Below, piece by piece: positions 1-64,000 of a stretch of 64,000 nt of DNA. The stretch is from positions 558,001 through 622,000 of the forward strand of contig NZ_CP058335.1 in assembly GCF_013391105.1 (NCBI RefSeq), written 5' to 3'. Position 1 is the first letter of the stretch; each line of letters opens with the position of its first letter. A program made the position numbers and the translations under genes. Origin of the DNA: Natronomonas salina. GTDB taxonomy: Archaea > Halobacteriota > Halobacteria > Halobacteriales > Haloarculaceae. The notes below the pieces were generated by a model. It made no database searches. It was not told the origin of the DNA and was given only the letters and a program-made list of their open reading frames with translations.

Positions 1-387
1 CGGGAAGTGACCGGTCTGGTCGCCGACGGTCGCCTCCTGAAGGTCGTCGACGCGCTGGACACGCTCGACGCTGTAGAGGCACTCGGGTTCGTCACGACGG
101 AAGTCGCCGAAGAACTGCGGTCGACGTTCGTACGGTAGCTCCGCGAGGTCGTAGCTGCGGCGCTCGACCGGGACGCCCGCGATTCGAGTCTCGTCGGGTG
201 TGGACTCCTCGGTAGTGGGCTCCGGCGTCGGCGATTCGTCGGTCGTCGGCTCCGGGGTGGGTGTCTCGTCGTCGTCGGCGTCGGTCGTACAGCCGGCGAG
301 GAGCACACTCCCCGAGGCGGCGAGCGAAACGCGACGGGCGAGGGCGCGACGAGTGAGATCGTTTGCGTCCGACTCCTGTCCAGTCAT
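1..387 (-). CDS. Tat-type secreted lipoprotein, 3' part outside the window
   Basis: The 129 visible residues form the N-terminus of an exported lipoprotein of unknown function. They show a twin-arginine region (RRALARRVSLAA, about residues 13-24) followed by the lipobox LAGC at about residues 33-36, so the protein is probably exported folded by Tat and lipid-anchored at the Cys. A low-complexity linker rich in T, P, E and D follows, with the repeated unit TPEPTT, and then an ordered-looking segment with no family I recognise. The ATG is preceded by a TATA-like element about 30 bases upstream. The gene runs off the left edge, so the main domain cannot be seen. Confidence 0.8.
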   Translation of the reverse strand, partial: MTGQESDANDLTRRALARRVSLAASGSVLLAGCTTDADDDETPTPEPTTDESPTPEPTTEESTPDETRIAGVPVERRSYDLAELPYERRPQFFGDFRRDEPECLYSVERVQRVDDLQEATVGDQTGHFP

Positions 388-414
388 TCGACTCAATCTT
401 CTTGGTCCCTCATC

Positions 415-428
415 GTTATTATATCTGT
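415..428 (-). promoter_or_regulatory. TATA-like box for the leftward lipoprotein gene
   Basis: On the minus strand the motif GATATAATAA lies about 30 bases before the ATG at 387, the usual distance for an archaeal TATA box serving a leaderless or short-leader transcript. Confidence 0.4.
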
Positions 429-712
429 GATAATCTGGTGTTAGAACTCCGTTCAACTGTGCTGGAGGAGACGTCACGAGAGGGGAGGCAATTAGGGGTT
501 CAATGGAAATGGAATCGAGGCACCGACCTAGATGATGTAGGAGCTTACCCTTCTGAGTCCGAACTGATTCGACGGTGTAACCGTGCGCTACGGGTCCGCC
601 TCGTCCCCGTCGTCAGAGAGGCTTCCACGCAGGTGCCTGGACCGCGAGATAGGACGGGATAGCCTTCAGCAGCGACCGCCGAAACGACCAGCGGAGAGAT
701 CGGGAATCGGAG
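429..712. other. Gene-free divergent intergenic region
   Basis: This stretch lies between the leftward lipoprotein gene and the rightward stress-protein gene. Short open frames cross it but none has convincing codon use or recognisable product. No repeat or RNA gene was seen. Confidence 0.5.
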
Positions 713-720
713 AATATATG
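713..720 (+). promoter_or_regulatory. TATA-like box for the universal stress protein
   Basis: The motif AATATATG is centred about 29 bases before the ATG at 746. The DNA between is AT-rich with no Shine-Dalgarno motif, suggesting a leaderless transcript. Confidence 0.45.
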
Positions 721-745
721 TAGAATAAATTGTATTAAATAATAT

Positions 746-1198
746 ATGACAATATTGGCGACCGTCGACGGCGACGACGAACGCGATCCAGTCGTCGAGA
801 CCGGCTATGACCTGGCGACCGCGTACGAGACGGAACTGCACGTCCTCCACGTCGTCACGCAGGAGGCCTTCGAATCCCGGAAGAAGACCGTCGAGCAGGT
901 CGACGAGTTCCGGGGGTACAGCAAGGAACAGCGAGCCGATGCCGCGGCGAACGTCGCCAATGAAGTGGTGATGGAGACCCTCGACGAACCGAACTTCGAG
1001 ATGGTATCGACGGTCGGACAAGTAGGCGATCCTGTCGACTCCATCATCGACGTCGCCCGTGACGTGGAGGCGGAGTACATCGTCGTGGGCGGGCGGAAAC
1101 GGTCACCCGCGGGGAAGGCTCTCTTCGGTAGTACCGCCCAGTCCGTGCTCCTCGAGTCTGATCGACCGGTCGTGACGGTCATCGACGAAGACGGGTGA
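746..1198 (+). CDS. Universal stress protein (UspA family)
   Basis: This is a 150-residue single-domain UspA-family protein, the usual length. The N-terminal strand TILATVDGDD is where UspA proteins place the Asp that contacts adenine. The C-terminal half carries VVGGRKRSPAGKALFGSTAQ, which fits the glycine-rich ATP-binding signature G-x2-G-x9-G-S/T, followed by a final hydrophobic strand (RPVVTVI). Family members are cytoplasmic stress-response proteins that often bind ATP; the particular role cannot be read from sequence. It stands alone, convergent with the next gene. Confidence 0.9.
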   Translation: MTILATVDGDDERDPVVETGYDLATAYETELHVLHVVTQEAFESRKKTVEQVDEFRGYSKEQRADAAANVANEVVMETLDEPNFEMVSTVGQVGDPVDSIIDVARDVEAEYIVVGGRKRSPAGKALFGSTAQSVLLESDRPVVTVIDEDG

Positions 1199-1208
1199 CT
1201 ACAGGCCA

Positions 1209-2555
1209 TCACGATACGGTCACGCTGGATTCGTCGGTATCGAGCGAGGAGGTGGACTGCGAGTTGGTAGCTCCCGTGTTCGTGATCTCCACCCGCTCGA
1301 TCCGTGTCGTGTCGACCGCTTCGACGGTCAGTTCGTGGCCCTCGTAGGCGAACGTCTCACCGGCGCTGACGAGCCGCCCGGACCGATCGAAGATGAAGCC
1401 GGCGACGGTCTCGTAGGCCTCACCCTCCGGCAGGTCGACGTCGAGGACTTCGTTGACGCTCTCGACGTTCACCGTGCCGTCGACGCGGACCGTGCGCTCG
1501 TCGACGACCTCGAGGGATTCCGACTCCCGGGCGTCCAGAATCTCACCGACGATCGTCTCGACGATATCCTCGGTCGTGACGAGGCCCTCGATGGTGCCGA
1601 ACTCGTCGACGACGACCACCTGTTCGATTCGCCGCCGCCGCATCTCCCGGAAGAGCTCGTCGGCCGGCTTGCTCTCGGGGACGGTGAGGGTCTCGGCGAC
1701 GAACCGGTCGATCCGGTCACCCGCCGGCGCGTTGGCGATGTCACCCAGTTCGATCACGCCGACGATGGTATCGAGGTCGCCGTCGTACGTCGGGAGTCGG
1801 GTGTGACCGCTGTCGACGCACGTCGATACGGTCTCTTCCACCGTCGCGGTCCGGGGGACCGCCGTGACGTCGAGTCGCGGCGTCATCAGTTCCTTGGCGA
1901 TGGTCGCCTCGAACCGGAGCACCCTTCGAAGCAGTTGTTGCTCCACGGAATCGATCACCCCCTCGCTCTCCCCCGTCTGTATCACCTCCCGTATCTCCTC
2001 GCGGGTCACGTACGGGTCGCCGACCGCCGACCCGCCGCCGGTCACGCGATTGACCAGGCGGGTCAACCGGTCGAACGTGGCCACGAGCGGCAGCAGGACG
2101 TACCCGGAGAGTCGGAGTGGTCGGGCGACGGTCAACGCCCACGACTCCGTGTGCTCGATGGCGTAGGACTTCGGCGCGCTCTCGCCGAACAGGAGGATGA
2201 CCGCGGTGACCCCGAACGTGGCCGCGAGGACGGCTTGGCCGCGCGCGAGGTACATCGCGAGCAGAGCCGTCGCCAGCGACGACATGGCGATGTTGACGAG
2301 ATTGTTCCCGACGAGGATCGTCACGAGCAGCCGATGGGGGTCGGATTTCAGCGCCTCGACCGTCTCGGCGCCGTCCACGCCTTCCTCGGCCAGCGCCTCG
2401 ATCCGGTGTCGGGGCAGCGAGAACATCGCGATCTCGGCCGACGAGAAGAACGCCGACAGGACGAGCAACACCAGGAGCGCGCCGACGCCGAGGGTGGCGA
2501 CGAGCGCCGTCGAGCCAGCATCGATCCCCACCATCCCGATGCTGGTCGCCGTCAT
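1209..2555 (-). CDS. CNNM/CorC-type membrane protein (DUF21 - CBS pair - CorC_HlyC)
   Basis: The 448 residues have the classic hemolysin-III-like/CNNM layout. An N-terminal DUF21 region of about 180 residues has several membrane segments and the typical start SAFFSSAEIAMFSL. A tandem CBS pair follows (about 205-325), including the motif VVVDEFGTIEGLVTTEDIVE, and a C-terminal transporter-associated domain (about 345-420). Family members are linked to Mg2+ or Na+ transport, or to its regulation by nucleotide binding to the CBS pair. The ATG lies 3 bases after the stop of the ABC ATPase gene, so it is probably co-transcribed with that operon. Confidence 0.88.
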   Translation of the reverse strand: MTATSIGMVGIDAGSTALVATLGVGALLVLLVLSAFFSSAEIAMFSLPRHRIEALAEEGVDGAETVEALKSDPHRLLVTILVGNNLVNIAMSSLATALLAMYLARGQAVLAATFGVTAVILLFGESAPKSYAIEHTESWALTVARPLRLSGYVLLPLVATFDRLTRLVNRVTGGGSAVGDPYVTREEIREVIQTGESEGVIDSVEQQLLRRVLRFEATIAKELMTPRLDVTAVPRTATVEETVSTCVDSGHTRLPTYDGDLDTIVGVIELGDIANAPAGDRIDRFVAETLTVPESKPADELFREMRRRRIEQVVVVDEFGTIEGLVTTEDIVETIVGEILDARESESLEVVDERTVRVDGTVNVESVNEVLDVDLPEGEAYETVAGFIFDRSGRLVSAGETFAYEGHELTVEAVDTTRIERVEITNTGATNSQSTSSLDTDESSVTVS

Positions 2556-2558
2556 CGG

Positions 2559-4664
2559 TCAGTCGCCCATCGAATCGACGTCGGTCGGCATTTCGGGTCC
2601 AGTCTCGTCCGTCGGCGGCGTCTTCGCCACCGCCGATTCCGTCTCGTCGTCCGGGAAGTAACACGCCGCCCGGTGGTCGGGGTCGCCGGCTTCGTCGAGG
2701 CCGGGCTCGACGCCCCAGCACTTCTCTTCGGACTTCGGACACCGCGGCGCGAACGCACACCCGGAGGGCAGGTCGACCGGGTCCGGAGGCTCGCCCTCGA
2801 GCAACACCCGGGTCCGGTCGGCGGTGGGGTCCTTCTCCGGCGCCGCCGCCAACAGCGAGGACGTGTAGGGGTGTTTCGGCTGGGCAGCGATGCGGTCGAC
2901 GTCGCCCTCCTCGATGATTCGGCCGAGGTACATGATGGCGAGCCGGTCGGAGACCTGCATCAGGCTCGCGAGGTCGTGGGAGATGTAGACGATCCCGATG
3001 TCCTCGGTATCGGCGAGCCGACGCAGGAGGTTCAGCAGGTTGACCTTCAGCGAGACGTCCAGCATCGAGGCCGGCTCGTCGCAGATGAGGAAGTCGGGGT
3101 CCAGCACGAGCGCCTTCGCGACGGCGACGCGCTGGCGCTGGCCGCCGGAGAGCTCGTGGGGGTACTGGTCGAGGAACTGCTCGGCCGGCGTCAGGCCCAC
3201 TCGCTCGAGAGTCTCGATGATCGCCTGTTCCTTCTCGTCGGTGCGGTAGCCGTGGATCGTCAGCGGCTCGCCGACCAGCTTGCGGACCGTCTGTCGCGGG
3301 TTCAGCGAGTCGAAGGGGTCCTGGAAGATGATCTGGACCTTCCGGCGGAACTCCTTGAGGTTCCCGTCCATGTAGTGGTCGTGCGACTCGCCGTCGAAGA
3401 CCATCTCGCCGCCCGTCGGCTCCTCCAGGAGCGCGATCGTCTCGCCGAGCGTCGACTTCCCACAGCCGCTCTCCCCCGCGATGCCGAGCACCTCGGAGCG
3501 ACGGACCGACAGCGAGACGCCGTCGACGGCCTTCACGTAATCCGGGGACTCGCCGCGGAACTTCCCGATGAGCGACTGGCTCTGCTCGTAGTACTTCTCC
3601 AGATTGTCCGTCTCGAGGATGACCTCACCGCGACCGGACTCCCCCGCCCCGTCGTCGGTGATGTCCCACGTCTCGGGGTTCTTCGCTTCCTCGCGCATCG
3701 TCGCGGCCTGATCGACGTGGTGGCACGCCGACCGGTGATTCCGGTTCGGCAGTTCGTGCAGAGGTGGATGGGACTCCTCGCACTCCTCGGTCGAGAACGG
3801 ACACCGGTCCTTGAAGACGCAAGCCGAGGGCTCCTGATTGAGATTCGGGGGCGACCCAGGGATGGCAACCGGATCCTCGTCGCCCTCGTCGATCTCCGGG
3901 AAGGAGTTCTTCAGCCCCATCGTGTAGGGGTTGGTCGGGTTGACGAGCACGTTGTCGACGCTTCCCTGCTCCATCACCTTCCCGCCGTAGAGGATCGACA
4001 GCTCGTCGCAGGTCTCCGCGATGACGCCGATCTCGTGGGTGATGAGGAGAAGCGAGCTGTCCATCCGCTCTTGGATCTCCAGGATCTTGTCGATGATCTT
4101 GTCCTGGACGATAACGTCCAGGCCGGTCGTCGGCTCGTCGGCGATGATGAGGTCCGGCTCCAGCGCCAGCGCCATGGCGATCGTGACGCGCTGACGCATC
4201 CCGCCGGAGAACTCGTGTGGGTAGTCGTCGATGCGGTCGGGGTCGAGGCCCACCATCTCGAACAGTTCGCGGACGCGCCCGCGGGCCTTCGAGTCCGTGA
4301 CGTTCCGGTGGGTGTGGATCGCCTGGGCGATCTGGTCGCCGGTCGACATCACCGGGTCCAGCGAGTCCATCGCGCTCTGGGGGATGTAGGCGATGTCCTC
4401 CCAGAGGACGTCCCGGCGTTCCGCCTCGGAGAGGGCGGTGAGGTCGCGACCCTCGAACTCGACGGTGCCCGATTCGACGGTCCCGTTCCCGGGAAGCAAC
4501 CCGAGGATGGCCTCGGCGACGGTGGACTTCCCCGAGCCGGATTCGCCGGCGAGGCCGTAGTTCACTCCCTCGTCGATGCTGAACGAGACGTCGTTGACCG
4601 CGTGGACCGTCTCGTCGTCGGTTGCGTACGTGACCTTCAGGTTCTCGATGTTGAGTAGCGTCAT
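2559..4664 (-). CDS. Peptide/nickel-type ABC transporter, fused double ATPase (DppD-DppF-like)
   Basis: Two complete nucleotide-binding domains are fused in 701 residues. The first has Walker A GESGSGKST and signature FSGGMRQR; the second has Walker A GESGCGKST and signature LSGGQRQR. Each is followed by the Cys-rich C-terminal extension typical of oligopeptide/dipeptide ATPases, seen as CVFKDRCPFSTEEC and CAFAPRCPKSEEKC. Bacteria usually encode these as separate DppD and DppF subunits. I chose the ATG that overlaps the upstream permease stop as ATGA; the frame stays open for 36 codons further upstream, but that extension is antisense-like. Substrate is unknown. Confidence 0.92.
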   Translation of the reverse strand: MTLLNIENLKVTYATDDETVHAVNDVSFSIDEGVNYGLAGESGSGKSTVAEAILGLLPGNGTVESGTVEFEGRDLTALSEAERRDVLWEDIAYIPQSAMDSLDPVMSTGDQIAQAIHTHRNVTDSKARGRVRELFEMVGLDPDRIDDYPHEFSGGMRQRVTIAMALALEPDLIIADEPTTGLDVIVQDKIIDKILEIQERMDSSLLLITHEIGVIAETCDELSILYGGKVMEQGSVDNVLVNPTNPYTMGLKNSFPEIDEGDEDPVAIPGSPPNLNQEPSACVFKDRCPFSTEECEESHPPLHELPNRNHRSACHHVDQAATMREEAKNPETWDITDDGAGESGRGEVILETDNLEKYYEQSQSLIGKFRGESPDYVKAVDGVSLSVRRSEVLGIAGESGCGKSTLGETIALLEEPTGGEMVFDGESHDHYMDGNLKEFRRKVQIIFQDPFDSLNPRQTVRKLVGEPLTIHGYRTDEKEQAIIETLERVGLTPAEQFLDQYPHELSGGQRQRVAVAKALVLDPDFLICDEPASMLDVSLKVNLLNLLRRLADTEDIGIVYISHDLASLMQVSDRLAIMYLGRIIEEGDVDRIAAQPKHPYTSSLLAAAPEKDPTADRTRVLLEGEPPDPVDLPSGCAFAPRCPKSEEKCWGVEPGLDEAGDPDHRAACYFPDDETESAVAKTPPTDETGPEMPTDVDSMGD

Positions 4665-5581
4665 TGTTCGGATCGGATCTCTGGGTTGACGACCTCCTCG
4701 TAGGCGCGCCCGATGAGGAAGACCGAGGTGGTTATCGCGGCGATACCGATGGCGGGCGGGAGGACCCACCACCAGGCGACCCGCATGTTCCCGGACTCGA
4801 AGACCTGCCGGAGCATCCGACCCCAGCTGGTCATCGTCGGGTCGCCGAAGCCGAGGAACGCGAGGCTGGCCTGCGCGGCGATGGCCCAGGCGACGCCGTA
4901 GGCGGTGTACAGGAAGCCGATGGGCAGCACGTTCGGCGCGACGTGGTACAGCATCGTCCGGAGGTCGCTGGCGCCGCTGGCCTTCGCGGACTTCACGAAC
5001 GTCCGTTCCCGGACCGAGAGGACCTCCGAGCGGACGACACGGGCGGGCATCTTCCAGAGGAAGCCCGCGATGATGGCCGTGATCAGCCAGACGCTCGGCG
5101 TCACGAACGTCAGCAACAGCAGCGCCATCGGCATGAACGGCAGCGAGAACGTCAGGTCGGTCAGCCGCATCAACACCTCGTCGACCCAGCCGCCGTAGTA
5201 GCCGCTGACCAGCCCGACGAGGAAGCCGATGACCCCGGTTCCGACCCCGCCGAACAGTCCGACGATGAACGTCGGCTGCGCGCCCGCGAGGAACTGGCTC
5301 AGGACGTCCTTCCCGAAGGCGGTCGTGCCGAACACCGCCTCTCCGGACGGCTGGTCAAGCCGGAGTATCTGTCCGTCTTCGCCGCGGACGTCGTGTTCGA
5401 TGGGGTCGTGCGGGGCGAGCATCGGCCCGAACAGACCCAGCAGGACGAACAGCGCGACGATGATGAGCCCGGCGAACGCCAGTCGGTCCTGTCGGAGGAA
5501 CGCGAACTGGTCGGCGACGAAGCCGCCCCAGCTGTGGAGGCGCTCGGAGATGGCTGATCGCTGCTCCGTCTCGGTGCTCAT
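4661..5581 (-). CDS. dppC: Peptide-type ABC transporter permease (DppC family)
   Basis: The 306-residue inner-membrane permease begins with an N-terminal cytoplasmic stretch, then a first membrane helix (about 36-57). A DppC-type loop with APHDPIEHD follows, and then a BPD_transp_1 domain with five further helices. The EAA-type coupling loop is visible as SAKASGASDLRTMLYHVAPNVLP at about residues 200-222 and would contact the ATPase. Its start overlaps the stop of dppB and its stop overlaps the start of the ATPase gene, both as ATGA, so the three genes are translationally coupled. Confidence 0.92.
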   Translation of the reverse strand: MSTETEQRSAISERLHSWGGFVADQFAFLRQDRLAFAGLIIVALFVLLGLFGPMLAPHDPIEHDVRGEDGQILRLDQPSGEAVFGTTAFGKDVLSQFLAGAQPTFIVGLFGGVGTGVIGFLVGLVSGYYGGWVDEVLMRLTDLTFSLPFMPMALLLLTFVTPSVWLITAIIAGFLWKMPARVVRSEVLSVRERTFVKSAKASGASDLRTMLYHVAPNVLPIGFLYTAYGVAWAIAAQASLAFLGFGDPTMTSWGRMLRQVFESGNMRVAWWWVLPPAIGIAAITTSVFLIGRAYEEVVNPEIRSEQ

Positions 5582-6573
5582 GCGGTCCCACCTCCGCTGG
5601 TCGATACGGTCGGATCGAAGTACGCGTAGAGGACGTCAGCGAGGAGGTTCGCGATGATCACCGCGAGCGCCATGATGAACACCGCGGCCTGGACGAGCGG
5701 GTAGTCCTGCTGCTGGATCGCCAGGACGAGCTCCCGGCCGATCCCGGGCCAGCCGAAGACGACCTCGAGGAGGATCAGCCCCTGGAAGATCATCCCGAGG
5801 CGGAGCGCGAAGTACGTCAGGATGGGTAGCATCGAATTCCGCCCGGCGCGGGCGAGCTGCTCCATCTCCGTGAGGCCCTTGGCGCGGTGCAGCTTGAGGA
5901 ACTCCGAGCCGCGCTTCTCGACGACGCCGTTGCGGGCGAGCAACAGGAAGTCGCCGCTGAAGTACAACACCGCGATGGTGAACGGCAGGATGTAGTGGTG
6001 GGCGAAGTCCAGGGAGAGGAAGGTATCGAGGTAGCCGTCCGGGGTCGCCGTCACCGACCGCATCCCGAAGGCGGGGACGAGTTCGAGGTTGTACGCGAAG
6101 ATGATGATGAAGAAGATGGCGGTGATGAACACGGGCGTCGACCGCAGGAACGTCGTCGTGATGATGCTGGCCTTCTCGAGGGTGCTCCCGCGGTTCCAGC
6201 CGACGTACATGCCGAGCAGAGAGCTCAGGATCGCCGTCGTCACCAGCGCCGGCACCAGCAGGACGAGCGTGTTCACGAGCCGGGGCTCGAGGACCTCCCA
6301 GACCGGCTGGCTCCGGAGGATGGAGTAGCCGAACTGGAATGTCAGCAGGCTCCAGATGTAGTCGAGGTACTGCTGCCACATCGGTTTGTTCAGGCCGTAC
6401 ATGGCCCGGATTTCCTCGATCTGTTCCTGGTTGAGGTTCCCGGAGGTCACGAGGGCCTCGAACGGGCTCCCCGGCAGGAGCCGGAGGACGACGAAGATGA
6501 CCGAGACCGCCACGAGCGTCAGACCGATGGAGACGGCGATCCGCTTGAGCAGGAATCGCAGGAACTGGTTCAT
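5578..6573 (-). CDS. dppB: Peptide-type ABC transporter permease (DppB family)
   Basis: The 331-residue permease begins with the DppB-type helix (RIAVSIGLTLVAVSVIFVVL) and the motif RLLPGSPFEALV. Further membrane segments follow, with an EAA-like loop (HRAKGLTEMEQLARAGRNSMLPIL) at about residues 230-252. It is the partner of DppC and together they form the membrane channel. The gene begins 107 bases after the stop of the binding-protein gene, a gap large enough for a processing or attenuation site though none is evident. Confidence 0.92.
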   Translation of the reverse strand: MNQFLRFLLKRIAVSIGLTLVAVSVIFVVLRLLPGSPFEALVTSGNLNQEQIEEIRAMYGLNKPMWQQYLDYIWSLLTFQFGYSILRSQPVWEVLEPRLVNTLVLLVPALVTTAILSSLLGMYVGWNRGSTLEKASIITTTFLRSTPVFITAIFFIIIFAYNLELVPAFGMRSVTATPDGYLDTFLSLDFAHHYILPFTIAVLYFSGDFLLLARNGVVEKRGSEFLKLHRAKGLTEMEQLARAGRNSMLPILTYFALRLGMIFQGLILLEVVFGWPGIGRELVLAIQQQDYPLVQAAVFIMALAVIIANLLADVLYAYFDPTVSTSGGGTA

Positions 6574-6680
6574 CGGCGCACCTCACGGATCGGCCGGGAT
6601 GGTCCTGCATCGGTACGTGCCGTCGGTTTGCTGCGGGTCGAGTGTCGTGCTGTGTGTGGAATCATGCTGGCACCTTGCTG

Positions 6681-8588
6681 TTACGAGAAGTCGGGCTGGT
6701 CGAGTTCGTCACGACGTTTGTACTGGTTGCCGTCCTGGATCCGCTCGACGAACGCCGCCCAGGCGTCGCCGTTCGGGAACCGCAGGTTGTCGTTGTCGTC
6801 CCACGTGTACCCGGCGCGTTCGAGGATCGCCCGGGCCGCCTCGATGTCGTACTCATAGTGGGTGACGTCGTCGTTGTGCCACTGGGTCAGATCCGAGATC
6901 GGGTTCTCACCGGTAGGGACCGTCCCGCGGCCCAGCAGGACCTCGTCGACGAACCGCTCGGAGTTCATCGCCTTCGCGAGCGCCACGCGGAACTCCTTGT
7001 CGCGGACCAGCGGACAGGAGAACATCAGCTTGTTATCGAGCGGCGCGAAGTTCCCGGTCACGATGGTCTCGATGCCGTCGGTATCGGAGGCCCGATCTGC
7101 CTGGCTGTTCGAGAGCGTCGTGCCGACGGCGTCGATCTCGCCGCCCTCCAGCGACCCGAGCAGGGCGTCGATGTTGCCGATGTTGATCCAGACGACCCCC
7201 TCGATACCGTCGCCGCGCTCGGCCTGGTCGCCCAGCACGTCGGCCCGCCACTCGTCGTCGAACATCCAGTGGCCGTCGTTCCGCGAAGCCTCGAAGCGCG
7301 TCCCCTGCTCCCAGTTCTCGAAGACGAAGGGACCGGTCCCGACTGGGGGGTCGGGGTTGTGCTGTGAGGGGGAGTCGACGTCCTCCCATCGGTGCTTCGG
7401 GATGATGACGCTGCGGACCACCCGCTGGGTCATGAACGAGGCGTCGGGGTTCGTGAGGTTGAACCGGACCTCGTGGTCGCCGAGGACCTCGACGGAGTCG
7501 ATCGGCTCGTAGAACGGCGTCTGGCTCGACGCCGAGTACTCCTGGTAGTAGTCGACGGTGAACTTCACGTCCTCGGCCGTGAACGGCTCGCCGTCGTGCC
7601 ACTCGACGCCCTCCCGGAGCGACAGCTCGACGGTCGTGTCGTCGACGAAGCCGCCGCCCGACGCGAGCGCGGGGACGACGCCCAGATCGGGCGTCGCGTC
7701 GAAGAGCCCGTCGTAGATGAACGAGAGGCGCTTCTCCTCGGCGCCGCCGGCCGCCCAGGGCAGGTTCAGGGAGTTCATCGAGGTCGTGACGCCCTTGACG
7801 TAGGTCCGGTCGTCGGTCTCGGGTTGCAGGTTCACCTCGGTCCACTGGAAGGAGTCGCCCGTGGGCCCGTTCCCCGGCGTCCGGACGTAGCCGCTCCACC
7901 GCTCGGAGTTCACGGCCGTGACGATGTCGGAGAAGAGCGTGATGAGCGCGCCGACGTCCTCCGCGAAGATCTCCTGAGCCTGGTCGACCAGTTCCTCTCG
8001 GCGTTCCCGGTCAGTTTCCTGAGCCTGTTCGATCAGCAGTTCCTGTAACTCGGGGTGGTAGTAGTTATCGTAGTTCGAGAGGTTCCCCTCGGTTCTGCGC
8101 ATCAGGAGGGGATTGGGGTCGAGTCCCCGCTGAGGGTCCGGCCCGTGGGTGCTCATCGAGATGACTGCCTCGAGGCCGGCGGTCGACCAGCTCTGGGCGT
8201 ACAGCTGGTTCAGCGGCCTATCGTTGAAGTCGACGCTGATGCCCAGGTCGTTGAGTCCTCGCTTCACCATCAACGCGTGCTCGCGCATCCAGGGGTCGTC
8301 CTCCCGCGAGAACTCGACCGGCAGTCGGTCCAGGACGGCCCCGGCCGTCGCGCTGTAGTCGAGCGGCGGTGACTCCGCGTCGATCGTCTCCCAGTCGCGC
8401 CAGTACTGCGTTTCGACCGTCTCCGGCGTCCCCTCCGGCACCTCCGGGGTGAGGTCTTCGGCATTCCGGTCGCCGCCGCTGCACCCCGCCAGCGCAGCAG
8501 CGCCGACCGCGGCCGCCGACGCCACGTAGCGACGGCGGGTGAGCCGAGGAGAAGGACCACGGGTCGAGTCCTGGTTCTGGTGTGCCAT
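6681..8588 (-). CDS. Peptide-type ABC transporter substrate-binding lipoprotein (SBP family 5)
   Basis: The 635 residues start with a twin-arginine signal (TRRRYVASAAAVG) and lipobox LAGC near residue 36, so the protein is probably Tat-exported and lipid-anchored outside the membrane. The body matches family 5 extracellular solute-binding proteins (OppA/DppA/NikA), including LREGVEWHDGEPFTAEDVKFTVDYY and the later GTGPFVFENWE. It is the first gene of the transporter operon and delivers substrate to the DppB/DppC channel. Haloarchaea have many paralogues; peptide, sugar or nickel substrates are all possible. Confidence 0.92.
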   Translation of the reverse strand: MAHQNQDSTRGPSPRLTRRRYVASAAAVGAAALAGCSGGDRNAEDLTPEVPEGTPETVETQYWRDWETIDAESPPLDYSATAGAVLDRLPVEFSREDDPWMREHALMVKRGLNDLGISVDFNDRPLNQLYAQSWSTAGLEAVISMSTHGPDPQRGLDPNPLLMRRTEGNLSNYDNYYHPELQELLIEQAQETDRERREELVDQAQEIFAEDVGALITLFSDIVTAVNSERWSGYVRTPGNGPTGDSFQWTEVNLQPETDDRTYVKGVTTSMNSLNLPWAAGGAEEKRLSFIYDGLFDATPDLGVVPALASGGGFVDDTTVELSLREGVEWHDGEPFTAEDVKFTVDYYQEYSASSQTPFYEPIDSVEVLGDHEVRFNLTNPDASFMTQRVVRSVIIPKHRWEDVDSPSQHNPDPPVGTGPFVFENWEQGTRFEASRNDGHWMFDDEWRADVLGDQAERGDGIEGVVWINIGNIDALLGSLEGGEIDAVGTTLSNSQADRASDTDGIETIVTGNFAPLDNKLMFSCPLVRDKEFRVALAKAMNSERFVDEVLLGRGTVPTGENPISDLTQWHNDDVTHYEYDIEAARAILERAGYTWDDNDNLRFPNGDAWAAFVERIQDGNQYKRRDELDQPDFS

Positions 8589-8651
8589 CCTGCCCCACTA
8601 TATTGGGTTGTATAGAATCGGTCTATTCCCTATCCGGGGCGATACCTATCG

Positions 8652-8662
8652 AACTTTAAGTA
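8652..8662 (-). promoter_or_regulatory. Putative TATA-like box for the ABC transporter operon
   Basis: The minus-strand sequence CTACTTAAAGT lies about 70 bases before the binding-protein ATG, implying a leader of about 40 bases. It is one of two AT-rich candidates; the other is TTCTATAC nearer the start. A purine-rich GGGGCAGG sits just before the ATG. Confidence 0.35.
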
Positions 8663-8739
8663 GGGCCGGGCGGAATCTGGCAGCAGAGCGGTTGGACCAA
8701 CTCATAAGTAGACGGCCAGTAGGTGCTCGGCCTCGGCCA

Positions 8740-9405
8740 CTACTCGCGGGGCCCGTAGATGAGTTCGAGGAGCGCGCCTTCCGCAGTTCGCAACCGCTCG
8801 CTGACCGTCGACTGCGCGATGTCGAGTTCGGCGGCCAGTTCCGTCTCCGAGATCTCCCGCGGGACCGAGAAGTAGCCGTGATTGTAGGCCATCTCCAGTA
8901 TCGCCAGCTGTTCGGTGGTCAGCTTCGAGACGAGGACCTCGGTCAGTCGGCCGCTGTCGAGTAGCTCGCCCGGCTCCTCGTCCTGTGTGACCGACAGCAG
9001 TTCGAACTCGCCGAGGGTCGCCTGAATCTCGTCGGCCAGCGACCGGAACTGGTCCCAGTCCCGCGTCGTCGCGACGACCTCGAAGACCCCGTTCTGGAGG
9101 ACAATTCGGTTCGGGATGGCTTCCTGTCGCAGGACCAGTCCGAGGATGAACGGGTACGACTCCTTCGCCAGGACGGTGATCCGGCGGATCTCCACGTCGC
9201 TCGATTCGGTGGGGATCTCGCTGGTGTAGTACAGCGACACCCCGGAGATATCGTCGACAATCGCCTGAGGGTCGAAGGGCTCCTCGGAGACGATGGTCAG
9301 CGATTCGATCCAGGCCCCGTCCTCAACGTAGAACGCGTTATCGAGTTCGATGCTCCGGAGTGCCGGCAGTCGCTTGGCTAGCTCCGCCATGATCCCGGTC
9401 GTCAT
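8740..9405 (-). CDS. HTH_10 (Bat-type) transcriptional regulator
   Basis: The 221-residue protein has an N-terminal sensory or ligand-type region (about 1-150). Its C-terminal bacterio-opsin-activator type helix-turn-helix is seen in LTTEQLAILEMAYNHGYF and then ISETELAAELDIAQSTVSERLRTAE. This class is widespread in haloarchaea and regulates neighbouring metabolic or transport genes. It lies between the ABC transporter operon and the SLC13 transporter, all in the same direction, so either could be its target. A second ATG lies five codons into the frame. Confidence 0.88.
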   Translation of the reverse strand: MTTGIMAELAKRLPALRSIELDNAFYVEDGAWIESLTIVSEEPFDPQAIVDDISGVSLYYTSEIPTESSDVEIRRITVLAKESYPFILGLVLRQEAIPNRIVLQNGVFEVVATTRDWDQFRSLADEIQATLGEFELLSVTQDEEPGELLDSGRLTEVLVSKLTTEQLAILEMAYNHGYFSVPREISETELAAELDIAQSTVSERLRTAEGALLELIYGPRE

Positions 9406-9484
9406 CGTGGTGAACTCGATACGGAGGATGGCGACTCACTCCGCGTTCGTACAGACCGCTCGAACATATGTCTCACGACCGAGA

Positions 9485-10906
9485 CTACGAGACCAGCGGC
9501 CAGTAGACCAGCCACGAGACGGCGACCACGACCAGGGAGAGCAGCATCGTCAGGACGCCGAACCTGGCGACGTCGTGATGAGACAGCGGCCCCCGATCCA
9601 TGGAGACCAAGACGGCGGTCGTGTTGAACGGCAGGATCGTCGTCGAACCGACCACGAGCAGCACGGACAGTGCGAGGTGGAGCCGATCGACGCCGAACAC
9701 ACCGCCGAACTCCAGAACGATTGGCAGTATCACGACGATAGCGGCCGAGCCGGTCGAGAACAGGATTCGGATGCCGACTGCGATCGTGAGCAACGCGAGG
9801 ACGACCTGCCACTGTGTCAGGGCGGCGAACGGAATCCATCGAGTCAGTATGTCGACGACGAGGGTGATCGCTCCCGTCGCCTCCATCACGTCGAGGATCG
9901 ACAGCATCGCACCGATGAGGAAGATTATGCCCCAGCTAACCTCAGCGATGTCCTCGGCCGTGATGATCTCGACGCCCGGGAGCGCGAGCACCGCCACGGC
10001 GACGATTGCAGGGACGATCGTCGGCAAGCCGACGAACGACCCGACGACCCAGCCGAGGACGGCACCGACCGTTACCCCGCCGACGATGTACTGATCGCGA
10101 GTCACCGGCTCCGGCTCTTCGTCGGTGGAAGGCGACCCGACCGTCTCCGCCCGCTTCGCATCGTCGATGTCCGCGAACAGGCCTGCAGCGACCGTCGTGA
10201 GTCCGTACAGGCCGACCGTCGGCGGGAGCATCATCACGGCCCACTCGACCCACGTCACCGTCCGGACGGACTCGTTGACGATCTCGGAGGTCACGAGCGC
10301 CATCCCGCCGCCCGTCATCAGGGCCATCGAGGCGATCGGGTTGACGTGTCCCAGGAGGAGGTACGACCCGCGTTCGAACCCCTCGCTCGGCCCGAACCTG
10401 GTAGTGAGGCGCTCGACGACGGGGATGAACGTGACGGCACGAGCCATCGCCGAGGGCATCACGAGCGCCAGCGCCAGCACGCTTCCCGCGATAGAGCGGA
10501 AGGTCCGGGCGGGCGATCGCTCCGCGACGAGGAGGCGCTCGGCCAGTCGAACGTCCAGCCCGACACTGGAGATGGTGTTGGCGAGCAACAGCAACAGCAG
10601 GAGGAAGAAGACGAGTGTGGAGGTGTAGCCGGTCGCCGCCGCGGCGAACGAATCGACGGTCCCCAGGCCGAACAGGAGCACGACACAGAAGATACTGGAG
10701 ACGACGTACGGCAGCGGTCTGGTGAGCCAGAGAATCAGCGCGGTGAGGAACACGGCAAGCGCGCGCTGTGCCGACGGCGAGACGCCGTCGGGGGTCGGAA
10801 AGAACACGCCGACTCCGAGCACGACGAGCGCGATCAACAGCCCGATGACCGCAGAGGGCTGGATCGTCACTCCCTGTGATTCGTCATCGGCCGGCCCCGA
10901 ACCCAT
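9485..10906 (-). CDS. SLC13/DASS-type anion:Na+ symporter
   Basis: The 473 residues contain about 11-12 hydrophobic segments arranged like the divalent anion:Na+ symporters (citrate, dicarboxylate, sulfate). Motifs include LILWLTRPLPYVVSSIF near the N-terminus, the conserved MPSAMARAVTFIPVV after helix 4, and a second-half GIRILFSTGSAAIVVILPIV. The substrate cannot be fixed from sequence. A short acidic linker at about residues 255-268 separates the two inverted halves. It lies 79 bases upstream of the HTH_10 regulator and may be co-transcribed with it. Confidence 0.82.
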   Translation of the reverse strand: MGSGPADDESQGVTIQPSAVIGLLIALVVLGVGVFFPTPDGVSPSAQRALAVFLTALILWLTRPLPYVVSSIFCVVLLFGLGTVDSFAAAATGYTSTLVFFLLLLLLLANTISSVGLDVRLAERLLVAERSPARTFRSIAGSVLALALVMPSAMARAVTFIPVVERLTTRFGPSEGFERGSYLLLGHVNPIASMALMTGGGMALVTSEIVNESVRTVTWVEWAVMMLPPTVGLYGLTTVAAGLFADIDDAKRAETVGSPSTDEEPEPVTRDQYIVGGVTVGAVLGWVVGSFVGLPTIVPAIVAVAVLALPGVEIITAEDIAEVSWGIIFLIGAMLSILDVMEATGAITLVVDILTRWIPFAALTQWQVVLALLTIAVGIRILFSTGSAAIVVILPIVLEFGGVFGVDRLHLALSVLLVVGSTTILPFNTTAVLVSMDRGPLSHHDVARFGVLTMLLSLVVVAVSWLVYWPLVS

Positions 10907-10995
10907 TTACATCCCTGTTACTGTCAGCGGGGAAATAGCTGATGACAGATAATCGGAGACGGAACACACTGCCCATCTGTAAACCGAGAAATGAA

Positions 10996-11068
10996 AGCCG
11001 GCGGAGGGATTTGAACCCTCGACCTAATCCTTACGAAGGATTCGCTCTGCCAGCTGAGCTACGCCGGC
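10996..11068 (-). tRNA. tRNA-Thr (anticodon CGT)
   Basis: On the minus strand the sequence folds as a complete cloverleaf. It has a 7-bp acceptor stem (GCCGGCG/CGCCGGC), a D stem GCTC/GAGC, an anticodon stem AATCC/GGATT enclosing loop TTCGTAA, a 5-base variable loop and a T arm GAGGG-TTCAAAT-CCCTC. The anticodon is CGT, reading ACG (Thr). The discriminator base is T; CCA is not encoded and there is no intron. No integrase or attachment-site duplication is seen beside it. Confidence 0.97.
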
Positions 11069-11168
11069 GGGGAGTGCATCCGACACTGGGAGGATAATCG
11101 CAATAAGGGTTGCGAACTGGGCTGAATCCCGAGTCGCTGGAAGGCAAAAACGAGAGGCCTGGCCAGCG

Positions 11169-14100
11169 TTAGTTCTGCCGGTAGATCCTGGCGCCGGCGA
11201 CAGCCAGGAGCGCCGCGATCACCGCGACGACCGCGAACGCGACGATACTGAAGGTGCCCATGCCGGCCTCTTCTGCAGCACCTCCGGTATCGGTCGCTGT
11301 CGACTGCGTTGTCGTCGACTGGGTGTCGTCTGGCTCCTGGGCGAAGACCGCGAAGGTCGAGAACCCGGGGGTCTGGAACTCGTAGACGAGCTCGCCGTCG
11401 GACTCCTCGACCGACGTCGGCTCGAGTACCTGCCAGCTGTCGTCGTTGAAGCGTGCCAGGTGGATACGGTCGGGGTCACCGTCGTACTGCTCGGCGCTCA
11501 GCGACAGCCGGATCGTCGCCGATTGGTTCTCCAGTTCCTCGGGGACGGTGATCTCCATCGCCTGGACGAGCACGCCGGGCGCCACCGAGAGGTTCGCCGG
11601 CAGTTCCTCGAGGTCGGCGACCGTCGCCGTGCCGTTCGAAGCGTTCGGGAAGACGAGCGCGTCGACGGTGACGTTCTCGTCGAACTCGACGACCGTCCCG
11701 TTGACGTCGTCGTCCATGTCGACGACCGGCTGTGCGTCCGCGTCGACGGTCGAGTCCGGGACGTCCTCGGGCTCGATCTTCTGGACGACGAGCTTGCCGC
11801 CCTTGACGCCGTCGACCGAGATGGTTCGCTTGCCGGTGTGGTAGAAGGTCACCGGGATAGTGACCTCGACCGTCTCGCCCGCGGCGACCCCGACCGTCTC
11901 GTTCTCGACGGTGACGGTGTTGGCCTTGACGCGGACGTCGTACTCGCCGTCGGCGTCGCCCTCGTTGGCGACCGTGACGGTGACGTCTACCGTCTCGCCA
12001 CACTCGATCTCGTTCACGGCGAGGGTGACGTCGGTGACGTTGAAGTCGGGGGATGGCACGGGGGCAGCACCGCCACCGCCTCCACCACCGCCACCGATAC
12101 CGCCTCCGGTATCGCCACCGGTGTCGGGTTCTTCTTCCTCGTCGCCCTCACTGGGCGGGCTTTCGTTGGAACTGTTCTCTTCGAAGGTCACCGTGGCCGG
12201 TTCGACCTGCGTATCGGGCGCATCGATCGTGACCGAGCCCGCTTCGGTCGCCTCGAGTGTGAGGTAGGCTTCACCGTCCGTGCCCGTCTCGCTCTGCACC
12301 TCGGAGTCGTTGGTGAGAATCCCGTTCGGATCCTCGACCGATATCGGCTCGTTGGAGACGACGTCGTCGTCGACCTCTTCGATCGTGACGGTGACGTTCG
12401 TCTTACTACCGACTGTCACAGTGTTCGGTTCGACGACCAGCTTCGGAAGAGACGCGGAGATGGTATCGTTGATCTCGTAGCCGTTTCCGGTTGCCGTGAC
12501 CTCGATCGAACCTTCATCGTCCGGTGCAAGGCTGAGCGTAGCCGCTCCGTTCTGGACACTCTCATTGGTGTCACTCGCGTTTCCAGACGCCTCGACGGTT
12601 TCGAGGTCGTCTGCAGGCGATCTGCCCTCGAAGACCTCGACCGTGACGTTGGTCGTCTCGCCGACATCGATTTCGTCCGGGACCTCCATGTCGACGGTCT
12701 CGACGGTCTCCGATGCGTTCTCGATGTCGTCTCGTGTGAAATTGATTTCGCCGCGGAACTCGGGACTCACCTGGAACGTCCCGGTCTCACCGACGTCGAT
12801 GTCCTGTTGCTCCGAATCCTCGAGTGCGCTCCCGGAGGCGGTCACGGGAACCGAATCCGAGGCACCTCCGATCACGGTCACTTCGACAGGCTGGGTCTCA
12901 CCGACTTCGACGTAATCGGTGTCGACAGCGAGACCGGTCTCGCTGGCTTCGACCGTCACGTTCGTCTCGAGGGTCGTGAAGCTGATAGTCGCCAGAGAGT
13001 CGTTGTCGGTCGGCTCGAACACGAGCTCGGCTTGACCGTCCTCGTCTGTCGCATCGTCGGATTTGGCGTCATTGTAGCCGATTCCCTCATCGGCATCGAC
13101 GTCAAGCGTAACCCCCTCAAGCGATTCGTTGGCGGCACCGTTGAGCGTGACCGTCACCGAGGACTCCTGGTCGACCGGCACCCGCTGTGGCTGGACATCG
13201 ATGCTAACCGTCGAATCAATCTTCTTCTGTTCGATGGGTTCACCGGTGTCATCCTCGTAGGTGAACGTAATTTCTCCAGCGCCGTCGGGGTTGAGCGTGA
13301 ACTCGGCGACGCCGTTCTCGTTGGTCTGGCTCTCGTCACTGACTCCAGGTCCGTCAACACTGACTGTCCCATCGTCGACGGCGTTACCGTTCTCATCGAC
13401 GACGGTGACGCTCACGTTGGTGTCGACACCGGCGGAGATCGCGTCGGTGTCGACGACCATCTCCTGGTCAGTCACCAGTAGTTCGGTCTCCGTAGTCTGG
13501 ACGACCGCTTCATCACCGGGACTGGTCTGGACAGTCAGCGTTCCCGAGCCACTCTCGGCAGCGTCGAACGCGATACCGTCGCCGTCCTCGCTGTAGAGGG
13601 TGAGTGAGTCACCCGCAGTGGTCGAATCGAGGAAGAACTCGTCGACATCTACGACGATCTGGTTGTCGTTGACGGTGACGTCCTTGACGGGGATATTACC
13701 CTTCGTTGCGAGCTCCTGGGAGTCGTTGAAGGAGACGGCACCATCGATGCCGACGACGATGTCTTCCGTCGCGTTGATCTGTCCGCCCTCGGTGTCCTGG
13801 ATGGTGACGTTCACCGGCACAGAAGCCGACTGGTTGTCCTCGTTGGGGGACAACACCGCGGGCCCTTCCGGGGTAGTGGTCACGGCCGGGACGAGGGTCT
13901 CGATCGGTGTTCCGTCAGATTCGACGGTGATCTCGTCGCCACCGTTGAGGCCACTCTCGTACTGGAACGTCAGACCGCTCGTCAGTTCAGCGTCCTCACC
14001 CTTCGTCTCGTCGACTCCCGAGACGTTGAACTGGATGCCGGAGAGCTCGATCTCGGTGCCCGATGTGAACTCGTCGGGCACGTCGAAGTACGGGTTCTGG

Positions 14101-16013
14101 AACTGGTCACCGACGAACTCAACGATGCTCGCATCGTCGTTGCCGATGTCCTGGCCGACGGTGAAGGCGATTTCGTTCTCGGTGATGCTCACGTTCTCGA
14201 CGTCGTCGCTCTGGATAGCCGCGCTCCGGTCGAACGAGAGGTCGTCGCTGTACGCCTCCGGGATGGTGATCTGCATCTCGTTGCCGGCTTCGTAGAACGA
14301 CCCCGATTGAGTGTCGGAGTTGTCGACAGTCACGGAGACGTTCCCGGCGTTCGCCGCGCCACGCGGGAGGGGTTCGTCGGATGTAACCGCGAAGTTCAGC
14401 CGTTCGGGTTCGATGGAGTAGCTGTCTTCCTCACCGCCAATCTCCCAGGTGAGGTTCGTCGTGGTCGCATCGGGCGTCGCGTCGAAGCGCAGCCCCTCGA
14501 CGGTGAAGTCGGCGTCGCCTTGGAGCTGGCCTTCGAGGTCGGATGCCGATCCATCGTCCGCCTGGAAGCCACGCACCGCGACCTCGATTCGATCCGACCC
14601 GAGATGAACGACGTCCGTCGTGACGTTCTCGTCGGCCGACGTGACGTTGACGTCCTCCTCGGACAGTTTGTCGGCGAACGTGATTCCGGACCCGTCCGAA
14701 AGCGAGAGGTTGAACGTGAAGCGGTCGGGGAACTCACTCGACTCGTTGACCGTGACGCTGACGTTCTGGGCGCGTTCGTTGGCCGACGGGTCTGCAGCGT
14801 TCTGTGCGCCGTAGAGTCGCTGGTTGTCGGCGCCGGCGGTCAGCGCACCGTTCTCGCCGCCGAACTCGTCGTGGAAGTCGAAGACGGGATCGAAGTTCAC
14901 GACGTCGAGGTTGTAGGCGGCGCTGCCAGAGGTACGGTCGCCGCGAATCTCGGTGAGGCTCCACTGGAGGGTGTCGGTCGAGGTGTCGTCGACCTCGGCG
15001 GCGTCGAAGGTGAGGTTGGTGATCCTGACGCCCTCAGCTTCCGGCGGCGTCGTCACATTGCTAGTTCCATCCTCGAAGTTGAACGAGAGGGCCACTACGT
15101 CCTCGCTGACCTGGTCGACGCGGATGTCGTTGGACCCCGCCAGCTCGTCGTCCTCCATGACGACGTTGCTCCCGTAGACCTTGACGTCGAAATCAGCCAG
15201 ATTATTCTGGTCTGTATCGAAGGCGACGTCGTCGCCGTCGATCGTCAGGTAGAGCCGGAACTGATCGGGAAGCGGTTCGTCGCCGACCGCTTCTAGCTGG
15301 AGGGTGTCGTCGCCGCTGACCGCCCCTTCAGGGAGCTGCCCGTCGAAGTCCTCGAAGAGACGCGAGGTGTTCCCCGGTTCCGTAGTGGGCTGTTGCTCCT
15401 CTACGCTATCACGGAACTGGTCCTCGTAGCCGGCGCCGTCGGAGGCTTCGAGTTCGAAGCCACTGGAATCGTCCGTGATGTTCCCGTGGACCAGTTCGAC
15501 GGCCTCGTCCGGCGAGACGCCGTCGAAACCGGCGAGGAGACTCACCAGTTCGGAGTCGGTGAGTTGGTCGAGTTCTTCAGGACTCTCCAGTTCGTCGGCG
15601 AGTGCACTGGCGACCGGCGAATCCGGATCCTCCAGCCCCTCGAGCCGTTCGACGACCGTCGTGGGGTCGACCGTCGACTCTGCCGAGGTCGAATCGCTCC
15701 CATCATCGGTAATCGACTCCGTCGTGTCGTCGATCGTATCCGTGGTGTCGTCGATGGTATCGGTCGTATCATCGACGGTGTCGGTCGTCCCGTCGAGGGT
15801 GCCGGTCGAATCGTCGATCGTACTGGTGGTCTCGTCGACAGTATCGGTCGTGTCGTCGACGGTATTGGTCGTCTGGTCGACTGTTTCGCCCACGAGGCTC
15901 CCGTCGTCCGCAGCGATCGTTCCGACGGCAGCTGCGCTGCTACCGACGACCGAGATGATCATGATCGCCGCGAGCAGGAGGGCTCGTAGTTTGTCAGTTG
16001 TTTCGTTTGTCAT
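11169..16013 (-). CDS. Giant cell-surface protein with halo-surface signal peptide, heptad repeats, Ig-like repeats and PGF-pre-PGF domain
   Basis: The 1614-residue protein is secreted. Its start MTNETTDKLRALLLAAIMI fits the haloarchaeal surface-glycoprotein signal (TIGR04207-like); I used this ATG, not an upstream in-frame start. Residues 45-100 are eight tandem heptads of the form V/I/L-D-x-T-T-x-T. A long series of beta-rich domains follows, including bacterial-Ig-like units with GxVxxT/NENGVAEFTL motifs at about 880-1250. A glycine-rich linker (about 1310-1330) leads to a CARDB-like domain and then a PGF-pre-PGF module ending TPGFSTFAVF. After a Thr-rich stalk the C-terminus is one membrane helix starting AGMG and ending GARIYRQN. 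It is probably an S-layer-associated protein processed at its C-terminus. Confidence 0.85.
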   Translation of the reverse strand: MTNETTDKLRALLLAAIMIISVVGSSAAAVGTIAADDGSLVGETVDQTTNTVDDTTDTVDETTSTIDDSTGTLDGTTDTVDDTTDTIDDTTDTIDDTTESITDDGSDSTSAESTVDPTTVVERLEGLEDPDSPVASALADELESPEELDQLTDSELVSLLAGFDGVSPDEAVELVHGNITDDSSGFELEASDGAGYEDQFRDSVEEQQPTTEPGNTSRLFEDFDGQLPEGAVSGDDTLQLEAVGDEPLPDQFRLYLTIDGDDVAFDTDQNNLADFDVKVYGSNVVMEDDELAGSNDIRVDQVSEDVVALSFNFEDGTSNVTTPPEAEGVRITNLTFDAAEVDDTSTDTLQWSLTEIRGDRTSGSAAYNLDVVNFDPVFDFHDEFGGENGALTAGADNQRLYGAQNAADPSANERAQNVSVTVNESSEFPDRFTFNLSLSDGSGITFADKLSEEDVNVTSADENVTTDVVHLGSDRIEVAVRGFQADDGSASDLEGQLQGDADFTVEGLRFDATPDATTTNLTWEIGGEEDSYSIEPERLNFAVTSDEPLPRGAANAGNVSVTVDNSDTQSGSFYEAGNEMQITIPEAYSDDLSFDRSAAIQSDDVENVSITENEIAFTVGQDIGNDDASIVEFVGDQFQNPYFDVPDEFTSGTEIELSGIQFNVSGVDETKGEDAELTSGLTFQYESGLNGGDEITVESDGTPIETLVPAVTTTPEGPAVLSPNEDNQSASVPVNVTIQDTEGGQINATEDIVVGIDGAVSFNDSQELATKGNIPVKDVTVNDNQIVVDVDEFFLDSTTAGDSLTLYSEDGDGIAFDAAESGSGTLTVQTSPGDEAVVQTTETELLVTDQEMVVDTDAISAGVDTNVSVTVVDENGNAVDDGTVSVDGPGVSDESQTNENGVAEFTLNPDGAGEITFTYEDDTGEPIEQKKIDSTVSIDVQPQRVPVDQESSVTVTLNGAANESLEGVTLDVDADEGIGYNDAKSDDATDEDGQAELVFEPTDNDSLATISFTTLETNVTVEASETGLAVDTDYVEVGETQPVEVTVIGGASDSVPVTASGSALEDSEQQDIDVGETGTFQVSPEFRGEINFTRDDIENASETVETVDMEVPDEIDVGETTNVTVEVFEGRSPADDLETVEASGNASDTNESVQNGAATLSLAPDDEGSIEVTATGNGYEINDTISASLPKLVVEPNTVTVGSKTNVTVTIEEVDDDVVSNEPISVEDPNGILTNDSEVQSETGTDGEAYLTLEATEAGSVTIDAPDTQVEPATVTFEENSSNESPPSEGDEEEEPDTGGDTGGGIGGGGGGGGGAAPVPSPDFNVTDVTLAVNEIECGETVDVTVTVANEGDADGEYDVRVKANTVTVENETVGVAAGETVEVTIPVTFYHTGKRTISVDGVKGGKLVVQKIEPEDVPDSTVDADAQPVVDMDDDVNGTVVEFDENVTVDALVFPNASNGTATVADLEELPANLSVAPGVLVQAMEITVPEELENQSATIRLSLSAEQYDGDPDRIHLARFNDDSWQVLEPTSVEESDGELVYEFQTPGFSTFAVFAQEPDDTQSTTTQSTATDTGGAAEEAGMGTFSIVAFAVVAVIAALLAVAGARIYRQN
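15714..15881 (-). repeat. Eight in-frame 21-bp repeats encoding (V/I/L)D-x-TT-x-T heptads
   Basis: The repeat runs without phase breaks for 56 codons right after the signal peptide. Hydrophobic residues recur every seventh position with D next and Thr pairs between; units include VDQTTNT, VDDTTDT and IDDTTDT. It could be a Thr-rich O-glycosylated stalk or a short coiled coil. Confidence 0.85.
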
Positions 16014-16101
16014 GGTTCGTGGTTCACCCAGCCGCGTCGGCTCTGTCTTGACCGAGCATTTCCCGAACCCCACAAAAGGGATTCTGGCAAACGCGTCCAA
16101 A

Positions 16102-16355
16102 CGAATACAAAATATCTACAACTAACTGGACATTGCGAGAGATGCCCGGGCGCTTAAGTCAGCGTGTTAGAAGACGTGACAAAATCAGCCAGCCGAGCGG
16201 AATTCGATTCTTTCTGGATTCAGTCCGGTACGAATCGTGTACAAAGTACCTTCGAGGGTTCTACGTGTACTCGCCAAGCACCTCCGCCGAACGGAGAGCG
16301 AATATGATACGACTACAGTCGGATGAAACGGACGTTGGTATGGAGCGAACCACCA
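16102..16355. other. Gene-free stretch upstream of the giant surface-protein gene
   Basis: The AT-rich element TACAAAATATC at about 16108-16118 could contain the leftward promoter of the surface gene. The remainder has only short frames without plausible products, and no repeat or RNA gene is visible. Confidence 0.45.
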
Positions 16356-16556
16356 CTACCTTCTGGGACGAAACTCAAAGGCAGACGCCAGGAGAAGTAC
16401 TCCGGCCAGGGCGAATCCAATAGTGGTCCGAAAGCCCGTGATATATTGTCCGGTAATCGCACGAATGAAGCCCACCACTGCGATTAGCAAGAAGATGACC
16501 GCTATGACGGCAAGACTGACTGACACGTAGGGTCGCTCAACCGTCTTGGAAATCAT
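16356..16556 (-). CDS. Small two-helix membrane protein, unknown
   Basis: The 66-residue frame encodes two hydrophobic helices (about 11-33 and 42-60) separated by a short polar loop (RAITGQYITG), ending in a basic tail EFRPRR. The composition looks like a genuine small haloarchaeal membrane protein and not an antisense frame, because no gene lies opposite. No family is recognised and there is no operon partner. The start is an ATG with AT-rich DNA upstream. Confidence 0.5.
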   Translation of the reverse strand: MISKTVERPYVSVSLAVIAVIFLLIAVVGFIRAITGQYITGFRTTIGFALAGVLLLASAFEFRPRR

Positions 16557-16751
16557 ACGACTGAGTAGAAGCTATCAGTTGATAAAACCGCCTTCATTCA
16601 ACTTAGACACCCACCAGTAGCAACTGCAACCGTCACGCTACCGTATATGAATCGGGACATCGGTCCGTGGAGATCATTGAGACCAACCGTGATGAACTCC
16701 GCCAGAATGGTAAACCGGCCTACTTCTGTTAGTTGCCTGTATCGCTACTCG

Positions 16752-17738
16752 TCACCGCGTCAGTCGCACGTCCAGACAGACGTTCAGTTCGTGCGGCGCG
16801 TAGGATCTGACCTCCCGTTGGGTCTCCACCGAGACGTCGTACTCGGGTTCGGCAGCAGCCCGGATTGCCGCCTCTCCCGGCCCGAACGGGTCGGAGTCGT
16901 GCTGGATGTCGTAGTAGTGGAGCACGCTGTCGTCGCCGGCCAGTTCGACGGCGGTCTCGAGGAACTCGTCGGCGCTGTGGGGGAGGTTCATCACGATCCG
17001 GTCGGCCCAGTCGTCGTAGCCCTCGACCTCACGGACGTCACCGTGGATGGCCGTCACGCGGCTGCCCACCTTGTTCCGCTCGGCGTTCCGTTCGAGGTAC
17101 TCGATGGCGGCCTCGTTGAGGTCGACGCCGACGCACTCGGCGCCCCGTTTCGCCGCGGGGATCACGAACGGCCCGACGCCGGCGAACATGTCGAAGAACT
17201 GTTCGCCCGACTCGACCTGCTCTATGACACGGCGGCGTTCGGTGGCCAGTCGCGGCGAGAAGTACACGCGCTCGATGTCGAGTTCGAACGCACAGCCGTA
17301 CTCGCGGTGGACGGTTTCGGTGTCGTCGCCGGCGAGGACGTCCCACTCGCGGACCCGGAGTTCGCCCTCGATGGGCGAGGCGCGATTGACGACCGTCTCC
17401 ACGGGGATGTCTGAGGCGATCAGAGCGTCGGTGATGGCTGTTGCCCGTTCGGCGTCGTCTTCGTCGACGATGACGATGTCGCCGAGGCGCTCGTAGGACG
17501 GCTCGAAGCCGAGGATATCCTCGGGGAGGGTCTGTGTCTCTCGTTCGGTCGCCTCGCGGTCCACGACCTCAAACTCCTCGCGGAGCGCTGCCAGGTCGGC
17601 GTCCGCAGCGAGCGGGATGTAGATGTCCCCGTCGACGACGTCGATCTCGTGGAGGTCCGAGACGACGTCCCGCTCGGCGAGTCGCTTTCGGGTCGCCTCC
17701 CCCTCCTCGCGGGGAACGCGGACGCAGGGCACCGACAT
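16752..17738 (-). CDS. trm5: tRNA (guanine-37-N1)-methyltransferase Trm5
   Basis: The 328-residue class I methyltransferase forms m1G37 next to the anticodon, preventing frameshifting. An N-terminal domain with PEDILGFEPSYERLGDIVIVDE precedes the Rossmann fold. The SAM motif is FDMFAGVGPFVIPAAKRGAE (about 202-222), with an acidic strand end GVDLNEAA and the catalytic-region motif NLPHSADEF, the Trm5 version of the NPP/Y motif. I used the ATG before SVPCVRVPREEGE because the longer frame runs antisense through dphB. The gene diverges from dphB across 111 bases; both act on translation components. Confidence 0.93.
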   Translation of the reverse strand: MSVPCVRVPREEGEATRKRLAERDVVSDLHEIDVVDGDIYIPLAADADLAALREEFEVVDREATERETQTLPEDILGFEPSYERLGDIVIVDEDDAERATAITDALIASDIPVETVVNRASPIEGELRVREWDVLAGDDTETVHREYGCAFELDIERVYFSPRLATERRRVIEQVESGEQFFDMFAGVGPFVIPAAKRGAECVGVDLNEAAIEYLERNAERNKVGSRVTAIHGDVREVEGYDDWADRIVMNLPHSADEFLETAVELAGDDSVLHYYDIQHDSDPFGPGEAAIRAAAEPEYDVSVETQREVRSYAPHELNVCLDVRLTR

Positions 17739-17849
17739 TGGGGGGAGTCGGCGCGGCCGGGCGGTAAGGCTGACGGTCGGCGTTCCGCTGCGTACGTTGC
17801 CGCCGATTCCGAACGCGGTGCTTTTCCCGGCGGCGCGTCGAGAGCGGGT

Positions 17850-18650
17850 ATGCTCACCTTCGTCGGACTCGGCCTCTACGACGAGCGCTCGATCACCCTG
17901 GAGGGTCGGGACGCGCTCGAGGCGGCCGACCGCGTCTTCGCGGAGTTCTACACCAGCAAGCTCGCCGGTGCGACCGTCGACGACGTCGAGGCGTTCCACG
18001 ACGTCGAGATCGAGGTCCGCGACCGCGCAGGCGTCGAGCAGGAGCCCGACCCGATCCTCCAGGCCGCCGAGTCCGAGGACGTCGTCTTCCTGACCGCTGG
18101 CGATACGATGATCTCGACGACGCACGTCGACCTCCGGCTCCGTGCGGCAAAGCGAGGCATCGACACTCGAATCGTCCACGGGACGACCGCCGAGGCGGCC
18201 GCCGCGTCGCTGACCGGCCTCCAGAACTACCGCTTCGGGAAGGCGACGACGTTGCCGTTCCCCTATGCCCACGGCGCTGACGGTGTCCCGAGAAGCGTCG
18301 TCGATACCATCGAGGACAATCGCGAGCGTGGCCTCCACACGCTCGTCTATCTCGACATCAAGGTCGGTACTGGGCCGAAGGGACCAGATCCTGACCACGA
18401 GGAGTACATGACTGCCGACTACGCGGCCGGACTCCTTGCCGAGGATCTCGATACGGTGGGAGTCGTCGTGGCCAGGGCCGGGAGTCCGGACCCAGTGGTG
18501 GCCGCCGACGCCTTGTCGGCGCTGGGCGAGCGGGAGTTCGGCGACCCGTTGCACCTGCTCGTCATCCCCGGTGATCTGCACGTCATCGAGCGGGACGCAC
18601 TGGCTTCGATCGGCGGGGCCGCCGACGAGGTCCTCCCGGACCCGCTGTAA
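17850..18650 (+). CDS. dphB: Diphthine synthase (diphthamide biosynthesis methyltransferase)
   Basis: This 266-residue tetrapyrrole-methylase-fold enzyme trimethylates the modified His of elongation factor 2. The N-terminus MLTFVGLGLYDERSITLEG is diagnostic. It also has FLTAGDTMISTTH (SAM-binding loop, about 90-102), VHGTTAEAAAASLTGLQNYRFG and LDIKVGTGPKGPDPDHEEYM. The length matches archaeal DphB. I chose the ATG at the start of the conserved MLTF; an earlier in-frame start would add 67 unconserved residues opposite trm5. Confidence 0.95.
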   Translation: MLTFVGLGLYDERSITLEGRDALEAADRVFAEFYTSKLAGATVDDVEAFHDVEIEVRDRAGVEQEPDPILQAAESEDVVFLTAGDTMISTTHVDLRLRAAKRGIDTRIVHGTTAEAAAASLTGLQNYRFGKATTLPFPYAHGADGVPRSVVDTIEDNRERGLHTLVYLDIKVGTGPKGPDPDHEEYMTADYAAGLLAEDLDTVGVVVARAGSPDPVVAADALSALGEREFGDPLHLLVIPGDLHVIERDALASIGGAADEVLPDPL

Positions 18651-18712
18651 TCACATCGACGACCGTTGCGACGATAGTTACCAGTAACTCATCACCGAAA
18701 TACAGACCCTCC

Positions 18713-18899
18713 ATGTCGACGCAGACGGTTCGCGGGACGATCGGGGGTATGGGGCGGCGAGCGAATCCAGCCTTCGCGATGGCGGTGATCCTGGTACCGT
18801 TGGCAGCACTGGGCTATGCGGTGACGGTCTCGTCCATCCAGGGTCACATCTACGTCCACGTCATGGCAGGGGTGCTCTGGACGGGCATCGACATCTTCG
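18713..18899 (+). pseudogene. 5' remnant of a multi-helix membrane-protein gene cut by an IS element
   Basis: The first 62 codons encode a polar N-terminus, one helix (AFAMAVILVPLAALGYAVTV) and the start of a second (HVMAGVLWTGIDIF). Reading then passes into the end of an IS200/IS605-type element, adding six foreign residues (VTSSPL) before a stop. A matching C-terminal remnant lies on the far side of the element. From memory of haloarchaeal relatives the central helices are missing, so insertion went with loss of internal sequence. Confidence 0.75.
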
Positions 18900-18945
18900 T
18901 GACATCCTCCCCGCTGTAAACAGCGGGGTCCCCACACAGTGGGAA
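18900..18945 (-). ncRNA. Right end of element 1, likely 3' part of a TnpB guide RNA (omega RNA)
   Basis: Two adjacent hairpins are visible. One pairs CCCCGCTGT (18909-18917) with ACAGCGGGG (18920-18928); the other pairs TCCCCAC with GTGGGA (18929-18944). They precede the tip GGATGTCA. TnpB proteins use an RNA from this position, whose guide is the adjoining flank; here the flank is the interrupted gene, minus strand CGAAGATGTCGATGCC. RNA function is inferred from the family. Confidence 0.5.
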
Positions 18946-19012
18946 TCCGGCGTGGCAGGTTTCAGTCCGAATACGCCGAGAGAGTCATCTGTCCGGTTCT
19001 CGGACTCGTCTC

Positions 19013-20230
19013 TCAGTGGACTGTGGCGCTGTCACAGGCGCACCCGTCCTGTGGCGAGTCATCGCGTCCGGGTTCCCAACGGACGCTCTCTCCCCACGGG
19101 TTGACGCGACTGGCGATATTCGCCGCCGCGTTAATATCCGCTTGGAATCCCGATACGTGGCAGTCGTCGTTCGAACACACGAACTCCGCTTGCTGACTCC
19201 GCCGACCGAGACGGTTACAGGCATGGCACGTCTGCGAGGTGTACGCCGCATTGACGTACTCAACGCGAATGCCTGCCTCGGTTGCTTTGTCTTCGATTCG
19301 GCCTTGTAGCCGGGCGAACGCCCACGCATGAAGCCGCCGGTTCATGAATTTGCCGTAATCCAGCCGTTCCCGGATGTACGACAGGTCTTCTAGGACAATA
19401 ACCGGATTCTTGAACTGCTGGGCATACTCAATGGCTTGTCGAGACGCCTTCTCGACAATATCTGTGAGGGCGTTTTGGTAGTGGTTGAATCGTTCGTCCA
19501 AGCGCCACTCGGCGGCATCTCGGGACTGAAGCCGCCGAAGTGTAGTGAACATCTCTTTGCGAAGCTGTTGCGCTCGACTGCCGCTGACGAGCAGGGGTTT
19601 CCGTGGCGCGTCGCGTTTGAGGGCACAGCCCGTGATCAACGCGCTCTCGCCTATGTCGAAGCCGACAGGGGTTTCGTCAGTATCGTCCGAGTCAGTCGGT
19701 CCCTCGACCGAGTATTCGACGGTGACGTGCAACTCCCATGACGTGCGGTGACGCTGTAGACGGAGTTCGCCCGCATTTGCACCCTCGGAGAGCAGGTCGA
19801 ACCATAAGGATTCCTGCTCCGGGTTAATCCGAAGCGGGATCCAAAAGTTCGTCCCGCGACCGGGTTGCGGGACTTGCCAGACGTAACCGTGTTCGCGCTC
19901 TTCGGAGTAGTCAAACTTCGCGGCCCGGTTGACGAGTCTAATCGGATGCTCCTCGTCCAACTCCTCGGCATTGAACGTGGAACATAGTTTCGGGACGTAG
20001 GATTTGAGCGCATCTTTGGCTTGGTACGGTAGTTTGTAGGGCGTCACAACTTCATTGACAGCAGACATTGTGTCCGCCCCGTTGTCGAAGGCGTCGTGGA
20101 GTGCTTGACGGTAGATATCCAACAGCCGCTGTAGGCGTTGCTCTTTGCCCGTGGTGGGCGTAGCGAGCGTGGCCTGTAGCGTCTTGGTCACCGTCTCGGA
20201 CACACTACCCATTAGGCTACCGGCACTCAT
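19013..20230 (-). CDS. tnpB: TnpB (OrfB), RNA-guided RuvC-type nuclease of an IS200/IS605 element
   Basis: The intact 405-residue TnpB has all three RuvC acidic residues: D192 in VGFDIGES, E281 in IVLEDLSYIRERL and D365 in FQADINAAANIA. A zinc finger lies before the last one, with C335-x2-C338 and C352-x4-C357. The N-terminal helical domain (about 25-115) would bind guide RNA and target motif. TnpB enzymes cut DNA next to a short motif under guidance of the element's right-end RNA, helping keep the element. The ATG at 20230 was used; an ATG six codons later is possible. Confidence 0.93.
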   Translation of the reverse strand: MSAGSLMGSVSETVTKTLQATLATPTTGKEQRLQRLLDIYRQALHDAFDNGADTMSAVNEVVTPYKLPYQAKDALKSYVPKLCSTFNAEELDEEHPIRLVNRAAKFDYSEEREHGYVWQVPQPGRGTNFWIPLRINPEQESLWFDLLSEGANAGELRLQRHRTSWELHVTVEYSVEGPTDSDDTDETPVGFDIGESALITGCALKRDAPRKPLLVSGSRAQQLRKEMFTTLRRLQSRDAAEWRLDERFNHYQNALTDIVEKASRQAIEYAQQFKNPVIVLEDLSYIRERLDYGKFMNRRLHAWAFARLQGRIEDKATEAGIRVEYVNAAYTSQTCHACNRLGRRSQQAEFVCSNDDCHVSGFQADINAAANIASRVNPWGESVRWEPGRDDSPQDGCACDSATVH

Positions 20231-20257
20231 AAATGTAACATTGATGTAACATTAGTT

Positions 20258-20398
20258 GTGAAATACGTCAAGATAGAGTTCGATGACGAATCGCAATACA
20301 AGAGTCTGAGAGAGACGAAGAAACACCACGGGCTTACGTGGAAAGGAATGCTACTCCATGCTCAGAAGGAATTGGATTCCGACCCGACCACCAGATAG
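20258..20398 (+). CDS. Small ORF divergent from tnpB, 46 residues, unknown
   Basis: A GTG-start frame encodes a charged 46-residue protein with KYVKIEFDDESQYKSLRE, then HHGLTWKGMLLHAQKEL. Its length and pattern (one strand, then two amphipathic helices) resemble a ribbon-helix-helix protein. It is transcribed away from tnpB, 27 bases from its start. From memory, similar short proteins accompany tnpB in other haloarchaeal elements. A role in controlling tnpB is a guess from position. Confidence 0.5.
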   Translation: MKYVKIEFDDESQYKSLRETKKHHGLTWKGMLLHAQKELDSDPTTR

Positions 20399-20549
20399 CG
20401 GTTGTCCAGTATCGTGGCGCTTATCCGCAGGTCCAATGGCTGGGATTCCGTACTAGGTAGCTGGTCTCACTATCGTCAGTGGGGTGTGTACTATAGCGTA
20501 TGTGCTTCCTTCCAAGGCAAAAATTCGCAAGTTTCCACGCTGCATCTCG

Positions 20550-20792
20550 ACGACGACGCCGGGCGTCGTCGTCGCGCTCGCGCTCGTCACCATCCTCTCC
20601 GTCCAGGGGTTCGGATTCCTGTTGCCCGGCGAGATCCGGATGTACCGCGAGATGCAGTCGGCCGACCCGGACTCGTCGGCCATCGCGGCCATCGGCAAGC
20701 AGAATGCCGCGCTGGGCGGCGTCCAGGGGCTTGTTCAGCTACTGTTAATCCTCGATATGGTGTATCTGCGCTGGGGCGGCTTCCCGGTCTGA
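20550..20792 (+). pseudogene. 3' remnant of the interrupted membrane-protein gene
   Basis: The frame from about TTPGVVVALALV onward encodes a helix, the loop LLPGEIRMYREMQSADPD, a conserved-looking IGKQNAALGGVQG and a final helix ending LRWGGFPV before the stop. It is the C-terminal end of the same protein whose N-terminal end lies at 18713-18899. The reading frame continues upstream into element-derived sequence, so the exact junction is uncertain. Confidence 0.7.
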
Positions 20793-20819
20793 GCACCCAG
20801 TGACGACCCTGCAATGAGC

Positions 20820-21797
20820 TCAGTCGTCGGTTGGCGTCGGTTCGCCCGACGCCTCCTCGTCCATGTCGACGTCCGGCAGCAGGCCGATCTCGGCGGCCGT
20901 GTCGCGTTCCTCGCCGGTGACCATGAACGCGACGTCGTCGATGATGACCAGCAGCTCCGGGAGTTCCCGGATGACGAACCACGCGATGCCGACGAGCGCG
21001 ACGACGGAGAGCGTCTGGCTGATGACGCCCTCGGCGACGATGTGGGAGACCATGTAGGGGTCGGAGGCGCCGAAGAGGTCCATCAGGTAGGGCGCATACC
21101 AGCCGTCGAACCACTGGCGACCGAACGCCAGTCCGATGAACGTCGTCCGGACGATGTTGAGGAGGTAGATGATCGGGATGGCGATGGCGAGTGCCCTAAA
21201 TTTCCGGCGCCACGGCGCACGGACCGCGGCGATACAGCCGGCGAAGATGGCCATACTGCCCAGTGCGGTGCAGGCCATCACGATGTTGTAGACGATGCCG
21301 CCATGACTGGGATCCGCGGTCGGGAAGAAGAACGCGGCGTCGAAGCCGGCGTAGGCTTCGCGGTCGGCGCTGATCGGTCGGCGGGTCGGCTCGTAACCGA
21401 GGAGATCCATCGTCGTCGCGGTCTGGTTGGCGACGTGCTCGACGAGCACCTGGCGGACGATCGGGATGGTCTCTGCGGGCAGGTAAATCAGGCCCATCAC
21501 GGCGACTGCACGCGTGAGGACGAACAGCGAGTCGCGGCCGCCCGCGACGAGGTAGCCGGCATAGATGCAGGCCGGGACGCCGACGAGTGCGAGGATGGCC
21601 TCGACGAAGCTGTTCTGGGCGAAGAAGAAATGAGGCGCGAGCAGCAGCCAGAAGGCGGCGAACAGCACCCATCCGCCCCCGACGACGTAGCGTGCGGCCT
21701 CGGGGAAGCGCCGCTCGGCGAGAGCGCCGCCGCCGAACAGCGCGACGAGGAGCCACGCTAGCGGGTCCGTCACGGCCAGGACGTCGAACGGGAGCAT
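20820..21797 (-). CDS. Archaeosortase family protein, variant active site
   Basis: This 325-residue polytopic membrane protein of the exosortase/archaeosortase family has about eight helices. Archaeosortases cleave surface proteins near C-terminal PGF-type signals and enable lipid attachment. The catalytic Cys is C176 (VMACTALGSMAIF) and the second residue is R217 (LLNIVRTTF). At the third site this protein has SHIVAEGVISQ: a His (H252), but Gly257 where its neighbour paralogue has Arg in ADRVLSQ. The start is the ATG before LPFDVLAVTDPLAW. It diverges from the transglutaminase-like gene, and a second archaeosortase lies 1.8 kb away. Confidence 0.85.
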   Translation of the reverse strand: MLPFDVLAVTDPLAWLLVALFGGGALAERRFPEAARYVVGGGWVLFAAFWLLLAPHFFFAQNSFVEAILALVGVPACIYAGYLVAGGRDSLFVLTRAVAVMGLIYLPAETIPIVRQVLVEHVANQTATTMDLLGYEPTRRPISADREAYAGFDAAFFFPTADPSHGGIVYNIVMACTALGSMAIFAGCIAAVRAPWRRKFRALAIAIPIIYLLNIVRTTFIGLAFGRQWFDGWYAPYLMDLFGASDPYMVSHIVAEGVISQTLSVVALVGIAWFVIRELPELLVIIDDVAFMVTGEERDTAAEIGLLPDVDMDEEASGEPTPTDD

Positions 21798-21915
21798 CGA
21801 TGTCTGTTCGACCGATGGACTGGTCGAGTAAAGTTCTTGTCGGCCCCCACAGCTGGGAACTCGGGGCGGTGAGCGAGGGAGAAAGGCTTTGCCGACCGAC
21901 CGACAACGCCGGGAT

Positions 21916-22905
21916 ATGCGACGGCGACGCTTCCTCGGACTCGCCGGCGGCGGGGCCGCAGCCCTCGTCGGCGGCGTCGCCGTGGACAACGTCATGCTCG
22001 GCTACGGGACAGTCTCCGGGACCAACCTCACCGAACAGGACCTGGCCGCGAAAGCCAACGAGCGACTCGGCCCGGTCGAGGGCCGGACGCTCCAACTCGA
22101 CGGAACGACCGTCGGCATCCACGATGATCGACTCGATGTCAGCGACGACTCGCTGTCGTGGGCTGCAGATGCCGATGAGATCGAACAGGTGGAGCAGGAC
22201 CAGGGGATCGAGTCGGGGACTCTCGCCGGACTGGTCGCCGACATCCCGACGCTCTGGGCGGAGGACCACGTCGTCGAACCCGTGAAGGCCGAGACCTTCT
22301 TCGACCGTGCAGCCGCCTCGGAAACGCGCCCTGAGACCGTCGAGGCGCTCCGCGGCCCGCGAATCAGGGATGTCTCTCCCAAGGTCGTCGAAGCGTTCGC
22401 TGACGTCGACCCAGCGGATCCACGCGAGATGGCTTACGGGTTCGTCGACGCCTTCCGCGAGCACACCTTCTACGACGCCCCGCGGTATGTCGCGGGCGCC
22501 ATCGAGGACAACGTCCTCAGGAAGACCGTCGAGCTCCGTGAGCCATTCGACCAGCCGACGGACTTCGAGACGCTTCTCGAGGGGGAGAACGCGGGCTTCT
22601 TCTGCTACGACTTCGTCTACCGCTCCCTCGAGGCGTTCCACGCGGTCCCAGCCGCCGAGCAGACCATCCCGGTCGTCGGTGCGTACGTCCGCGACTCGCG
22701 GCACAAACACGCCTACACGGGGCTCGCGACGGTCACGCGGGAGAACGATGGACAGCTCACGCTCCTGCTCACGTTCCTCGATTACACGCCGACGACGACG
22801 GCCCACAGCTTCGGGGTGACGCGGCTAATCGGCGACGACCCGAACGCCTACACCGACGGCCACCGGACGACCGACATGTTCTGGAACAAGCCGACGTACA
22901 TCTAG
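21916..22905 (+). CDS. Tat-exported transglutaminase-like protein
   Basis: The 329-residue protein starts with a twin-arginine signal (RRRRFLGLAGGGAAALVGG). The C-terminal half has a pattern fitting a transglutaminase-like Cys-His-Asp triad: C230 in GFFCYDFVYRSLEAF, H265 in HKHAYTGLATV and D289 in FLDYTPT, spaced 35 and 24 residues. The middle region is acidic and unassigned. The fold is inferred from motif spacing only. It diverges from the variant archaeosortase across 118 bases, suggesting a linked role at the cell surface. An in-frame TTG nine codons upstream is an alternative start. Confidence 0.6.
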   Translation: MRRRRFLGLAGGGAAALVGGVAVDNVMLGYGTVSGTNLTEQDLAAKANERLGPVEGRTLQLDGTTVGIHDDRLDVSDDSLSWAADADEIEQVEQDQGIESGTLAGLVADIPTLWAEDHVVEPVKAETFFDRAAASETRPETVEALRGPRIRDVSPKVVEAFADVDPADPREMAYGFVDAFREHTFYDAPRYVAGAIEDNVLRKTVELREPFDQPTDFETLLEGENAGFFCYDFVYRSLEAFHAVPAAEQTIPVVGAYVRDSRHKHAYTGLATVTRENDGQLTLLLTFLDYTPTTTAHSFGVTRLIGDDPNAYTDGHRTTDMFWNKPTYI

Positions 22906-23195
22906 ATCCGATCGAGGTCTCGTTCCAGGTCCTGGGTGCTGTAGCCAACATCGATCCCTTCCTCGGCGGCGAGCGTAACCATCTCTACGTACGAGACGTC
23001 GGCTGTCTCGGCTGCTTTCCGAATCGAGACGCTATAATCAGCAAGCTGCTCTAATGCCCGCTCGGTCTGCCAGTTAGCCAATCCATCTCGGATAAGACGT
23101 CGAAGGACCACCGTGCGATCCACATCCCATTCTGCCTCGAGTTCTGCAAGCGTCTCTGCGTCGGCCTCCGAGAGACGAGTCGTTACTGTCCTCAT
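22902..23195 (-). CDS. UPF0175-type antitoxin-like protein, no toxin partner
   Basis: The 97-residue protein has an N-terminal ribbon-helix-helix-like part (TVTTRLSEADAETLAELEAE and VVLRRLIRDGLANW). The UPF0175 tail follows (SIRKAAETADVSYVEMVTLAAEEGIDVGYSTQDLERDL). UPF0175 proteins usually precede a DUF3368 PIN-like toxin, but the next gene here is convergent and unrelated, so this copy is an orphan. Its stop codon shares the bases CTAG with the stop of the transglutaminase-like gene on the other strand. Confidence 0.75.
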   Translation of the reverse strand: MRTVTTRLSEADAETLAELEAEWDVDRTVVLRRLIRDGLANWQTERALEQLADYSVSIRKAAETADVSYVEMVTLAAEEGIDVGYSTQDLERDLDRI

Positions 23196-23252
23196 CGTAT
23201 TCAGATTACGTGAAGGATTGCTATCCGTATTAGCTAAATTGAGGGTCGGGTT

Positions 23253-23384
23253 TCAGGCGTCGGAGTTGTCTGCCTCCTGCTCCAGCAGATCACGGATCCG
23301 GTCGAAGTGTTCACTGATGCGGTCGGGCATCGATTCGAACTCCCCCTCACTCACAGGACGCTCCTGTCTTTCACTTCGTGCCAT
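23253..23384 (-). CDS. 43-residue charged protein, unknown
   Basis: An ATG frame encodes MARSERQERPVSEGEF followed by an amphipathic helix (DRISEHFDRIRDLLEQEAD). It overlaps the end of the preceding small ORF by 34 bases and lies 57 bases before the UPF0175 gene, all in one direction after the archaeosortase. Acidic haloarchaeal composition supports it, but no family is recognised. Confidence 0.45.
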   Translation of the reverse strand: MARSERQERPVSEGEFESMPDRISEHFDRIRDLLEQEADNSDA

Positions 23385-23557
23385 GTCTCGTACCTCTTGA
23401 AAAATCGTTCGACGTTCTCGTGTAAATCTTCTTCGACGGCATCGAAGCCATCGTTTACGGGCATCGGCGGGGAAACCACTTCCGACTGGAGTTTCTCTCC
23501 ATCACGGTAGACATCTCGGTGCAGGCTTTCCTGAGTTACTGATTGGTAATCACTCAA
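23351..23557 (-). CDS. 68-residue protein coupled to archaeosortase by a TTGA overlap, unknown
   Basis: The frame begins with TTG overlapping the TGA stop of the upstream archaeosortase gene (TTGA), a classic coupling arrangement although the start codon is rare. The product is acidic with one long helix (DAVEEDLHENVERFFKRYETWHEVKD) and no membrane segment. A DNA-binding or toxin/antitoxin role is possible given the UPF0175 gene downstream; nothing shows it directly. Confidence 0.5.
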   Translation of the reverse strand: MSDYQSVTQESLHRDVYRDGEKLQSEVVSPPMPVNDGFDAVEEDLHENVERFFKRYETWHEVKDRSVL

Positions 23558-24513
23558 TCACTGTGTGTCGCGTCGGGGTCTTCGACGCTCGGAGCTCTCG
23601 ATCGGAGCTCGACCTCACTCCCGGTGAGCAGGTAGAGGAGTTCCTCGGCGATGTCGAGAATCTCTGGGACCCACCGCGAGATCAACCAGGCGACGCCGAC
23701 GAGTGCGACGACGGCGAGGCTCTGTGAGAGGACTCGGTCCGCGAAGAAGAACGACACCCGCGCGGGATCAGACAACCCGAAGGCGGCTATCACGGGGCCT
23801 TCGATCCAGGAGACGGTGAACCACTGGTAGGCGTTCGCCACTGCGATGAAGACGTTCCGGAAGATGTTGAGCACCCAGATGACGCCGACGGAGACAGCGA
23901 CGCCGACAGCCTTGCGCCGTAGCGGCGCTTGCACCGCAGCGATGAGCCCCCCGAACATCGCCATGCTCTCGATGCCCGTACAGGCGAAGACGACGCGGGT
24001 GTCGTTGACGCCCGCGACGTCATTGTCGAAGGTGTTCGTCAGCGTGCCGCCCAGCTCGCCCTGCCCCTCTGTGAGGGTGATGCGGTCGAAACCGAGCGCG
24101 TCGATGAAGAAGTACGACTGCTGGGCGACGACCTCGATGAGCAGGCCGCGGGCCCACGCCGACATCAGGAACGGCATGTAGATGAGACCCATATACGCGA
24201 TTCCGCGTGAGAGCACCAGCAGCGAGTCACGACCCTGCAGGAGGAGCCAGCCAACGTACAGACAGCCAGGCACGGCGACGAACAGCAGCAGCGTCTCGAC
24301 GATGCTGCGATGGACGAACGCGAAGTGCTGGATCAACAGCAACCAGAACAGCGCGAACAGCCACCACGCGCCGACGGTCGTTCGGCGAGCAATCTCGCGG
24401 CGGTCGGTCCACTCCGCTAGCGCGCCCGCGAGGAAGGCCCCGATGACGACCCAGGCGAGGACATCGGTGATCGGGATGACCACCGGCTCGGTCAGCCATT
24501 CGGGGACGTTCAT
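23554..24513 (-). CDS. artA: Archaeosortase ArtA
   Basis: The 319-residue polytopic enzyme has the archaeosortase A pattern: C178 in VVFACTGIESMAMF, R219 in VLNIFRNVFI and R260 in FFFADRVLSQS. These fit the Cys-Arg-Arg set I recall for Haloferax volcanii ArtA. ArtA removes the C-terminal helix of PGF-CTERM proteins and couples anchoring to lipid. About eight membrane helices are visible, with the catalytic residues near the outer face. The gene lies 172 bases downstream of the S-layer glycoprotein gene in the same direction, so enzyme and probable substrate are neighbours. Confidence 0.88.
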   Translation of the reverse strand: MNVPEWLTEPVVIPITDVLAWVVIGAFLAGALAEWTDRREIARRTTVGAWWLFALFWLLLIQHFAFVHRSIVETLLLFVAVPGCLYVGWLLLQGRDSLLVLSRGIAYMGLIYMPFLMSAWARGLLIEVVAQQSYFFIDALGFDRITLTEGQGELGGTLTNTFDNDVAGVNDTRVVFACTGIESMAMFGGLIAAVQAPLRRKAVGVAVSVGVIWVLNIFRNVFIAVANAYQWFTVSWIEGPVIAAFGLSDPARVSFFFADRVLSQSLAVVALVGVAWLISRWVPEILDIAEELLYLLTGSEVELRSRAPSVEDPDATHSD

Positions 24514-24686
24514 TACCGAATTCTACAGCAGGACGAGTATATGTCTTGTTGTCCAGTCAGTGGATTGACGCCACGACAGCCGGGCGAACAGTGTGACTGC
24601 ACACCTGTCGACGGTCGCGTCGCTCTCGGTATAGCACGCGAAAGAATGGAACCGCAAACCGCGAAGACCGGCCCGGTTCCGGTTAG

Positions 24687-27182
24687 TTAGAAGTCGTTGC
24701 GTCGGGCAGCGAGGAGCGCCGCACCGAGGAGGGCGATCAGCGCGATGACCGCGCCGAAGCCAGCCTGGTCCTCTCCGCCGTCGTCGCTACCACTGTCGTC
24801 GGTAGCGGTCTCGGTGTCGTCACCGCCCGGAGCCTCCTCCGTACCGGTCGGAGTCTCCGTGCCGTTGTTGGTGTCGTCCGAGAACGTCACGGAGGCGGAG
24901 TCGGAGATAGCTTCCCCGTCCTCGTCCGTGTACTCGGAGTCGTCGTCACCCTCGGAGTCGACGAAGTCGAACTCCTGGTTGTCGTTGGTGTCCTGGTAGA
25001 CCACAGCGAAGAGGTCCGTCTCTTCCGTGATCGGCTCGTCCAGCTGAACCTCGACGTCAGAGTTCTCACCCTCACTGAGGTACTCGCTGGAGCCCAGGTA
25101 GCTGTCGAAGGCGGCGCCGTCCTCGAGCGAGGAGTCGTGGATAGCCACGAAGCCGCCCTGCGGGACGTCGACGCTGTCAACAGTGACCGAGCTGACCTCG
25201 TCGCCCTCTGCTTCAACGTCGCTGAGGGAGACGGAGGCCTGTGCCGCTTCACCGACGCGACCGGGCGTCTCAGAGTCGAAGTTCTCGTTGGGGATCGTCA
25301 CCTGGAACTCCTGCTCAGACTCAACGTCCGAGAAGTCGAACTCACCGGAGAAGGTGCCGTCTTCACCGACCGTTGCGGTAGCGGTCTTGAGGAACGGGTT
25401 CTCACCAGTCGCTCGGGCACGGATGTTGAATTCCGTACCGGGTGCGACGGACGTCTCACCGGAGATCTCTGCGTTCTCGGACGCCGAGACGACTACCTCG
25501 TCGCCCTCGGTGTCGAACTCAGCGCTTCGCTCGACGAGACCGAAGTCATCGTTGACCGACTCAACGTCATCCGAGCTCTCGATGTACTCGTATTCACTCG
25601 TGACATCGAAGGAGGCGTTGAACTCGTCACCTTCACTGATGTCACCGTCCGGCTGCAGGCCAGCCGTATCGATGGCCACGTAGAACGTGTCGTTGTCCGC
25701 GTCCTGAATGACGCGCGTCGTCGAGTCCTCGAGATTGACAGTAGTGGGAGCCTGGTTCGTACCAGGGTTAGTCTGCTCGATGGTCAGGTCGAGTCCGTTC
25801 TCGGTAGCAAGGAACTGCTCGGGATTATCCATCTGCGCACCGAACAGACCGTAGATACCGGATGCTTCGACCTCCACGAGGAGCGCATCCTGCATCGCGA
25901 TGTCACTGGATTCAGTGACACTACCGTCTTCCTGACCCTCTCGGATCTCAGCTGCCGAGCTAAGTTCGCTGTAATCAGGTGCAGTGTGGACCGTCAGACC
26001 GTCGGTCGAACGCTCCTGAATGTCCAGCGCAGCAACGTCGTATTCTTCGTTGTCAGCAGGGTTGCTGGCGACGATATCGTAGAGACCCATCTCGAGGGGG
26101 TTCTCCGTACCGTCCACACGTTCCGTAGCTCGGTGATCGGTCTCAATCGTACCTTCTTCAGCAGTGAAGACCTCTTCCAGAGCGGCATCATTCCAGCCGC
26201 CGGCCTCGTAGGTGTTCATGTTAATGACGACCTCGCCGTCCTCGTTCGGAGAGACGACGAGATTGGCCTCGTACGAGACGTCGTCCGAGTTACCAACCGT
26301 CACATTGAACGTTTCGAGTTCCTGGGATTCCAGGGAAATCGTAGCGTTGTCACCTCGAGCCTCTTCGAAGACAGGCTGGGTGAAGTCAGCGTCCGCGTCG
26401 ATATCCTCATCTACGGTGAGGGTAGCGGTGTCGCTCGCGGAGGTGTCTGTGACATCAACGTTGAAGACGTAGTCACCAGGTTCAATGTCAGCCTGACCGA
26501 CGTTAGCCGTCAGGTCATCAGAGGTGGTCGGGACGATGATGCCATCGTCCGTTTCCTCGTAGTCCGCGTTGTTGAAGAGATTCTGGAGCTGACCGACGCT
26601 CAGGTTGTCAGAGGAGATCTCGAGATTGTGCTCAGCGGAACGGCCAGTGCTGAGTTCAAGCTCGGAAGTCCCCTCCTGGGAGACAGCATCCGGCGACCAG
26701 GATGCATCAAGATCCTGAACGAGGAACTCAATAGCCTCGTTGGTATCGTCCGTGTTAAGGCCGGATTCAGCACCGTCGGCCCCAGTTTCGACAACATCTT
26801 CGTTACTTCGTCCATCCTTGGTGATCACATACTCACCCTCGAAATCACTCGTATCGATGTGAGCATAGTACTCATTCGTGTCGTCCGTTTGACTGAAGGC
26901 CACCCTTCGGACGGCCTGTCCAACGGGCTCCGAGGATTGAGAGTCGTATTCTCGGATGGTGTAAGTAGTCGTTGTCGGGTCATCTGCCGGTTCGAAGTAC
27001 AGGGACTGACCCTGCCACTTCCCGGACTGAGTTTCCCAGGTATCATCGGCCTGGTCACTCGCGTCGTCCAAGTTGCCTTGCGCAACAGCACTTCCACCGA
27101 ACGCGACGGCACCTGAGAAGACCCAGAGAACCATCAGCGCGGCAAAGAAGGCCGCACGCAGCTTGTTATTGTTTCGTGTCAT
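24687..27182 (-). CDS. csg: S-layer glycoprotein
   Basis: The 831-residue secreted protein has the size and plan of haloarchaeal S-layer glycoproteins. The halo-surface signal peptide (KLRAAFFAALMVLWVFSGAVAF) ends near AVAQ, with the mature chain starting GNLDDASDQ. A series of beta-rich domains has several N-x-S/T sites. A Thr/Glu/Asp-rich stalk (about 760-805) leads to a C-terminal helix and RRNDF. The anchor begins QAGFGAVIALIALLGAALLAARR, so the usual PGF motif reads AGF. I used the ATG before TRNNNK; the upstream frame is leader DNA. Local GC is a little lower than in neighbours, as often in highly expressed surface genes. Confidence 0.85.
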   Translation of the reverse strand: MTRNNNKLRAAFFAALMVLWVFSGAVAFGGSAVAQGNLDDASDQADDTWETQSGKWQGQSLYFEPADDPTTTTYTIREYDSQSSEPVGQAVRRVAFSQTDDTNEYYAHIDTSDFEGEYVITKDGRSNEDVVETGADGAESGLNTDDTNEAIEFLVQDLDASWSPDAVSQEGTSELELSTGRSAEHNLEISSDNLSVGQLQNLFNNADYEETDDGIIVPTTSDDLTANVGQADIEPGDYVFNVDVTDTSASDTATLTVDEDIDADADFTQPVFEEARGDNATISLESQELETFNVTVGNSDDVSYEANLVVSPNEDGEVVINMNTYEAGGWNDAALEEVFTAEEGTIETDHRATERVDGTENPLEMGLYDIVASNPADNEEYDVAALDIQERSTDGLTVHTAPDYSELSSAAEIREGQEDGSVTESSDIAMQDALLVEVEASGIYGLFGAQMDNPEQFLATENGLDLTIEQTNPGTNQAPTTVNLEDSTTRVIQDADNDTFYVAIDTAGLQPDGDISEGDEFNASFDVTSEYEYIESSDDVESVNDDFGLVERSAEFDTEGDEVVVSASENAEISGETSVAPGTEFNIRARATGENPFLKTATATVGEDGTFSGEFDFSDVESEQEFQVTIPNENFDSETPGRVGEAAQASVSLSDVEAEGDEVSSVTVDSVDVPQGGFVAIHDSSLEDGAAFDSYLGSSEYLSEGENSDVEVQLDEPITEETDLFAVVYQDTNDNQEFDFVDSEGDDDSEYTDEDGEAISDSASVTFSDDTNNGTETPTGTEEAPGGDDTETATDDSGSDDGGEDQAGFGAVIALIALLGAALLAARRNDF

Positions 27183-27303
27183 GTTTGTTCTGCATCCGCA
27201 ACGGCGACAGAGCGTCGAGATCTGTGGGGCGCGTCGTCCGGCCCACACAGATTCTCCGTACTGCCACCATGGGTAGGGGTACACCCAAGACAACAATCGC
27301 TCC

Positions 27304-27312
27304 CTATAAATG
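27304..27312 (-). promoter_or_regulatory. Proximal TATA-like box of the S-layer gene
   Basis: The minus-strand motif CATTTATAG is about 125 bases before the ATG, implying a leader of about 95-100 bases. That length suits a highly expressed S-layer transcript. Confidence 0.45.
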
Positions 27313-27379
27313 CTTTGTGGGGATGTCGACTTTCGTGAGACGGTTTCCCTCGGTGAAATACAGGCGGTAGAGGCCATAT

Positions 27380-27396
27380 GTGTGATTGTATCACAC
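27380..27396. promoter_or_regulatory. Perfect inverted repeat GTGTGAT-TGT-ATCACAC between two TATA-like boxes
   Basis: Two 7-bp arms match perfectly around a 3-base spacer. The site lies between the distal (27418-27425) and proximal (27304-27312) TATA-like elements of the S-layer gene, where a dimeric regulator could act. Confidence 0.5.
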
Positions 27397-27417
27397 GCGT
27401 CTGACGCTGGTCTTGCG

Positions 27418-27425
27418 TATATAAA
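27418..27425 (-). promoter_or_regulatory. Distal TATA-like box of the S-layer gene
   Basis: The minus-strand motif TTTATATA is a close match to the archaeal TATA consensus, about 240 bases before the S-layer ATG. It may be a second promoter for that gene. Confidence 0.4.
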
Positions 27426-27804
27426 CTAGCTGAGGTGCGTAGCGTCTAGCATCCGTACGTAATGGCTCCCTATACCGCGTTATCCGGCTGTTGCTATATA
27501 TGAGATACCGTTCAACCGGATCGGCTTTCGAGGTGAAAAAACCGCTCTGCTGGCACACAGATTTCCTTTCCTATCATCGTTCTAGTAAATGTTACTCATT
27601 TGCATCCTCGTCACGAAAGTCTAATCACAAACCAGACTACTCGAAATGAACGGTGAAAATAAGAGCTTACAACGCCCCATCGACTTTCGACGGACGCATC
27701 GTGACGGCGTCGATTCCTCATCGGGCCACTTTCATTCGTCAATATGCCGCCTGAGATCCTGTGGTGTGATGAGATAGACCCCATAGAAAGCCCTACTAGA
27801 TGCT
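27426..27804. other. Gene-free region between the S-layer promoter and the vapBC remnant
   Basis: This AT-richer stretch has no convincing coding frame. A 43-codon frame at 27646-27777 has unlikely composition. It may contain the rightward promoter of the decayed vapB gene. Confidence 0.45.
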
Positions 27805-28101
27805 ATGTCGACCTCTGTGAAGGTGGCTAAAGAACAGAAAGCTCGGCTGGAGGGGCTCCAGGCCGAGATCGAACTGGAGACCAGCAAGAAAGTGACTCAA
27901 TAGGAGCTCCTCGGCCGGATAATCGACGTTGCCCACGAAACGAGGGCCGACCTGATCGATTCGTTCCATGACGATAGGGTGGCGCTCTCCGAAGCAGAAA
28001 TCGGGGTATTCCTGTCTGACACCTCCTCAAGTGGCAATCCTGTCGCGGAGGAGGATATCGACGATGTATTGGACGACGAAGAGCAGTCTGAACAAGTCTG
28101 A
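27805..28101 (+). pseudogene. vapB-like antitoxin gene with an in-frame nonsense codon
   Basis: The frame opens STSVKVAKEQKARLEGLQAEI and ends its first part at KKVTQ, where TAG (27901-27903) stops translation. Continuing in the same frame gives ELLGRIIDVAHETRADLID and about 65 acidic residues to the normal stop. Haloarchaeal antitoxins of this type usually continue KVTQQELL, so a single C-to-T change of CAG would explain the stop. The DNA-binding half would still be made as a 32-residue peptide. Confidence 0.75.
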
Positions 28102-28524
28102 TCATCGCCACCGGGCTGTTTCTATGCCCAACAGAACGAAGACGCCAGCCGGCACGACATCGTCACGCGAGCGCTTATGGAGACACGCGGCAGCGAGTCC
28201 GGCAGGCTATACACAAGTGATTACGTTCACGACGAGGCCGTCACACTGGTGCGAAATCGAATGGGAACCTTTGAGGATGCGGAAACAGTCAGCAACCGAA
28301 TCATCGGTGTCGAGAGTGTCGCGCCAATCAAGCTACTCTTCGTCGATGAACGGTATCTCGATCGAAGTCACGACGTCTTCGAACGATACTCCGATCACGA
28401 CCTCAGCTTCACCGACGCGACGACGATCGCCCTCGTCCAGGCCCACGATATCGATGCCGTGCTCAGCTTCGACGACGACTTCGACGGGATCGTCGACCGA
28501 CTCCACCCGGAAGCCCTCGCCTGA
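28099..28524 (+). pseudogene. vapC-like PIN-domain toxin gene with a damaged 5' end
   Basis: The main frame contains PIN-domain features: an acidic residue in YTSDYVHDEAVTL, D in DLSFTDATTIALV and the terminal FDDDFDGIVDRL. Upstream, GCFYAQQNEDASRHDIVTRAL can be read in the same frame, but the expected beginning (ATG-IIADT) is broken. The first catalytic Asp codon appears deleted and an extra G present, giving a frame change at about 28107-28116. A short protein from ATG 28177 would lack the first Asp. It directly follows the mutated vapB, overlapping its stop. Confidence 0.7.
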
Positions 28525-28527
28525 ACC

Positions 28528-29283
28528 CTATCGCGTCACAATCTCGATCTCGTGGCTGTCCTGGTCCTTCGTGAACGCGTAGCGGTTGTCACAGGACTCT
28601 GGGTCGCGGTAGTCCTCCGCCCCGCGCTCCAGCAATTGCTCCCAGGTCTCCTGCAGGTCGGTACATCGCACCGCGACGTGCCCCCACGCATCCCCCAGTT
28701 CGTAGGTGCGGCCGTCGTAGTTGTAGGTCAACTCCATCGACATCGCCTCCTCAGCTGCCCCCTCGGGCTTCATGAAGTAGTTCGCGAACGAATCCGACTC
28801 CCAGCGGCCGGTGTGCTCGTACTCGAACTTCCGGGTCCAGAAGCCCAACGCTTCGTCGGCGTCCTCGACGCGGATCATCGTGTGGTCGAGCGACCACTTC
28901 GCGCCGTGGTCCCTCTCGACGATCTCGACCTCGTGGCCGTCCGGGTCCTTCACGAACGCGTACGATCCACCACAGGAGTCGGGGTCGCGGTAGTCCTCGA
29001 CGCCCGCGTCCATCAGTTCCTCGTAGGCGTCGTAGACATCCTCGACGCGGACGGCGATGTGGCCCCACGCGTCGCCCATCGTGTACTCGCGGTCGTCGTG
29101 GTTGTACGTGAGTTCGAGCAGTGCGCCCTCCTCGTGGACGTCCTCGGGGCCGAGGAAGACGTTCGTGAACGTGTCGGCCTCCCAGCGGCCCTTCTCCTCG
29201 TAGTCGAGGTACTCCGTGTACCACTCCATCGACTCGGCGAGGTCGTGGACGCGCATCATCGTGTGGTCGAGCGTCGCTTGCAT
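28528..29283 (-). CDS. Tandem VOC-domain protein (glyoxalase/dioxygenase superfamily)
   Basis: The 251 residues contain two similar vicinal-oxygen-chelate domains, each starting LDHTM(M/I)RVxD and each ending with an acidic strand: DGHEVEIVER and DSHEIEIVTR. The conserved H of LDHTM and E of the last strand fit metal ligands of glyoxalase I-like enzymes. LELTYNHD and MELTYNYD are matched in the two halves. A lactoylglutathione lyase-like role is possible, but haloarchaea use other thiols, so the substrate is open. The start is the ATG before QATLDH. Confidence 0.88.
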   Translation of the reverse strand: MQATLDHTMMRVHDLAESMEWYTEYLDYEEKGRWEADTFTNVFLGPEDVHEEGALLELTYNHDDREYTMGDAWGHIAVRVEDVYDAYEELMDAGVEDYRDPDSCGGSYAFVKDPDGHEVEIVERDHGAKWSLDHTMIRVEDADEALGFWTRKFEYEHTGRWESDSFANYFMKPEGAAEEAMSMELTYNYDGRTYELGDAWGHVAVRCTDLQETWEQLLERGAEDYRDPESCDNRYAFTKDQDSHEIEIVTR

Positions 29284-29454
29284 ACCCGCACCGACGGGCG
29301 GCGCATACGAAAACCCTGCTACCACCGGCAGTCGGTGACGCCGCCTCCCAGTTACTCTCTTGAGCCGTTCTCTCCGCACCGGATCTATCGAGAAGACCGA
29401 TTTCGAGGATGGGACCACGTCGGAGGCATGACGTCAATTCAATCTGTGGACCGC

Positions 29455-29910
29455 TCACCCTGCCCGAGCGACCAGCCCCTGCTCCTTCACGAGGGGCCAG
29501 TAGTACCACCAGACGACGACCCACGTCGCTAGCGCACCCAGTGGAATCACGAGTGGGCCCGCGCTCCCGTAGACCTGATACAGCCCGTAGGCCACCTGCG
29601 CGTGCGCGATGCCAGCGAGGAAGAGCAACCCGGCTGTGAGCCGCGGGTCCTCGTAGCCCCATATACTTCCCACCGCGCACGCGAGCGCGCCCGCGTGGAG
29701 TACTACCCCAAGCGGCCAGGCCTCAAGACGGCGCGGAAGCCCTGCAGTGTAGACGAACAGGTAGTCGTAGAGGTGGACGACGTTGAACGGACCCGTATTC
29801 ACGAGGCCGAACGAGAAGACGAGACTGGCGCCGTCCTGCAGCACGACGACGGTCCACGGCAAGAGTCCCACGAGGAGGACGGCCAGCAGGCGACGGCGTG
29901 GCGAGGTCAC
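29455..29910 (-). CDS. Haloarchaeal membrane protein (TIGR04206-like)
   Basis: The 151-residue protein has about five hydrophobic helices, beginning LLAVLLVGLLPWTVVVL and ending with a Trp/Tyr-rich helix (ATWVVVWWYYWPLV). The layout resembles the haloarchaeal family TIGR04206, by memory only. It has no known function. It follows the GTPase gene in the same direction with 22 bases between them and may be co-transcribed. Confidence 0.65.
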   Translation of the reverse strand: MTSPRRRLLAVLLVGLLPWTVVVLQDGASLVFSFGLVNTGPFNVVHLYDYLFVYTAGLPRRLEAWPLGVVLHAGALACAVGSIWGYEDPRLTAGLLFLAGIAHAQVAYGLYQVYGSAGPLVIPLGALATWVVVWWYYWPLVKEQGLVARAG

Positions 29911-29932
29911 GAGCCTCCCCTTGCCCGCATCG

Positions 29933-31048
29933 TCACTTCCGGGCGACGATGCGGAGGACGTCCTCGTCCTGCAGTTCGTGGTCGCGGCCGACCTGCTGTT
30001 CGTCGTGTTTCGCGGAGGGGCCGGTCACGCGAGCGAACCGGAACCGGTCGTCGAAGCTCCCGCCGAGCTTCTGGAGGGCGTCCTCGACGGTGTTGTCCTC
30101 CTCGGTGAGGACGAGCGGCTCCTCGCGGTCGACGCCGCGGCCCGGCTTGTCCATGTAGATGCGGATCAGGCCCAGTCGCTCCCAGATAGTCTCCTTCAGC
30201 GACTCGAGACCCTTCTCCTCCTCGGCGCTGATGAAGACGGTCTCCTCTGGGTCGATATCGTGGTCACGGAGGTTCTCCTTGACCGTCTCCATGTAGTCGG
30301 GTTCGATGAGGTCGACCTTGTTGACACAGACCGCGGAGGGGAGGTACTCACGGTTGTCCTGCAGGGAGTCGACCAGCTGGTCGATAGTGAGGTCCTCGCG
30401 GATGGTGACGTCGGCGTTGACGAAGTCGTACTCCCGGAGGACGCCCATGATCGTCTCGTCGTCAAGGCTCACCCGGTCGGAAGTCGTGAGGTTGATGCCG
30501 CCCTTGTGCTTCTTGCGGATGTTCACCTGGACGGGCTCCTCGTCCAGCCGGACCTTGTTCTTGTAGAGTTCGTCGTAGAGCCGCTGGTACTGGTCGATCT
30601 CGAAGGCCGACAACACGAACAACACGAGGTCCGCAGTTCGGACGACAGAGAGGACAGCCTGCCCGCCGCCGCGGTTCTCGGCGGCGCCCTCGATGAGCCC
30701 GGGGACGTCCAGCAGCTGGATGTTCGCGCCGCGATACTCCAGCATTCCGGGGTTGACGTCGAGGGTCGTGAACTCGTAGGAGCCCGTCTCGCTCTCGGCG
30801 TTCGTCAGGGCGTTGAGGAGCGTCGACTTGCCGACCGAGGGGAACCCGACGAGCGCGACCGTCGCGTCGCCGTGCTTCTCGACGGCGTAGCCACCGCTCC
30901 CACCGCCAGAGGACTGCCGGCGCTCCAGTTCCTCCTTCTTCTCCGAGAGCTTGGCCTTCAACCGACCGATGTGCTGTTCGGTCGACTTGTTGTAGGGCGT
31001 CTCGGCGATCTCCTCTTCGATCGCCTCGATGTCCTCTTTGAGCCCCAT
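29933..31048 (-). CDS. DRG-type GTP-binding protein with TGS domain
   Basis: The 371-residue GTPase belongs to the DRG/Obg family. An N-terminal helical region (EDIEAIEEEIAETPYNKSTEQHIGRLKAKL) is typical of DRG proteins. G1 is GFPSVGKST (about 68-76), G3 DVPGLIEGA, G4 NKVDL (in CVNKVDLIEP), and a C-terminal TGS domain covers about 295-371. DRG proteins bind ribosomes and are thought to help translation. The start is the ATG before GLKEDIE, the conserved N-terminus of the family. Confidence 0.93.
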   Translation of the reverse strand: MGLKEDIEAIEEEIAETPYNKSTEQHIGRLKAKLSEKKEELERRQSSGGGSGGYAVEKHGDATVALVGFPSVGKSTLLNALTNAESETGSYEFTTLDVNPGMLEYRGANIQLLDVPGLIEGAAENRGGGQAVLSVVRTADLVLFVLSAFEIDQYQRLYDELYKNKVRLDEEPVQVNIRKKHKGGINLTTSDRVSLDDETIMGVLREYDFVNADVTIREDLTIDQLVDSLQDNREYLPSAVCVNKVDLIEPDYMETVKENLRDHDIDPEETVFISAEEEKGLESLKETIWERLGLIRIYMDKPGRGVDREEPLVLTEEDNTVEDALQKLGGSFDDRFRFARVTGPSAKHDEQQVGRDHELQDEDVLRIVARK

Positions 31049-31902
31049 TACGAGAACCCATTCGCCGATGCCGAAAAAGCCGTTCGGTTGTCCTCGTTCG
31101 GCGGCCACCCGGGTACCCCTCCAGAGTCCCTACAGGCTGGGCCAGATACCCGTCGATGAACTACAGCGACTGTTCGCCCGCAAGAAGTACTGTACCTGCG
31201 GTCTGAACCTCACGGCAACGGACACCAGATACTCGAGTCCTGCGACCCGAATCCAGGTGCGTGCGAATCTCCCGGGAGAGCACTACTGACGGCCATGCGT
31301 CCGACGGCGAATGATACACATACGAATACTGAGTGATATCTCTCCAAACCAGAAATCCCCGGACGGCACGTCCCTGTAGTTCCTCATACTCGGGCTCTGA
31401 AGACCGGATATCTATGATTCTAAATAGGTTTGACCGAACCGCTGATTCGCCCGGTTCGGCTATTTCCGTCGCCGAGAGGTCGTCTCCGTCCGGATTCGTC
31501 CATCCGGACGTCGAGCGTCGAACCGTGGTATCCGGTGCTGAAAACCGCAGGCGGGCGAGTCGGTGTAGTACATTTCCACCCCATCTCGCGGCTGTCACCG
31601 CAAACTGCCGTCTTTTGCCCCTGAACAGGAGGTACTGAACCCAGCCCTCTGTATAGCGGATATCGCCGGTTACCGTCACCGCTCGCTGCTCTCGCGGCGA
31701 TACTCATCTTACACGATCCAGGTTTCCTGATAGCCTCGTTCGACACCAACTACAGCGATCTACCGGGCGTATTCTTGCGGATGAGCCACTCTCTGTAGTT
31801 CCGGGGAGGCTGGAGGACCGAGAAGATCGAGCCGGGAATGCGCCAAGGCAGTACAGACACCGAATCACCGACCGTTATCACCTGCCGCTACCAACGTCAT
31901 CT
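31049..31902. other. 850-base region without a recognisable gene
   Basis: Open frames on both strands (longest 172 codons, minus strand, 31161-31679) lack the acidic composition and codon pattern of neighbours. The words CTACAG/CTGTAG recur (near 31161, 31373, 31751 and 31793), but no longer repeat is clear. It may be a decayed accessory segment beside a region that collected IS elements. Confidence 0.5.
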
Positions 31903-32067
31903 ATGGACTCGAAGAAGCGCCTCGCCTACAACATCGCCTGCGTAGGCCTCGCTTTCGTCGGCGTCTTCCACGTCGTCTTCTCGACAATCTTTGACTACGG
32001 CTTCCGGCAGGTCGGCGGCCTCATCATCGCGGCGGCGCTCTTCGGCCTGCTACTCATAAATGCATGA
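31903..32067 (+). CDS. 54-residue two-helix membrane protein
   Basis: The frame encodes DSKKRLAYN, a helix (IACVGLAFVGVFHVVFSTIF), a short loop DYGFRQV and a second helix (GGLIIAAALFGLLLI) before the stop. Composition and ATG start fit a real small membrane protein. Function is unknown. It lies 76 bases before the next small gene in the same direction. Confidence 0.6.
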   Translation: MDSKKRLAYNIACVGLAFVGVFHVVFSTIFDYGFRQVGGLIIAAALFGLLLINA

Positions 32068-32143
32068 CCGGTTACTTGCGGTTGTTTGATATGCACACAG
32101 GGTTTCAACAGTTTAATACCCCCTTACAAGAAACTCTACGGTG

Positions 32144-32344
32144 ATGGCGACCCCCTCCAGCTTCCGTGACAGCACCCAGATTGTGCTCCCGTGGGAGACG
32201 CTGGACCCCATCCACGGCGAACTGGAGTCGGAGTTCACGGTGACGGTCCACGACGAGGGATGCAAGGCCCGCATCATCGGCAGCCCCCTCGTGATCAAGG
32301 AGGTCAGCGACTTCCTCGCGCGCCACGGCGTCTCGCTGCCCTGA
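32144..32344 (+). CDS. Small conserved haloarchaeal protein, 66 residues
   Basis: The protein (ATPSSFRDSTQIVLPWETLDP, later EFTVTVHDEG, IIGSPLVIKEVSDFLARHG) is soluble with a mixed alpha/beta pattern. From memory it resembles a small protein encoded upstream of rpl11 in other haloarchaea, which fits its place here if the two IS units between are removed. Its TGA stop is also the first three bases of the element-2 terminus TGACATCC, so the insertion may have replaced the original last codons. A GTG lies one codon before the chosen ATG. Confidence 0.8.
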   Translation: MATPSSFRDSTQIVLPWETLDPIHGELESEFTVTVHDEGCKARIIGSPLVIKEVSDFLARHGVSLP

Positions 32345-32394
32345 CATCCTCCCACAGCTAAAGCCGTGGGGTTCCCCCACTGGGGGTGGAACCC
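32342..32394 (-). ncRNA. Right end of element 2, likely 3' part of a TnpB guide RNA
   Basis: Two hairpins occur as in element 1. One pairs CCCACAGCT with AGCCGTGGG (one mismatch, 32351-32370); the other pairs GGTTCC with GGAACC (32370-32393) with extra CCC/GGG pairing inside. The hairpins overlap the last codons of tnpB (GSTPSGGTPRL) and its stop. The adjoining flank, minus strand GGGCAGCGAGACGCC, would be the guide. Confidence 0.5.
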
Positions 32395-33512
32395 ACGGAA
32401 ACGGAGAGGTTCGCAGGTTCGTCGTCACGTTGGACGATGACCTGCGTTTCGGGCTGTGCCAGTACAGCCCCCACCTTGGACAGTGGTTTCGAGAACTTGC
32501 CCAAGGCTCGTTTGCCGATGTTCAGCGCACCGTTCTTGTCCGCGCTATCGTCCAATCCACACACGGGACACTCAAAGCGTCCCTGCGTCTCTCGGACACC
32601 ATCGCAAGCACAGCGATTGCACGTATTTGACGTGTCGTATTCTTCAACCAACTGTACGTTGATGCCTGCGCCGTGGGCTTTGTACTCAATGTAGTTGAGC
32701 AGTCGGGCGAACGGCATCTTGTGGGTCTTGTCGTTGACGTACCGCCCCTTGTCGTTGTCCTTACGGATACCACCAAGATCACCCACGACGATCACCGCGT
32801 TCCGTTCCTCGGCATCCTCCACGATTTGTCGTGCAATCTTGTGGAGGCGGTCGCCTATTTTTCGAGCTTCGGCGTCACCGATTCGTTCGACAACCTGCGT
32901 TCCCTGTCGGGGTTTTGCCTTCCCGATGGACTTGCGAAGTTGCTTGTAGTGTTCGCGGATACAACGGACTTCCTCGCCATAGAAGGTGGTTTTCCGGTCG
33001 GAGAGGAACGAGCAAGTGGCGATCCAGCGTGCACCCATATCGATGGCCAGCACGTCGTCGTACTCGTCTTGAACGGTCACAGACCGCTTGACGACGAGAT
33101 GGACGTACCAGTCACCATTACGGCGCACCAGTTCGCTGTCCCGAATGTCGCCCTCGCGAACGAGTTGTTCGTCTTTGTGTGGGACGTGGGCAGGACACCA
33201 GATGGAGTTCCCCTGCCCGCGCTCGGGGTCGTAGACCGGGACTTTCACCCACCACGACGAAAGAACGGTATCCTCGTCGTAGGCCACGTCGAACACATCG
33301 TTGCGAAGAACGACGGGTTGTTCGGTGTCAGGGTTCGGGTCTTTCTGCCGCTGGACTTTCGACGCTTGTTGGGCAGTCGCAGAGTAGAGGTCGGCGTCTC
33401 CGCCGTGAACCTCGCTCTGGAATGCCTGATACTCACGGTCAAGGAGGTCGGCTTTCCTGTTGGTCAGCGAGTGGAGTTTAACCCGCACCGTGGTTAGGAC
33501 GTTGTGTTGCAC
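32358..33512 (-). CDS. tnpB: TnpB of a lineage without the standard RuvC-II glutamate
   Basis: The 384-residue protein begins with GTG and the family start TVRVKLHSLTNRKADLL. RuvC-I is D158 (LAIDMGARW) and RuvC-III is D325 (SADKNGALNIG). A zinc finger has C298-x2-C301 and C315-x2-C318. The RuvC-II strand reads IVVGDLGGIR, with Gly244 where element 1 has Glu281. An acidic pair, E289-E290 in LVEEYDTSNTC, lies 45 residues later and might supply the missing carboxylate. It is either a TnpB with a rearranged active site or an inactive one. The reading frame itself is intact. Confidence 0.88.
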   Translation of the reverse strand: MQHNVLTTVRVKLHSLTNRKADLLDREYQAFQSEVHGGDADLYSATAQQASKVQRQKDPNPDTEQPVVLRNDVFDVAYDEDTVLSSWWVKVPVYDPERGQGNSIWCPAHVPHKDEQLVREGDIRDSELVRRNGDWYVHLVVKRSVTVQDEYDDVLAIDMGARWIATCSFLSDRKTTFYGEEVRCIREHYKQLRKSIGKAKPRQGTQVVERIGDAEARKIGDRLHKIARQIVEDAEERNAVIVVGDLGGIRKDNDKGRYVNDKTHKMPFARLLNYIEYKAHGAGINVQLVEEYDTSNTCNRCACDGVRETQGRFECPVCGLDDSADKNGALNIGKRALGKFSKPLSKVGAVLAQPETQVIVQRDDEPANLSVSVGSTPSGGTPRL

Positions 33513-33518
33513 GACTAC

Positions 33519-33851
33519 TCACCTGCTATATTCACTCGGGGATTTCCATTTTAGCTCACCAACGCCATAGCCATTCGACTGGAGCCCTCTGAGGGCCTTT
33601 CTGCTGTTGAACAGACGCCGAACAGCCATTTGGAGGCTTTTCGAGTACACATCACTGCATTCCGGCCATCGTTTCTTCCACGTCGGTAAACGGTTCTGTA
33701 GGGTAGTGTACGAGGGCTTCTCATCATTGGGAGCAGCGCGATGTTGACCGAGTGAGTGATTATATACCTGCCTACAGATATCGATGTGCCTCCGAGCTTC
33801 GTTAGCTACCGCTTCAGAAGGATACACTCGGTACTTGTATGTCTGCTCCAC
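33519..33851 (-). pseudogene. N-terminal 110-codon fragment of a second tnpB
   Basis: The fragment (EQTYKYRVYPSEAVANEARRHIDICRQVYNHSL, later VYSKSLQMAVRRLF and GELKWKSPSEYSR) matches the first third of the element-3 TnpB and not element 2. Normal members continue REYRSLTYNQSG; here the frame stops where element-2 sequence begins. The RuvC domain is absent, and no C-terminal part is found on the other side of element 2. The start is GTG. Confidence 0.75.
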
Positions 33852-33874
33852 ACTGAAATTCTGTCTCGTAATCG

Positions 33875-33884
33875 TATTTAAAGC
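33875..33884 (-). promoter_or_regulatory. TATA-like box upstream of the truncated tnpB
   Basis: The minus-strand motif CTTTAAATAC, a good TATA match, lies about 28 bases before the GTG of the tnpB fragment and about 95 bases upstream of rpl11 on the other strand. Confidence 0.4.
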
Positions 33885-33976
33885 ATAGACTGGAATAATG
33901 GCATTCCCGTGTCGGTGACAACCATGGGCCAGCCTCGTTATAAACGCTTAAAGCCGCCGAACGTATTCCATCCAAC

Positions 33977-34468
33977 ATGGCTGGAACTATCGAAGTACTC
34001 GTCCCCGGTGGCCAGGCCAACCCCGGCCCGCCGCTCGGCCCGGAGCTCGGCCCGACCCCGGTGGACGTGCAGGCGGTCGTCAACGAGATCAACGAGCAGA
34101 CGGCGGCGTTCGACGGGACGGAGGTCCCGGTCACCGTCGACTACGACGACGACGGCTCGTTCAGCATCGACGTCGGTGTCCCGCCGACGGCCGCGCTCAT
34201 CAAGGACGAGCTCGGCTTCGACACCGGCTCCGGCGTCCCCAACGAGGACTTCGTCGCCGACATGTCCGCCGAGCAGCTGAAGACCGTCGCCGAACAGAAG
34301 CTCCCGGACCTGCTGGCCTACGACGTCCGCAACGCCGCCAAGGAGGTCGCGGGCACCTGCGTCTCCCTCGGCGTCACCATCGAGGGCGAGGACGCCCGCA
34401 CGTTCAACCAGCGGCTCGACAACGGCGAGTTCGACGACACCTTCGCGCAGTCCGAGCCGGCGGCGTAA
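33977..34468 (+). CDS. rpl11: 50S ribosomal protein uL11
   Basis: The 163-residue protein has the conserved N-terminus TIEVLVPGGQANPGPPLGPELGP and an rRNA-binding C-terminal domain (NAAKEVAGTCVSLGVTIEGEDARTFNQRL). It forms the GTPase-associated centre with the L10/P1 stalk. It is usually followed at once by rpl1, but here two unrelated genes (2.7 kb) intervene. The ATG is preceded by AT-rich DNA, with CGTTATAAACGCTTAAA as a probable promoter at about 33936-33952. Confidence 0.97.
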   Translation: MAGTIEVLVPGGQANPGPPLGPELGPTPVDVQAVVNEINEQTAAFDGTEVPVTVDYDDDGSFSIDVGVPPTAALIKDELGFDTGSGVPNEDFVADMSAEQLKTVAEQKLPDLLAYDVRNAAKEVAGTCVSLGVTIEGEDARTFNQRLDNGEFDDTFAQSEPAA

Positions 34469-34577
34469 CTCACCGAACCGATTTCTCTGCGGCTTGCCAC
34501 TCGACTACGTCCGATAGCTGTGCAGCCGGGGTGCTGGAGCCGTCGGACCTATCCGTTCAGGACCAGTAGTTGTAGGC

Positions 34578-35036
34578 GTGAGCAGCCAGTCCGACGCCCC
34601 CGGTGAAACAGAGACTGAAACCGAGGTCGACGTCCCGACCGATCGGCCAGTCCTGCTGTTCGACGGGGTCTGCAACCTCTGTACCGGGTCGGTCCAGTGG
34701 ATCATCGAGCGTGACCCGGAGGGGCAGTTCCGGTTCGCGTCCCTGCAGTCCGACGCCGGCCAGACCCTCCTGGCAGAACTGGGGTTGCCGGAAGAGTACA
34801 TCGATTCCATCGTCCTCGTGGACGGCGACGACTACTACACTCAGTCAACGGCCGCCCTCCACGTGGCGAAGCGGCTCGGGCTGCCGTACTCGGCGCTGTA
34901 CCCGCTCGTGGCCGTCCCGGAACTCGTCCGCGATAGCGCCTACGACGTCGTCGCGAACAACCGGTATCGGATCTTCGGCAAGAAGGACTCCTGCATGATG
35001 CCGTCGCCGGAGGTCCAGGACCGATTTCTCGATTAG
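34578..35036 (+). CDS. DCC-family thiol-disulfide oxidoreductase-like protein (DUF393)
   Basis: The 152-residue protein carries the family signature VLLFDGVCNLCTGSVQW with the paired cysteines C-x2-C (about residues 34-37). It also has the conserved FRFASLQSDAG, ALHVAKRLG and the ending YRIFGKKDSCMMPSPEVQDRFL. DCC proteins have a thioredoxin-like fold; their physiological substrates are unknown. The start is GTG with a Thr/Glu-rich N-terminal tail of about 22 residues. It is one of two genes lying between rpl11 and rpl1. Confidence 0.88.
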   Translation: MSSQSDAPGETETETEVDVPTDRPVLLFDGVCNLCTGSVQWIIERDPEGQFRFASLQSDAGQTLLAELGLPEEYIDSIVLVDGDDYYTQSTAALHVAKRLGLPYSALYPLVAVPELVRDSAYDVVANNRYRIFGKKDSCMMPSPEVQDRFLD

Positions 35037-35211
35037 CTGAGACGCACCACCGTTTCCAGGCACCTCGGCGGACACCTAGGACGAGATAGCGAGACTCTTC
35101 TAAGGCGGATGGTCGGCACCGTGGAATCCCATCTCCGCACCCATTTTTGGACGTCAATGTCGGGGCACGCGGCACAGAAACTATACGCTATCGTCTCGAA
35201 AAATATTGTTG

Positions 35212-37266
35212 ATGGCTAACAACCCACGTGGTCGTGACGGTCGAGGTGCTCCCGACGACGCGAACGGTGTGAGCCGGCGGTCGTTGCTGAAGGGTGCCAG
35301 CGCAGCGGCGGCGACGTCGGTGGCGTTCGCGGCGGCCGATTCCGTCGCCGCGGATCCGGTCGTCGAGGAAGTGTCCGTCGAGATGAGCGACGGCGTGACC
35401 ATCAGGGGACGACTCTTCTTCCCCGACGACGGCAGCGGCGACAAGGCAGACGGCCAGTTCCCGGCGGTCGCGACGTTCGAACCGTATCGGAACGGCAGCG
35501 ATACCGTGAGCGGCCCGCCGAAGCCCCGCGGGACCGACCAGCTCGTCGAGGCGGGGTACATCCGCGCCGAGTTCGAGGTCCGCGGCACCGGCAGCAGCGA
35601 GGGGAAGTTCAGGCTCGGCGACGACCGCGAGCGCCTGGACTACGGCGAACTCGTCTACTGGCTGCACGACCACGCGAAGACGACCGGCGACGTCGGCCTC
35701 TACGGCGTCTCCTACCGTGGGCTCAACCAGTGGATGGCCGCGACGGGCGTCGCACGGGTCGACCGGCCCGAACAGCCCCTGCAGGCGCTGTTCCCCATCG
35801 TCACCGGGGTCGACGGCTACCGCGACGTCCTCTGGAACGGCGGGATGTACGATACGGTCTTCGCGACGTTCTGGCTGGGCCTCGTCGCGGGGTCGCCGCT
35901 GGCGGCCAGCGCGCTGTCGCTCGACGAGATGGACACCGTCGAGTGGCTCGACCTCAACCAGGACCACATCCAGGGCGCCTTCGAGGGGCCGCTGGCGTCG
36001 ATCATCGGCTCCCATCTCGGCGGCGAGCAGGCCTACCGCGACCTCGAGAGCTCCCGGGAGCCGGACCTCCCGAACGTTGTCGGCCAGGACATCCCCGCGT
36101 TCACCATCCAGGGGTGGTACGACATCTTCCAGCCCGGCAACACCCTCCCGTACACGCAACTGCAGAACCTCTGGGCCGACCGCGACCAGTTCGCCCCGAT
36201 GGATCCCGACCAGCCCGTGACCGGCCGCTACCAGTGCGTCCAGGGGCCGTACTTCCACAGTTCGAGCTTCGGCGACCTGGAGTTCGGGTGGGCGCGGCAG
36301 TGGTTCGACCGCTTCCTGAAGGGCGAACGCAACGGTATCGACGAAACCGACACGCCCCTGCACCTCTACCAGGTGTTCGGCGACCGGTGGGTCGACGCCC
36401 AGACCTGGCCGCTCCCGGAATACGGCGATCGATTCGTCGAGACGTACTACCTCCAGGCCGGCCGGACCGGGACGGCGCCGCACTCGGTCAACGACGGCCT
36501 CCTCAACCCCACGCCGGGCGGCAGAGAAACAGCCAGCGACCCGCTCCCCTGGCGGCTCCACAACCCCTGCAACCAGGGCACCAACGAGGAGGGGACCTTC
36601 GGGCTCGCGCCCAGCACGCGGTGTACCGAGAGCAACCACGGGTTCGAGACGGGCACCCTCGTGTACACGACGCCGCCGTTCAGCGACGACCGGAACATCG
36701 CGGGCCCCATCGCGGCGAGTCTCTTCGCCAGCACCCAGAACACGAACACCGCCTGGGTCACCACCCTCAGCGTCGTCGCCCCCGACGGGAGTTCGACGCT
36801 CATCTCGAAGGGCCAACTGCTCGGTTCCTTCCGCGGCCTCGACGAGGACCGCTCCTGGTACGTCGATCCCGAGGACAGCGACCCCGGCTACCGCCCCGAC
36901 TTCCCGCCGCAGGCGAAGACTCCAGACGGCGTCGAGACCGACGAGGGGAAGCTGATCCGGCCGTATCGCGGGTTCACGCGGGCCGAAGAGGAACCCGTCG
37001 AACCCGGCGTCGTCGAGCGCTACGACATCACGATGGACCCGGTGTTCGCCAGGCTCCCGGCCGACCACCGCCTCAGACTCGCCATCCGGACCTCGTCGTC
37101 GTGGGCGACGCCCCTGGCGAAGGACCTCGACGACGTCGTCGGCACCTACCAGGTCCAGCGGACCGCCGACCACCCCTCCCACGTCAACGTCCCCTACGTC
37201 TCCGGCCCGCTCCCCGAGAGCGACACGCAGTGGGGGCGCTGCGAGTACAACTGCGGGCCGCCGTGA
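35212..37266 (+). CDS. Tat-exported CocE/NonD-type alpha/beta hydrolase (X-Pro dipeptidyl-peptidase family)
   Basis: The 684-residue enzyme has a twin-arginine signal (SRRSLLKGASAAAATSVAF). A peptidase S15-like catalytic domain (about 55-430) shows EMSDGVTIRGRLFFPD, EVRGTGSSEGKF, the nucleophile elbow GVSYRG, the acid in GWYDIFQPGN and a His in QGPYFHSS. The C-terminal jelly-roll typical of CocE/X-Pro peptidases follows (about 450-680). Substrates may be acyl esters or Pro-peptides; this cannot be decided from sequence. Two TTG codons lie directly before the chosen ATG. Confidence 0.85.
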   Translation: MANNPRGRDGRGAPDDANGVSRRSLLKGASAAAATSVAFAAADSVAADPVVEEVSVEMSDGVTIRGRLFFPDDGSGDKADGQFPAVATFEPYRNGSDTVSGPPKPRGTDQLVEAGYIRAEFEVRGTGSSEGKFRLGDDRERLDYGELVYWLHDHAKTTGDVGLYGVSYRGLNQWMAATGVARVDRPEQPLQALFPIVTGVDGYRDVLWNGGMYDTVFATFWLGLVAGSPLAASALSLDEMDTVEWLDLNQDHIQGAFEGPLASIIGSHLGGEQAYRDLESSREPDLPNVVGQDIPAFTIQGWYDIFQPGNTLPYTQLQNLWADRDQFAPMDPDQPVTGRYQCVQGPYFHSSSFGDLEFGWARQWFDRFLKGERNGIDETDTPLHLYQVFGDRWVDAQTWPLPEYGDRFVETYYLQAGRTGTAPHSVNDGLLNPTPGGRETASDPLPWRLHNPCNQGTNEEGTFGLAPSTRCTESNHGFETGTLVYTTPPFSDDRNIAGPIAASLFASTQNTNTAWVTTLSVVAPDGSSTLISKGQLLGSFRGLDEDRSWYVDPEDSDPGYRPDFPPQAKTPDGVETDEGKLIRPYRGFTRAEEEPVEPGVVERYDITMDPVFARLPADHRLRLAIRTSSSWATPLAKDLDDVVGTYQVQRTADHPSHVNVPYVSGPLPESDTQWGRCEYNCGPP

Positions 37267-37352
37267 CCGGTCTGGGGCGTGCACTCCGGTTCGACGGCCT
37301 TAAGTGCGTCATCCACCTCGTCGGAAACGAGACAGGCACCGCCTGTTTCACA

Positions 37353-37383
37353 CCGTAGTAGCCCACAGTGGCTGCGACTACGG
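37353..37383 (+). promoter_or_regulatory. Leader hairpin upstream of rpl1, probable L1 autoregulatory site
   Basis: A 7-bp stem CCGTAGT/ACTACGG (37353-37359 with 37377-37383) carries an upper stem AGCC/GGCT closed by a 6-base loop, with an asymmetric GCG bulge on the 3' side. The lower stem touches the Shine-Dalgarno motif GGAGGTGA (37382-37389). Archaeal L1 is known to bind a similar stem-bulge-stem in its own mRNA leader. A second small hairpin (ACAGGC-ACC-GCCTGT, 37332-37346) lies just upstream. Confidence 0.6.
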
Positions 37384-37392
37384 AGGTGAACG

Positions 37393-38031
37393 ATGGCAGA
37401 TTCGATACAGGAAGCAGTATCTCGCGCGATCGAGGAGGCCCCCGAGCGGAACTTCCGTGAGACGGTGGACCTCGCGATCAATCTGCGCGACCTAGACCTA
37501 GACGACCCCAACAACCGGGTAGACGAGAGTATCGTCCTACCGTCGGGTACGGGCCAGGACACGCGTATCGTCGTGTTCGCCGAGGGCGAGACCGCAATTC
37601 GCGCCCAGGACGTCGCCGACGACGTGCTGGACAGCGACGACCTCGAGGACCTCGGTGACGACGACAACGCGGCGAAAGACCTCGCTGATGAGACGAACTT
37701 CTTCATCGCGGAGGCCAGCATGATGCAGGACATCGGCCGCTACCTCGGGACCGTCCTCGGTCCCCGCGGGAAGATGCCGACGCCCCTGCAGCCCGACGAC
37801 GACGTCGTCGAGACGGTCAACCGCATGAAGAACACCGTCCAGGTCCGGTCTCGTGACCGGAAGACGTTCCACACGCGCGTCGGCGCCGAGGACATGTCGG
37901 CCGACGACATCTCGGACAACATCGACGTCATCCTGCGCCGCCTGTTCACGGACCTCGAGAAGGGGCCCCAGAACATCGACGCGGTGTACGTGAAGACGAC
38001 GATGGGTCCGGCCGTGGAGGTGCCCGCATGA
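37393..38031 (+). CDS. rpl1: 50S ribosomal protein uL1
   Basis: The 212-residue protein shows L1 features: [16 protein letters not shown] at the N-terminus, [24 protein letters not shown] in the centre and the ending [16 protein letters not shown]. It forms the mobile L1 stalk near the E site and in archaea can repress its own operon through the leader. The stop overlaps the start of rpl10 as ATGA. A strong GGAGGTGA ribosome-binding site lies 3 bases upstream of the ATG. Confidence 0.97.
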
Positions 38032-39104
38032 GCGCCGAAGCCGAATCCGAACGGAAGACCGAGACCATCCCGGAGTGGAAGCAAGAGGAGGTCGCCGACA
38101 TCGTCGACTTCCTGGAGCGCTTCGAGTCCGTCGGCGTCGTCGACGTCACGGGCATCCCGAGCCGCCAGCTGCAGGACATGCGCCGCGAACTGCACGGCAC
38201 CGCAGCCCTGCGCGTCTCGCGGAACACCCTCATGGAGCGGGCCCTGGAGGAGGTCGACGAGGGCCTCGAGGACCTGACCGAGCACATCGAGGGCCAGGTC
38301 GGCCTCATCGGCACGAACGACAACCCCTTCGGGCTCTACCAGCAGCTGGAGGCCTCGAAGACGCCGGCGCCGATCAACGCCGGCGAGGTCGCCCCCAACG
38401 ACGTCGTCATCCCCGAGGGTGACACCGGCGTCGACCCGGGGCCGTTCGTCGGCGAGCTCCAGCAGGTCGGCGCGAACGCCCGCATCGAGGGCGGCTCCAT
38501 CCAGGTCGTCGAGGACTCGACGGTCCTGGAGGCCGGCGAGGAGGTCTCCGCGGACCTGGCGAACGTCCTCAGCGAGCTCGGCATCGAGCCGAAGGAGGTC
38601 GGCCTCGACCTCCGCAGCGTCTTCTCCGACGGCGTGCTGTTCTCGCCGGAGGAGCTGGACATCGACGTCGAGGACTACCGCGCGGACGTCAAGTCCGCGG
38701 TCGCGGCGGCCCAGAACCTCTCGATCAACGCCGAGTACCCGACGGCCCAGACGGTGCCGTCGATGCTCGCGAAGGCCGCCGGCGAGGCCAAGTCCGTGGG
38801 CGTCTCCGCAGCCGTGGAGAGCCCCGATCTCGCCGACGACCTCGTGGCGAAGGCCGACTCGCAGGTCCGCGCGCTCGCGGCCGTCATCGACGACGAGGAG
38901 GCCCTCCCCGAGGAGCTCCGCGGCGTCGAGGGCGAGCCCGCTGGCTCGAGTAGCGAGCCCGCAGACGCGACTGCCGAGGCGGACGCAGACGACGCAGACG
39001 ACGAATCGGAAGCGACTGACGAAAGCGATGCCGAGGCCGACGACGCCGACGACACCGACGACGGTGAGGACGGCGGCGACGCGCTCGGCGACATGTTCGG
39101 GTGA
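38028..39104 (+). CDS. rpl10: 50S ribosomal protein uL10 (P0)
   Basis: The 358-residue stalk base protein has the rRNA-binding N-terminal domain ([38 protein letters not shown]). The archaeal insertion domain and C-terminal helices that bind P1 dimers ([18 protein letters not shown] region) follow. A very acidic tail ends DALGDMFG, the P-protein terminus that contacts elongation factors. Low-complexity D/E/A-rich sequence covers about 300-350. Confidence 0.97.
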
Positions 39105-39110
39105 CACACA

Positions 39111-39461
39111 ATGGAATACGTTTACGCAGCACTCATCCTGCACGAGACCGACGAAGAGATCAACGAAGACAACCTGACGGACGTCCTCGAGGCAGCGGGC
39201 GTCGACGTCGAGGAATCCCGCGTCAAGGCGCTCGTCGCCGCGCTGGAGGACGTCGACATCGAGGAAGCCGTCGAGACGGCCGCGGCCGTCCCCGCGGGCG
39301 GCGCCGGCGGTAGCGGCGGTGCCGCAGCGGGCGGCGCAGCCGACGAGGAGGCCGCCGACGAAGGCGGCGAGGACGAGGCCGAAGAGGAAGAAGCCGAAGA
39401 CGAAGGCGACGACGAAGACGAGGGCGACGGCGGCGAAGGCCTCGGCGAGCTGTTCGGCTAA
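39111..39461 (+). CDS. rpl12: 50S ribosomal protein P1 (L12ab)
   Basis: The 116-residue protein has the P1 dimerisation domain ([38 protein letters not shown]), a Gly/Ala-rich hinge ([13 protein letters not shown]) and an acidic tail ending GLGELFG, similar to the tail of uL10. Multiple P1 dimers on uL10 recruit translation factors. It is the last gene of the rpl1-rpl10-rpl12 operon, starting 6 bases after rpl10. Confidence 0.97.
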
Positions 39462-39662
39462 CGTCGGCTTCACATCCACATTCTCTATCTTTCAGGCGAG
39501 TAGCGACAGCAACAGCGACAGTACCGACGGTCTCCATTGGTGCGCCTATATTTCGCAACCGGGGCAGCGAGGGACTCGCTGTCGCTACGACGTCGCACAT
39601 CGATTGTACGGCCTCGCGGTTCCAACGCCGCTGAGAACAGATAGTGAAGCCCGACTGGAACG

Positions 39663-40343
39663 CTACGCGCTCGAGTTGTCGTTCGTCCCGTTCTCGCTTG
39701 CGTCCGATCCAGTCGAGACCGGGTGCTCGACGCCGCCCATCAGCGTGTCGACGTTCTCCTGCTCTTCGAGCCTCTGTGGGTGGACGCCGATGGCGAGGAC
39801 GATGTCGTCTTCGTGTTCGACCTTGCCGATGTGGAGGAACACGTCGACGTTCTGGCCGCCCTGCGTCTCGGCCTCCGCGCTGAACTTCGTGACCGAGACG
39901 GTCTCGCCGAGCATGGAGACGTCCCGCTCGTCGACCTCCTGGACGTTCTGGACGCTCCCGTACTCCTGCTGGAGCTTCTGTGCGAGCTCCTTCTCGCTCA
40001 TGTCGTTGACCGGGTTCAGCGGCCCGACCGGGCCGACCTCGACCTTGGGCGTCGAGAGGACGGTGAAGCGGGCGAGTTCACCACCGATCGGCCCGATTTC
40101 CACCTCGTTGGAGTACTCGGCCAGCCGGTTGATCACGACGACCGTCCGGTCGACCTGGTCGTAGTCGCGTTCGATCGTCATGTCCTCGACCCGCTGCTCC
40201 TGGTAGTCGGTCTCGGACTGGACCTGGTCGGGGACGACCGCCGTGTCGGCCTCGAACGTGACCTCGTCGCCCGAGAGGAGGTCGGTGCAGCCACCGAGCA
40301 ACAGTGCCGACGAAGCCCCTGCCAGTACCGCGCGTCGTTTCAT
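39663..40343 (-). CDS. Haloarchaeal lipoprotein (DUF6517-like)
   Basis: The 226-residue lipoprotein begins KRRAVLAGASSALLLGGCTDLL, with a short Tat-like signal and lipobox LGGC. The body includes VTFEADTAVVPDQVQSETDY, VINRLAEYSNEVEIGPIGGELARFTVLSTP and VFLHIGKVEHEDDIVLAIGVHP. From memory this matches a haloarchaeal lipoprotein family listed as DUF6517; function is unknown. An ATG nine codons upstream is also possible. It diverges from the next gene. Confidence 0.7.
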   Translation of the reverse strand: MKRRAVLAGASSALLLGGCTDLLSGDEVTFEADTAVVPDQVQSETDYQEQRVEDMTIERDYDQVDRTVVVINRLAEYSNEVEIGPIGGELARFTVLSTPKVEVGPVGPLNPVNDMSEKELAQKLQQEYGSVQNVQEVDERDVSMLGETVSVTKFSAEAETQGGQNVDVFLHIGKVEHEDDIVLAIGVHPQRLEEQENVDTLMGGVEHPVSTGSDASENGTNDNSSA

Positions 40344-40516
40344 GAGTCCTGCTATCCGACGGGTCGCCATAAATTCGGTGGCCGACACAGCGACGAAGTA
40401 TATCATATCTCGTAGGGGCGGGGGGAAATGGCACCGACCCACTCGTGGCGTTCTTATAGTGGCGGAGTAGGCCTGCAGTAGCCTTTCCCGAGGCAGGTTG
40501 CATGTGACCATCAGCC

Positions 40517-42430
40517 ATGACGAAGGAAGACCCCTCGGTCCGCAGACGGTCGGTACTGCAGGGCGTCGGCGCCGGACTCGTCCCCCTCGCGGTCGGGGAC
40601 GCCGCGGCCGACCCGGTGAGCGAACCGGTGGACGATGCCGTCAAGACCGCACCGAGCGTCTTCGGTGAGATCGGCCGACGCATCGACGAGGTCCGGTATC
40701 CGCTCGTCGGCGTCCCCGCGATCAAGGAGCCAGGCGAGACGCTCCGTGTCGAACTAGATTTCCAGGCCGACCCGGGAGACATCTCGGCGACGCTGGAGCC
40801 CTCGTTCGGCATCGCCACGCCAGAGACCGAACTCGAACTCGAGTCCATCGACAGAGGGGAAAGCGAGATTTGGCGCGATGAGGAGTATTACGTCGCCGAG
40901 ATCGTCGTCCCCGAACTCGACCGACAGTTCACCGAGGGGCTGTACGATCTCCGCGTCGAGTGGGATAGTGGAGACTCGCAGGTCGAAGGGAACGTCGACG
41001 GCCAGCCGCGGGCAGTCAGTATCTACGACTCATTCCCGGACAACCCAGAGATTGCGATCATGGGCGACCCGCACGTCGGCGATCCACGGCCGTTCCAGGA
41101 CGGCGCCCGCGAGGCGTTCGAGGCCCGCGATCCCGAACCGTTCCTGTTCCGGTACGGGGAGACGTTCGGAACGGGCACGGAGGACGACAGGTGGGGTGCC
41201 TTCCAGCGGGCGGCCGCGGAGATCAACGCCGAAGCGCCGGACCTTGTGTTCGTCATCGGCGACCTCGCGTTCGGTTCGGCGAACTACTACCAGGAGTACG
41301 AGGACGCCTACCGAGTGCTCAACCAGGTGAACGCGCCGACGTTCGTCACGCTGGGCAACCACGACGGCTACATCTCGCCGGGCGCCGGCATCGACGGCAA
41401 GGAACTGTGGCGTCGCTACTTCGCGCCGTGGCACTACAGCGTCGACATCCGCCCGGACCTGCACTTCGTTTCCATCGACTCGTACGACTGGCCCGCCCTG
41501 GACCGGACGACGGTCTCGTCGGTCCCCTCGACGTGGGGCGGACAGGTCCGCGACGAGCAGTTTGGATGGCTCGCGGACGACCTCCGATCGTGGCGCGACG
41601 ACAACGAGGGGACGATCGTGACGATGGCTCATCACAACCCATCGTGGCGGCAGACCGAGGGCGGCGAAGCGACGGGAACGACCGACGGTGTCCCGGGTGT
41701 CGAGCAGGTCGGCCGCGGCGCGGAGATGTCGGGCGGCGGCTGGGTCGGGAAGAACCGCCTCGAACTCCGCTCGCTGCTCGCGGAGGTGGGCGTCTCCCTG
41801 CACGTCTCCGGACACGAACACCGCGACCGGGTCGCACGCTACCACGGTGACGACACGGTTGTCGCGACGACGGGGACCGGCCTCGAACACGTCGGACCGG
41901 ACGGCGAGGTGCTGGAGACGACGACAGGTCGGAAGCGAGAGATCCTCACCGAGGGTGAAGGGCCCTTGTTCCTGGAGGTGACGACCGCGGCCTCCGGGAC
42001 GACGGAGTACTGGGGGTGGCGGACGGTCTCGGTGGCTCGCGACGGGAGTCGGGTCGACCCCACGCAGTTCGGTTATCCGGTCACCGACGAGTTCCTGGCC
42101 GAGCGAGCCCTCGAACCCGACCAGTGGTCCGCGGCGAACGCCGACCTTGGCTTGTACTCAACCCCCTCGTATCGAGTCGACGCCCGCATAGTCGAGGCCA
42201 GTCCGGAGCGAGTTACGGTCCGCATTATCAACGATCTACACCGCGAGTTCGACGGCGCGGTGACGATCCCCCTCCGCGCGCGCCGCGGCGTCCGGGTATG
42301 GAACGGGGTGAAACGCTGGCAGCGGTCGGACGGCGACTGGCAGGACGTCCGCATCGCTTTTTCGGCCGATCAGGGGAAATCGATAGACGTGACCGCCGAG
42401 ACGGCCTCTAAGGAGTCTAGTAACGGTTGA
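40517..42430 (+). CDS. Tat-exported calcineurin-type metallophosphoesterase
   Basis: The 637-residue protein has a twin-arginine N-terminus (RRRSVLQGVGAGLVPLAV) and an N-terminal beta domain (about 50-170). A metallophosphoesterase core carries the metal-binding motifs IMGDPHVGD, VIGDLAFG, TLGNHDG, MAHHNPS and SGHEHRDR in the usual order (about 178-440). A C-terminal beta domain (about 500-637) follows. It probably hydrolyses extracellular phosphate esters; the substrate is unknown. Confidence 0.88.
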   Translation: MTKEDPSVRRRSVLQGVGAGLVPLAVGDAAADPVSEPVDDAVKTAPSVFGEIGRRIDEVRYPLVGVPAIKEPGETLRVELDFQADPGDISATLEPSFGIATPETELELESIDRGESEIWRDEEYYVAEIVVPELDRQFTEGLYDLRVEWDSGDSQVEGNVDGQPRAVSIYDSFPDNPEIAIMGDPHVGDPRPFQDGAREAFEARDPEPFLFRYGETFGTGTEDDRWGAFQRAAAEINAEAPDLVFVIGDLAFGSANYYQEYEDAYRVLNQVNAPTFVTLGNHDGYISPGAGIDGKELWRRYFAPWHYSVDIRPDLHFVSIDSYDWPALDRTTVSSVPSTWGGQVRDEQFGWLADDLRSWRDDNEGTIVTMAHHNPSWRQTEGGEATGTTDGVPGVEQVGRGAEMSGGGWVGKNRLELRSLLAEVGVSLHVSGHEHRDRVARYHGDDTVVATTGTGLEHVGPDGEVLETTTGRKREILTEGEGPLFLEVTTAASGTTEYWGWRTVSVARDGSRVDPTQFGYPVTDEFLAERALEPDQWSAANADLGLYSTPSYRVDARIVEASPERVTVRIINDLHREFDGAVTIPLRARRGVRVWNGVKRWQRSDGDWQDVRIAFSADQGKSIDVTAETASKESSNG

Positions 42431-42497
42431 TTAAGCCGCCAAACTCCATGCTTATCATTTACTTGCGAACCGTTCATCCGTCCTACATTACGTGGCA

Positions 42498-42503
42498 TTT
42501 ATA
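42498..42503 (+). promoter_or_regulatory. TATA box of the padR-like gene
   Basis: TTTATA in GGCATTTATAGTAG lies about 28 bases before the ATG of the upstream mini-ORF (42528), so transcription would be expected to begin near that ATG. Confidence 0.5.
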
Positions 42504-42527
42504 GTAGTGGATGTCTACGGGAGGAGT

Positions 42528-42557
42528 ATGGAAACCTTGCAGGTGGTAAGCCAATGA
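42528..42557 (+). CDS. Nine-codon upstream ORF overlapping the padR-like start
   Basis: ATG-GAA-ACC opens a 9-residue peptide (METLQVVSQ) whose TGA overlaps the ATG of the downstream gene as ATGA. The purine-rich GGGAGGAG lies just before it, and AGGTGG inside it could serve as the ribosome-binding site of the main gene. It may be a leader peptide coupling translation; peptide production is unproven. Confidence 0.4.
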   Translation: METLQVVSQ

Positions 42558-43036
42558 GTTCCCAGGAAGGACCTGGGCCGTCCCTCGAAAGCCTCGTCGA
42601 CGACCTCAACAAGAGCCGCGCACCCACGACCGGCGACCCGGCCGCACGCACGGAGTCACTCGTCGAAGAGACGACCAGCTCCATGTTCGGCGGCGCCGGT
42701 CCGGACATCGACGACGGCCTCATCAAGCAGTCCCTCCCGGAACTGCTCGTGGTCCTCGTGGGCCTCCGCGAAGCCGAGACCCACGGGAAGGGCATCATGG
42801 AGGACCTCAGCCGGTTCTTCGGCGCCAAGCTCAGCCCGGGTACGGTGTACCCGACGTTGCACGACCTCGAAGAGCAGGGCGTCCTCGAGATGCGCGAGCT
42901 CATCCAGACGAAGGAGTACGCGGTCGACGACACGGACGCGGCCAGCGAGGCCCTCCGCGACGCGATGGGCCAGCACCTGGCACTCGGCGTCCTGTTCCAC
43001 CGCGCCATCCAAGAGCTCGACGACTCCGACGAGTAA
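42554..43036 (+). CDS. PadR-family transcriptional regulator
   Basis: The 160-residue protein has a disordered N-terminal third. A PadR winged helix (about 58-130) then shows LPELLVVLVGLREAETHGKGIMEDLSRFFGAKLSPGTVYPTLHDLEEQGVLEMRE, with the recognition helix around SPGTVYPTLHDL. A C-terminal helix that would make the dimer follows. The ligand and target are unknown; it stands alone between a secreted phosphoesterase and a convergent glucoamylase. Confidence 0.88.
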   Translation: MSSQEGPGPSLESLVDDLNKSRAPTTGDPAARTESLVEETTSSMFGGAGPDIDDGLIKQSLPELLVVLVGLREAETHGKGIMEDLSRFFGAKLSPGTVYPTLHDLEEQGVLEMRELIQTKEYAVDDTDAASEALRDAMGQHLALGVLFHRAIQELDDSDE

Positions 43037-43080
43037 AACCCCAATTCCCACTTCTTCGAACGCTAACTCCTGAGCGACAG

Positions 43081-45411
43081 CTACCGGCCACGACCGTGAG
43101 CAGTATCGGACCGTCCCCGATCCCGTTCTCGGAGCGCCACGATAACGCCGCCGCAATCCGCGAACTGCTCTGCCCGCGCCGCGACGTCTGTGGGCGGGTA
43201 CGCCTCCAGCGTCGCCAGGTAGAACAGCGTCTGCTCCCAGGTGTGCGGCTGGGCGTTGATGGAGACCACATCACCGTCGTGGACCATCCAGAACTCGCCG
43301 ATGATGCCGGACTCGCGTGCGTGCTCGTGGGCGACCCAGTCGATACCCTCCCGAACCCTCGCGAGCTTCTCGTCGTCGTCCTTCCAGGCCTTCGCGAGTG
43401 CGACCAGCGCCTTCAGTTCGTACCCGCCGAACGCACCGTCGGCGTCGGGCTTGGGCTGTTCGAACGTCTCGGAGACCCCCTCCCACAGTGTTTCTAAATG
43501 CGTCTGCATTCGGTCGTCGTCGAACGGCTTGAAGCAGACCGGCCAGGCGACCGGGGCGTAGACGCCGGGGAACGGTGCGACCGGGATGCCGCCCGGACGT
43601 GGGACGTCCGGGTCTTTCGTGTAGCCGCCCGCCTCCTCGTCGTACGTCTCCGCGTCGATCGCGTCACCGAGTTCCCGCTTCCGGGCCTCGTAGCGCGACG
43701 ACGCCTCGGCGTTTCCGAGCTCGGAAGCGGCCCGGACCGCAGAGTCAAGCGCCAGCCAGACCGGCGCCGCCCCGACTACCGTCTGGGTGTACGCCGCGTT
43801 GTCGTCCTCGTGGGCGCGCTGCTGCATGCCGTTCTCGGGGTCGCGGTACTCGACGAAGAAATCGGCGGCGGCCTCGATGGCCGGGTAGACCGCCTCGAGA
43901 TACTCGCGGTCGCCGGTCGCCTCGTAGTGGTCCCACAGCGTCCAGACCGTGAAGCCAGTCTGGTCGATCTCCCAGGGGACCGGCCCACCGACGGCGCCGT
44001 CAGCGTAGTAGTTCATCGCCCAGTTACCGGGCGGCACCTGCGGGCTCCCTTCGTTCGGGTCGCCGGTTCGCTGCTGGAGGTCGGCGTACCAGCGGTTGTG
44101 GGTGTCGACGAACTCGTGGAGACCGACCAGGTCGAGCGCGTGGTTGAAGAACGCGCCGTCCCGTGGCCAGTCCTCCCCGTAGGGCGGCTGCGTGGCGATC
44201 GAGGCGACGACGGCGCCCGTCTCCCGGTCGACGTTCGTCACCAGCGTCACGAGCGCCCGGTTGCAGACCGTCTGGATCCGCTCGTCGTCGGTGTTCGGCA
44301 TGGGTGCGTCGGCCAGCAGGTCGTCGAACCACTCGCGCTTAGCTGCGACGACGTCGTCGACCGATCGTTGGCGTCCCGACTCCAGGGCAGCAGTCGCGTC
44401 GACGGGCGTCTCGCCCGCCCCCAGTACGACCGTCTCCTCGGCTCTACCATCCTCGAAGGTCAGGTCGGTAACGATCGCAGCAGTCGCCTGGCCGGCGTAG
44501 GCGTCGTTCCCCGGGAAGGCCCCCTCGCTGGCGGCGTCGAACGCGTCGCGGGTCGGCCCTGCAGCCGCGGGCGCTGCAGCCGGGTCGTGGGCGTCGCCGC
44601 CGACATGGTGGGCGGTCGTCTCGCCGTCGAACCCCCAGGCGAGGGCCACCCGCGACCGCTCGCCCGTCGAGTCGTCGACGCCGTCACCCTGGAAGACGAC
44701 GGCGTCCGACTCGGCGTCGTACTGCGCGAGCCCGTCGTTGGCCTCCTCGAAGCACCAGTCCTGCGTGGGGTTGCCGACGTGCTTCGTCGTCACGGGGTTG
44801 ACGTTCGCGAAGGCGACGAGTCGGACGTCGGTCGGCGCGTCCGAATCTCGCTCGACGGTGACGCCGCGGACGAACGTGTCCGATTCCCGAGCGACGACTG
44901 ACCGAACTCTGACGGTAAGGCCGCGTTCGTCGTCGCGGTGGACCGTCTCGACGCTGTCCGAACGGTCGTACTCGTAGCTCTGCTCGGTCGCCAGTTCCCG
45001 GAGCCACGTCGTCTCGCCGTCGACGACGAGGCCGAGGAACGCGCCCTCGTTCTGCGCGACGCCCCAGCGCGGTTCGTCCCGCGACGTGGTGTGGTACTTG
45101 ACGTGGTCGTAGAACGACGGCGACGGCCACTTCAGGACGGTGATCATCCCCTCGTCGTTCAGCGCGACCGAGAGGCCGCGGTTCCCGCTCTGGGCATGGA
45201 TATCGGTCGGGCCGTACAGTTCGGGGTCCTCCTGGGGCTTGACGCAGCCGACCGACTTCACCAGCGCGTTCTCGATACCCGGGTCCTGCTCTCTCAGGTC
45301 CCCTACGGTATCCTCCAGTGGGTTGCCGTCTACACTTCCTAACAGTGCCGGGGCGACGCCGGCTGCGCCGACCGCACGCAACAGCGACCGTCGACTGGGA
45401 TCGTCTGGCAT
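43081..45411 (-). CDS. Tat-exported GH15-type glucoamylase/glucodextranase
   Basis: The 776-residue enzyme begins with a twin-arginine signal (SRRSLLRAVGAAGVAPALL). An N-terminal beta-sandwich like that of prokaryotic glucoamylases/glucodextranases (about 55-330) precedes an (alpha/alpha)6 barrel (about 370-750). Barrel motifs include PYGEDWPRDGAFFNHALDLVG, WEIDQTGFTVWTLWDHYEATGD and NAQPHTWEQTLFYLATLEAYPP, where the Glu fits the catalytic base. It would release glucose from starch-like polymers outside the cell. The C-terminal 15 residues are basic, possibly a local change of frame near the stop. Confidence 0.85.
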   Translation of the reverse strand: MPDDPSRRSLLRAVGAAGVAPALLGSVDGNPLEDTVGDLREQDPGIENALVKSVGCVKPQEDPELYGPTDIHAQSGNRGLSVALNDEGMITVLKWPSPSFYDHVKYHTTSRDEPRWGVAQNEGAFLGLVVDGETTWLRELATEQSYEYDRSDSVETVHRDDERGLTVRVRSVVARESDTFVRGVTVERDSDAPTDVRLVAFANVNPVTTKHVGNPTQDWCFEEANDGLAQYDAESDAVVFQGDGVDDSTGERSRVALAWGFDGETTAHHVGGDAHDPAAAPAAAGPTRDAFDAASEGAFPGNDAYAGQATAAIVTDLTFEDGRAEETVVLGAGETPVDATAALESGRQRSVDDVVAAKREWFDDLLADAPMPNTDDERIQTVCNRALVTLVTNVDRETGAVVASIATQPPYGEDWPRDGAFFNHALDLVGLHEFVDTHNRWYADLQQRTGDPNEGSPQVPPGNWAMNYYADGAVGGPVPWEIDQTGFTVWTLWDHYEATGDREYLEAVYPAIEAAADFFVEYRDPENGMQQRAHEDDNAAYTQTVVGAAPVWLALDSAVRAASELGNAEASSRYEARKRELGDAIDAETYDEEAGGYTKDPDVPRPGGIPVAPFPGVYAPVAWPVCFKPFDDDRMQTHLETLWEGVSETFEQPKPDADGAFGGYELKALVALAKAWKDDDEKLARVREGIDWVAHEHARESGIIGEFWMVHDGDVVSINAQPHTWEQTLFYLATLEAYPPTDVAARAEQFADCGGVIVALRERDRGRSDTAHGRGR

Positions 45412-45544
45412 GGGCGGCCAGAGCGAACCCAGCGGTTTATCAATTCTACCATGTGTTTACTGTTGATTATAAGTGAGCGGATCGGAACACCGACGATTAC
45501 TGGGCAGGAAGACGCAACCCCACATCATCAGCCACGAACGACGT

Positions 45545-47038
45545 TCAGAGTCGGTAGCTCGGCCCGTCGTCGGTGTCCTGCACCTCGACGCCGAGGGCCT
45601 CGAGGTCGTCGCGGAGCGTGTCGGCCCGCTCGTAGTTGCCGGCGTCGCGTTCGGCCTCCCGGACGTCGAGGACGAGTTCGACGAGTTCGCCGGCCAGCGT
45701 TGCCTCCCCCTCCGCGGTGCCGTCGAAGTCGAAGCCCAGCACCTCGCCGCCGAACTCCTCGAAGGCCTCGACGGTCTCCCGGAGCGCGCGGTAGTCGTAC
45801 TCGTCGCGCTCGTCGAGATGGCGATTCGCCGCGCCCGCGAGGTCCAGCAGCGCCGCGAGCGCCTCCCGGGTGTTGAAGTCGCCGTTCATCGCGTCGGTGA
45901 ACGCCTCCCGCGTCTCGGCGACGCCGTCACGCAGCTCGGACTCCACCTTCGTGCGCGCGTCCGGGTCGTCGACGGCCTCCTCGACGCGCTCGTAGGCGTT
46001 CTCCAGCCGATCCCAGCGCTCGAGGGCCTCCTCGACCGCTTCCTCGCTGTAGGTCTGCGTCGAGTTGTACGACGCCGACAGGAAGAACATCCGCAGCGAA
46101 TCGACGCCGAAGCGCTCGACGGCCTCGTTGACCGGGACGAAGTTCCCGAGGCTGGAGGACATCTTCTCCTCGTCCATCTGGAAGAGGTCGGCGTGCAGCC
46201 AGTAGCGGGCGAACGGCTCGCCCGTGGCGGCCTCGCTCTGGGCGATCTCGTTCTCGTGGTGCGGGAACACGAGGTCGCGACCGCCCATGTGGATGTCGAG
46301 GGTCTCGCCGAGGTGCGTCATCGACATCGCCGAGCACTCGATGTGCCAGCCCGGGCGGCCCTCCCCCCATGGTGAGTCCCAGGTCTGGCCGGCGGGACTG
46401 TCGGCGTCGTACTCCCGGTCGTCGTGGCGGTGCTCGTCGACGGCGTCAGCGTCGACGCCGCCGGCCTTCCAGAGCGCGAAGTCCGCGGGGTGGCGCTTCT
46501 CGGCGCGCTCCTCCTCGGGGCCCTGGGCCTCGACCTCCTCGATCTCTTGGTTCGACAGCTTGCCGTACTCCGGGTACTCGGTGACGTCGAAGTACACCGA
46601 CCCGTTCGACTCGTAGGCGTAGCCCTTCTCGACGAGCGTCTCGACGAGGTCGACGATCTCCGGGACGTGCTCGGAGACGCGGGGGTAGACCTCCGCCCGC
46701 TTGAGGTTCAGCGACCGCATGTCGGTGAGCAGCTGGTCGATGAAGTGCCGCGCGACGCCGCCCTCGTCGTCGCCCAGGACGTCGTCGTCCGTCCGCTCGC
46801 CGACGCGCGCGACGATCTTCTCGTTGACGTCGGTGATGTTCTCCACGTGCCGGACCGAGTAGCCGAGGTGCTCGAGCCAGCGGTGGATGACGTCGACGTG
46901 GACCCACGTCCGGGCGTGCCCGAGGTGGGCGTCGTCCGAGACGGTCAGCCCGCAGTAGTACAGCAGGACGTCGTCAGGGTCCGCCGGCTCGAACAGTTCG
47001 CGCTCGCCCGTGAGCGTGTTCGTCACGCGAAGGCTCAT
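45545..47038 (-). CDS. cysS: Cysteinyl-tRNA synthetase
   Basis: The 497-residue class Ia synthetase has the zinc/cysteine pocket Cys in LYYCGLTV, the HIGH-type motif HLGHART and zinc ligands in WHIECSAM and HHENE. The KMSKS motif is [10 protein letters not shown], and a DALR-like anticodon domain ends the protein. The length is usual. It charges tRNA-Cys in the cytoplasm. An insertion rich in acidic residues near [12 protein letters not shown] reflects halophilic adaptation. Confidence 0.96.
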
Positions 47039-47077
47039 TACCGGGAGCGTCGCCCGGAGGCGGTTTGAATGCGTCGC

Positions 47078-47545
47078 TTACAGGGCGTCTTCCACGGCCC
47101 GCACCGCGTTCGCGCCGGCTCGGCGGCCGACCACGACGACGAGCGTTCCCTCCGTCCCACCGGCCGCTTCGACCTCGACCTCCGCGGTCCCGAGCCGGGC
47201 GAGCACGTCCCCGAGCACGGCGGCGTCGACCTCCCCCTCGGCGACCACGGCGGTGTAGTCACCACCGTCGGCGCTGAACCCCGTGTCGCCGACGACGAGG
47301 AGCGCGTCGTCGGACTCGTCGGCGCGGCCGACTCCGGATTTCATCGAGACGCTGGCGCGGCGCTCCGACGGGGAATAGTCCTCGAGGTCTTCGACGTACC
47401 GGCGGAGCGCGGCGGCGACGGCCTCCTGCTCCCCGACGTCGAGGAACCGCGCCGCGGCGGTGTAGTTGACGACGCCGGCCCGGAGCGCGGTCTGGAGGAA
47501 CGGGTGCTCGCGGACGGCCTCGCGCGTGTCGGCTGCGACGGTCAT
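47078..47545 (-). CDS. Conserved haloarchaeal protein of unknown function, 155 residues
   Basis: The protein has an N-terminal helical part (EHPFLQTALRAGVVNYTAAARFLDVG, VAAALRRYVEDL) that looks like a DNA-binding or dimer module. A beta-rich C-terminal part follows (DALLVVGDTGFSADGGDYTAVVAEGEVDAAVLGDVLARLG, VEVEAAGGTEGTLVVVVGRRAGANAVRAVEDAL), perhaps an ACT-like ligand fold. I recognise no named family. The ATG before TVAADTREAVRE was used; the frame opposite the acyl-CoA synthetase is spurious. It lies 39 bases upstream of cysS in the same direction. Confidence 0.7.
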   Translation of the reverse strand: MTVAADTREAVREHPFLQTALRAGVVNYTAAARFLDVGEQEAVAAALRRYVEDLEDYSPSERRASVSMKSGVGRADESDDALLVVGDTGFSADGGDYTAVVAEGEVDAAVLGDVLARLGTAEVEVEAAGGTEGTLVVVVGRRAGANAVRAVEDAL

Positions 47546-47653
47546 GGACGGTGCGTCGGCGCTCGGCGACAAACCGGTATCGGTTCCAGAGGGCGACGCC
47601 CGGATCTGGTTCCGGGAAACGACTATGTGCTTCGGTACCACACGTCCCACCCT

Positions 47654-49279
<1,626 letters not shown>

Positions 49280-49347
49280 GGGGGCGATTCCCGGCGCTAT
49301 CCCGCCGCCTTCGAAGGCCCTAAGGCCGCCGTAGCCTACGGTCGGGT

Positions 49348-50238
49348 ATGCAAGCGCTGGTCATCGTCGCGCACGGGTCGCACCTCAACCCGGACGCGAG
49401 CACGCCGACCTACGAGCACGCCGACACCATCCGCGAGGCCGGCGTCTTCGACGAGGTCGAGACCGCCTTCTGGAAGGAGGAACCGCACTTCCGCGAGGTG
49501 CTGCGGACCCTCGAGAGCGACGAGGTCTACGTCGTCCCGCTGTTCATCTCGGAGGGGTACTTCACCGAGGAGGTCATCCCCCGGGAGCTCCGCCTGGAGG
49601 GCTGGGAGGCCGACACCTGGGAGTCTGATGGCACGAGCGCGACGCACGCCACCCTCGAGGCCGGCGACGTCGCGAAGACGGTCCACTACTGCGGGCCGGT
49701 CGGCACCCACGACGCGATGACCGACGTCGTCGTCCGCCGTGCTGAGACCATCACCGGCGACCCCGACGTGGGCGAGGGGTTCGGGCTGGCGGTCGTCGGC
49801 CACGGCACCGAGCGCAACGAGAACTCCGCGAAGGCCATCGAGTACCACGCCGACCGCGTCGCCGAGCGCGACCGCTTCGACGAGGTGAAGGCGCTGTTCA
49901 TGGACGAGGAGCCGGAGATCGACGACGTGACCGACCACTTCGGGAGCGACGACATCGTCGTCGTCCCGCTGTTCGTCGCCGACGGCTATCACACCCAGGA
50001 GGACATCCCCGAGGACATGGGCCTGACCGACGACTACCGGACGGGCTGGGAGACGCCAGCCGGGGTCGACGGCCACGACGTCTGGTACGCCGGCGCCGTC
50101 GGCACCGAGGCGCTGATGGCCGAAGTCGTCCTCGAGCGGGCCGCCGACGCCGGCGCCGAGGTGGGCGACGCGCTGGCGGAGGTCCGTCGACGGACCCGGG
50201 TCGCAGGTGGGGACGCCACAGCCAGCGCGGGTGACTGA
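49348..50238 (+). CDS. cbiX: Sirohydrochlorin chelatase-type protein (CbiX)
   Basis: The 296 residues contain two CbiX half-domains: the first with ALVIVAHGSHLNPDA and YVVPLFISEGYFTEEVIP, the second with LAVVGHGTERNENSAKAIEYHAD and VVPLFVADGYHTQEDIPEDMG. The metal-binding His of HGSH and of HGTE are kept. Family members insert cobalt or nickel into sirohydrochlorin for cobalamin or F430; in haloarchaea cobalt is likely. The stop overlaps by 8 bases the GTG of the next gene, which points to a joint function. Confidence 0.9.
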   Translation: MQALVIVAHGSHLNPDASTPTYEHADTIREAGVFDEVETAFWKEEPHFREVLRTLESDEVYVVPLFISEGYFTEEVIPRELRLEGWEADTWESDGTSATHATLEAGDVAKTVHYCGPVGTHDAMTDVVVRRAETITGDPDVGEGFGLAVVGHGTERNENSAKAIEYHADRVAERDRFDEVKALFMDEEPEIDDVTDHFGSDDIVVVPLFVADGYHTQEDIPEDMGLTDDYRTGWETPAGVDGHDVWYAGAVGTEALMAEVVLERAADAGAEVGDALAEVRRRTRVAGGDATASAGD

Positions 50239-51337
50239 CGTGCAGGACGAACACCTCGACGCGCTCGTCGCGGCAGCGGACGCCGAGGACGTCGACTTCG
50301 ACGGCCTCCGCGTCGAGCGCGGCGAAGACGGCTACACCTTCGCCACGCCGGAGGAGACCCACGAAGAGCTCGAGGAGGCCGACCTCAGGACGGTCGCTGC
50401 CGAGAACCCCTGGTACGTCTCCAACTGGCACTACTGGACCGCCCCCGACCGACCGGAGCCCGAGCAGGCGTTCCTCCGGTGGGTCGAGGGCGCCGACGAG
50501 CGGTCGGTCCCGGAGCGCTACGAGGCTCTCGCCGACGGCGGGCTGACCGAGTCGTGGGGGCAGCTCCGGATCGAGACTCGCCTCGGCGACCACGGCGAAC
50601 GCGTGTACACGGTCCGTCACGAGGACGACGCCGACGCCGCGGTCGAAGCTCTCGAGGTTCACACCGACCCACTGGACGCCCGGGAGCTCGTCAAGTACGA
50701 CGACCAGGGTCGGTACCGGCCGCTGAAGACCGCGCCGTCGCTGCCGACGGGCTGGGCGTTCGTCGACCTCGACGGTCGCGGGCTGGGCCGGACGGTCGAC
50801 GTCGTCTACCCCGCGACCATCGCGAACTGGCACCTCGAGCGGCAGGGCGACCTCGACGTCTCCCACTGGAAGCCCACGATGGCGCGGCAGACCGGCATCT
50901 ACGGCGTCATCGAGACGTGGGACCGCGGCGAGGGCCACGAGCACGTCGAGCGGGTCGCCGAGGCCTGCTGTGTCGACTCGCAGTGCCTGAAGCGCCGCGA
51001 GTGGCAGTACGACGAGGAGACCGACCTCGCGGTCGACGGGGGCGACGGCGAGTTCCCCTGCCGGGAGCCCTGCTCGCTCGTCGTCTCGGCCGCCCGCCAG
51101 TGGACTAAACTCGAGGGCGAGCAGCCCCAAACGTACGAGTTCGAGCTCACGCCGAGCGAGAAGGAGCAGATCGAGGACATCGTCGACGCCGTCGCCGAGG
51201 GGACGGCCGACGAGGTGCGGGAGGCCGACGTCTACGACGGCGCGAACCGCTACCGGGCGCGGTACCTCCGGGCGAAGCTGTTCGACGAGGACGGCAACCT
51301 CGGCGGCGTCCCGACGGACCGCGAGTCAGGTCAGTAG
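50231..51337 (+). CDS. DR2241-family protein with a Cys-rich, probable Fe-S motif
   Basis: The 368-residue protein has a region with NWHYWTAPDRPEPEQAFLRWVEGA, DLDGRGLGRTVDVVYPATIANWHLE and a cluster of cysteines in ACCVDSQCLKRREW followed by FPCREPCSLVV, a likely 4Fe-4S site. It resembles DR2241-family proteins that accompany CbiX in haloarchaea (from memory). I used the GTG overlapping the cbiX stop; an earlier in-frame start would add eight residues. It probably works with CbiX in metal insertion, for example as a redox partner. Confidence 0.8.
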   Translation: MTDVQDEHLDALVAAADAEDVDFDGLRVERGEDGYTFATPEETHEELEEADLRTVAAENPWYVSNWHYWTAPDRPEPEQAFLRWVEGADERSVPERYEALADGGLTESWGQLRIETRLGDHGERVYTVRHEDDADAAVEALEVHTDPLDARELVKYDDQGRYRPLKTAPSLPTGWAFVDLDGRGLGRTVDVVYPATIANWHLERQGDLDVSHWKPTMARQTGIYGVIETWDRGEGHEHVERVAEACCVDSQCLKRREWQYDEETDLAVDGGDGEFPCREPCSLVVSAARQWTKLEGEQPQTYEFELTPSEKEQIEDIVDAVAEGTADEVREADVYDGANRYRARYLRAKLFDEDGNLGGVPTDRESGQ

Positions 51338-51889
51338 GTAGTAGGCGGCGACGGCACAGAGCGCGCCGGCGACCACCGAGAACAGCCCGAGGGCGAAGCT
51401 GAAGCCGTCGGCGGCGAAGATGGCACCGACGGCCAGGAGTAGTGCGATACCGCCGAGGACGCCGACGGGGAGGGCGCGGAGCGACGGCGAGACCTCCATC
51501 TCGGCGCCGTCGTTGGGGCGATCGAGGTCCGGGTCGACCTCCACCGGTCGCTTGTTGGCCGTCCGGTCGAGGACGACGTCGACGTAGTGGGTCTCCTGGC
51601 CGTGGGCGGCGACGACCTTCAGCTTCCCGCGGACGACGTCGGCCGGCCAGTGTTCGGGGTCGCGGACCTCGATCTCGATCTCGCGGGTCTCGCCGCTGTC
51701 GACGAAGTGGTTCGTGGCGCCGATGCGGGCGACCTCCGAGAGCCGGTCGTCGAGGTTGAGGTGGACGTGGACGCCCTCCCCGTGGTTGGTCAGCTCGACG
51801 ACGAACGGACCGCCGACTTCGAGGGTGTCCTGGACTTCCAGGGTGTGCAGCCCGTTTTTGTTCACCGCGACGCCGAGCGTATCGGTCAC
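51326..51889 (-). CDS. Haloarchaeal membrane protein with Ig-like domain
   Basis: The 187-residue protein starts with GTG (TDTLGVAVNKNGLHTLEVQDTLEVGG). It has a beta-sandwich-like soluble domain (VELTNHGEGVHVHLNLDD, REIEIEVRDPEHWPADVVRGKLKVVAAHG), a linker rich in P, D and N and two C-terminal helices (ALPVGVLGGIALLLAVGAIFA and a final hydrophobic segment ending YYLLT). The function is unknown. It ends convergently within the last 12 bases of the DR2241-family gene. Confidence 0.7.
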   Translation of the reverse strand: MTDTLGVAVNKNGLHTLEVQDTLEVGGPFVVELTNHGEGVHVHLNLDDRLSEVARIGATNHFVDSGETREIEIEVRDPEHWPADVVRGKLKVVAAHGQETHYVDVVLDRTANKRPVEVDPDLDRPNDGAEMEVSPSLRALPVGVLGGIALLLAVGAIFAADGFSFALGLFSVVAGALCAVAAYYLLT

Positions 51890-51977
51890 GGGCGACAGGT
51901 CGCGCGGTGGGGTAAAAAAGGCTACTGCTCGACGAGCAGCGCGGGCCTCGCGCCGTTCGGCATCGTTCGACGCCCGA

Positions 51978-52172
51978 TCAGGCTGCCGCCTCGTCGCGCA
52001 TGTCCGGCGGCAGCAGGTTCGGGATGCCGTCCTCGATAGGGTACTCCTCGCCGCACTCGGTGCAGACGAGGCGGCCCTCGAGGATCTCCTCGTCGTCCTC
52101 GCGGATGACCTCCAGTTCGAGGTCGCTCTTGTCAAGCGGACAGCACAGGATGTCCATCAGCGACTCCTTCAT
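51978..52172 (-). CDS. Trm112-like small zinc-type protein
   Basis: The 64-residue protein has the Trm112 pattern: MKESLMDILCCPLDKSDLELEV, then GRLVCTECGEEYPIEDGIPNLLPPDMRDEA. The Cys set (C10-C11 with C37-x2-C40) could bind zinc. Trm112 proteins activate methyltransferases that modify tRNA, rRNA or release factor; which partner is used here is not shown by context. Confidence 0.9.
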   Translation of the reverse strand: MKESLMDILCCPLDKSDLELEVIREDDEEILEGRLVCTECGEEYPIEDGIPNLLPPDMRDEAAA

Positions 52173-52253
52173 ACCACTCGCTCCGGCGGGCCCCGGCAAA
52201 AACGTGCCGGGACACTCCGGGGGAGTTTTCCCCGGACGCGTCGAAGCCCGCCC

Positions 52254-52670
52254 GTGACCGGCGGGACGTACACCCTGCTCGTCGAACTGCCCGACGCCGT
52301 GACCCTGGAGGTGGGCGCCCTCGGCGAGCGACGGCTCCCCGCGGGCTGGTACGCCTACACCGGCAGCGCGTTCGGCGCGGGCGGTTTCTCCCGGGTGGAC
52401 CGCCACTACGAACTCGCGGCCGGCGAGCGCGAGGCCCGACACTGGCACGTCGACTACCTGCTGGGCCACCCGGACGCGCGGATCCGCGGCGACGTCCGGA
52501 CGCCCGACGAGGACGTCGAGTGCGCGGTCGCGCGGGCGCTCCCCGAGTCCCCGGTCGAGGGGTTCGGCGCCTCCGATTGCGACTGCACGGCCCACCTCGC
52601 CTTCGACGCGGACGGCACCCGCCTCCGGGCGGCCGTCTCCGAGGCCCACCGGCGCGCCAGGACCGAGTGA
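52254..52670 (+). CDS. GIY-YIG/DUF123-type nuclease-like protein
   Basis: The 138-residue protein begins with GTG and GGTYTLLVELPDAVTLEVG. It has AGWYAYTGSAFGAGGFSRVDRHY, resembling the GIY-YIG hairpin, and RHWHVDYLLGHPDARI, then GASDCDCTAHLAF. This is the usual plan of archaeal DUF123 proteins, sometimes fused to endonuclease III. A DNA repair role is possible; activity is not established for most members. Confidence 0.85.
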   Translation: MTGGTYTLLVELPDAVTLEVGALGERRLPAGWYAYTGSAFGAGGFSRVDRHYELAAGEREARHWHVDYLLGHPDARIRGDVRTPDEDVECAVARALPESPVEGFGASDCDCTAHLAFDADGTRLRAAVSEAHRRARTE

Positions 52671-52687
52671 AAGTGAACGAGCGGACG

Positions 52688-53608
52688 TCAGGCCCGCGCC
52701 GACGCGGTGAGGTAGATGCCGAACAGGACGACGCAGCCGCCGAGTAACGTCGTCGGCCCGGGAAACTCGGCGAGGAACGCCAGCGCGAGGATCGTCGCGC
52801 CGACCGGCTCGCCGAGCAGCGAGACGCTGACGACCGACGACTCGAGGTGTTCGAGCGCCCAGTTGACGACGGTGTGGCCGAACAGCCCCGGGCCGACCGC
52901 CATCCCGAGGAAGATGAGCCACTCACGGCTGCCGTACCCCGTCAGCTGCAGCCCCTCGACGAGCGCGACGACTAACAGGGTGGCGGTGCAGGCCGCGTAG
53001 ACGACGAGGACGTACGGGACGAGCGCGACGCGCTGGCGGAGCGACCGGCCGACGAGGACGTAGGCGGCGGCCATCACCGCGCCCAGTATCGCCAATGCGT
53101 TGCCGTACAGCGGGTGGGCGCCCGCGACGGCGGCGCCCGAGAGGAACTCGCCGACGGACATCGCGACCATCCCGGCGACGGCGACGCCGATACCGAGCGC
53201 CTTCCGGAGGCCGATGCGCTCGCCCAGCACCGCGGCGGCGCCGACGGCGACGAAGATCGGCTGGGACTGCACGAGCGTGACGCTGGCGGCGACGCTGGTC
53301 CACGCGAGGCTCTCGAAGTACGCGGCGAAGTGCACCGCGAGGGCGGCGCCCGTGACCACGGCGATCGCCAGGTCCCGGCGGTCGAAGGCGCGGAAGTCGC
53401 CGCCGTAGCGGGTGGCGGCGAACGGGGCGACGAGCAGCGTCGTCAGGAGGACGCGGTAGAAGGCGAGGACGACGGCGGGCGCGTCGCTCCACCGCACGAG
53501 GAGCGCGCTGGTCGAGACGGCGAGGATGGCGACGCCGAGGGCGACCATCGGCGGCGTGCGGTCCTCCAGGCGGGCGAGCACACCGACACTCGCGCGGGGA
53601 ACCGCCAA
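52688..53608 (-). CDS. EamA-family (DMT) transporter
   Basis: The 306-residue protein has ten hydrophobic helices in two EamA repeats (about 20-150 and 165-300), with typical VLAFYRVLLTTLLVAPFA and SLAWTSVAASVTLVQSQPIFVAVGAAAVLGERIG in the first and SLLGEPVGATILALAFLAEFPG in the second. Such transporters export metabolites; the substrate is unknown. The upstream start is TTG; GTG nine codons later or ATG at residue 21 are alternatives. A second EamA gene diverges from it across 44 bases. Confidence 0.85.
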   Translation of the reverse strand: MAVPRASVGVLARLEDRTPPMVALGVAILAVSTSALLVRWSDAPAVVLAFYRVLLTTLLVAPFAATRYGGDFRAFDRRDLAIAVVTGAALAVHFAAYFESLAWTSVAASVTLVQSQPIFVAVGAAAVLGERIGLRKALGIGVAVAGMVAMSVGEFLSGAAVAGAHPLYGNALAILGAVMAAAYVLVGRSLRQRVALVPYVLVVYAACTATLLVVALVEGLQLTGYGSREWLIFLGMAVGPGLFGHTVVNWALEHLESSVVSVSLLGEPVGATILALAFLAEFPGPTTLLGGCVVLFGIYLTASARA

Positions 53609-53652
53609 GTCGCTTCCGCAACGGATTAGCCCGGGCCCGGGGTGACGACCGT

Positions 53653-54513
53653 ATGGACGACGCCCGCGTCGGCGCGCTGCTGGTCCTCGGCTCGGCCGCG
53701 GGGTTCGGCACGCTCGGCGTGCTGGGCGTCGTCGCCGGCGACGAGGGGCTGTCGATCCCGACGGTCCTGTTCCTGCGGTTCGGACTGGCGACCGTCGTCG
53801 TCTGGGCGGTCCTCGGCGCCCGCGGCGAACTCGAGCTCCTGTCGGGTCGGAACCTCGTCGTGGGCTTCGCCCTCGGCGCCTTCGGCTACGCGGCGATGAG
53901 CGGCCTCTACTTCGTGGGCCTGGAGTACATGACCGCTGGGCTGGTCGGCATCACGCTGTACACTTACCCGGCGTTCGTCCTGTTGCTCGCGGCGACGTTC
54001 CTCGACGAACCGGTGGGCCGCCGGAGCGTCGCGGCGCTCGTCGCCACGCTCGGCGGCGTGGCGCTCATCACGGGCGCCGACCCGGCCGCGGCCGACCCGC
54101 TGGGCGTCGGCATCGTCCTCGTCGCGGCCGGGGTCTACGCCACCTACATCACCGTCAGCCGGACCACCCTGCGGGACGTCTCCGCGCCGACGCTCACCGC
54201 CCACGTCATGCCGGCGGCGGCGCTGACGTTCCTCGTCGTCGGCACAGCGACGGACTCGCTGGCGATGCCGGAGGGCGCGATCGCCTGGGGCGCCGTCGTC
54301 GGCATCGCGGTCCTCGCGACGGCCGGCCCCATCTTCGCGTTCTTCGCCGGGCTCTCACGGATCGGCGCCGGACCGACGGCGATCCTCAGCGCGGTCGAGC
54401 CGATGGTGACGGTGGCGCTGGGCGCCCTGTTCCTCGACGAACCGGTCTCGGCGGTGGTCCTCGCGGGCGGCGCGCTCGTGCTCGTCGGCGTCGTGCTCGT
54501 GCCGCGACGCTGA
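53653..54513 (+). CDS. EamA-family (DMT) transporter
   Basis: The 286-residue ten-helix transporter has two EamA repeats. The second helix pair shows LSIPTVLFLRFGLATVVVWAVL and GLYFVGLEYMTAGLVGITLYTYPAFVLLLAATFLDEP. The second repeat ends with FAGLSRIGAGPTAILSAVEPMVTVALGALFLDEPVS. It is only distantly like its divergent neighbour, so the pair is not a recent duplication. A heterodimer is possible; substrate unknown. Confidence 0.85.
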   Translation: MDDARVGALLVLGSAAGFGTLGVLGVVAGDEGLSIPTVLFLRFGLATVVVWAVLGARGELELLSGRNLVVGFALGAFGYAAMSGLYFVGLEYMTAGLVGITLYTYPAFVLLLAATFLDEPVGRRSVAALVATLGGVALITGADPAAADPLGVGIVLVAAGVYATYITVSRTTLRDVSAPTLTAHVMPAAALTFLVVGTATDSLAMPEGAIAWGAVVGIAVLATAGPIFAFFAGLSRIGAGPTAILSAVEPMVTVALGALFLDEPVSAVVLAGGALVLVGVVLVPRR

Positions 54514-54545
54514 TGCCTGCCCCGCCCCGGCTCAGAGACAGCACG

Positions 54546-54553
54546 TTATATAC
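54546..54553 (+). promoter_or_regulatory. TATA box of the SDR gene
   Basis: TTATATAC is centred about 30 bases before the ATG at 54579, indicating a transcript with almost no leader. It supports the shorter start for the dehydrogenase over the longer frame. Confidence 0.5.
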
Positions 54554-54578
54554 GGGAGCGTTCGAACCGACGCGACAC

Positions 54579-55469
54579 ATGCTCGAAGACAGGGTCTGCA
54601 TCGTCTGCGGCGGCGGCAACGGCATCGGCGAGGAGACGGCGGTCGCGATGGCCGAGGCGGGCGCGACGGTCGTGGTCAACGACCTCGGAGTGGACGTCTC
54701 CGGGGAAGGCGCCGACGAGCAACCGGCGGAGGAGACCGTCGAGCGCATCGAGGACACCGGCGGCGAGGCGATGGCGCACTTCGGCGACGTGACGGAGCTC
54801 GCCTACACCGAACAGCTCGTCGCCGACGCCGTCGAGGAGTACGGCGCGGTCCACGCCGTCGCCAACTTCGCCGGCGTCCTCCGGGACTCGATGCTGTTCA
54901 AGATGGACGAGGCGGAGTGGGACACCGTCGTCGACGTCCACCTGAAGGGGCACTTCTCGCTGCTCCGGGCGGCGTCCAGCCACTGGCGCGACCGGTACAA
55001 GCAGGACGACGGCTTCGAGCGCGAGCGGTCGTTCGTCTGCGTCTCCAGCGGCGTCTCGGTCGGCAACGTCGGCCAGGCCAACTACTCGGCGGCGAAGGCC
55101 GGCATCCTCGGGCTCATGCGGACCGCGGCGCTGGAACTCGACCAGTACGACGTCCGCGTGAACGCGATGTGGCCGACCGCGCTCACCCGGATGACCGAGG
55201 ACCTCCCCGGGATGGCCGGCGTCGACCCCGACGACATGGGGCCCCAGCACACCACCGCCGTCCCGGTGTTCCTCGCCGGCGAGGCGGCGGAGGGCGTCAC
55301 CGGCTGTACGCTCGCCATCGCCGGCGACAGCGTCGCCATCGTCTCCGACCCGGAGCGCGAGCGGACGCTGTCGAGCGAGGAGGGACAGTGGTCACCCGAC
55401 GAGATCGCCGACCGCTGGGAGGAGCTCACCGACGGCTTCGAGACGCGACGGATGACCAGCGGTTACTAA
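54579..55469 (+). CDS. Short-chain dehydrogenase/reductase (hydroxyacyl-CoA type)
   Basis: The 296-residue SDR has the cofactor motif VCGGGNGIGEETAVAMAEAG and an Asp-containing loop VVVNDLGVDVSG. The NAG-type motif is NFAG, and the catalytic Ser-Tyr-Lys lies in SSGVSVGN and YSAAKAG. The inserted GVDVSGEGADEQPAEETVERIE resembles the dehydrogenase part of peroxisomal multifunctional enzyme 2, so a 3-hydroxyacyl-CoA role fits the neighbouring beta-oxidation genes. NAD preference is suggested by the Asp after strand 2. Confidence 0.88.
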   Translation: MLEDRVCIVCGGGNGIGEETAVAMAEAGATVVVNDLGVDVSGEGADEQPAEETVERIEDTGGEAMAHFGDVTELAYTEQLVADAVEEYGAVHAVANFAGVLRDSMLFKMDEAEWDTVVDVHLKGHFSLLRAASSHWRDRYKQDDGFERERSFVCVSSGVSVGNVGQANYSAAKAGILGLMRTAALELDQYDVRVNAMWPTALTRMTEDLPGMAGVDPDDMGPQHTTAVPVFLAGEAAEGVTGCTLAIAGDSVAIVSDPERERTLSSEEGQWSPDEIADRWEELTDGFETRRMTSGY

Positions 55470-55490
55470 ATGGAGATCGACGGCAGTAGG

Positions 55491-55970
55491 TTACTCCAGC
55501 AACTCCTTCGTGCGTCGGTGGCGGTGCCGGAACATCGGTTCGAGGCCGACGACGCCCACCGGCGACGCCGCGCGTCCGAGCGGGCCGCAGGGCAGTTCGT
55601 ACGCCACGCGGTCCTCGACGACCGTCCCGTCGCCGTCGGCGAAGAACCGGTGAGTGTGCTCCCAGTGGGGGAACGGGCCCTCCCGCATCTCGTCGCGGAA
55701 CATCGCGGCGCCGTCGTCCTCGGTGCGCTCGAGGATGTGGGAGGTCCAGTCCTGTCGCGGGCCGACGCCGAAGGGCCGGATGGACGCCTCGACGATCGAC
55801 CCGGCGTCCAGGACCTCGGGGTCGACCTCGCCGTCGGGGCCGGTCACCCGCTCGATCTCGAGGTTCAGGAACGCCGGCGTGAGCTGCTCGAGCCCGTCGG
55901 CTGTGGCGTGGAACCGCCACACGTCGGCGAACGGGGCGGCGACCCGCGTGCGCCGGTGGTAGGTGGCCAT
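55491..55970 (-). CDS. SRPBCC-family protein (polyketide cyclase/START-like)
   Basis: The 159-residue protein opens TYHRRTRVAAPFADVWRFHATADGLEQLTPAFLNLEI. It also contains VEASIRPFGVGPRQDWTSHILE, FRDEMREGPFPHWEHTHRFFADGDGTVVEDRVAYELP and a C-terminal helix. The pattern is that of the SRPBCC fold, which binds hydrophobic ligands. The role is unknown. It is convergent with the SDR gene, 21 bases away. Confidence 0.85.
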   Translation of the reverse strand: MATYHRRTRVAAPFADVWRFHATADGLEQLTPAFLNLEIERVTGPDGEVDPEVLDAGSIVEASIRPFGVGPRQDWTSHILERTEDDGAAMFRDEMREGPFPHWEHTHRFFADGDGTVVEDRVAYELPCGPLGRAASPVGVVGLEPMFRHRHRRTKELLE

Positions 55971-56058
55971 GTCGGACGAAGGCGGGCGAGGAACAAAACG
56001 GCACGGACGAGGGGACGCGAGTCGGGACCGGGAGTGCGGAAGCGATCGGCGGCCGGCG

Positions 56059-56484
56059 CTACTTCAGTCGTTCCTGGAGGAAGGAGGGGTGGGCGGCCTC
56101 CACGCCGTCGATGGAGAGGATCTCCTCACGGATGATCTCGCCGACCTCGTCGCCGTCGGCGGCCCGGACCTCCGCCATCAGCATGTGGTCGCCGCTCGAT
56201 GAGTACAGCGACTCCACTGCGGCGAGGTCCTTGAGCTTCCGGGTCACTTCGACGTAGCGTTCGCTGGCCACGTCGACGCCGACGAGGGCGATGGACTGCC
56301 CGGAGAGCTTCTTGGGGTCGATGTCGGCGGAGTAGCCGACGATGACGCCCTCCGACTCCAGCTTGTCGATGTACTTCCGGACCGTCGGCTTCGACACGTC
56401 CGCGCGTTCGGCGATTTCGGCGTAGGAGGCCTGGGCGTCCTCTTCGAGGACTGATAGGATCCGATCCTCCGTCTCCGCGCTCAT
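56059..56484 (-). CDS. Lrp/AsnC-family transcriptional regulator
   Basis: The 141-residue regulator has an N-terminal helix-turn-helix (ILSVLEEDAQASYAEIAERADVSKPTVRKYIDKLESEGVIVGYSADID) and a C-terminal RAM domain (IALVGVDVASERYVEVTRKLKDLAAVESLYSSSGDHMLMAEVRA). Lrp-type proteins sense amino acids or related metabolites and control nearby genes. It diverges from the HADH-crotonase fusion gene, which is a likely target. The ATG before SAETEDRIL was used. Confidence 0.92.
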   Translation of the reverse strand: MSAETEDRILSVLEEDAQASYAEIAERADVSKPTVRKYIDKLESEGVIVGYSADIDPKKLSGQSIALVGVDVASERYVEVTRKLKDLAAVESLYSSSGDHMLMAEVRAADGDEVGEIIREEILSIDGVEAAHPSFLQERLK

Positions 56485-56665
56485 GGGAGTACGTTTTCCG
56501 TCGACGAAAAAATATCTTCCGAACGATAAAACACCCTCGACCCCCGAACGGGTCGGCTCGATGCCGTCGCGCGGTTTTACAACAGTAGTTGATGGACACG
56601 TATTCCCTAACAACGCTAATCTGGTGAGGTACCCTTAAGGGGCTGCCGGTGGGAGTCTGTGGCGT
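56485..56665. promoter_or_regulatory. Divergent promoter region: Lrp-type regulator and HADH fusion
   Basis: On the minus strand AGATATTTTTTCG (about 56504-56516) lies about 28 bases before the regulator ATG. On the plus strand CCCTTAAGGGG (about 56631-56641) is about 30 bases before the fusion-gene ATG. A regulator site is likely in between, but no clear palindrome was identified. Confidence 0.4.
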
Positions 56666-58621
56666 ATGACGCTCGATGACATCGACCGCGTCGCCGTGCT
56701 CGGCGCGGGGAGCATGGGACACGGCATCACGGAGGTCGTCGCGCTGGCCGGCTATCGGGTCACGATGCGCGACATCAAGGAGGAGTTCATCCAGGACGGC
56801 TACGACGACATCGAGTGGTCCCTCGAGAAGCTCGCCGAGAAGGACCGCATCGACGAGTCGCCCGAGACGGTGCTGGACCGCATCGACATCACGACCGACC
56901 TGGAGTCGGCCGTCGAGGACGCCGACCTCGTCGTCGAGGCCGCCCCCGAGGAGATGGAGATCAAACACGACATCTTCTCCGACCTCGACGAGTACACCCA
57001 CGAGGACGCCATCCTCGCGTCGAACACCTCCTCGCTGCCGATCACCGAGATCGCCGAGGCAACCAGCCGACCGGAGCGCGTCGTCGGGATGCACTTCTTC
57101 AACCCGCCGGTGAAGATGGACCTCGTCGAGGTCATCTACGGCCAGGAGACCAGCGACGAGACCGCCGAGACGACCTACGAGTTCGTCGAGTCCATCGACA
57201 AGACGCCGATCTACGTCCGCAAGGACGTCCGCGGGTTCGTCGTCAACAGCGTGCTCGGCCCCTTCGGCGACGAGGCCGCCTGGATGGTCAGCCAGGGCGA
57301 GGCCGAGGTCCGCGAGGTCGACGGCACGATGGTCCACGAGCGCGGCTACCCGATGGGCCCCTTCGAGCTCTCGGACATGACCGGCATCGACATCGGCTAC
57401 CACGTCCGCAAGGAGGCCGGCCAGCCCATCCCGCCCATCGTCCAGGAGAAGGTCGACGCCGAGGAGCTCGGCCAGAAGACCGGGAAGGGCTACTACGACT
57501 ACGAGGACGGCGACGGCGCCGACTACGGCCCCGAGGACGCCTCCGACGACTTCGACTGGCTCCGCATCGAGGCCCGCATCATCAACGAGGCCGCGAGGCT
57601 CATCGGCGACGACGTCGCCACCGCGGAGGCCATCGACACGGGCCTCCGGCTCGGCGCCGGCTTCCCCGAGGGCCCCTGCCGCCGCGCCGACAAGATCGGC
57701 CTGGACACCGTCCTCGAGAAGCTCGAGTCGCTGTACGAGGAGCACGGCGCCGACCGCTACGAGCCATCCGAGCACCTCCGACAGCTCGTCGAGGCGGGCA
57801 ACACCGGCGAGGACGCCGGTGCCGGCTTCTACGAGTACGGCGAGTCCGCCGACCGCGACTACACGACCATCAACGTCGAGCACCACGACAACGGCCTCCT
57901 GGAGGTCGAACTCGACCGCCCGGAGCGCATGAACGCCCTCAACCAGGACCTCATGGACGAGGTCGTCCACCTCCTGGAGAACGTCGACGTCGACGAGGTC
58001 CGGGCGGTCACCTTCGAGGGCGCCGGCGACCGAGCGTTCTCGGCGGGCGCCGACATCACCGGCTTCTCCGGCATCGACCCCCACGAGGTCGAGGTCACGC
58101 CGGTCTTCCAGACGGTCAATGACTTCCCGCGGCCGACGCTGGCGAAGATCGACGGCTTCTGCCTCGGTGGCGGCCACGAACTCGCCCTCGCCTGCGACCT
58201 GCGGATCGCCACCGAGGACTCCGAGTTCGGCTTCCCCGAGATCAACCTCGGGCTGCTGCCGGGCGGCGGCGGCACCCAGCGCGCCATCCGGATGCTGACG
58301 GAGGCACGCGCGAAGGAGCTCATCTTCCGCGGCGAGCGCATCGACGCCCAGACCGCGGAGGACTGGGGACTCATCAACCGCGCCGTCCCCGCCGAGGAGT
58401 TCGACGACACCGTCCAGGAGTTCGTCGACGACCTCGTCGGCGGCCCGCCGATCGCCCTGCGGAAGGCCAAGCAGGTCATGAACGAGGGTCGGGACCAGGA
58501 CATCTCCGCGGGCCTGCAACTGGAGTCGCAGGCCTTCGGCCTCCTGCTGTCGACCGACGACATGATGGAGGGTGCCACCGCGTTCATGCAGGACCGCGAA
58601 CCCGAGTTCGAGGGGCAGTAG
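56666..58621 (+). CDS. 3-hydroxyacyl-CoA dehydrogenase / enoyl-CoA hydratase fusion
   Basis: The 651-residue bifunctional enzyme has an NAD-binding domain with VAVLGAGSMGHGITEVVALAGY (residues 8-29). A 3HCDH domain follows with SNTSSLPITEIAEATSRPERVVGMHFFNPPVKMDLVEVIYG and GFVVNSVLGPFGDEAAW. A second 3HCDH_C repeat ends GAGFYEYGES. A crotonase domain (about 395-651) has AFSAGADITGF, GFCLGGGHELALACDLRIA and NLGLLPGGGGTQR. Both oxyanion-hole regions and the crotonase Glu in PGGGGT/CLGGGHE areas are present. It catalyses two steps of beta-oxidation and is followed by thioesterase and MaoC genes in the same direction. Confidence 0.93.
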   Translation: MTLDDIDRVAVLGAGSMGHGITEVVALAGYRVTMRDIKEEFIQDGYDDIEWSLEKLAEKDRIDESPETVLDRIDITTDLESAVEDADLVVEAAPEEMEIKHDIFSDLDEYTHEDAILASNTSSLPITEIAEATSRPERVVGMHFFNPPVKMDLVEVIYGQETSDETAETTYEFVESIDKTPIYVRKDVRGFVVNSVLGPFGDEAAWMVSQGEAEVREVDGTMVHERGYPMGPFELSDMTGIDIGYHVRKEAGQPIPPIVQEKVDAEELGQKTGKGYYDYEDGDGADYGPEDASDDFDWLRIEARIINEAARLIGDDVATAEAIDTGLRLGAGFPEGPCRRADKIGLDTVLEKLESLYEEHGADRYEPSEHLRQLVEAGNTGEDAGAGFYEYGESADRDYTTINVEHHDNGLLEVELDRPERMNALNQDLMDEVVHLLENVDVDEVRAVTFEGAGDRAFSAGADITGFSGIDPHEVEVTPVFQTVNDFPRPTLAKIDGFCLGGGHELALACDLRIATEDSEFGFPEINLGLLPGGGGTQRAIRMLTEARAKELIFRGERIDAQTAEDWGLINRAVPAEEFDDTVQEFVDDLVGGPPIALRKAKQVMNEGRDQDISAGLQLESQAFGLLLSTDDMMEGATAFMQDREPEFEGQ

Positions 58622-58622
58622 G

Positions 58623-59090
58623 ATGGGCGGCTGCGAAGCCGGTGACGCCGGCACCGACCCTTCCGACGCGGAGCACCGCGACGACGCCCTCGAACAGGCG
58701 CTCCGCGAGCACGGGCTCTTCCAGTGGCTGAACCTCGACATCGAAATCGTCGAACCCGGTCGCGTGGTCTTCGACCTCCCGTTCGACGAGAAGTTCGCCA
58801 ACCTCGCGTCGGGGACGGTCCACGGCGGCGTCACCGCGACGGTCATCGACACCGCCTCGGGCTTCGCCCTGCGGTCGACGTTCGACGACCCCGCCTCCGC
58901 GCGGCTGACGACGACCGACCTCAACGTCCGCTACGTCCGGCCCGCGCGGAACGACCTCCGCGTCGAGGCCGAGGTGGTCCGGGCGGGCGGGTCGATGGGG
59001 TTCACCGAGAGCGAGGTCACGACGATGCACGACGGCGAGGAGAAGGTCGTCGCGACGGGCGGCACCAGCTACCGACTCTTCAGAGACTGA
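58623..59090 (+). CDS. PaaI-type hotdog-fold thioesterase
   Basis: The 155-residue protein has the PaaI pattern: FDEKFANLASGTVHGGVTATVIDTASGFALRSTF, where the His-Gly-Gly and the following Asp form the active-site turn, then TTTDLNVRYVRPARNDLRVEAEVVRAGGSMGFTESEV. It hydrolyses acyl-CoA thioesters. Its ATG lies 1 base after the stop of the HADH fusion, so they are probably co-transcribed. The N-terminal 25 residues are acidic and not conserved. Confidence 0.9.
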   Translation: MGGCEAGDAGTDPSDAEHRDDALEQALREHGLFQWLNLDIEIVEPGRVVFDLPFDEKFANLASGTVHGGVTATVIDTASGFALRSTFDDPASARLTTTDLNVRYVRPARNDLRVEAEVVRAGGSMGFTESEVTTMHDGEEKVVATGGTSYRLFRD

Positions 59091-59091
59091 T

Positions 59092-59556
59092 ATGAGCGAC
59101 ACCACCGACGAACCAAGCGTCTTCGCAGACATCGAGGAGGGTGACACGGACGTCACGCAGGGCCGGACGATCACCGAGGCCGACGTGACGAACTTCGCCG
59201 GCGTCTCCGGCGACTTCAACCACCTCCACACAGACGAAGAGCGGATGGCGGACTCGCCGTTCGGCGAGCGCATCGCCCACGGGATGCTCGTCGTCAGCGC
59301 GGCGACGGGGCTGCTCTGGCAGAACCGCTCCGAGGAGGAACGGGAGGCCGTCGTCGCCTTCTACGGCATGGACGACCTGCGGTTCCGCCAGCCGGTCTAC
59401 ATCGGCGACACCATCCGCGTCGAACTGGAGGTCCTCGAGACCCGCGAGAAGGGCGAGGACAGCCCGGGCAACGGCACCGTCCAGTACCTCGCGGAGATCA
59501 AGAACCAGCGCGACCAGACGGTCGTCTCCTGCAAGATGACGTCGCTGCTGAAGTAG
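59092..59556 (+). CDS. MaoC-type (R)-enoyl-CoA hydratase-like protein
   Basis: The 154-residue hotdog-fold protein has the MaoC signature TITEADVTNFAGVSGDFNHLHTDEERMADSPFGERIAHGMLVVS with the catalytic Asp and His (D-x4-H). It also contains FYGMDDLRFRQPVYIGDTIRVELEVLE. It may act in fatty-acid or polyhydroxyalkanoate metabolism with the adjacent enzymes. It begins 1 base after the thioesterase stop; three genes form an operon ending in a T-rich tract. Confidence 0.9.
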   Translation: MSDTTDEPSVFADIEEGDTDVTQGRTITEADVTNFAGVSGDFNHLHTDEERMADSPFGERIAHGMLVVSAATGLLWQNRSEEEREAVVAFYGMDDLRFRQPVYIGDTIRVELEVLETREKGEDSPGNGTVQYLAEIKNQRDQTVVSCKMTSLLK

Positions 59557-59567
59557 CCGCCCCTCCC

Positions 59568-59572
59568 TTTTT
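59568..59572 (+). terminator. T-rich tract after the acyl-CoA operon
   Basis: A run of five T follows CCCCTCCC, 11 bases after the MaoC stop. Archaeal termination often needs only a T-run. The next gene is convergent, so the tract separates the two transcripts. Confidence 0.4.
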
Positions 59573-59582
59573 CGCCCCAGTC

Positions 59583-60332
59583 TCAGTTGATGGCCAGGAC
59601 CTCTCCGTACTCGTCGGGGAGCTGGTCGACTGCGATGTCGAGTTCGTGGTCCAGCGAGACCTTCCCGAGGACGTCCGTCACCTCGACGACGTACTCGCGG
59701 GCGCGGTCCGGCGGGACGTCGGCCCGGGCGGCCACCCGGTCGACGAACGTGTCGACCGCGAGGTCCTCGGTGTGGGACTCGACCAGCCACTCCTTGGCGT
59801 CGCCGCGGAGGTAGACCGCGACGTCCTCGGCCTTCCGCTGGGAGAGCCGCTCGCCGAGCGTCGTGAGCGTCGCCTCGGCGGCGACGGCGGCCTCCTCGCC
59901 GTCGAGCGCGGACGCCTCCTCGACCGCGTCGGTGAACGTCTCGGCGACCGGGACCGACTCGGGTTCGATCACCTCGCCGTACGCCGGCGGGAGCTGCGCG
60001 GTGGCGTTCGACAGCGCGTCGCCGCCGGCGTGCTCGGCGACGGCGTCCACGACGCTCCCGATGGCCGCCCTGACGTCGCCGTCCAGGTTCGCGTCGTCGG
60101 CGACGCTCTCGACGAACCGCTCGAACGGCTCCGGACAGGCCTCCTCGCGGTCGACCCGCGTGAGCGCGCGGCCGAACCTGGCCGGGAGCCGGGCGGCCAG
60201 CTCCTCGGCCTGCGCTCGCGAGATGCATCGCCCCAGTTCCGCGAGCACCGCCTCGGAGACTCGACCGGCCGCTTCGTCGGACTCCAGTGGCCCGGACCGC
60301 CGGACGGACGCGAGGAACTCGGGTTCAGTCAT
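59583..60332 (-). CDS. DUF2267-family protein with two repeats
   Basis: The 249-residue protein contains two DUF2267 units. The first has SEAVLAELGRCISRAQAEELAARLPARFGRAL and the second AEATLTTLGERLSQRKAEDVAVYLRGDAKEWLVES; each is followed by an FV(E/D)RVA-like helix. Each unit ends with a PPAYGEVI or PDEYGEVL motif. The function is unknown. I used the ATG before TEPEFLASV. Confidence 0.85.
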   Translation of the reverse strand: MTEPEFLASVRRSGPLESDEAAGRVSEAVLAELGRCISRAQAEELAARLPARFGRALTRVDREEACPEPFERFVESVADDANLDGDVRAAIGSVVDAVAEHAGGDALSNATAQLPPAYGEVIEPESVPVAETFTDAVEEASALDGEEAAVAAEATLTTLGERLSQRKAEDVAVYLRGDAKEWLVESHTEDLAVDTFVDRVAARADVPPDRAREYVVEVTDVLGKVSLDHELDIAVDQLPDEYGEVLAIN

Positions 60333-60511
60333 TCGATTGAAACTTTCTGGCGAACGGTTGAAAGCGTAGTTCCCAATCGGTCGGCGTCTGGTCGGCGTTC
60401 GGTTGCCTGTATTGACGCCGGTGACAGACCGAGAACGGGTAACTTTCAGGGTGAAAGCGCCGGAACGACGGTCCCCAATCGGGCCGAGAAAGTCGGCGAA
60501 GCGCCGCGCGA

Positions 60512-60868
60512 CTAGTACTCCTCGTAGGCGAGGTTCATCACCCACTGCGAGAAGGCGTCGCTCTGGGCGTCGATCTCCTCGTCGCCGACGAACGGCGAGA
60601 GCATGTCGCCGGCCATCAGCAGCGAGAACTCGAGGTCGGCCGGGTCGCGGACCGGGGTGATGAGGTAGGTATTGTGCCCGTCGTAGACCGTGTCCTCGCG
60701 CTCGACGAGCCCGCGCTCCTCGAGCTTGTCGATGATGCGGCTGCCCTTCCGGGAGTCGACGTCGAGTTCCTTCCAGAACTCGCTCTGGTGGATCCCCCCG
60801 ACGTCGCGGATCAGTTCCAGCCCTGCACGTTCGACGTCCGAGAGTTCCTCCTCGGCGGCGCTACTCAT
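60512..60868 (-). CDS. Winged-helix transcriptional regulator (MarR/TrmB-like)
   Basis: The 118-residue protein has a winged helix: LSDVERAGLELIRDVGGIHQSEFWKELDVDSRKGSRIIDKLEERGLVEREDTVYDGHNTYLITPV, with the recognition helix at RKGSRIIDKLEERG. A short C-terminal dimer or regulatory tail follows (FSLLMAGDMLSPFVGDEEID). The target is unknown. The left end of IS element 3 lies in its upstream region, which could alter its expression. Confidence 0.85.
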   Translation of the reverse strand: MSSAAEEELSDVERAGLELIRDVGGIHQSEFWKELDVDSRKGSRIIDKLEERGLVEREDTVYDGHNTYLITPVRDPADLEFSLLMAGDMLSPFVGDEEIDAQSDAFSQWVMNLAYEEY

Positions 60869-61031
60869 TGTCGTATACTGGGGCCGCGAACCCTTTAATT
60901 TTTGTAAGCTGTGTCCACGGCCCGGGAGAGCAATACAAAGAGTATCAACAAGTGATTTTCTCATTTGGATAGAAGGACAGCTGTTAGCACCCACCGAAGA
61001 CCCTAAATATATACTGAATATATAGGTTGGT

Positions 61032-61181
61032 ATGGGCACTTTCGAACTAGAAGGTGAAGAAGTCATCGACCGTGAGGCAAAGGAGTTCGGCGGGAGTGCC
61101 CATGTCACCGTTCCCAAAGACTGGCGTGGTGCGGACGTGAAAGTCATCCGCATCACCGAACCCGACAACCAAGGCGAGTAA
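61032..61181 (+). CDS. DUF2080-type transposon-associated small protein
   Basis: The 49-residue protein has GTFELEGEEVIDREAKEFGG, then SAHVTVPKDWRGADVKVIRI and EPDNQGE, fitting the DUF2080 proteins often found before tnpB in haloarchaeal elements (from memory). The pattern looks like an AbrB/SpoVT-type beta protein that could bind DNA. It ends 4 bases before the tnpB ATG, and TATA-like sequence (about 61005-61024) precedes it. Confidence 0.75.
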   Translation: MGTFELEGEEVIDREAKEFGGSAHVTVPKDWRGADVKVIRITEPDNQGE

Positions 61182-61185
61182 CGCG

Positions 61186-62422
61186 ATGAATTACAACTAC
61201 AGGTATCGAATCGAGCCGAGTGAGGCTGTTGAAGCCGAGTTAGAATATCATATTGATACCTGTAGGCAGCTCTATAACCATTTTCTGTACGAACTTCGTA
61301 CCACCGATAAGTACCTGTCGTACACCGCGATGCAAAATATGCTGCCCGGTCTGAAGGACTGGTGGGATCAGTTGAACGACGTCTACTCTAAAGTGTTGCA
61401 GATGGTCGCTCGACGCATTAGTGACAACATCAATCGACTCAAAGAAAAGAAAGAAAACGGCCAGAGTGTCGGGAAACTCGTGTGGAAGCGCCCAAGAGAA
61501 TATCGGAGCCTCACTTACAACCAGTCTGGTTTCGAGCTCAAGAACACGAGTGAGCAGACTGTTCTCTCCCTTTCCAAAATTGGTGAGATGCCGATACACC
61601 TCCACAGGGACATTCCCGACGACTCCCGTGTCAAACAAGTCACTATTAAGCAAGAGAAAACGGGCAAGTGGTACGCTATCTTCGGCATCGAAACCGAACA
61701 GGACGTACCTGAGAAACCCGCGTTGGACGACGTTGATCGCAATGCTATGGTCGGCATTGATGTTGGCATCCTCAAATATACTCACGACACCGATAGTACG
61801 ATGGTCGGCAGTCTCGACCTCGAAGCAGAAGTACGAACGGCTAGAACGTGAGCAGCGAGCGTTGAGTCGCAAAGAAGAAGGCTCGCAAAACTGGCACAAA
61901 CAATGTCGCCGCATGGCGCGCGTCCACGCCCGTATCGTCCGAAAACGGCGAGACTTTTTGCACAAATTATCTGCGTACTACGCTCGGGAGTACGACCTCG
62001 TGGCCGTCGAAGACCTCGACGTTCACGGGATGATGCAGCTCCCATCTAATAGCCAGAACAGAGCTTCCGCGGCATGGCGGACATTCATCGACTTCCTCGA
62101 ATACAAGTGCGACCGCGAAGGGACTCACTTCGTGCAAGTCGAACCGAAGGGGACGACAGAGGAATGTGCAAAGTGCGAGGTTAAAGTTGCAAAGGAGTTG
62201 TGGGTTCGCGAGCACTCTTGTCCGACATGCGGATTCGAGACTGATCGTGATGAGAACTCTGCCTACAACGTATTGAAACGCGGTCTTCAGGAGTTAGGTG
62301 TGGGACACGCCGAAGTCACGCCTGCGGAGACTGCACTCACTACGTCCATGACTGGTGGTGATCCCGCCGTCGTGGATGCAAAGTGTGTCGTCGAAACAGG
62401 AAGCCCCTCCCGGAACGAGTGA
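61186..62422 (+). pseudogene. tnpB: tnpB with a single-base frameshift
   Basis: The first part (NYNYRYRIEPSEAVEAELEYHIDTCRQLYNH to GIDVGILKYTHDTDSTMVGSLDLEAE) is in one frame and the rest (YERLEREQRALSRKEEG to the end) in the next. The switch lies at about 61826-61831, where GCAGAAGTAC has one extra A compared with the expected GAG-TAC. RuvC-I Asp (GIDVG), RuvC-II Glu (VAVEDLDVHGM), the zinc-finger cysteines (CAKC, CPTC) and RuvC-III Asp (TDRDENS) all remain, but in two frames. The first frame gives a 221-residue truncated protein. A sequencing error is possible. Confidence 0.85.
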
Positions 62423-62451
62423 GCGCAAGCGAGCGAGTAAAGTGGGGTAGT

Positions 62452-63201
62452 TCACATCGTGTCATCCACGGGCCTGAACGAGGTTTCGCAGGGCCGCCCG
62501 TCGGCGAACTCGACGACGGCGTCGTCGCCGAGGCGGACGAGCGTCGACGACCGGGTGCCGAAGCCATCGCCGTGGATGCAGACGCCGTACTCGTGGTCGC
62601 CGAGGACCTCGCCGGCCCGGCGGGTCCAGTCGGCGCCCGTCTCCCCGTCCCGGGGCTGGAGCACCTCGCGGACGCGGTCGGCGTTGGCAGCCTGCTGGCG
62701 TCCCGCGTCGGGGCGGGCCGGCGGGACGAACCAGTCGCCGTCGAAGCCGACGTTGACGACGACGTGGACCCCCGGGTCGAGGCGTCGTCGCTCGAAGCCG
62801 GCGTCGTCGCCGCCCAACCCGCCGTTCACGACGAGTTCGCAGTCCTCCCGGTCGGCGACGAGGAGGTGGAACGGCGCGTACTCGCGGGCGCCGAGTTCGT
62901 CTTCGACGCGGGCGAGGGCGGCAGTCGCCGACGGTTCCTCGAGGGCGTCAGTGACGAGGCGGCCGCGGGAGCGTTCGCCCTCGCCGCTCACCCAGCGGTT
63001 CGTGACGGCCGCGAGGACGCCGTGCTCGTTGTAACCGAGCCAGGTGCCGCCGGCCCGCTCGTCGCGGGGGGCGAGGATCCGCGGCGACGTCTCCCAGACG
63101 AAGGGCGGCGACGAGGGGCGGCCGGTCGCCTCGTCGCGGTTGGCGGCGACGCAGACGGGGGCGTCGTCGAACACCTGCCACGCGACGATGAGAGTGCACA
63201 C
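62452..63201 (-). CDS. NRDE-family protein (TANGO2-like)
   Basis: The 249-residue protein starts with GTG (CTLIVAWQVF) and has the signature VCVAANRDEATGRPSSPP. GGTWLGYNEHGVLAAVTNRW and SRGRLVTDALE follow. NRDE-family proteins belong to the Ntn-hydrolase-like TANGO2 group; their biochemical role is unclear. The TGA stop coincides with the tip of IS element 3, so the last residues may have been changed by insertion. The longer frame upstream adds seven unconserved residues. Confidence 0.88.
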   Translation of the reverse strand: MCTLIVAWQVFDDAPVCVAANRDEATGRPSSPPFVWETSPRILAPRDERAGGTWLGYNEHGVLAAVTNRWVSGEGERSRGRLVTDALEEPSATAALARVEDELGAREYAPFHLLVADREDCELVVNGGLGGDDAGFERRRLDPGVHVVVNVGFDGDWFVPPARPDAGRQQAANADRVREVLQPRDGETGADWTRRAGEVLGDHEYGVCIHGDGFGTRSSTLVRLGDDAVVEFADGRPCETSFRPVDDTM

Positions 63202-63287
63202 GGAGGTCCGTACGGTCGCCACGGGTTTAAATTCCGTCGGGGCCGGCTCCCGGGGAGGCTTAACGTGCTGGCGGCCCTACGGGTCGT

Positions 63288-63881
63288 ATGGACGACGAGA
63301 CGGTATTCGAGTTCGAGGGATCGGGGAGTCGAGCGGAGATCGCGGCGTCGCTGCGCGCCATCACGGCCCAGCTGTCGGGTTCGGGACCGATTTCGCTGAC
63401 CGCCGGCGACGAGACCGTCTCGGTCCAGCCGGCAGAATCGATCGACTTCGAGGTCGAGGTCGAACGAGAGGGCGAGGACGGGGAGCGTCAAATCGAACTG
63501 GAGATCGAACTCGAGTGGCCGGAGAAGGCGGACGGAGAAACGGGGTCCGCTGGCGGTGCGGTCTCCTCGGACGGTGAATCCGAAACGACCGAGCCCGTGG
63601 GGGAAGCCGACGAAGCAGAGAGCGAGGCGGACGTCGTCGACCTCGAAGCGGACCACACACCGGCAGAACCGGAGGAGGGCGTCGCCGAGGCCGTCGGCAG
63701 CCTCGGGACCTTCGAGGTGTTCGAGGACCGCGCCGGCGAGTGGCGCTGGCGGTTGGTCCACCGCAACGGGAACGTCATCGCCACTAGCGGCGAGGGGTAC
63801 ACGCGCCGAAGAAACGCCGAGAAAGGACTCCGGAGCGTCGTCGAGAACGCTCCGGGGGCCGACGTGGTCGACGACCTATAG
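63288..63881 (+). CDS. amphi-Trp domain protein fused to a YegP/DUF1508 domain
   Basis: The 197-residue protein has an N-terminal amphi-Trp domain (about 1-80) with [35 protein letters not shown], then [22 protein letters not shown]. An acidic disordered linker covers about 85-145. A C-terminal YegP-type unit follows: [54 protein letters not shown]. Both modules are small and of unknown function; their fusion is typical of haloarchaea. The stop overlaps the next convergent gene by 6 bases. Confidence 0.85.
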
Positions 63882-64000
63882 CAACAGCGAGACGATCGCG
63901 AGGATCAGGAAGACGGCGACCAGGATCTTCGCGATCTGCATGCTGACGCCCGCGATGTCGCGGGCCCCGACGACGGCGGCGATCAGCGCCAGGACGAAGA
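63876..64000 (-). CDS. DUF1328-type small membrane protein, N-terminus outside the window
   Basis: About 41 C-terminal codons are visible: [18 protein letters not shown], a short polar link, then [20 protein letters not shown]. This is the DUF1328 pattern of two short membrane helices around a GxxxIAG-type loop. Function is unknown. It is convergent with the amphi-Trp gene and its start lies beyond the right edge. Confidence 0.75.

What the first reader, a model, noticed from the sequence alone, without database searches (positions are those of the whole stretch)
32358..33512. TnpB lacking the standard RuvC-II glutamate, with an acidic pair 45 residues later
The RuvC-II strand is IVVGDLGGIR, with Gly244 in place of Glu. 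D158 and D325 are kept, and E289-E290 directly precede the zinc finger. Rearranged TnpB active sites and nuclease-dead TnpB-derived repressors are both known types. The protein sits next to the conserved rpl11 locus, so a regulatory role is conceivable.
Basis: partly seen in the sequence, partly recalled or inferred. Interest (0 to 1): 0.52.

Follow-up and report, generated by a model that had tools for sequence, protein, structure and literature searches.

The report
Haloarchaeal TnpB with relocated catalytic glutamate
This is an intact RNA-guided DNA-cutting protein of a salt-loving archaeon whose one missing active-site residue has moved to a second, already described position, in a transposon remnant that lost its own transposase; it is a new member of a known kind.

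Summary
The ORF is a full-length 384-aa TnpB with Gly at the standard RuvC-II position (G244). The acidic pair is E290-E291, not E289-E290. Only E291 is conserved (78 of 78 rows with letters; the partner is E in 41 of 78). E291 lies exactly seven residues before the first zinc cysteine, the published 'alternative glutamate' (Ealt) position (PMC10711439), and the protein matches that paper's sequence pattern. Among 124 archaeal TnpBs with both columns readable, every one has Glu at exactly one of the two positions (72 and 52). Best reading: an ordinary rearranged-site, nuclease-type TnpB with triad D158-E291-D325. It is not a dead repressor and not a two-glutamate novelty. A rearranged RuvC-II TnpB has been shown to cut (PMC10278001). 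In the window the element is a derelict chimera. Its tnpA, present in the loci of all 37 other close copies, has been replaced by the N-terminal 110 aa of an unrelated TnpB. The guide RNA end is intact and covarying, and dN/dS is 0.086. No regulatory role is indicated. Not tested at the bench.

The parts
32358..33512 (-). tnpB, 384 aa, GTG start, Ealt type (triad D158, E291, D325)
33039..33041 (-). codon of D158 (RuvC-I, DMG motif)
   Evidence: 81 of 81 rows with letters are D
32781..32783 (-). codon of G244, the canonical RuvC-II glutamate position
   Evidence: Gly in 80 of 80 rows of this family; Glu in 52 other TnpBs
32640..32642 (-). codon of E291, alternative RuvC-II glutamate, seven residues before C298
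   Evidence: 78 of 78 rows with letters
32538..32540 (-). codon of D325 (RuvC-III, SADKN)
   Evidence: 78 of 78 rows with letters
32559..32621 (-). zinc finger CxxC...CxxC (C298, C301, C315, C318), TNB domain
32351..32370 (-). terminal hairpin of the element's right end / omega RNA (CCCACGGC-UUUA-GCUGUGGG on the - strand); overlaps the tnpB stop codon
   Evidence: helix 2, 98.8% of cells paired, with two-sided changes
32374..32386 (-). second conserved hairpin (CCCCC-AGU-GGGGG)
   Evidence: helix 1, 97.1% of cells paired, C-G to U-A in 16 sequences at one pair
32341..32344 (-). right end of the element (TCAG); its complement CTGA supplies the stop codon of VNG_1110C
   Evidence: homology between copies ends here
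32321..32340 (-). predicted guide (20 nt after the right end), antisense to the 3' end of VNG_1110C
   Evidence: inferred from element end; not measured
33513..33527 (-). last 15 bases upstream of tnpB shared with relatives: 3' remnant of the lost tnpA and the short spacer
   Evidence: DNA matches begin at 33527
33519..33851 (-). N-terminal 110 aa of a different, canonical-type TnpB (64% identical to L121), followed by a stop; replaces tnpA
33868..33871 (+). GTAA (TTAC on the - strand): candidate target at the left end, the putative original stop codon of VNG_1110C
   Evidence: inferred; TTAC precedes the left end in relatives; left boundary here is uncertain
32141..32344 (+). VNG_1110C-like gene whose stop codon was the target
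   Evidence: Pfam PF24397 106 bits
33977..34468 (+). rpl11, the gene on the other side of the insertion

Best explanation
The protein is a complete, nuclease-type TnpB in which the RuvC-II glutamate has moved from the end of beta-strand 4 (now G244) to the end of beta-strand 5 (E291), seven residues before the zinc finger. With D158 and D325 it rebuilds the metal-binding D-E-D triad (inferred). It belongs to a haloarchaeal IS200/IS605 family, tnpA-tnpB, that targets TTAC (shown by comparison). Its 3' end encodes an omega RNA whose terminal hairpin lies next to a guide taken from the flank (structure shown, guide inferred). In this genome the element sits in the stop codon of VNG_1110C beside rpl11 (right end shown, left end inferred). 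It has lost tnpA to an unrelated TnpB fragment and is probably immobile, but tnpB and the RNA end are intact. The RNP would be expected to cut chromosome copies or incoming DNA that carry the uninterrupted VNG_1110C end (inferred).
For: Exact match to the published Ealt pattern (PMC10711439). Strict one-or-the-other distribution of the glutamate, 72 and 52 of 124 readable rows. E291, D158 and D325 invariant while E290 varies. AlphaFold model (mean pLDDT 79.5, pTM 0.65): G244 ends strand 239-245, E291 follows strand 286-290, D158 ends strand 153-158, D325 opens helix 324-336. This is the topology described for Fanzor, where the Glu lies between the fifth strand and the TNB domain (PMC11423790 section 7). 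Fold matches AsCas12f (Z 23.9), the TnpB-omegaRNA complex 8h1j (Z 18.8) and mimivirus Fanzor2 (Z 17.3). dN/dS 0.086, inside the family range 0.065-0.116. Covarying RNA end, 0 of 500 shuffles. tnpA in 37 of 37 other close copies' loci, Y1_Tnp confirmed in two.
Against: No model coordinates were available, so no distance was measured. No activity test. The purifying selection may predate the loss of tnpA, and the window copy has a long branch among close copies (0.15 against a median of 0.082). It carries replacements unique among the compared copies at otherwise invariant sites (Q205T, V219I, D220G; 37 of 37 others differ). The active rearranged ortholog in print belongs to a clade I could not match to this one. 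The left boundary of the composite is uncertain.
Confidence: 0.8

Rival explanations
1. The window copy is a decaying, inactive remnant: its fold is normal but it no longer cuts or is no longer expressed.
For: tnpA is lost and replaced by a fragment; long branch; unique replacements at invariant sites.
Against: Open frame, all catalytic and zinc residues, both RNA hairpins and a dN/dS of 0.086 without relaxation.
Confidence: 0.15
2. A nuclease-dead, RNA-guided repressor (TldR-like) acting at or near rpl11.
For: Canonical glutamate is missing; the gene stands alone without tnpA.
Against: E291, D158 and D325 are invariant; relatives are mobile elements at unrelated sites; no TTAC-plus-guide match with TTAC intact elsewhere in the genome.
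Confidence: 0.03
3. D245, next to the missing glutamate, replaces it as the third catalytic acid.
For: D245 is conserved in 78 of 80 rows.
Against: Canonical TnpBs carry the same D or N after their Glu (alignment A1), and two relatives have Asn there, so it is a shared strand-end residue.
Confidence: 0.02

Closest known systems
TnpBs with Ealt and D-Phi-G (PMC10711439)
   Same: RuvC-I DMG, Glu seven residues before the first zinc Cys, Asp in RuvC-III; exact match to the paper's pattern
   Different: Here haloarchaeal, with a Y1-type tnpA in relatives; the window copy has lost tnpA
RuvC-II rearranged TnpB clades RII-r3 and RII-r5 (PMC10278001)
   Same: Canonical RuvC-II Glu absent; one RII-r5 ortholog cleaves
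   Different: Clade assignment of this protein could not be tested
Fanzor and pro-Fanzor
   Same: Same alternative Glu position; fold match to Fanzor2 9b0l, Z 17.3
   Different: DMG instead of DPG; IS200/IS605 instead of IS607 or eukaryotic elements
ISDra2 TnpB
   Same: Overall fold (8exa Z 16.6), RNA-guided element nuclease
   Different: Canonical Glu position in ISDra2 (recalled)
TldR RNA-guided repressors
   Same: TnpB-derived, stand-alone
   Different: TldRs have lost catalytic residues (recalled; start of the abstract of PMC13418256 seen in a listing); here the triad is complete

Membership tests
TnpB (RNA-guided nuclease family) | Family profile above curated cut-off | tested here: met
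   NF040570 142.4 bits, cut-off 100
TnpB (RNA-guided nuclease family) | omega RNA formed by the 3' end of the gene and element right end | tested here: met
   Structure and covariation; expression not tested
TnpB (RNA-guided nuclease family) | Guided dsDNA cleavage | not testable with these tools
   bench assay needed
Ealt TnpB with D-Phi-G | E-x6-CxxC-x(12,18)-CxxC-x(4,8)-D with a non-P residue in RuvC-I D-x-G | tested here: met
Ealt TnpB with D-Phi-G | No Glu at the canonical position | tested here: met
   Gly in 80 of 80 rows with letters
Fanzor / pro-Fanzor | DPG in RuvC-I with Ealt | tested here: not met
   DMG; pattern with DPG fails
TldR nuclease-dead repressors | Loss of the catalytic triad | tested here: not met
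   D158, E291, D325 present and invariant
Cas12f (type V-F CRISPR) | Adjacent CRISPR array | tested here: not met
   No direct repeat of 20 bases or more in window 29500-36000; whole genome not scanned
IS200/IS605 element, complete | tnpA of Y1 type with tnpB | tested here: not met
   Absent in the window locus, present in 37 of 37 other close copies' loci
RII-r5 clade | Placement in that clade's tree | not tested
   Reference sequences not held

The most novel reading that the evidence does not exclude
A tnpA-free, chimeric TnpB locus kept by the host or by its own cutting: a stationary site-specific nuclease that protects its occupied VNG_1110C-rpl11 allele against the empty one in a multi-copy chromosome. 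The site was hit twice: Halomicroarcula sp. SYNS111 carries an intact copy at the same stop codon, so the stop-codon TTAC may be a favoured harbour.
Probability: 0.12. Interest if true: 0.45.

Novelty: new member of a known kind. Interest (0 to 1): 0.2.

Why it matters
It adds a widespread haloarchaeal family with strict conservation to the rearranged-site TnpBs and gives a clean sequence test of the shift (Glu at exactly one of two positions). The locus shows how such an element can lose its transposase while nuclease and guide RNA stay intact. For the wider question, whether relocated-glutamate TnpBs cut and with what side activity, these close, intact copies are convenient test subjects. 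It is not surprising to a specialist.

Tried and rejected
Both glutamates as a catalytic pair: rejected, E290 varies. D245 as the substitute: rejected, Asn in two relatives. Cas12f with CRISPR: PADLOC hits are to Cas12f profiles, but no repeats lie nearby. Virus-borne relatives: none among viral contigs with this single-sequence query, which finds close relatives only. An outer stem pairing the CGTGGG upstream with CCCACG: no covariation beyond shuffles (413 of 500 shuffles as high), so not claimed. Shared ancestry of the window and L065 insertions: L065 pairs with another copy of its own genome, L059 (100/99), and the forced pair is 34.5 log units worse, but the AU test does not formally reject it (p 0.0999). 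An earlier tree had L065 cut out wrongly (11% of columns) and is superseded. Stop-codon preference in general: open frames before TAA across 44 flanks are mixed, so no general preference is claimed. RNA families: only a tRNA in the window reaches Rfam thresholds.

Full report
Check of the observation. The ORF at 32358..33512 on the minus strand encodes 384 residues from a GTG start and is a TnpB by NCBIfam (142.4 bits, cut-off 100) and by the Pfam TNB zinc domain. The glutamates are E290 and E291, one later than stated, and six residues separate E291 from the first zinc cysteine C298.

Family conservation. In 82 aligned rows (72 distinct; the window counts twice, as Q and L001) the counts over rows with letters are: D158 81 of 81, G244 80 of 80, D245 78 of 80 (two Asn), E290 41 of 78, E291 78 of 78, D325 78 of 78. 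The acidic 'pair' is therefore one conserved residue with a variable neighbour.

The swap. I aligned archaeal TnpBs found here from haloarchaea and other families of the phylum. In an 80%-non-redundant set of 47, 32 have Glu only at the 244 column, 12 only at the 291 column, none both, and 3 are gapped fragments. Of all 132 distinct rows, 52 and 72 respectively, none both and none neither, 8 dropped for gaps. In the non-redundant set, the residue left at the canonical place in Ealt proteins is Gly in 11 of 12 and Ser in one. In the window's own genome, of 16 TnpB-like hits, three are of this type (window, L005, L014), 12 are canonical, and one fragment (L003) has Glu at the canonical column and a gap at the other. 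In a tree of 40 rows (7 of the 47 left out as fragments or partial rows) ten of the twelve Ealt rows form one clade (100/100); L005 and L014 sit apart on long branches, so one or two origins cannot be settled.

Structure. AlphaFold2 on alignment A1 (32 rows) gave mean pLDDT 79.5 and pTM 0.65. G244 ends strand 239-245, E291 follows the next strand (286-290), D158 ends strand 153-158, D325 opens helix 324-336. Best matches are AsCas12f 8dzj (Z 23.9, 3.5 A over 318), TnpB-omegaRNA 8h1j (Z 18.8, 4.0 A over 289) and mimivirus Fanzor2 9b0l (Z 17.3, 4.4 A over 299). Coordinates are not given to the user, so no distance was measured. The Fanzor structure paper places its catalytic Glu on the loop between the fifth strand and the TNB domain (PMC11423790, section 7), which is where E291 lies.

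What is known. PMC10711439 (section 23 read, other passages seen) defines Ecan about 50 residues before the zinc finger and Ealt six residues upstream of it, and reports an Ealt clade with D-Phi-G in RuvC-I. The window protein matches that pattern and not the Fanzor-type DPG one. PMC10278001 (passages) names RuvC-II rearranged clades and reports one RII-r5 ortholog active in a TAM assay. The survey that described these clades (PNAS 2023, recalled) is not held. Searches for a tested haloarchaeal TnpB of this kind listed none that I recognised; this covers only open-licence papers.

The element. Relatives at 88-92% identity lie in many haloarchaeal genera at unrelated flanks. All 37 other copies of the close group have a Y1-type tnpA in the locus, nearly always directly upstream; the window has none (Pfam Y1_Tnp in two copies). 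In 29 copies whose left end could be read (35 tried, 5 without the tnpA motif, 1 without the end motif) the left end follows TTAC (T 28, T 28, A 28, C 26 of 29). The right end closes with GATGTCAG in nearly all copies, after which homology stops.

The guide RNA. The last 180 nt of the window element fold better than every one of 200 shuffles (z -3.84). On 42 sequences (window plus 41 of the 53 right ends found; 10 further loci gave no right end) two hairpins are paired in 98.2% of cells with 35 two-sided changes; no shuffle of 500 reaches this. The related sequences make such counts optimistic, but slid controls fall to 43-58% paired.

State of the window copy. The 15 bases before tnpB match relatives; further upstream lies the N-terminal 110 aa of a canonical-type TnpB (best relative 64% identical), ending in a stop six bases before the tnpB start codon. 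The only Y1 transposase found in the genome lies beside another TnpB and is 44% identical to the family's tnpA. dN/dS of the window copy against the others is 0.086 by median, within the range of the 38 copies (0.065-0.116); this does not date the selection to after the loss of tnpA. Residues at 205, 219 and 220 are unique at otherwise invariant columns.

The site. The right end abuts VNG_1110C so that its last bases provide the gene's stop codon. In the genus, VNG_1110C was found directly before rpl11 in 7 of 11 relatives examined and was not found in the other 4 (upstream sequence printed for ten of the eleven); the printed sequences with VNG_1110C show no insertion. Halomicroarcula sp. SYNS111 (L065) carries an intact tnpA-tnpB element at the same stop codon; joining its flanks restores VNG_1110C ending in TAA, then rpl11. 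By sequence L065 groups with another copy in its own genome (100/99), which suggests two separate insertions, though the AU test leaves shared descent open (p 0.0999). In the window a GTAA at 33868-33871 is the likely other half of the target; the left boundary is inferred, because the relatives of the fragment suggest another possible boundary.

Regulation. A pattern of TTAC plus 14 guide letters has 17 matches with up to three mismatches in the genome, and none keeps TTAC; the reversed control pattern has 4. Nothing points to control of rpl11 or another gene by this TnpB.

Conclusion. The finding is real, but the rearrangement is of a published kind, located at E291. The protein is most likely a competent nuclease left behind in a transposase-less element.

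Noticed in passing
window 33519-33851 (-): N-terminal fragment of a canonical-type TnpB joined in front of the Ealt tnpB, replacing tnpA.
   Followed up: yes
L065:2468-4170 and window 32341: Element of the same family at the same VNG_1110C stop codon beside rpl11 in Halomicroarcula sp. SYNS111; the right end regenerates the stop codon in both.
   Followed up: partly
L005:1213-2301 and L014:1312-2685: Two further TnpBs of the same genome have Glu at the alternative position but lie far away in the tree, hinting at a second origin of the shift.
   Followed up: partly
L073:3050-4312 and L074:3050-4312: Halorubrum californiense copies repeat the segment around AVIVVGDLGGI within tnpB.
   Followed up: no
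window 61189-62296 (+): Another TnpB apparently split into an N-terminal and a C-terminal frame (G000:619189-619503 and 619865-620296).
   Followed up: no
window 19019-20203 (-): A canonical-glutamate TnpB (L004) elsewhere in the same window, apparently without tnpA (the genome's only Y1 transposase hit lies elsewhere).
   Followed up: no
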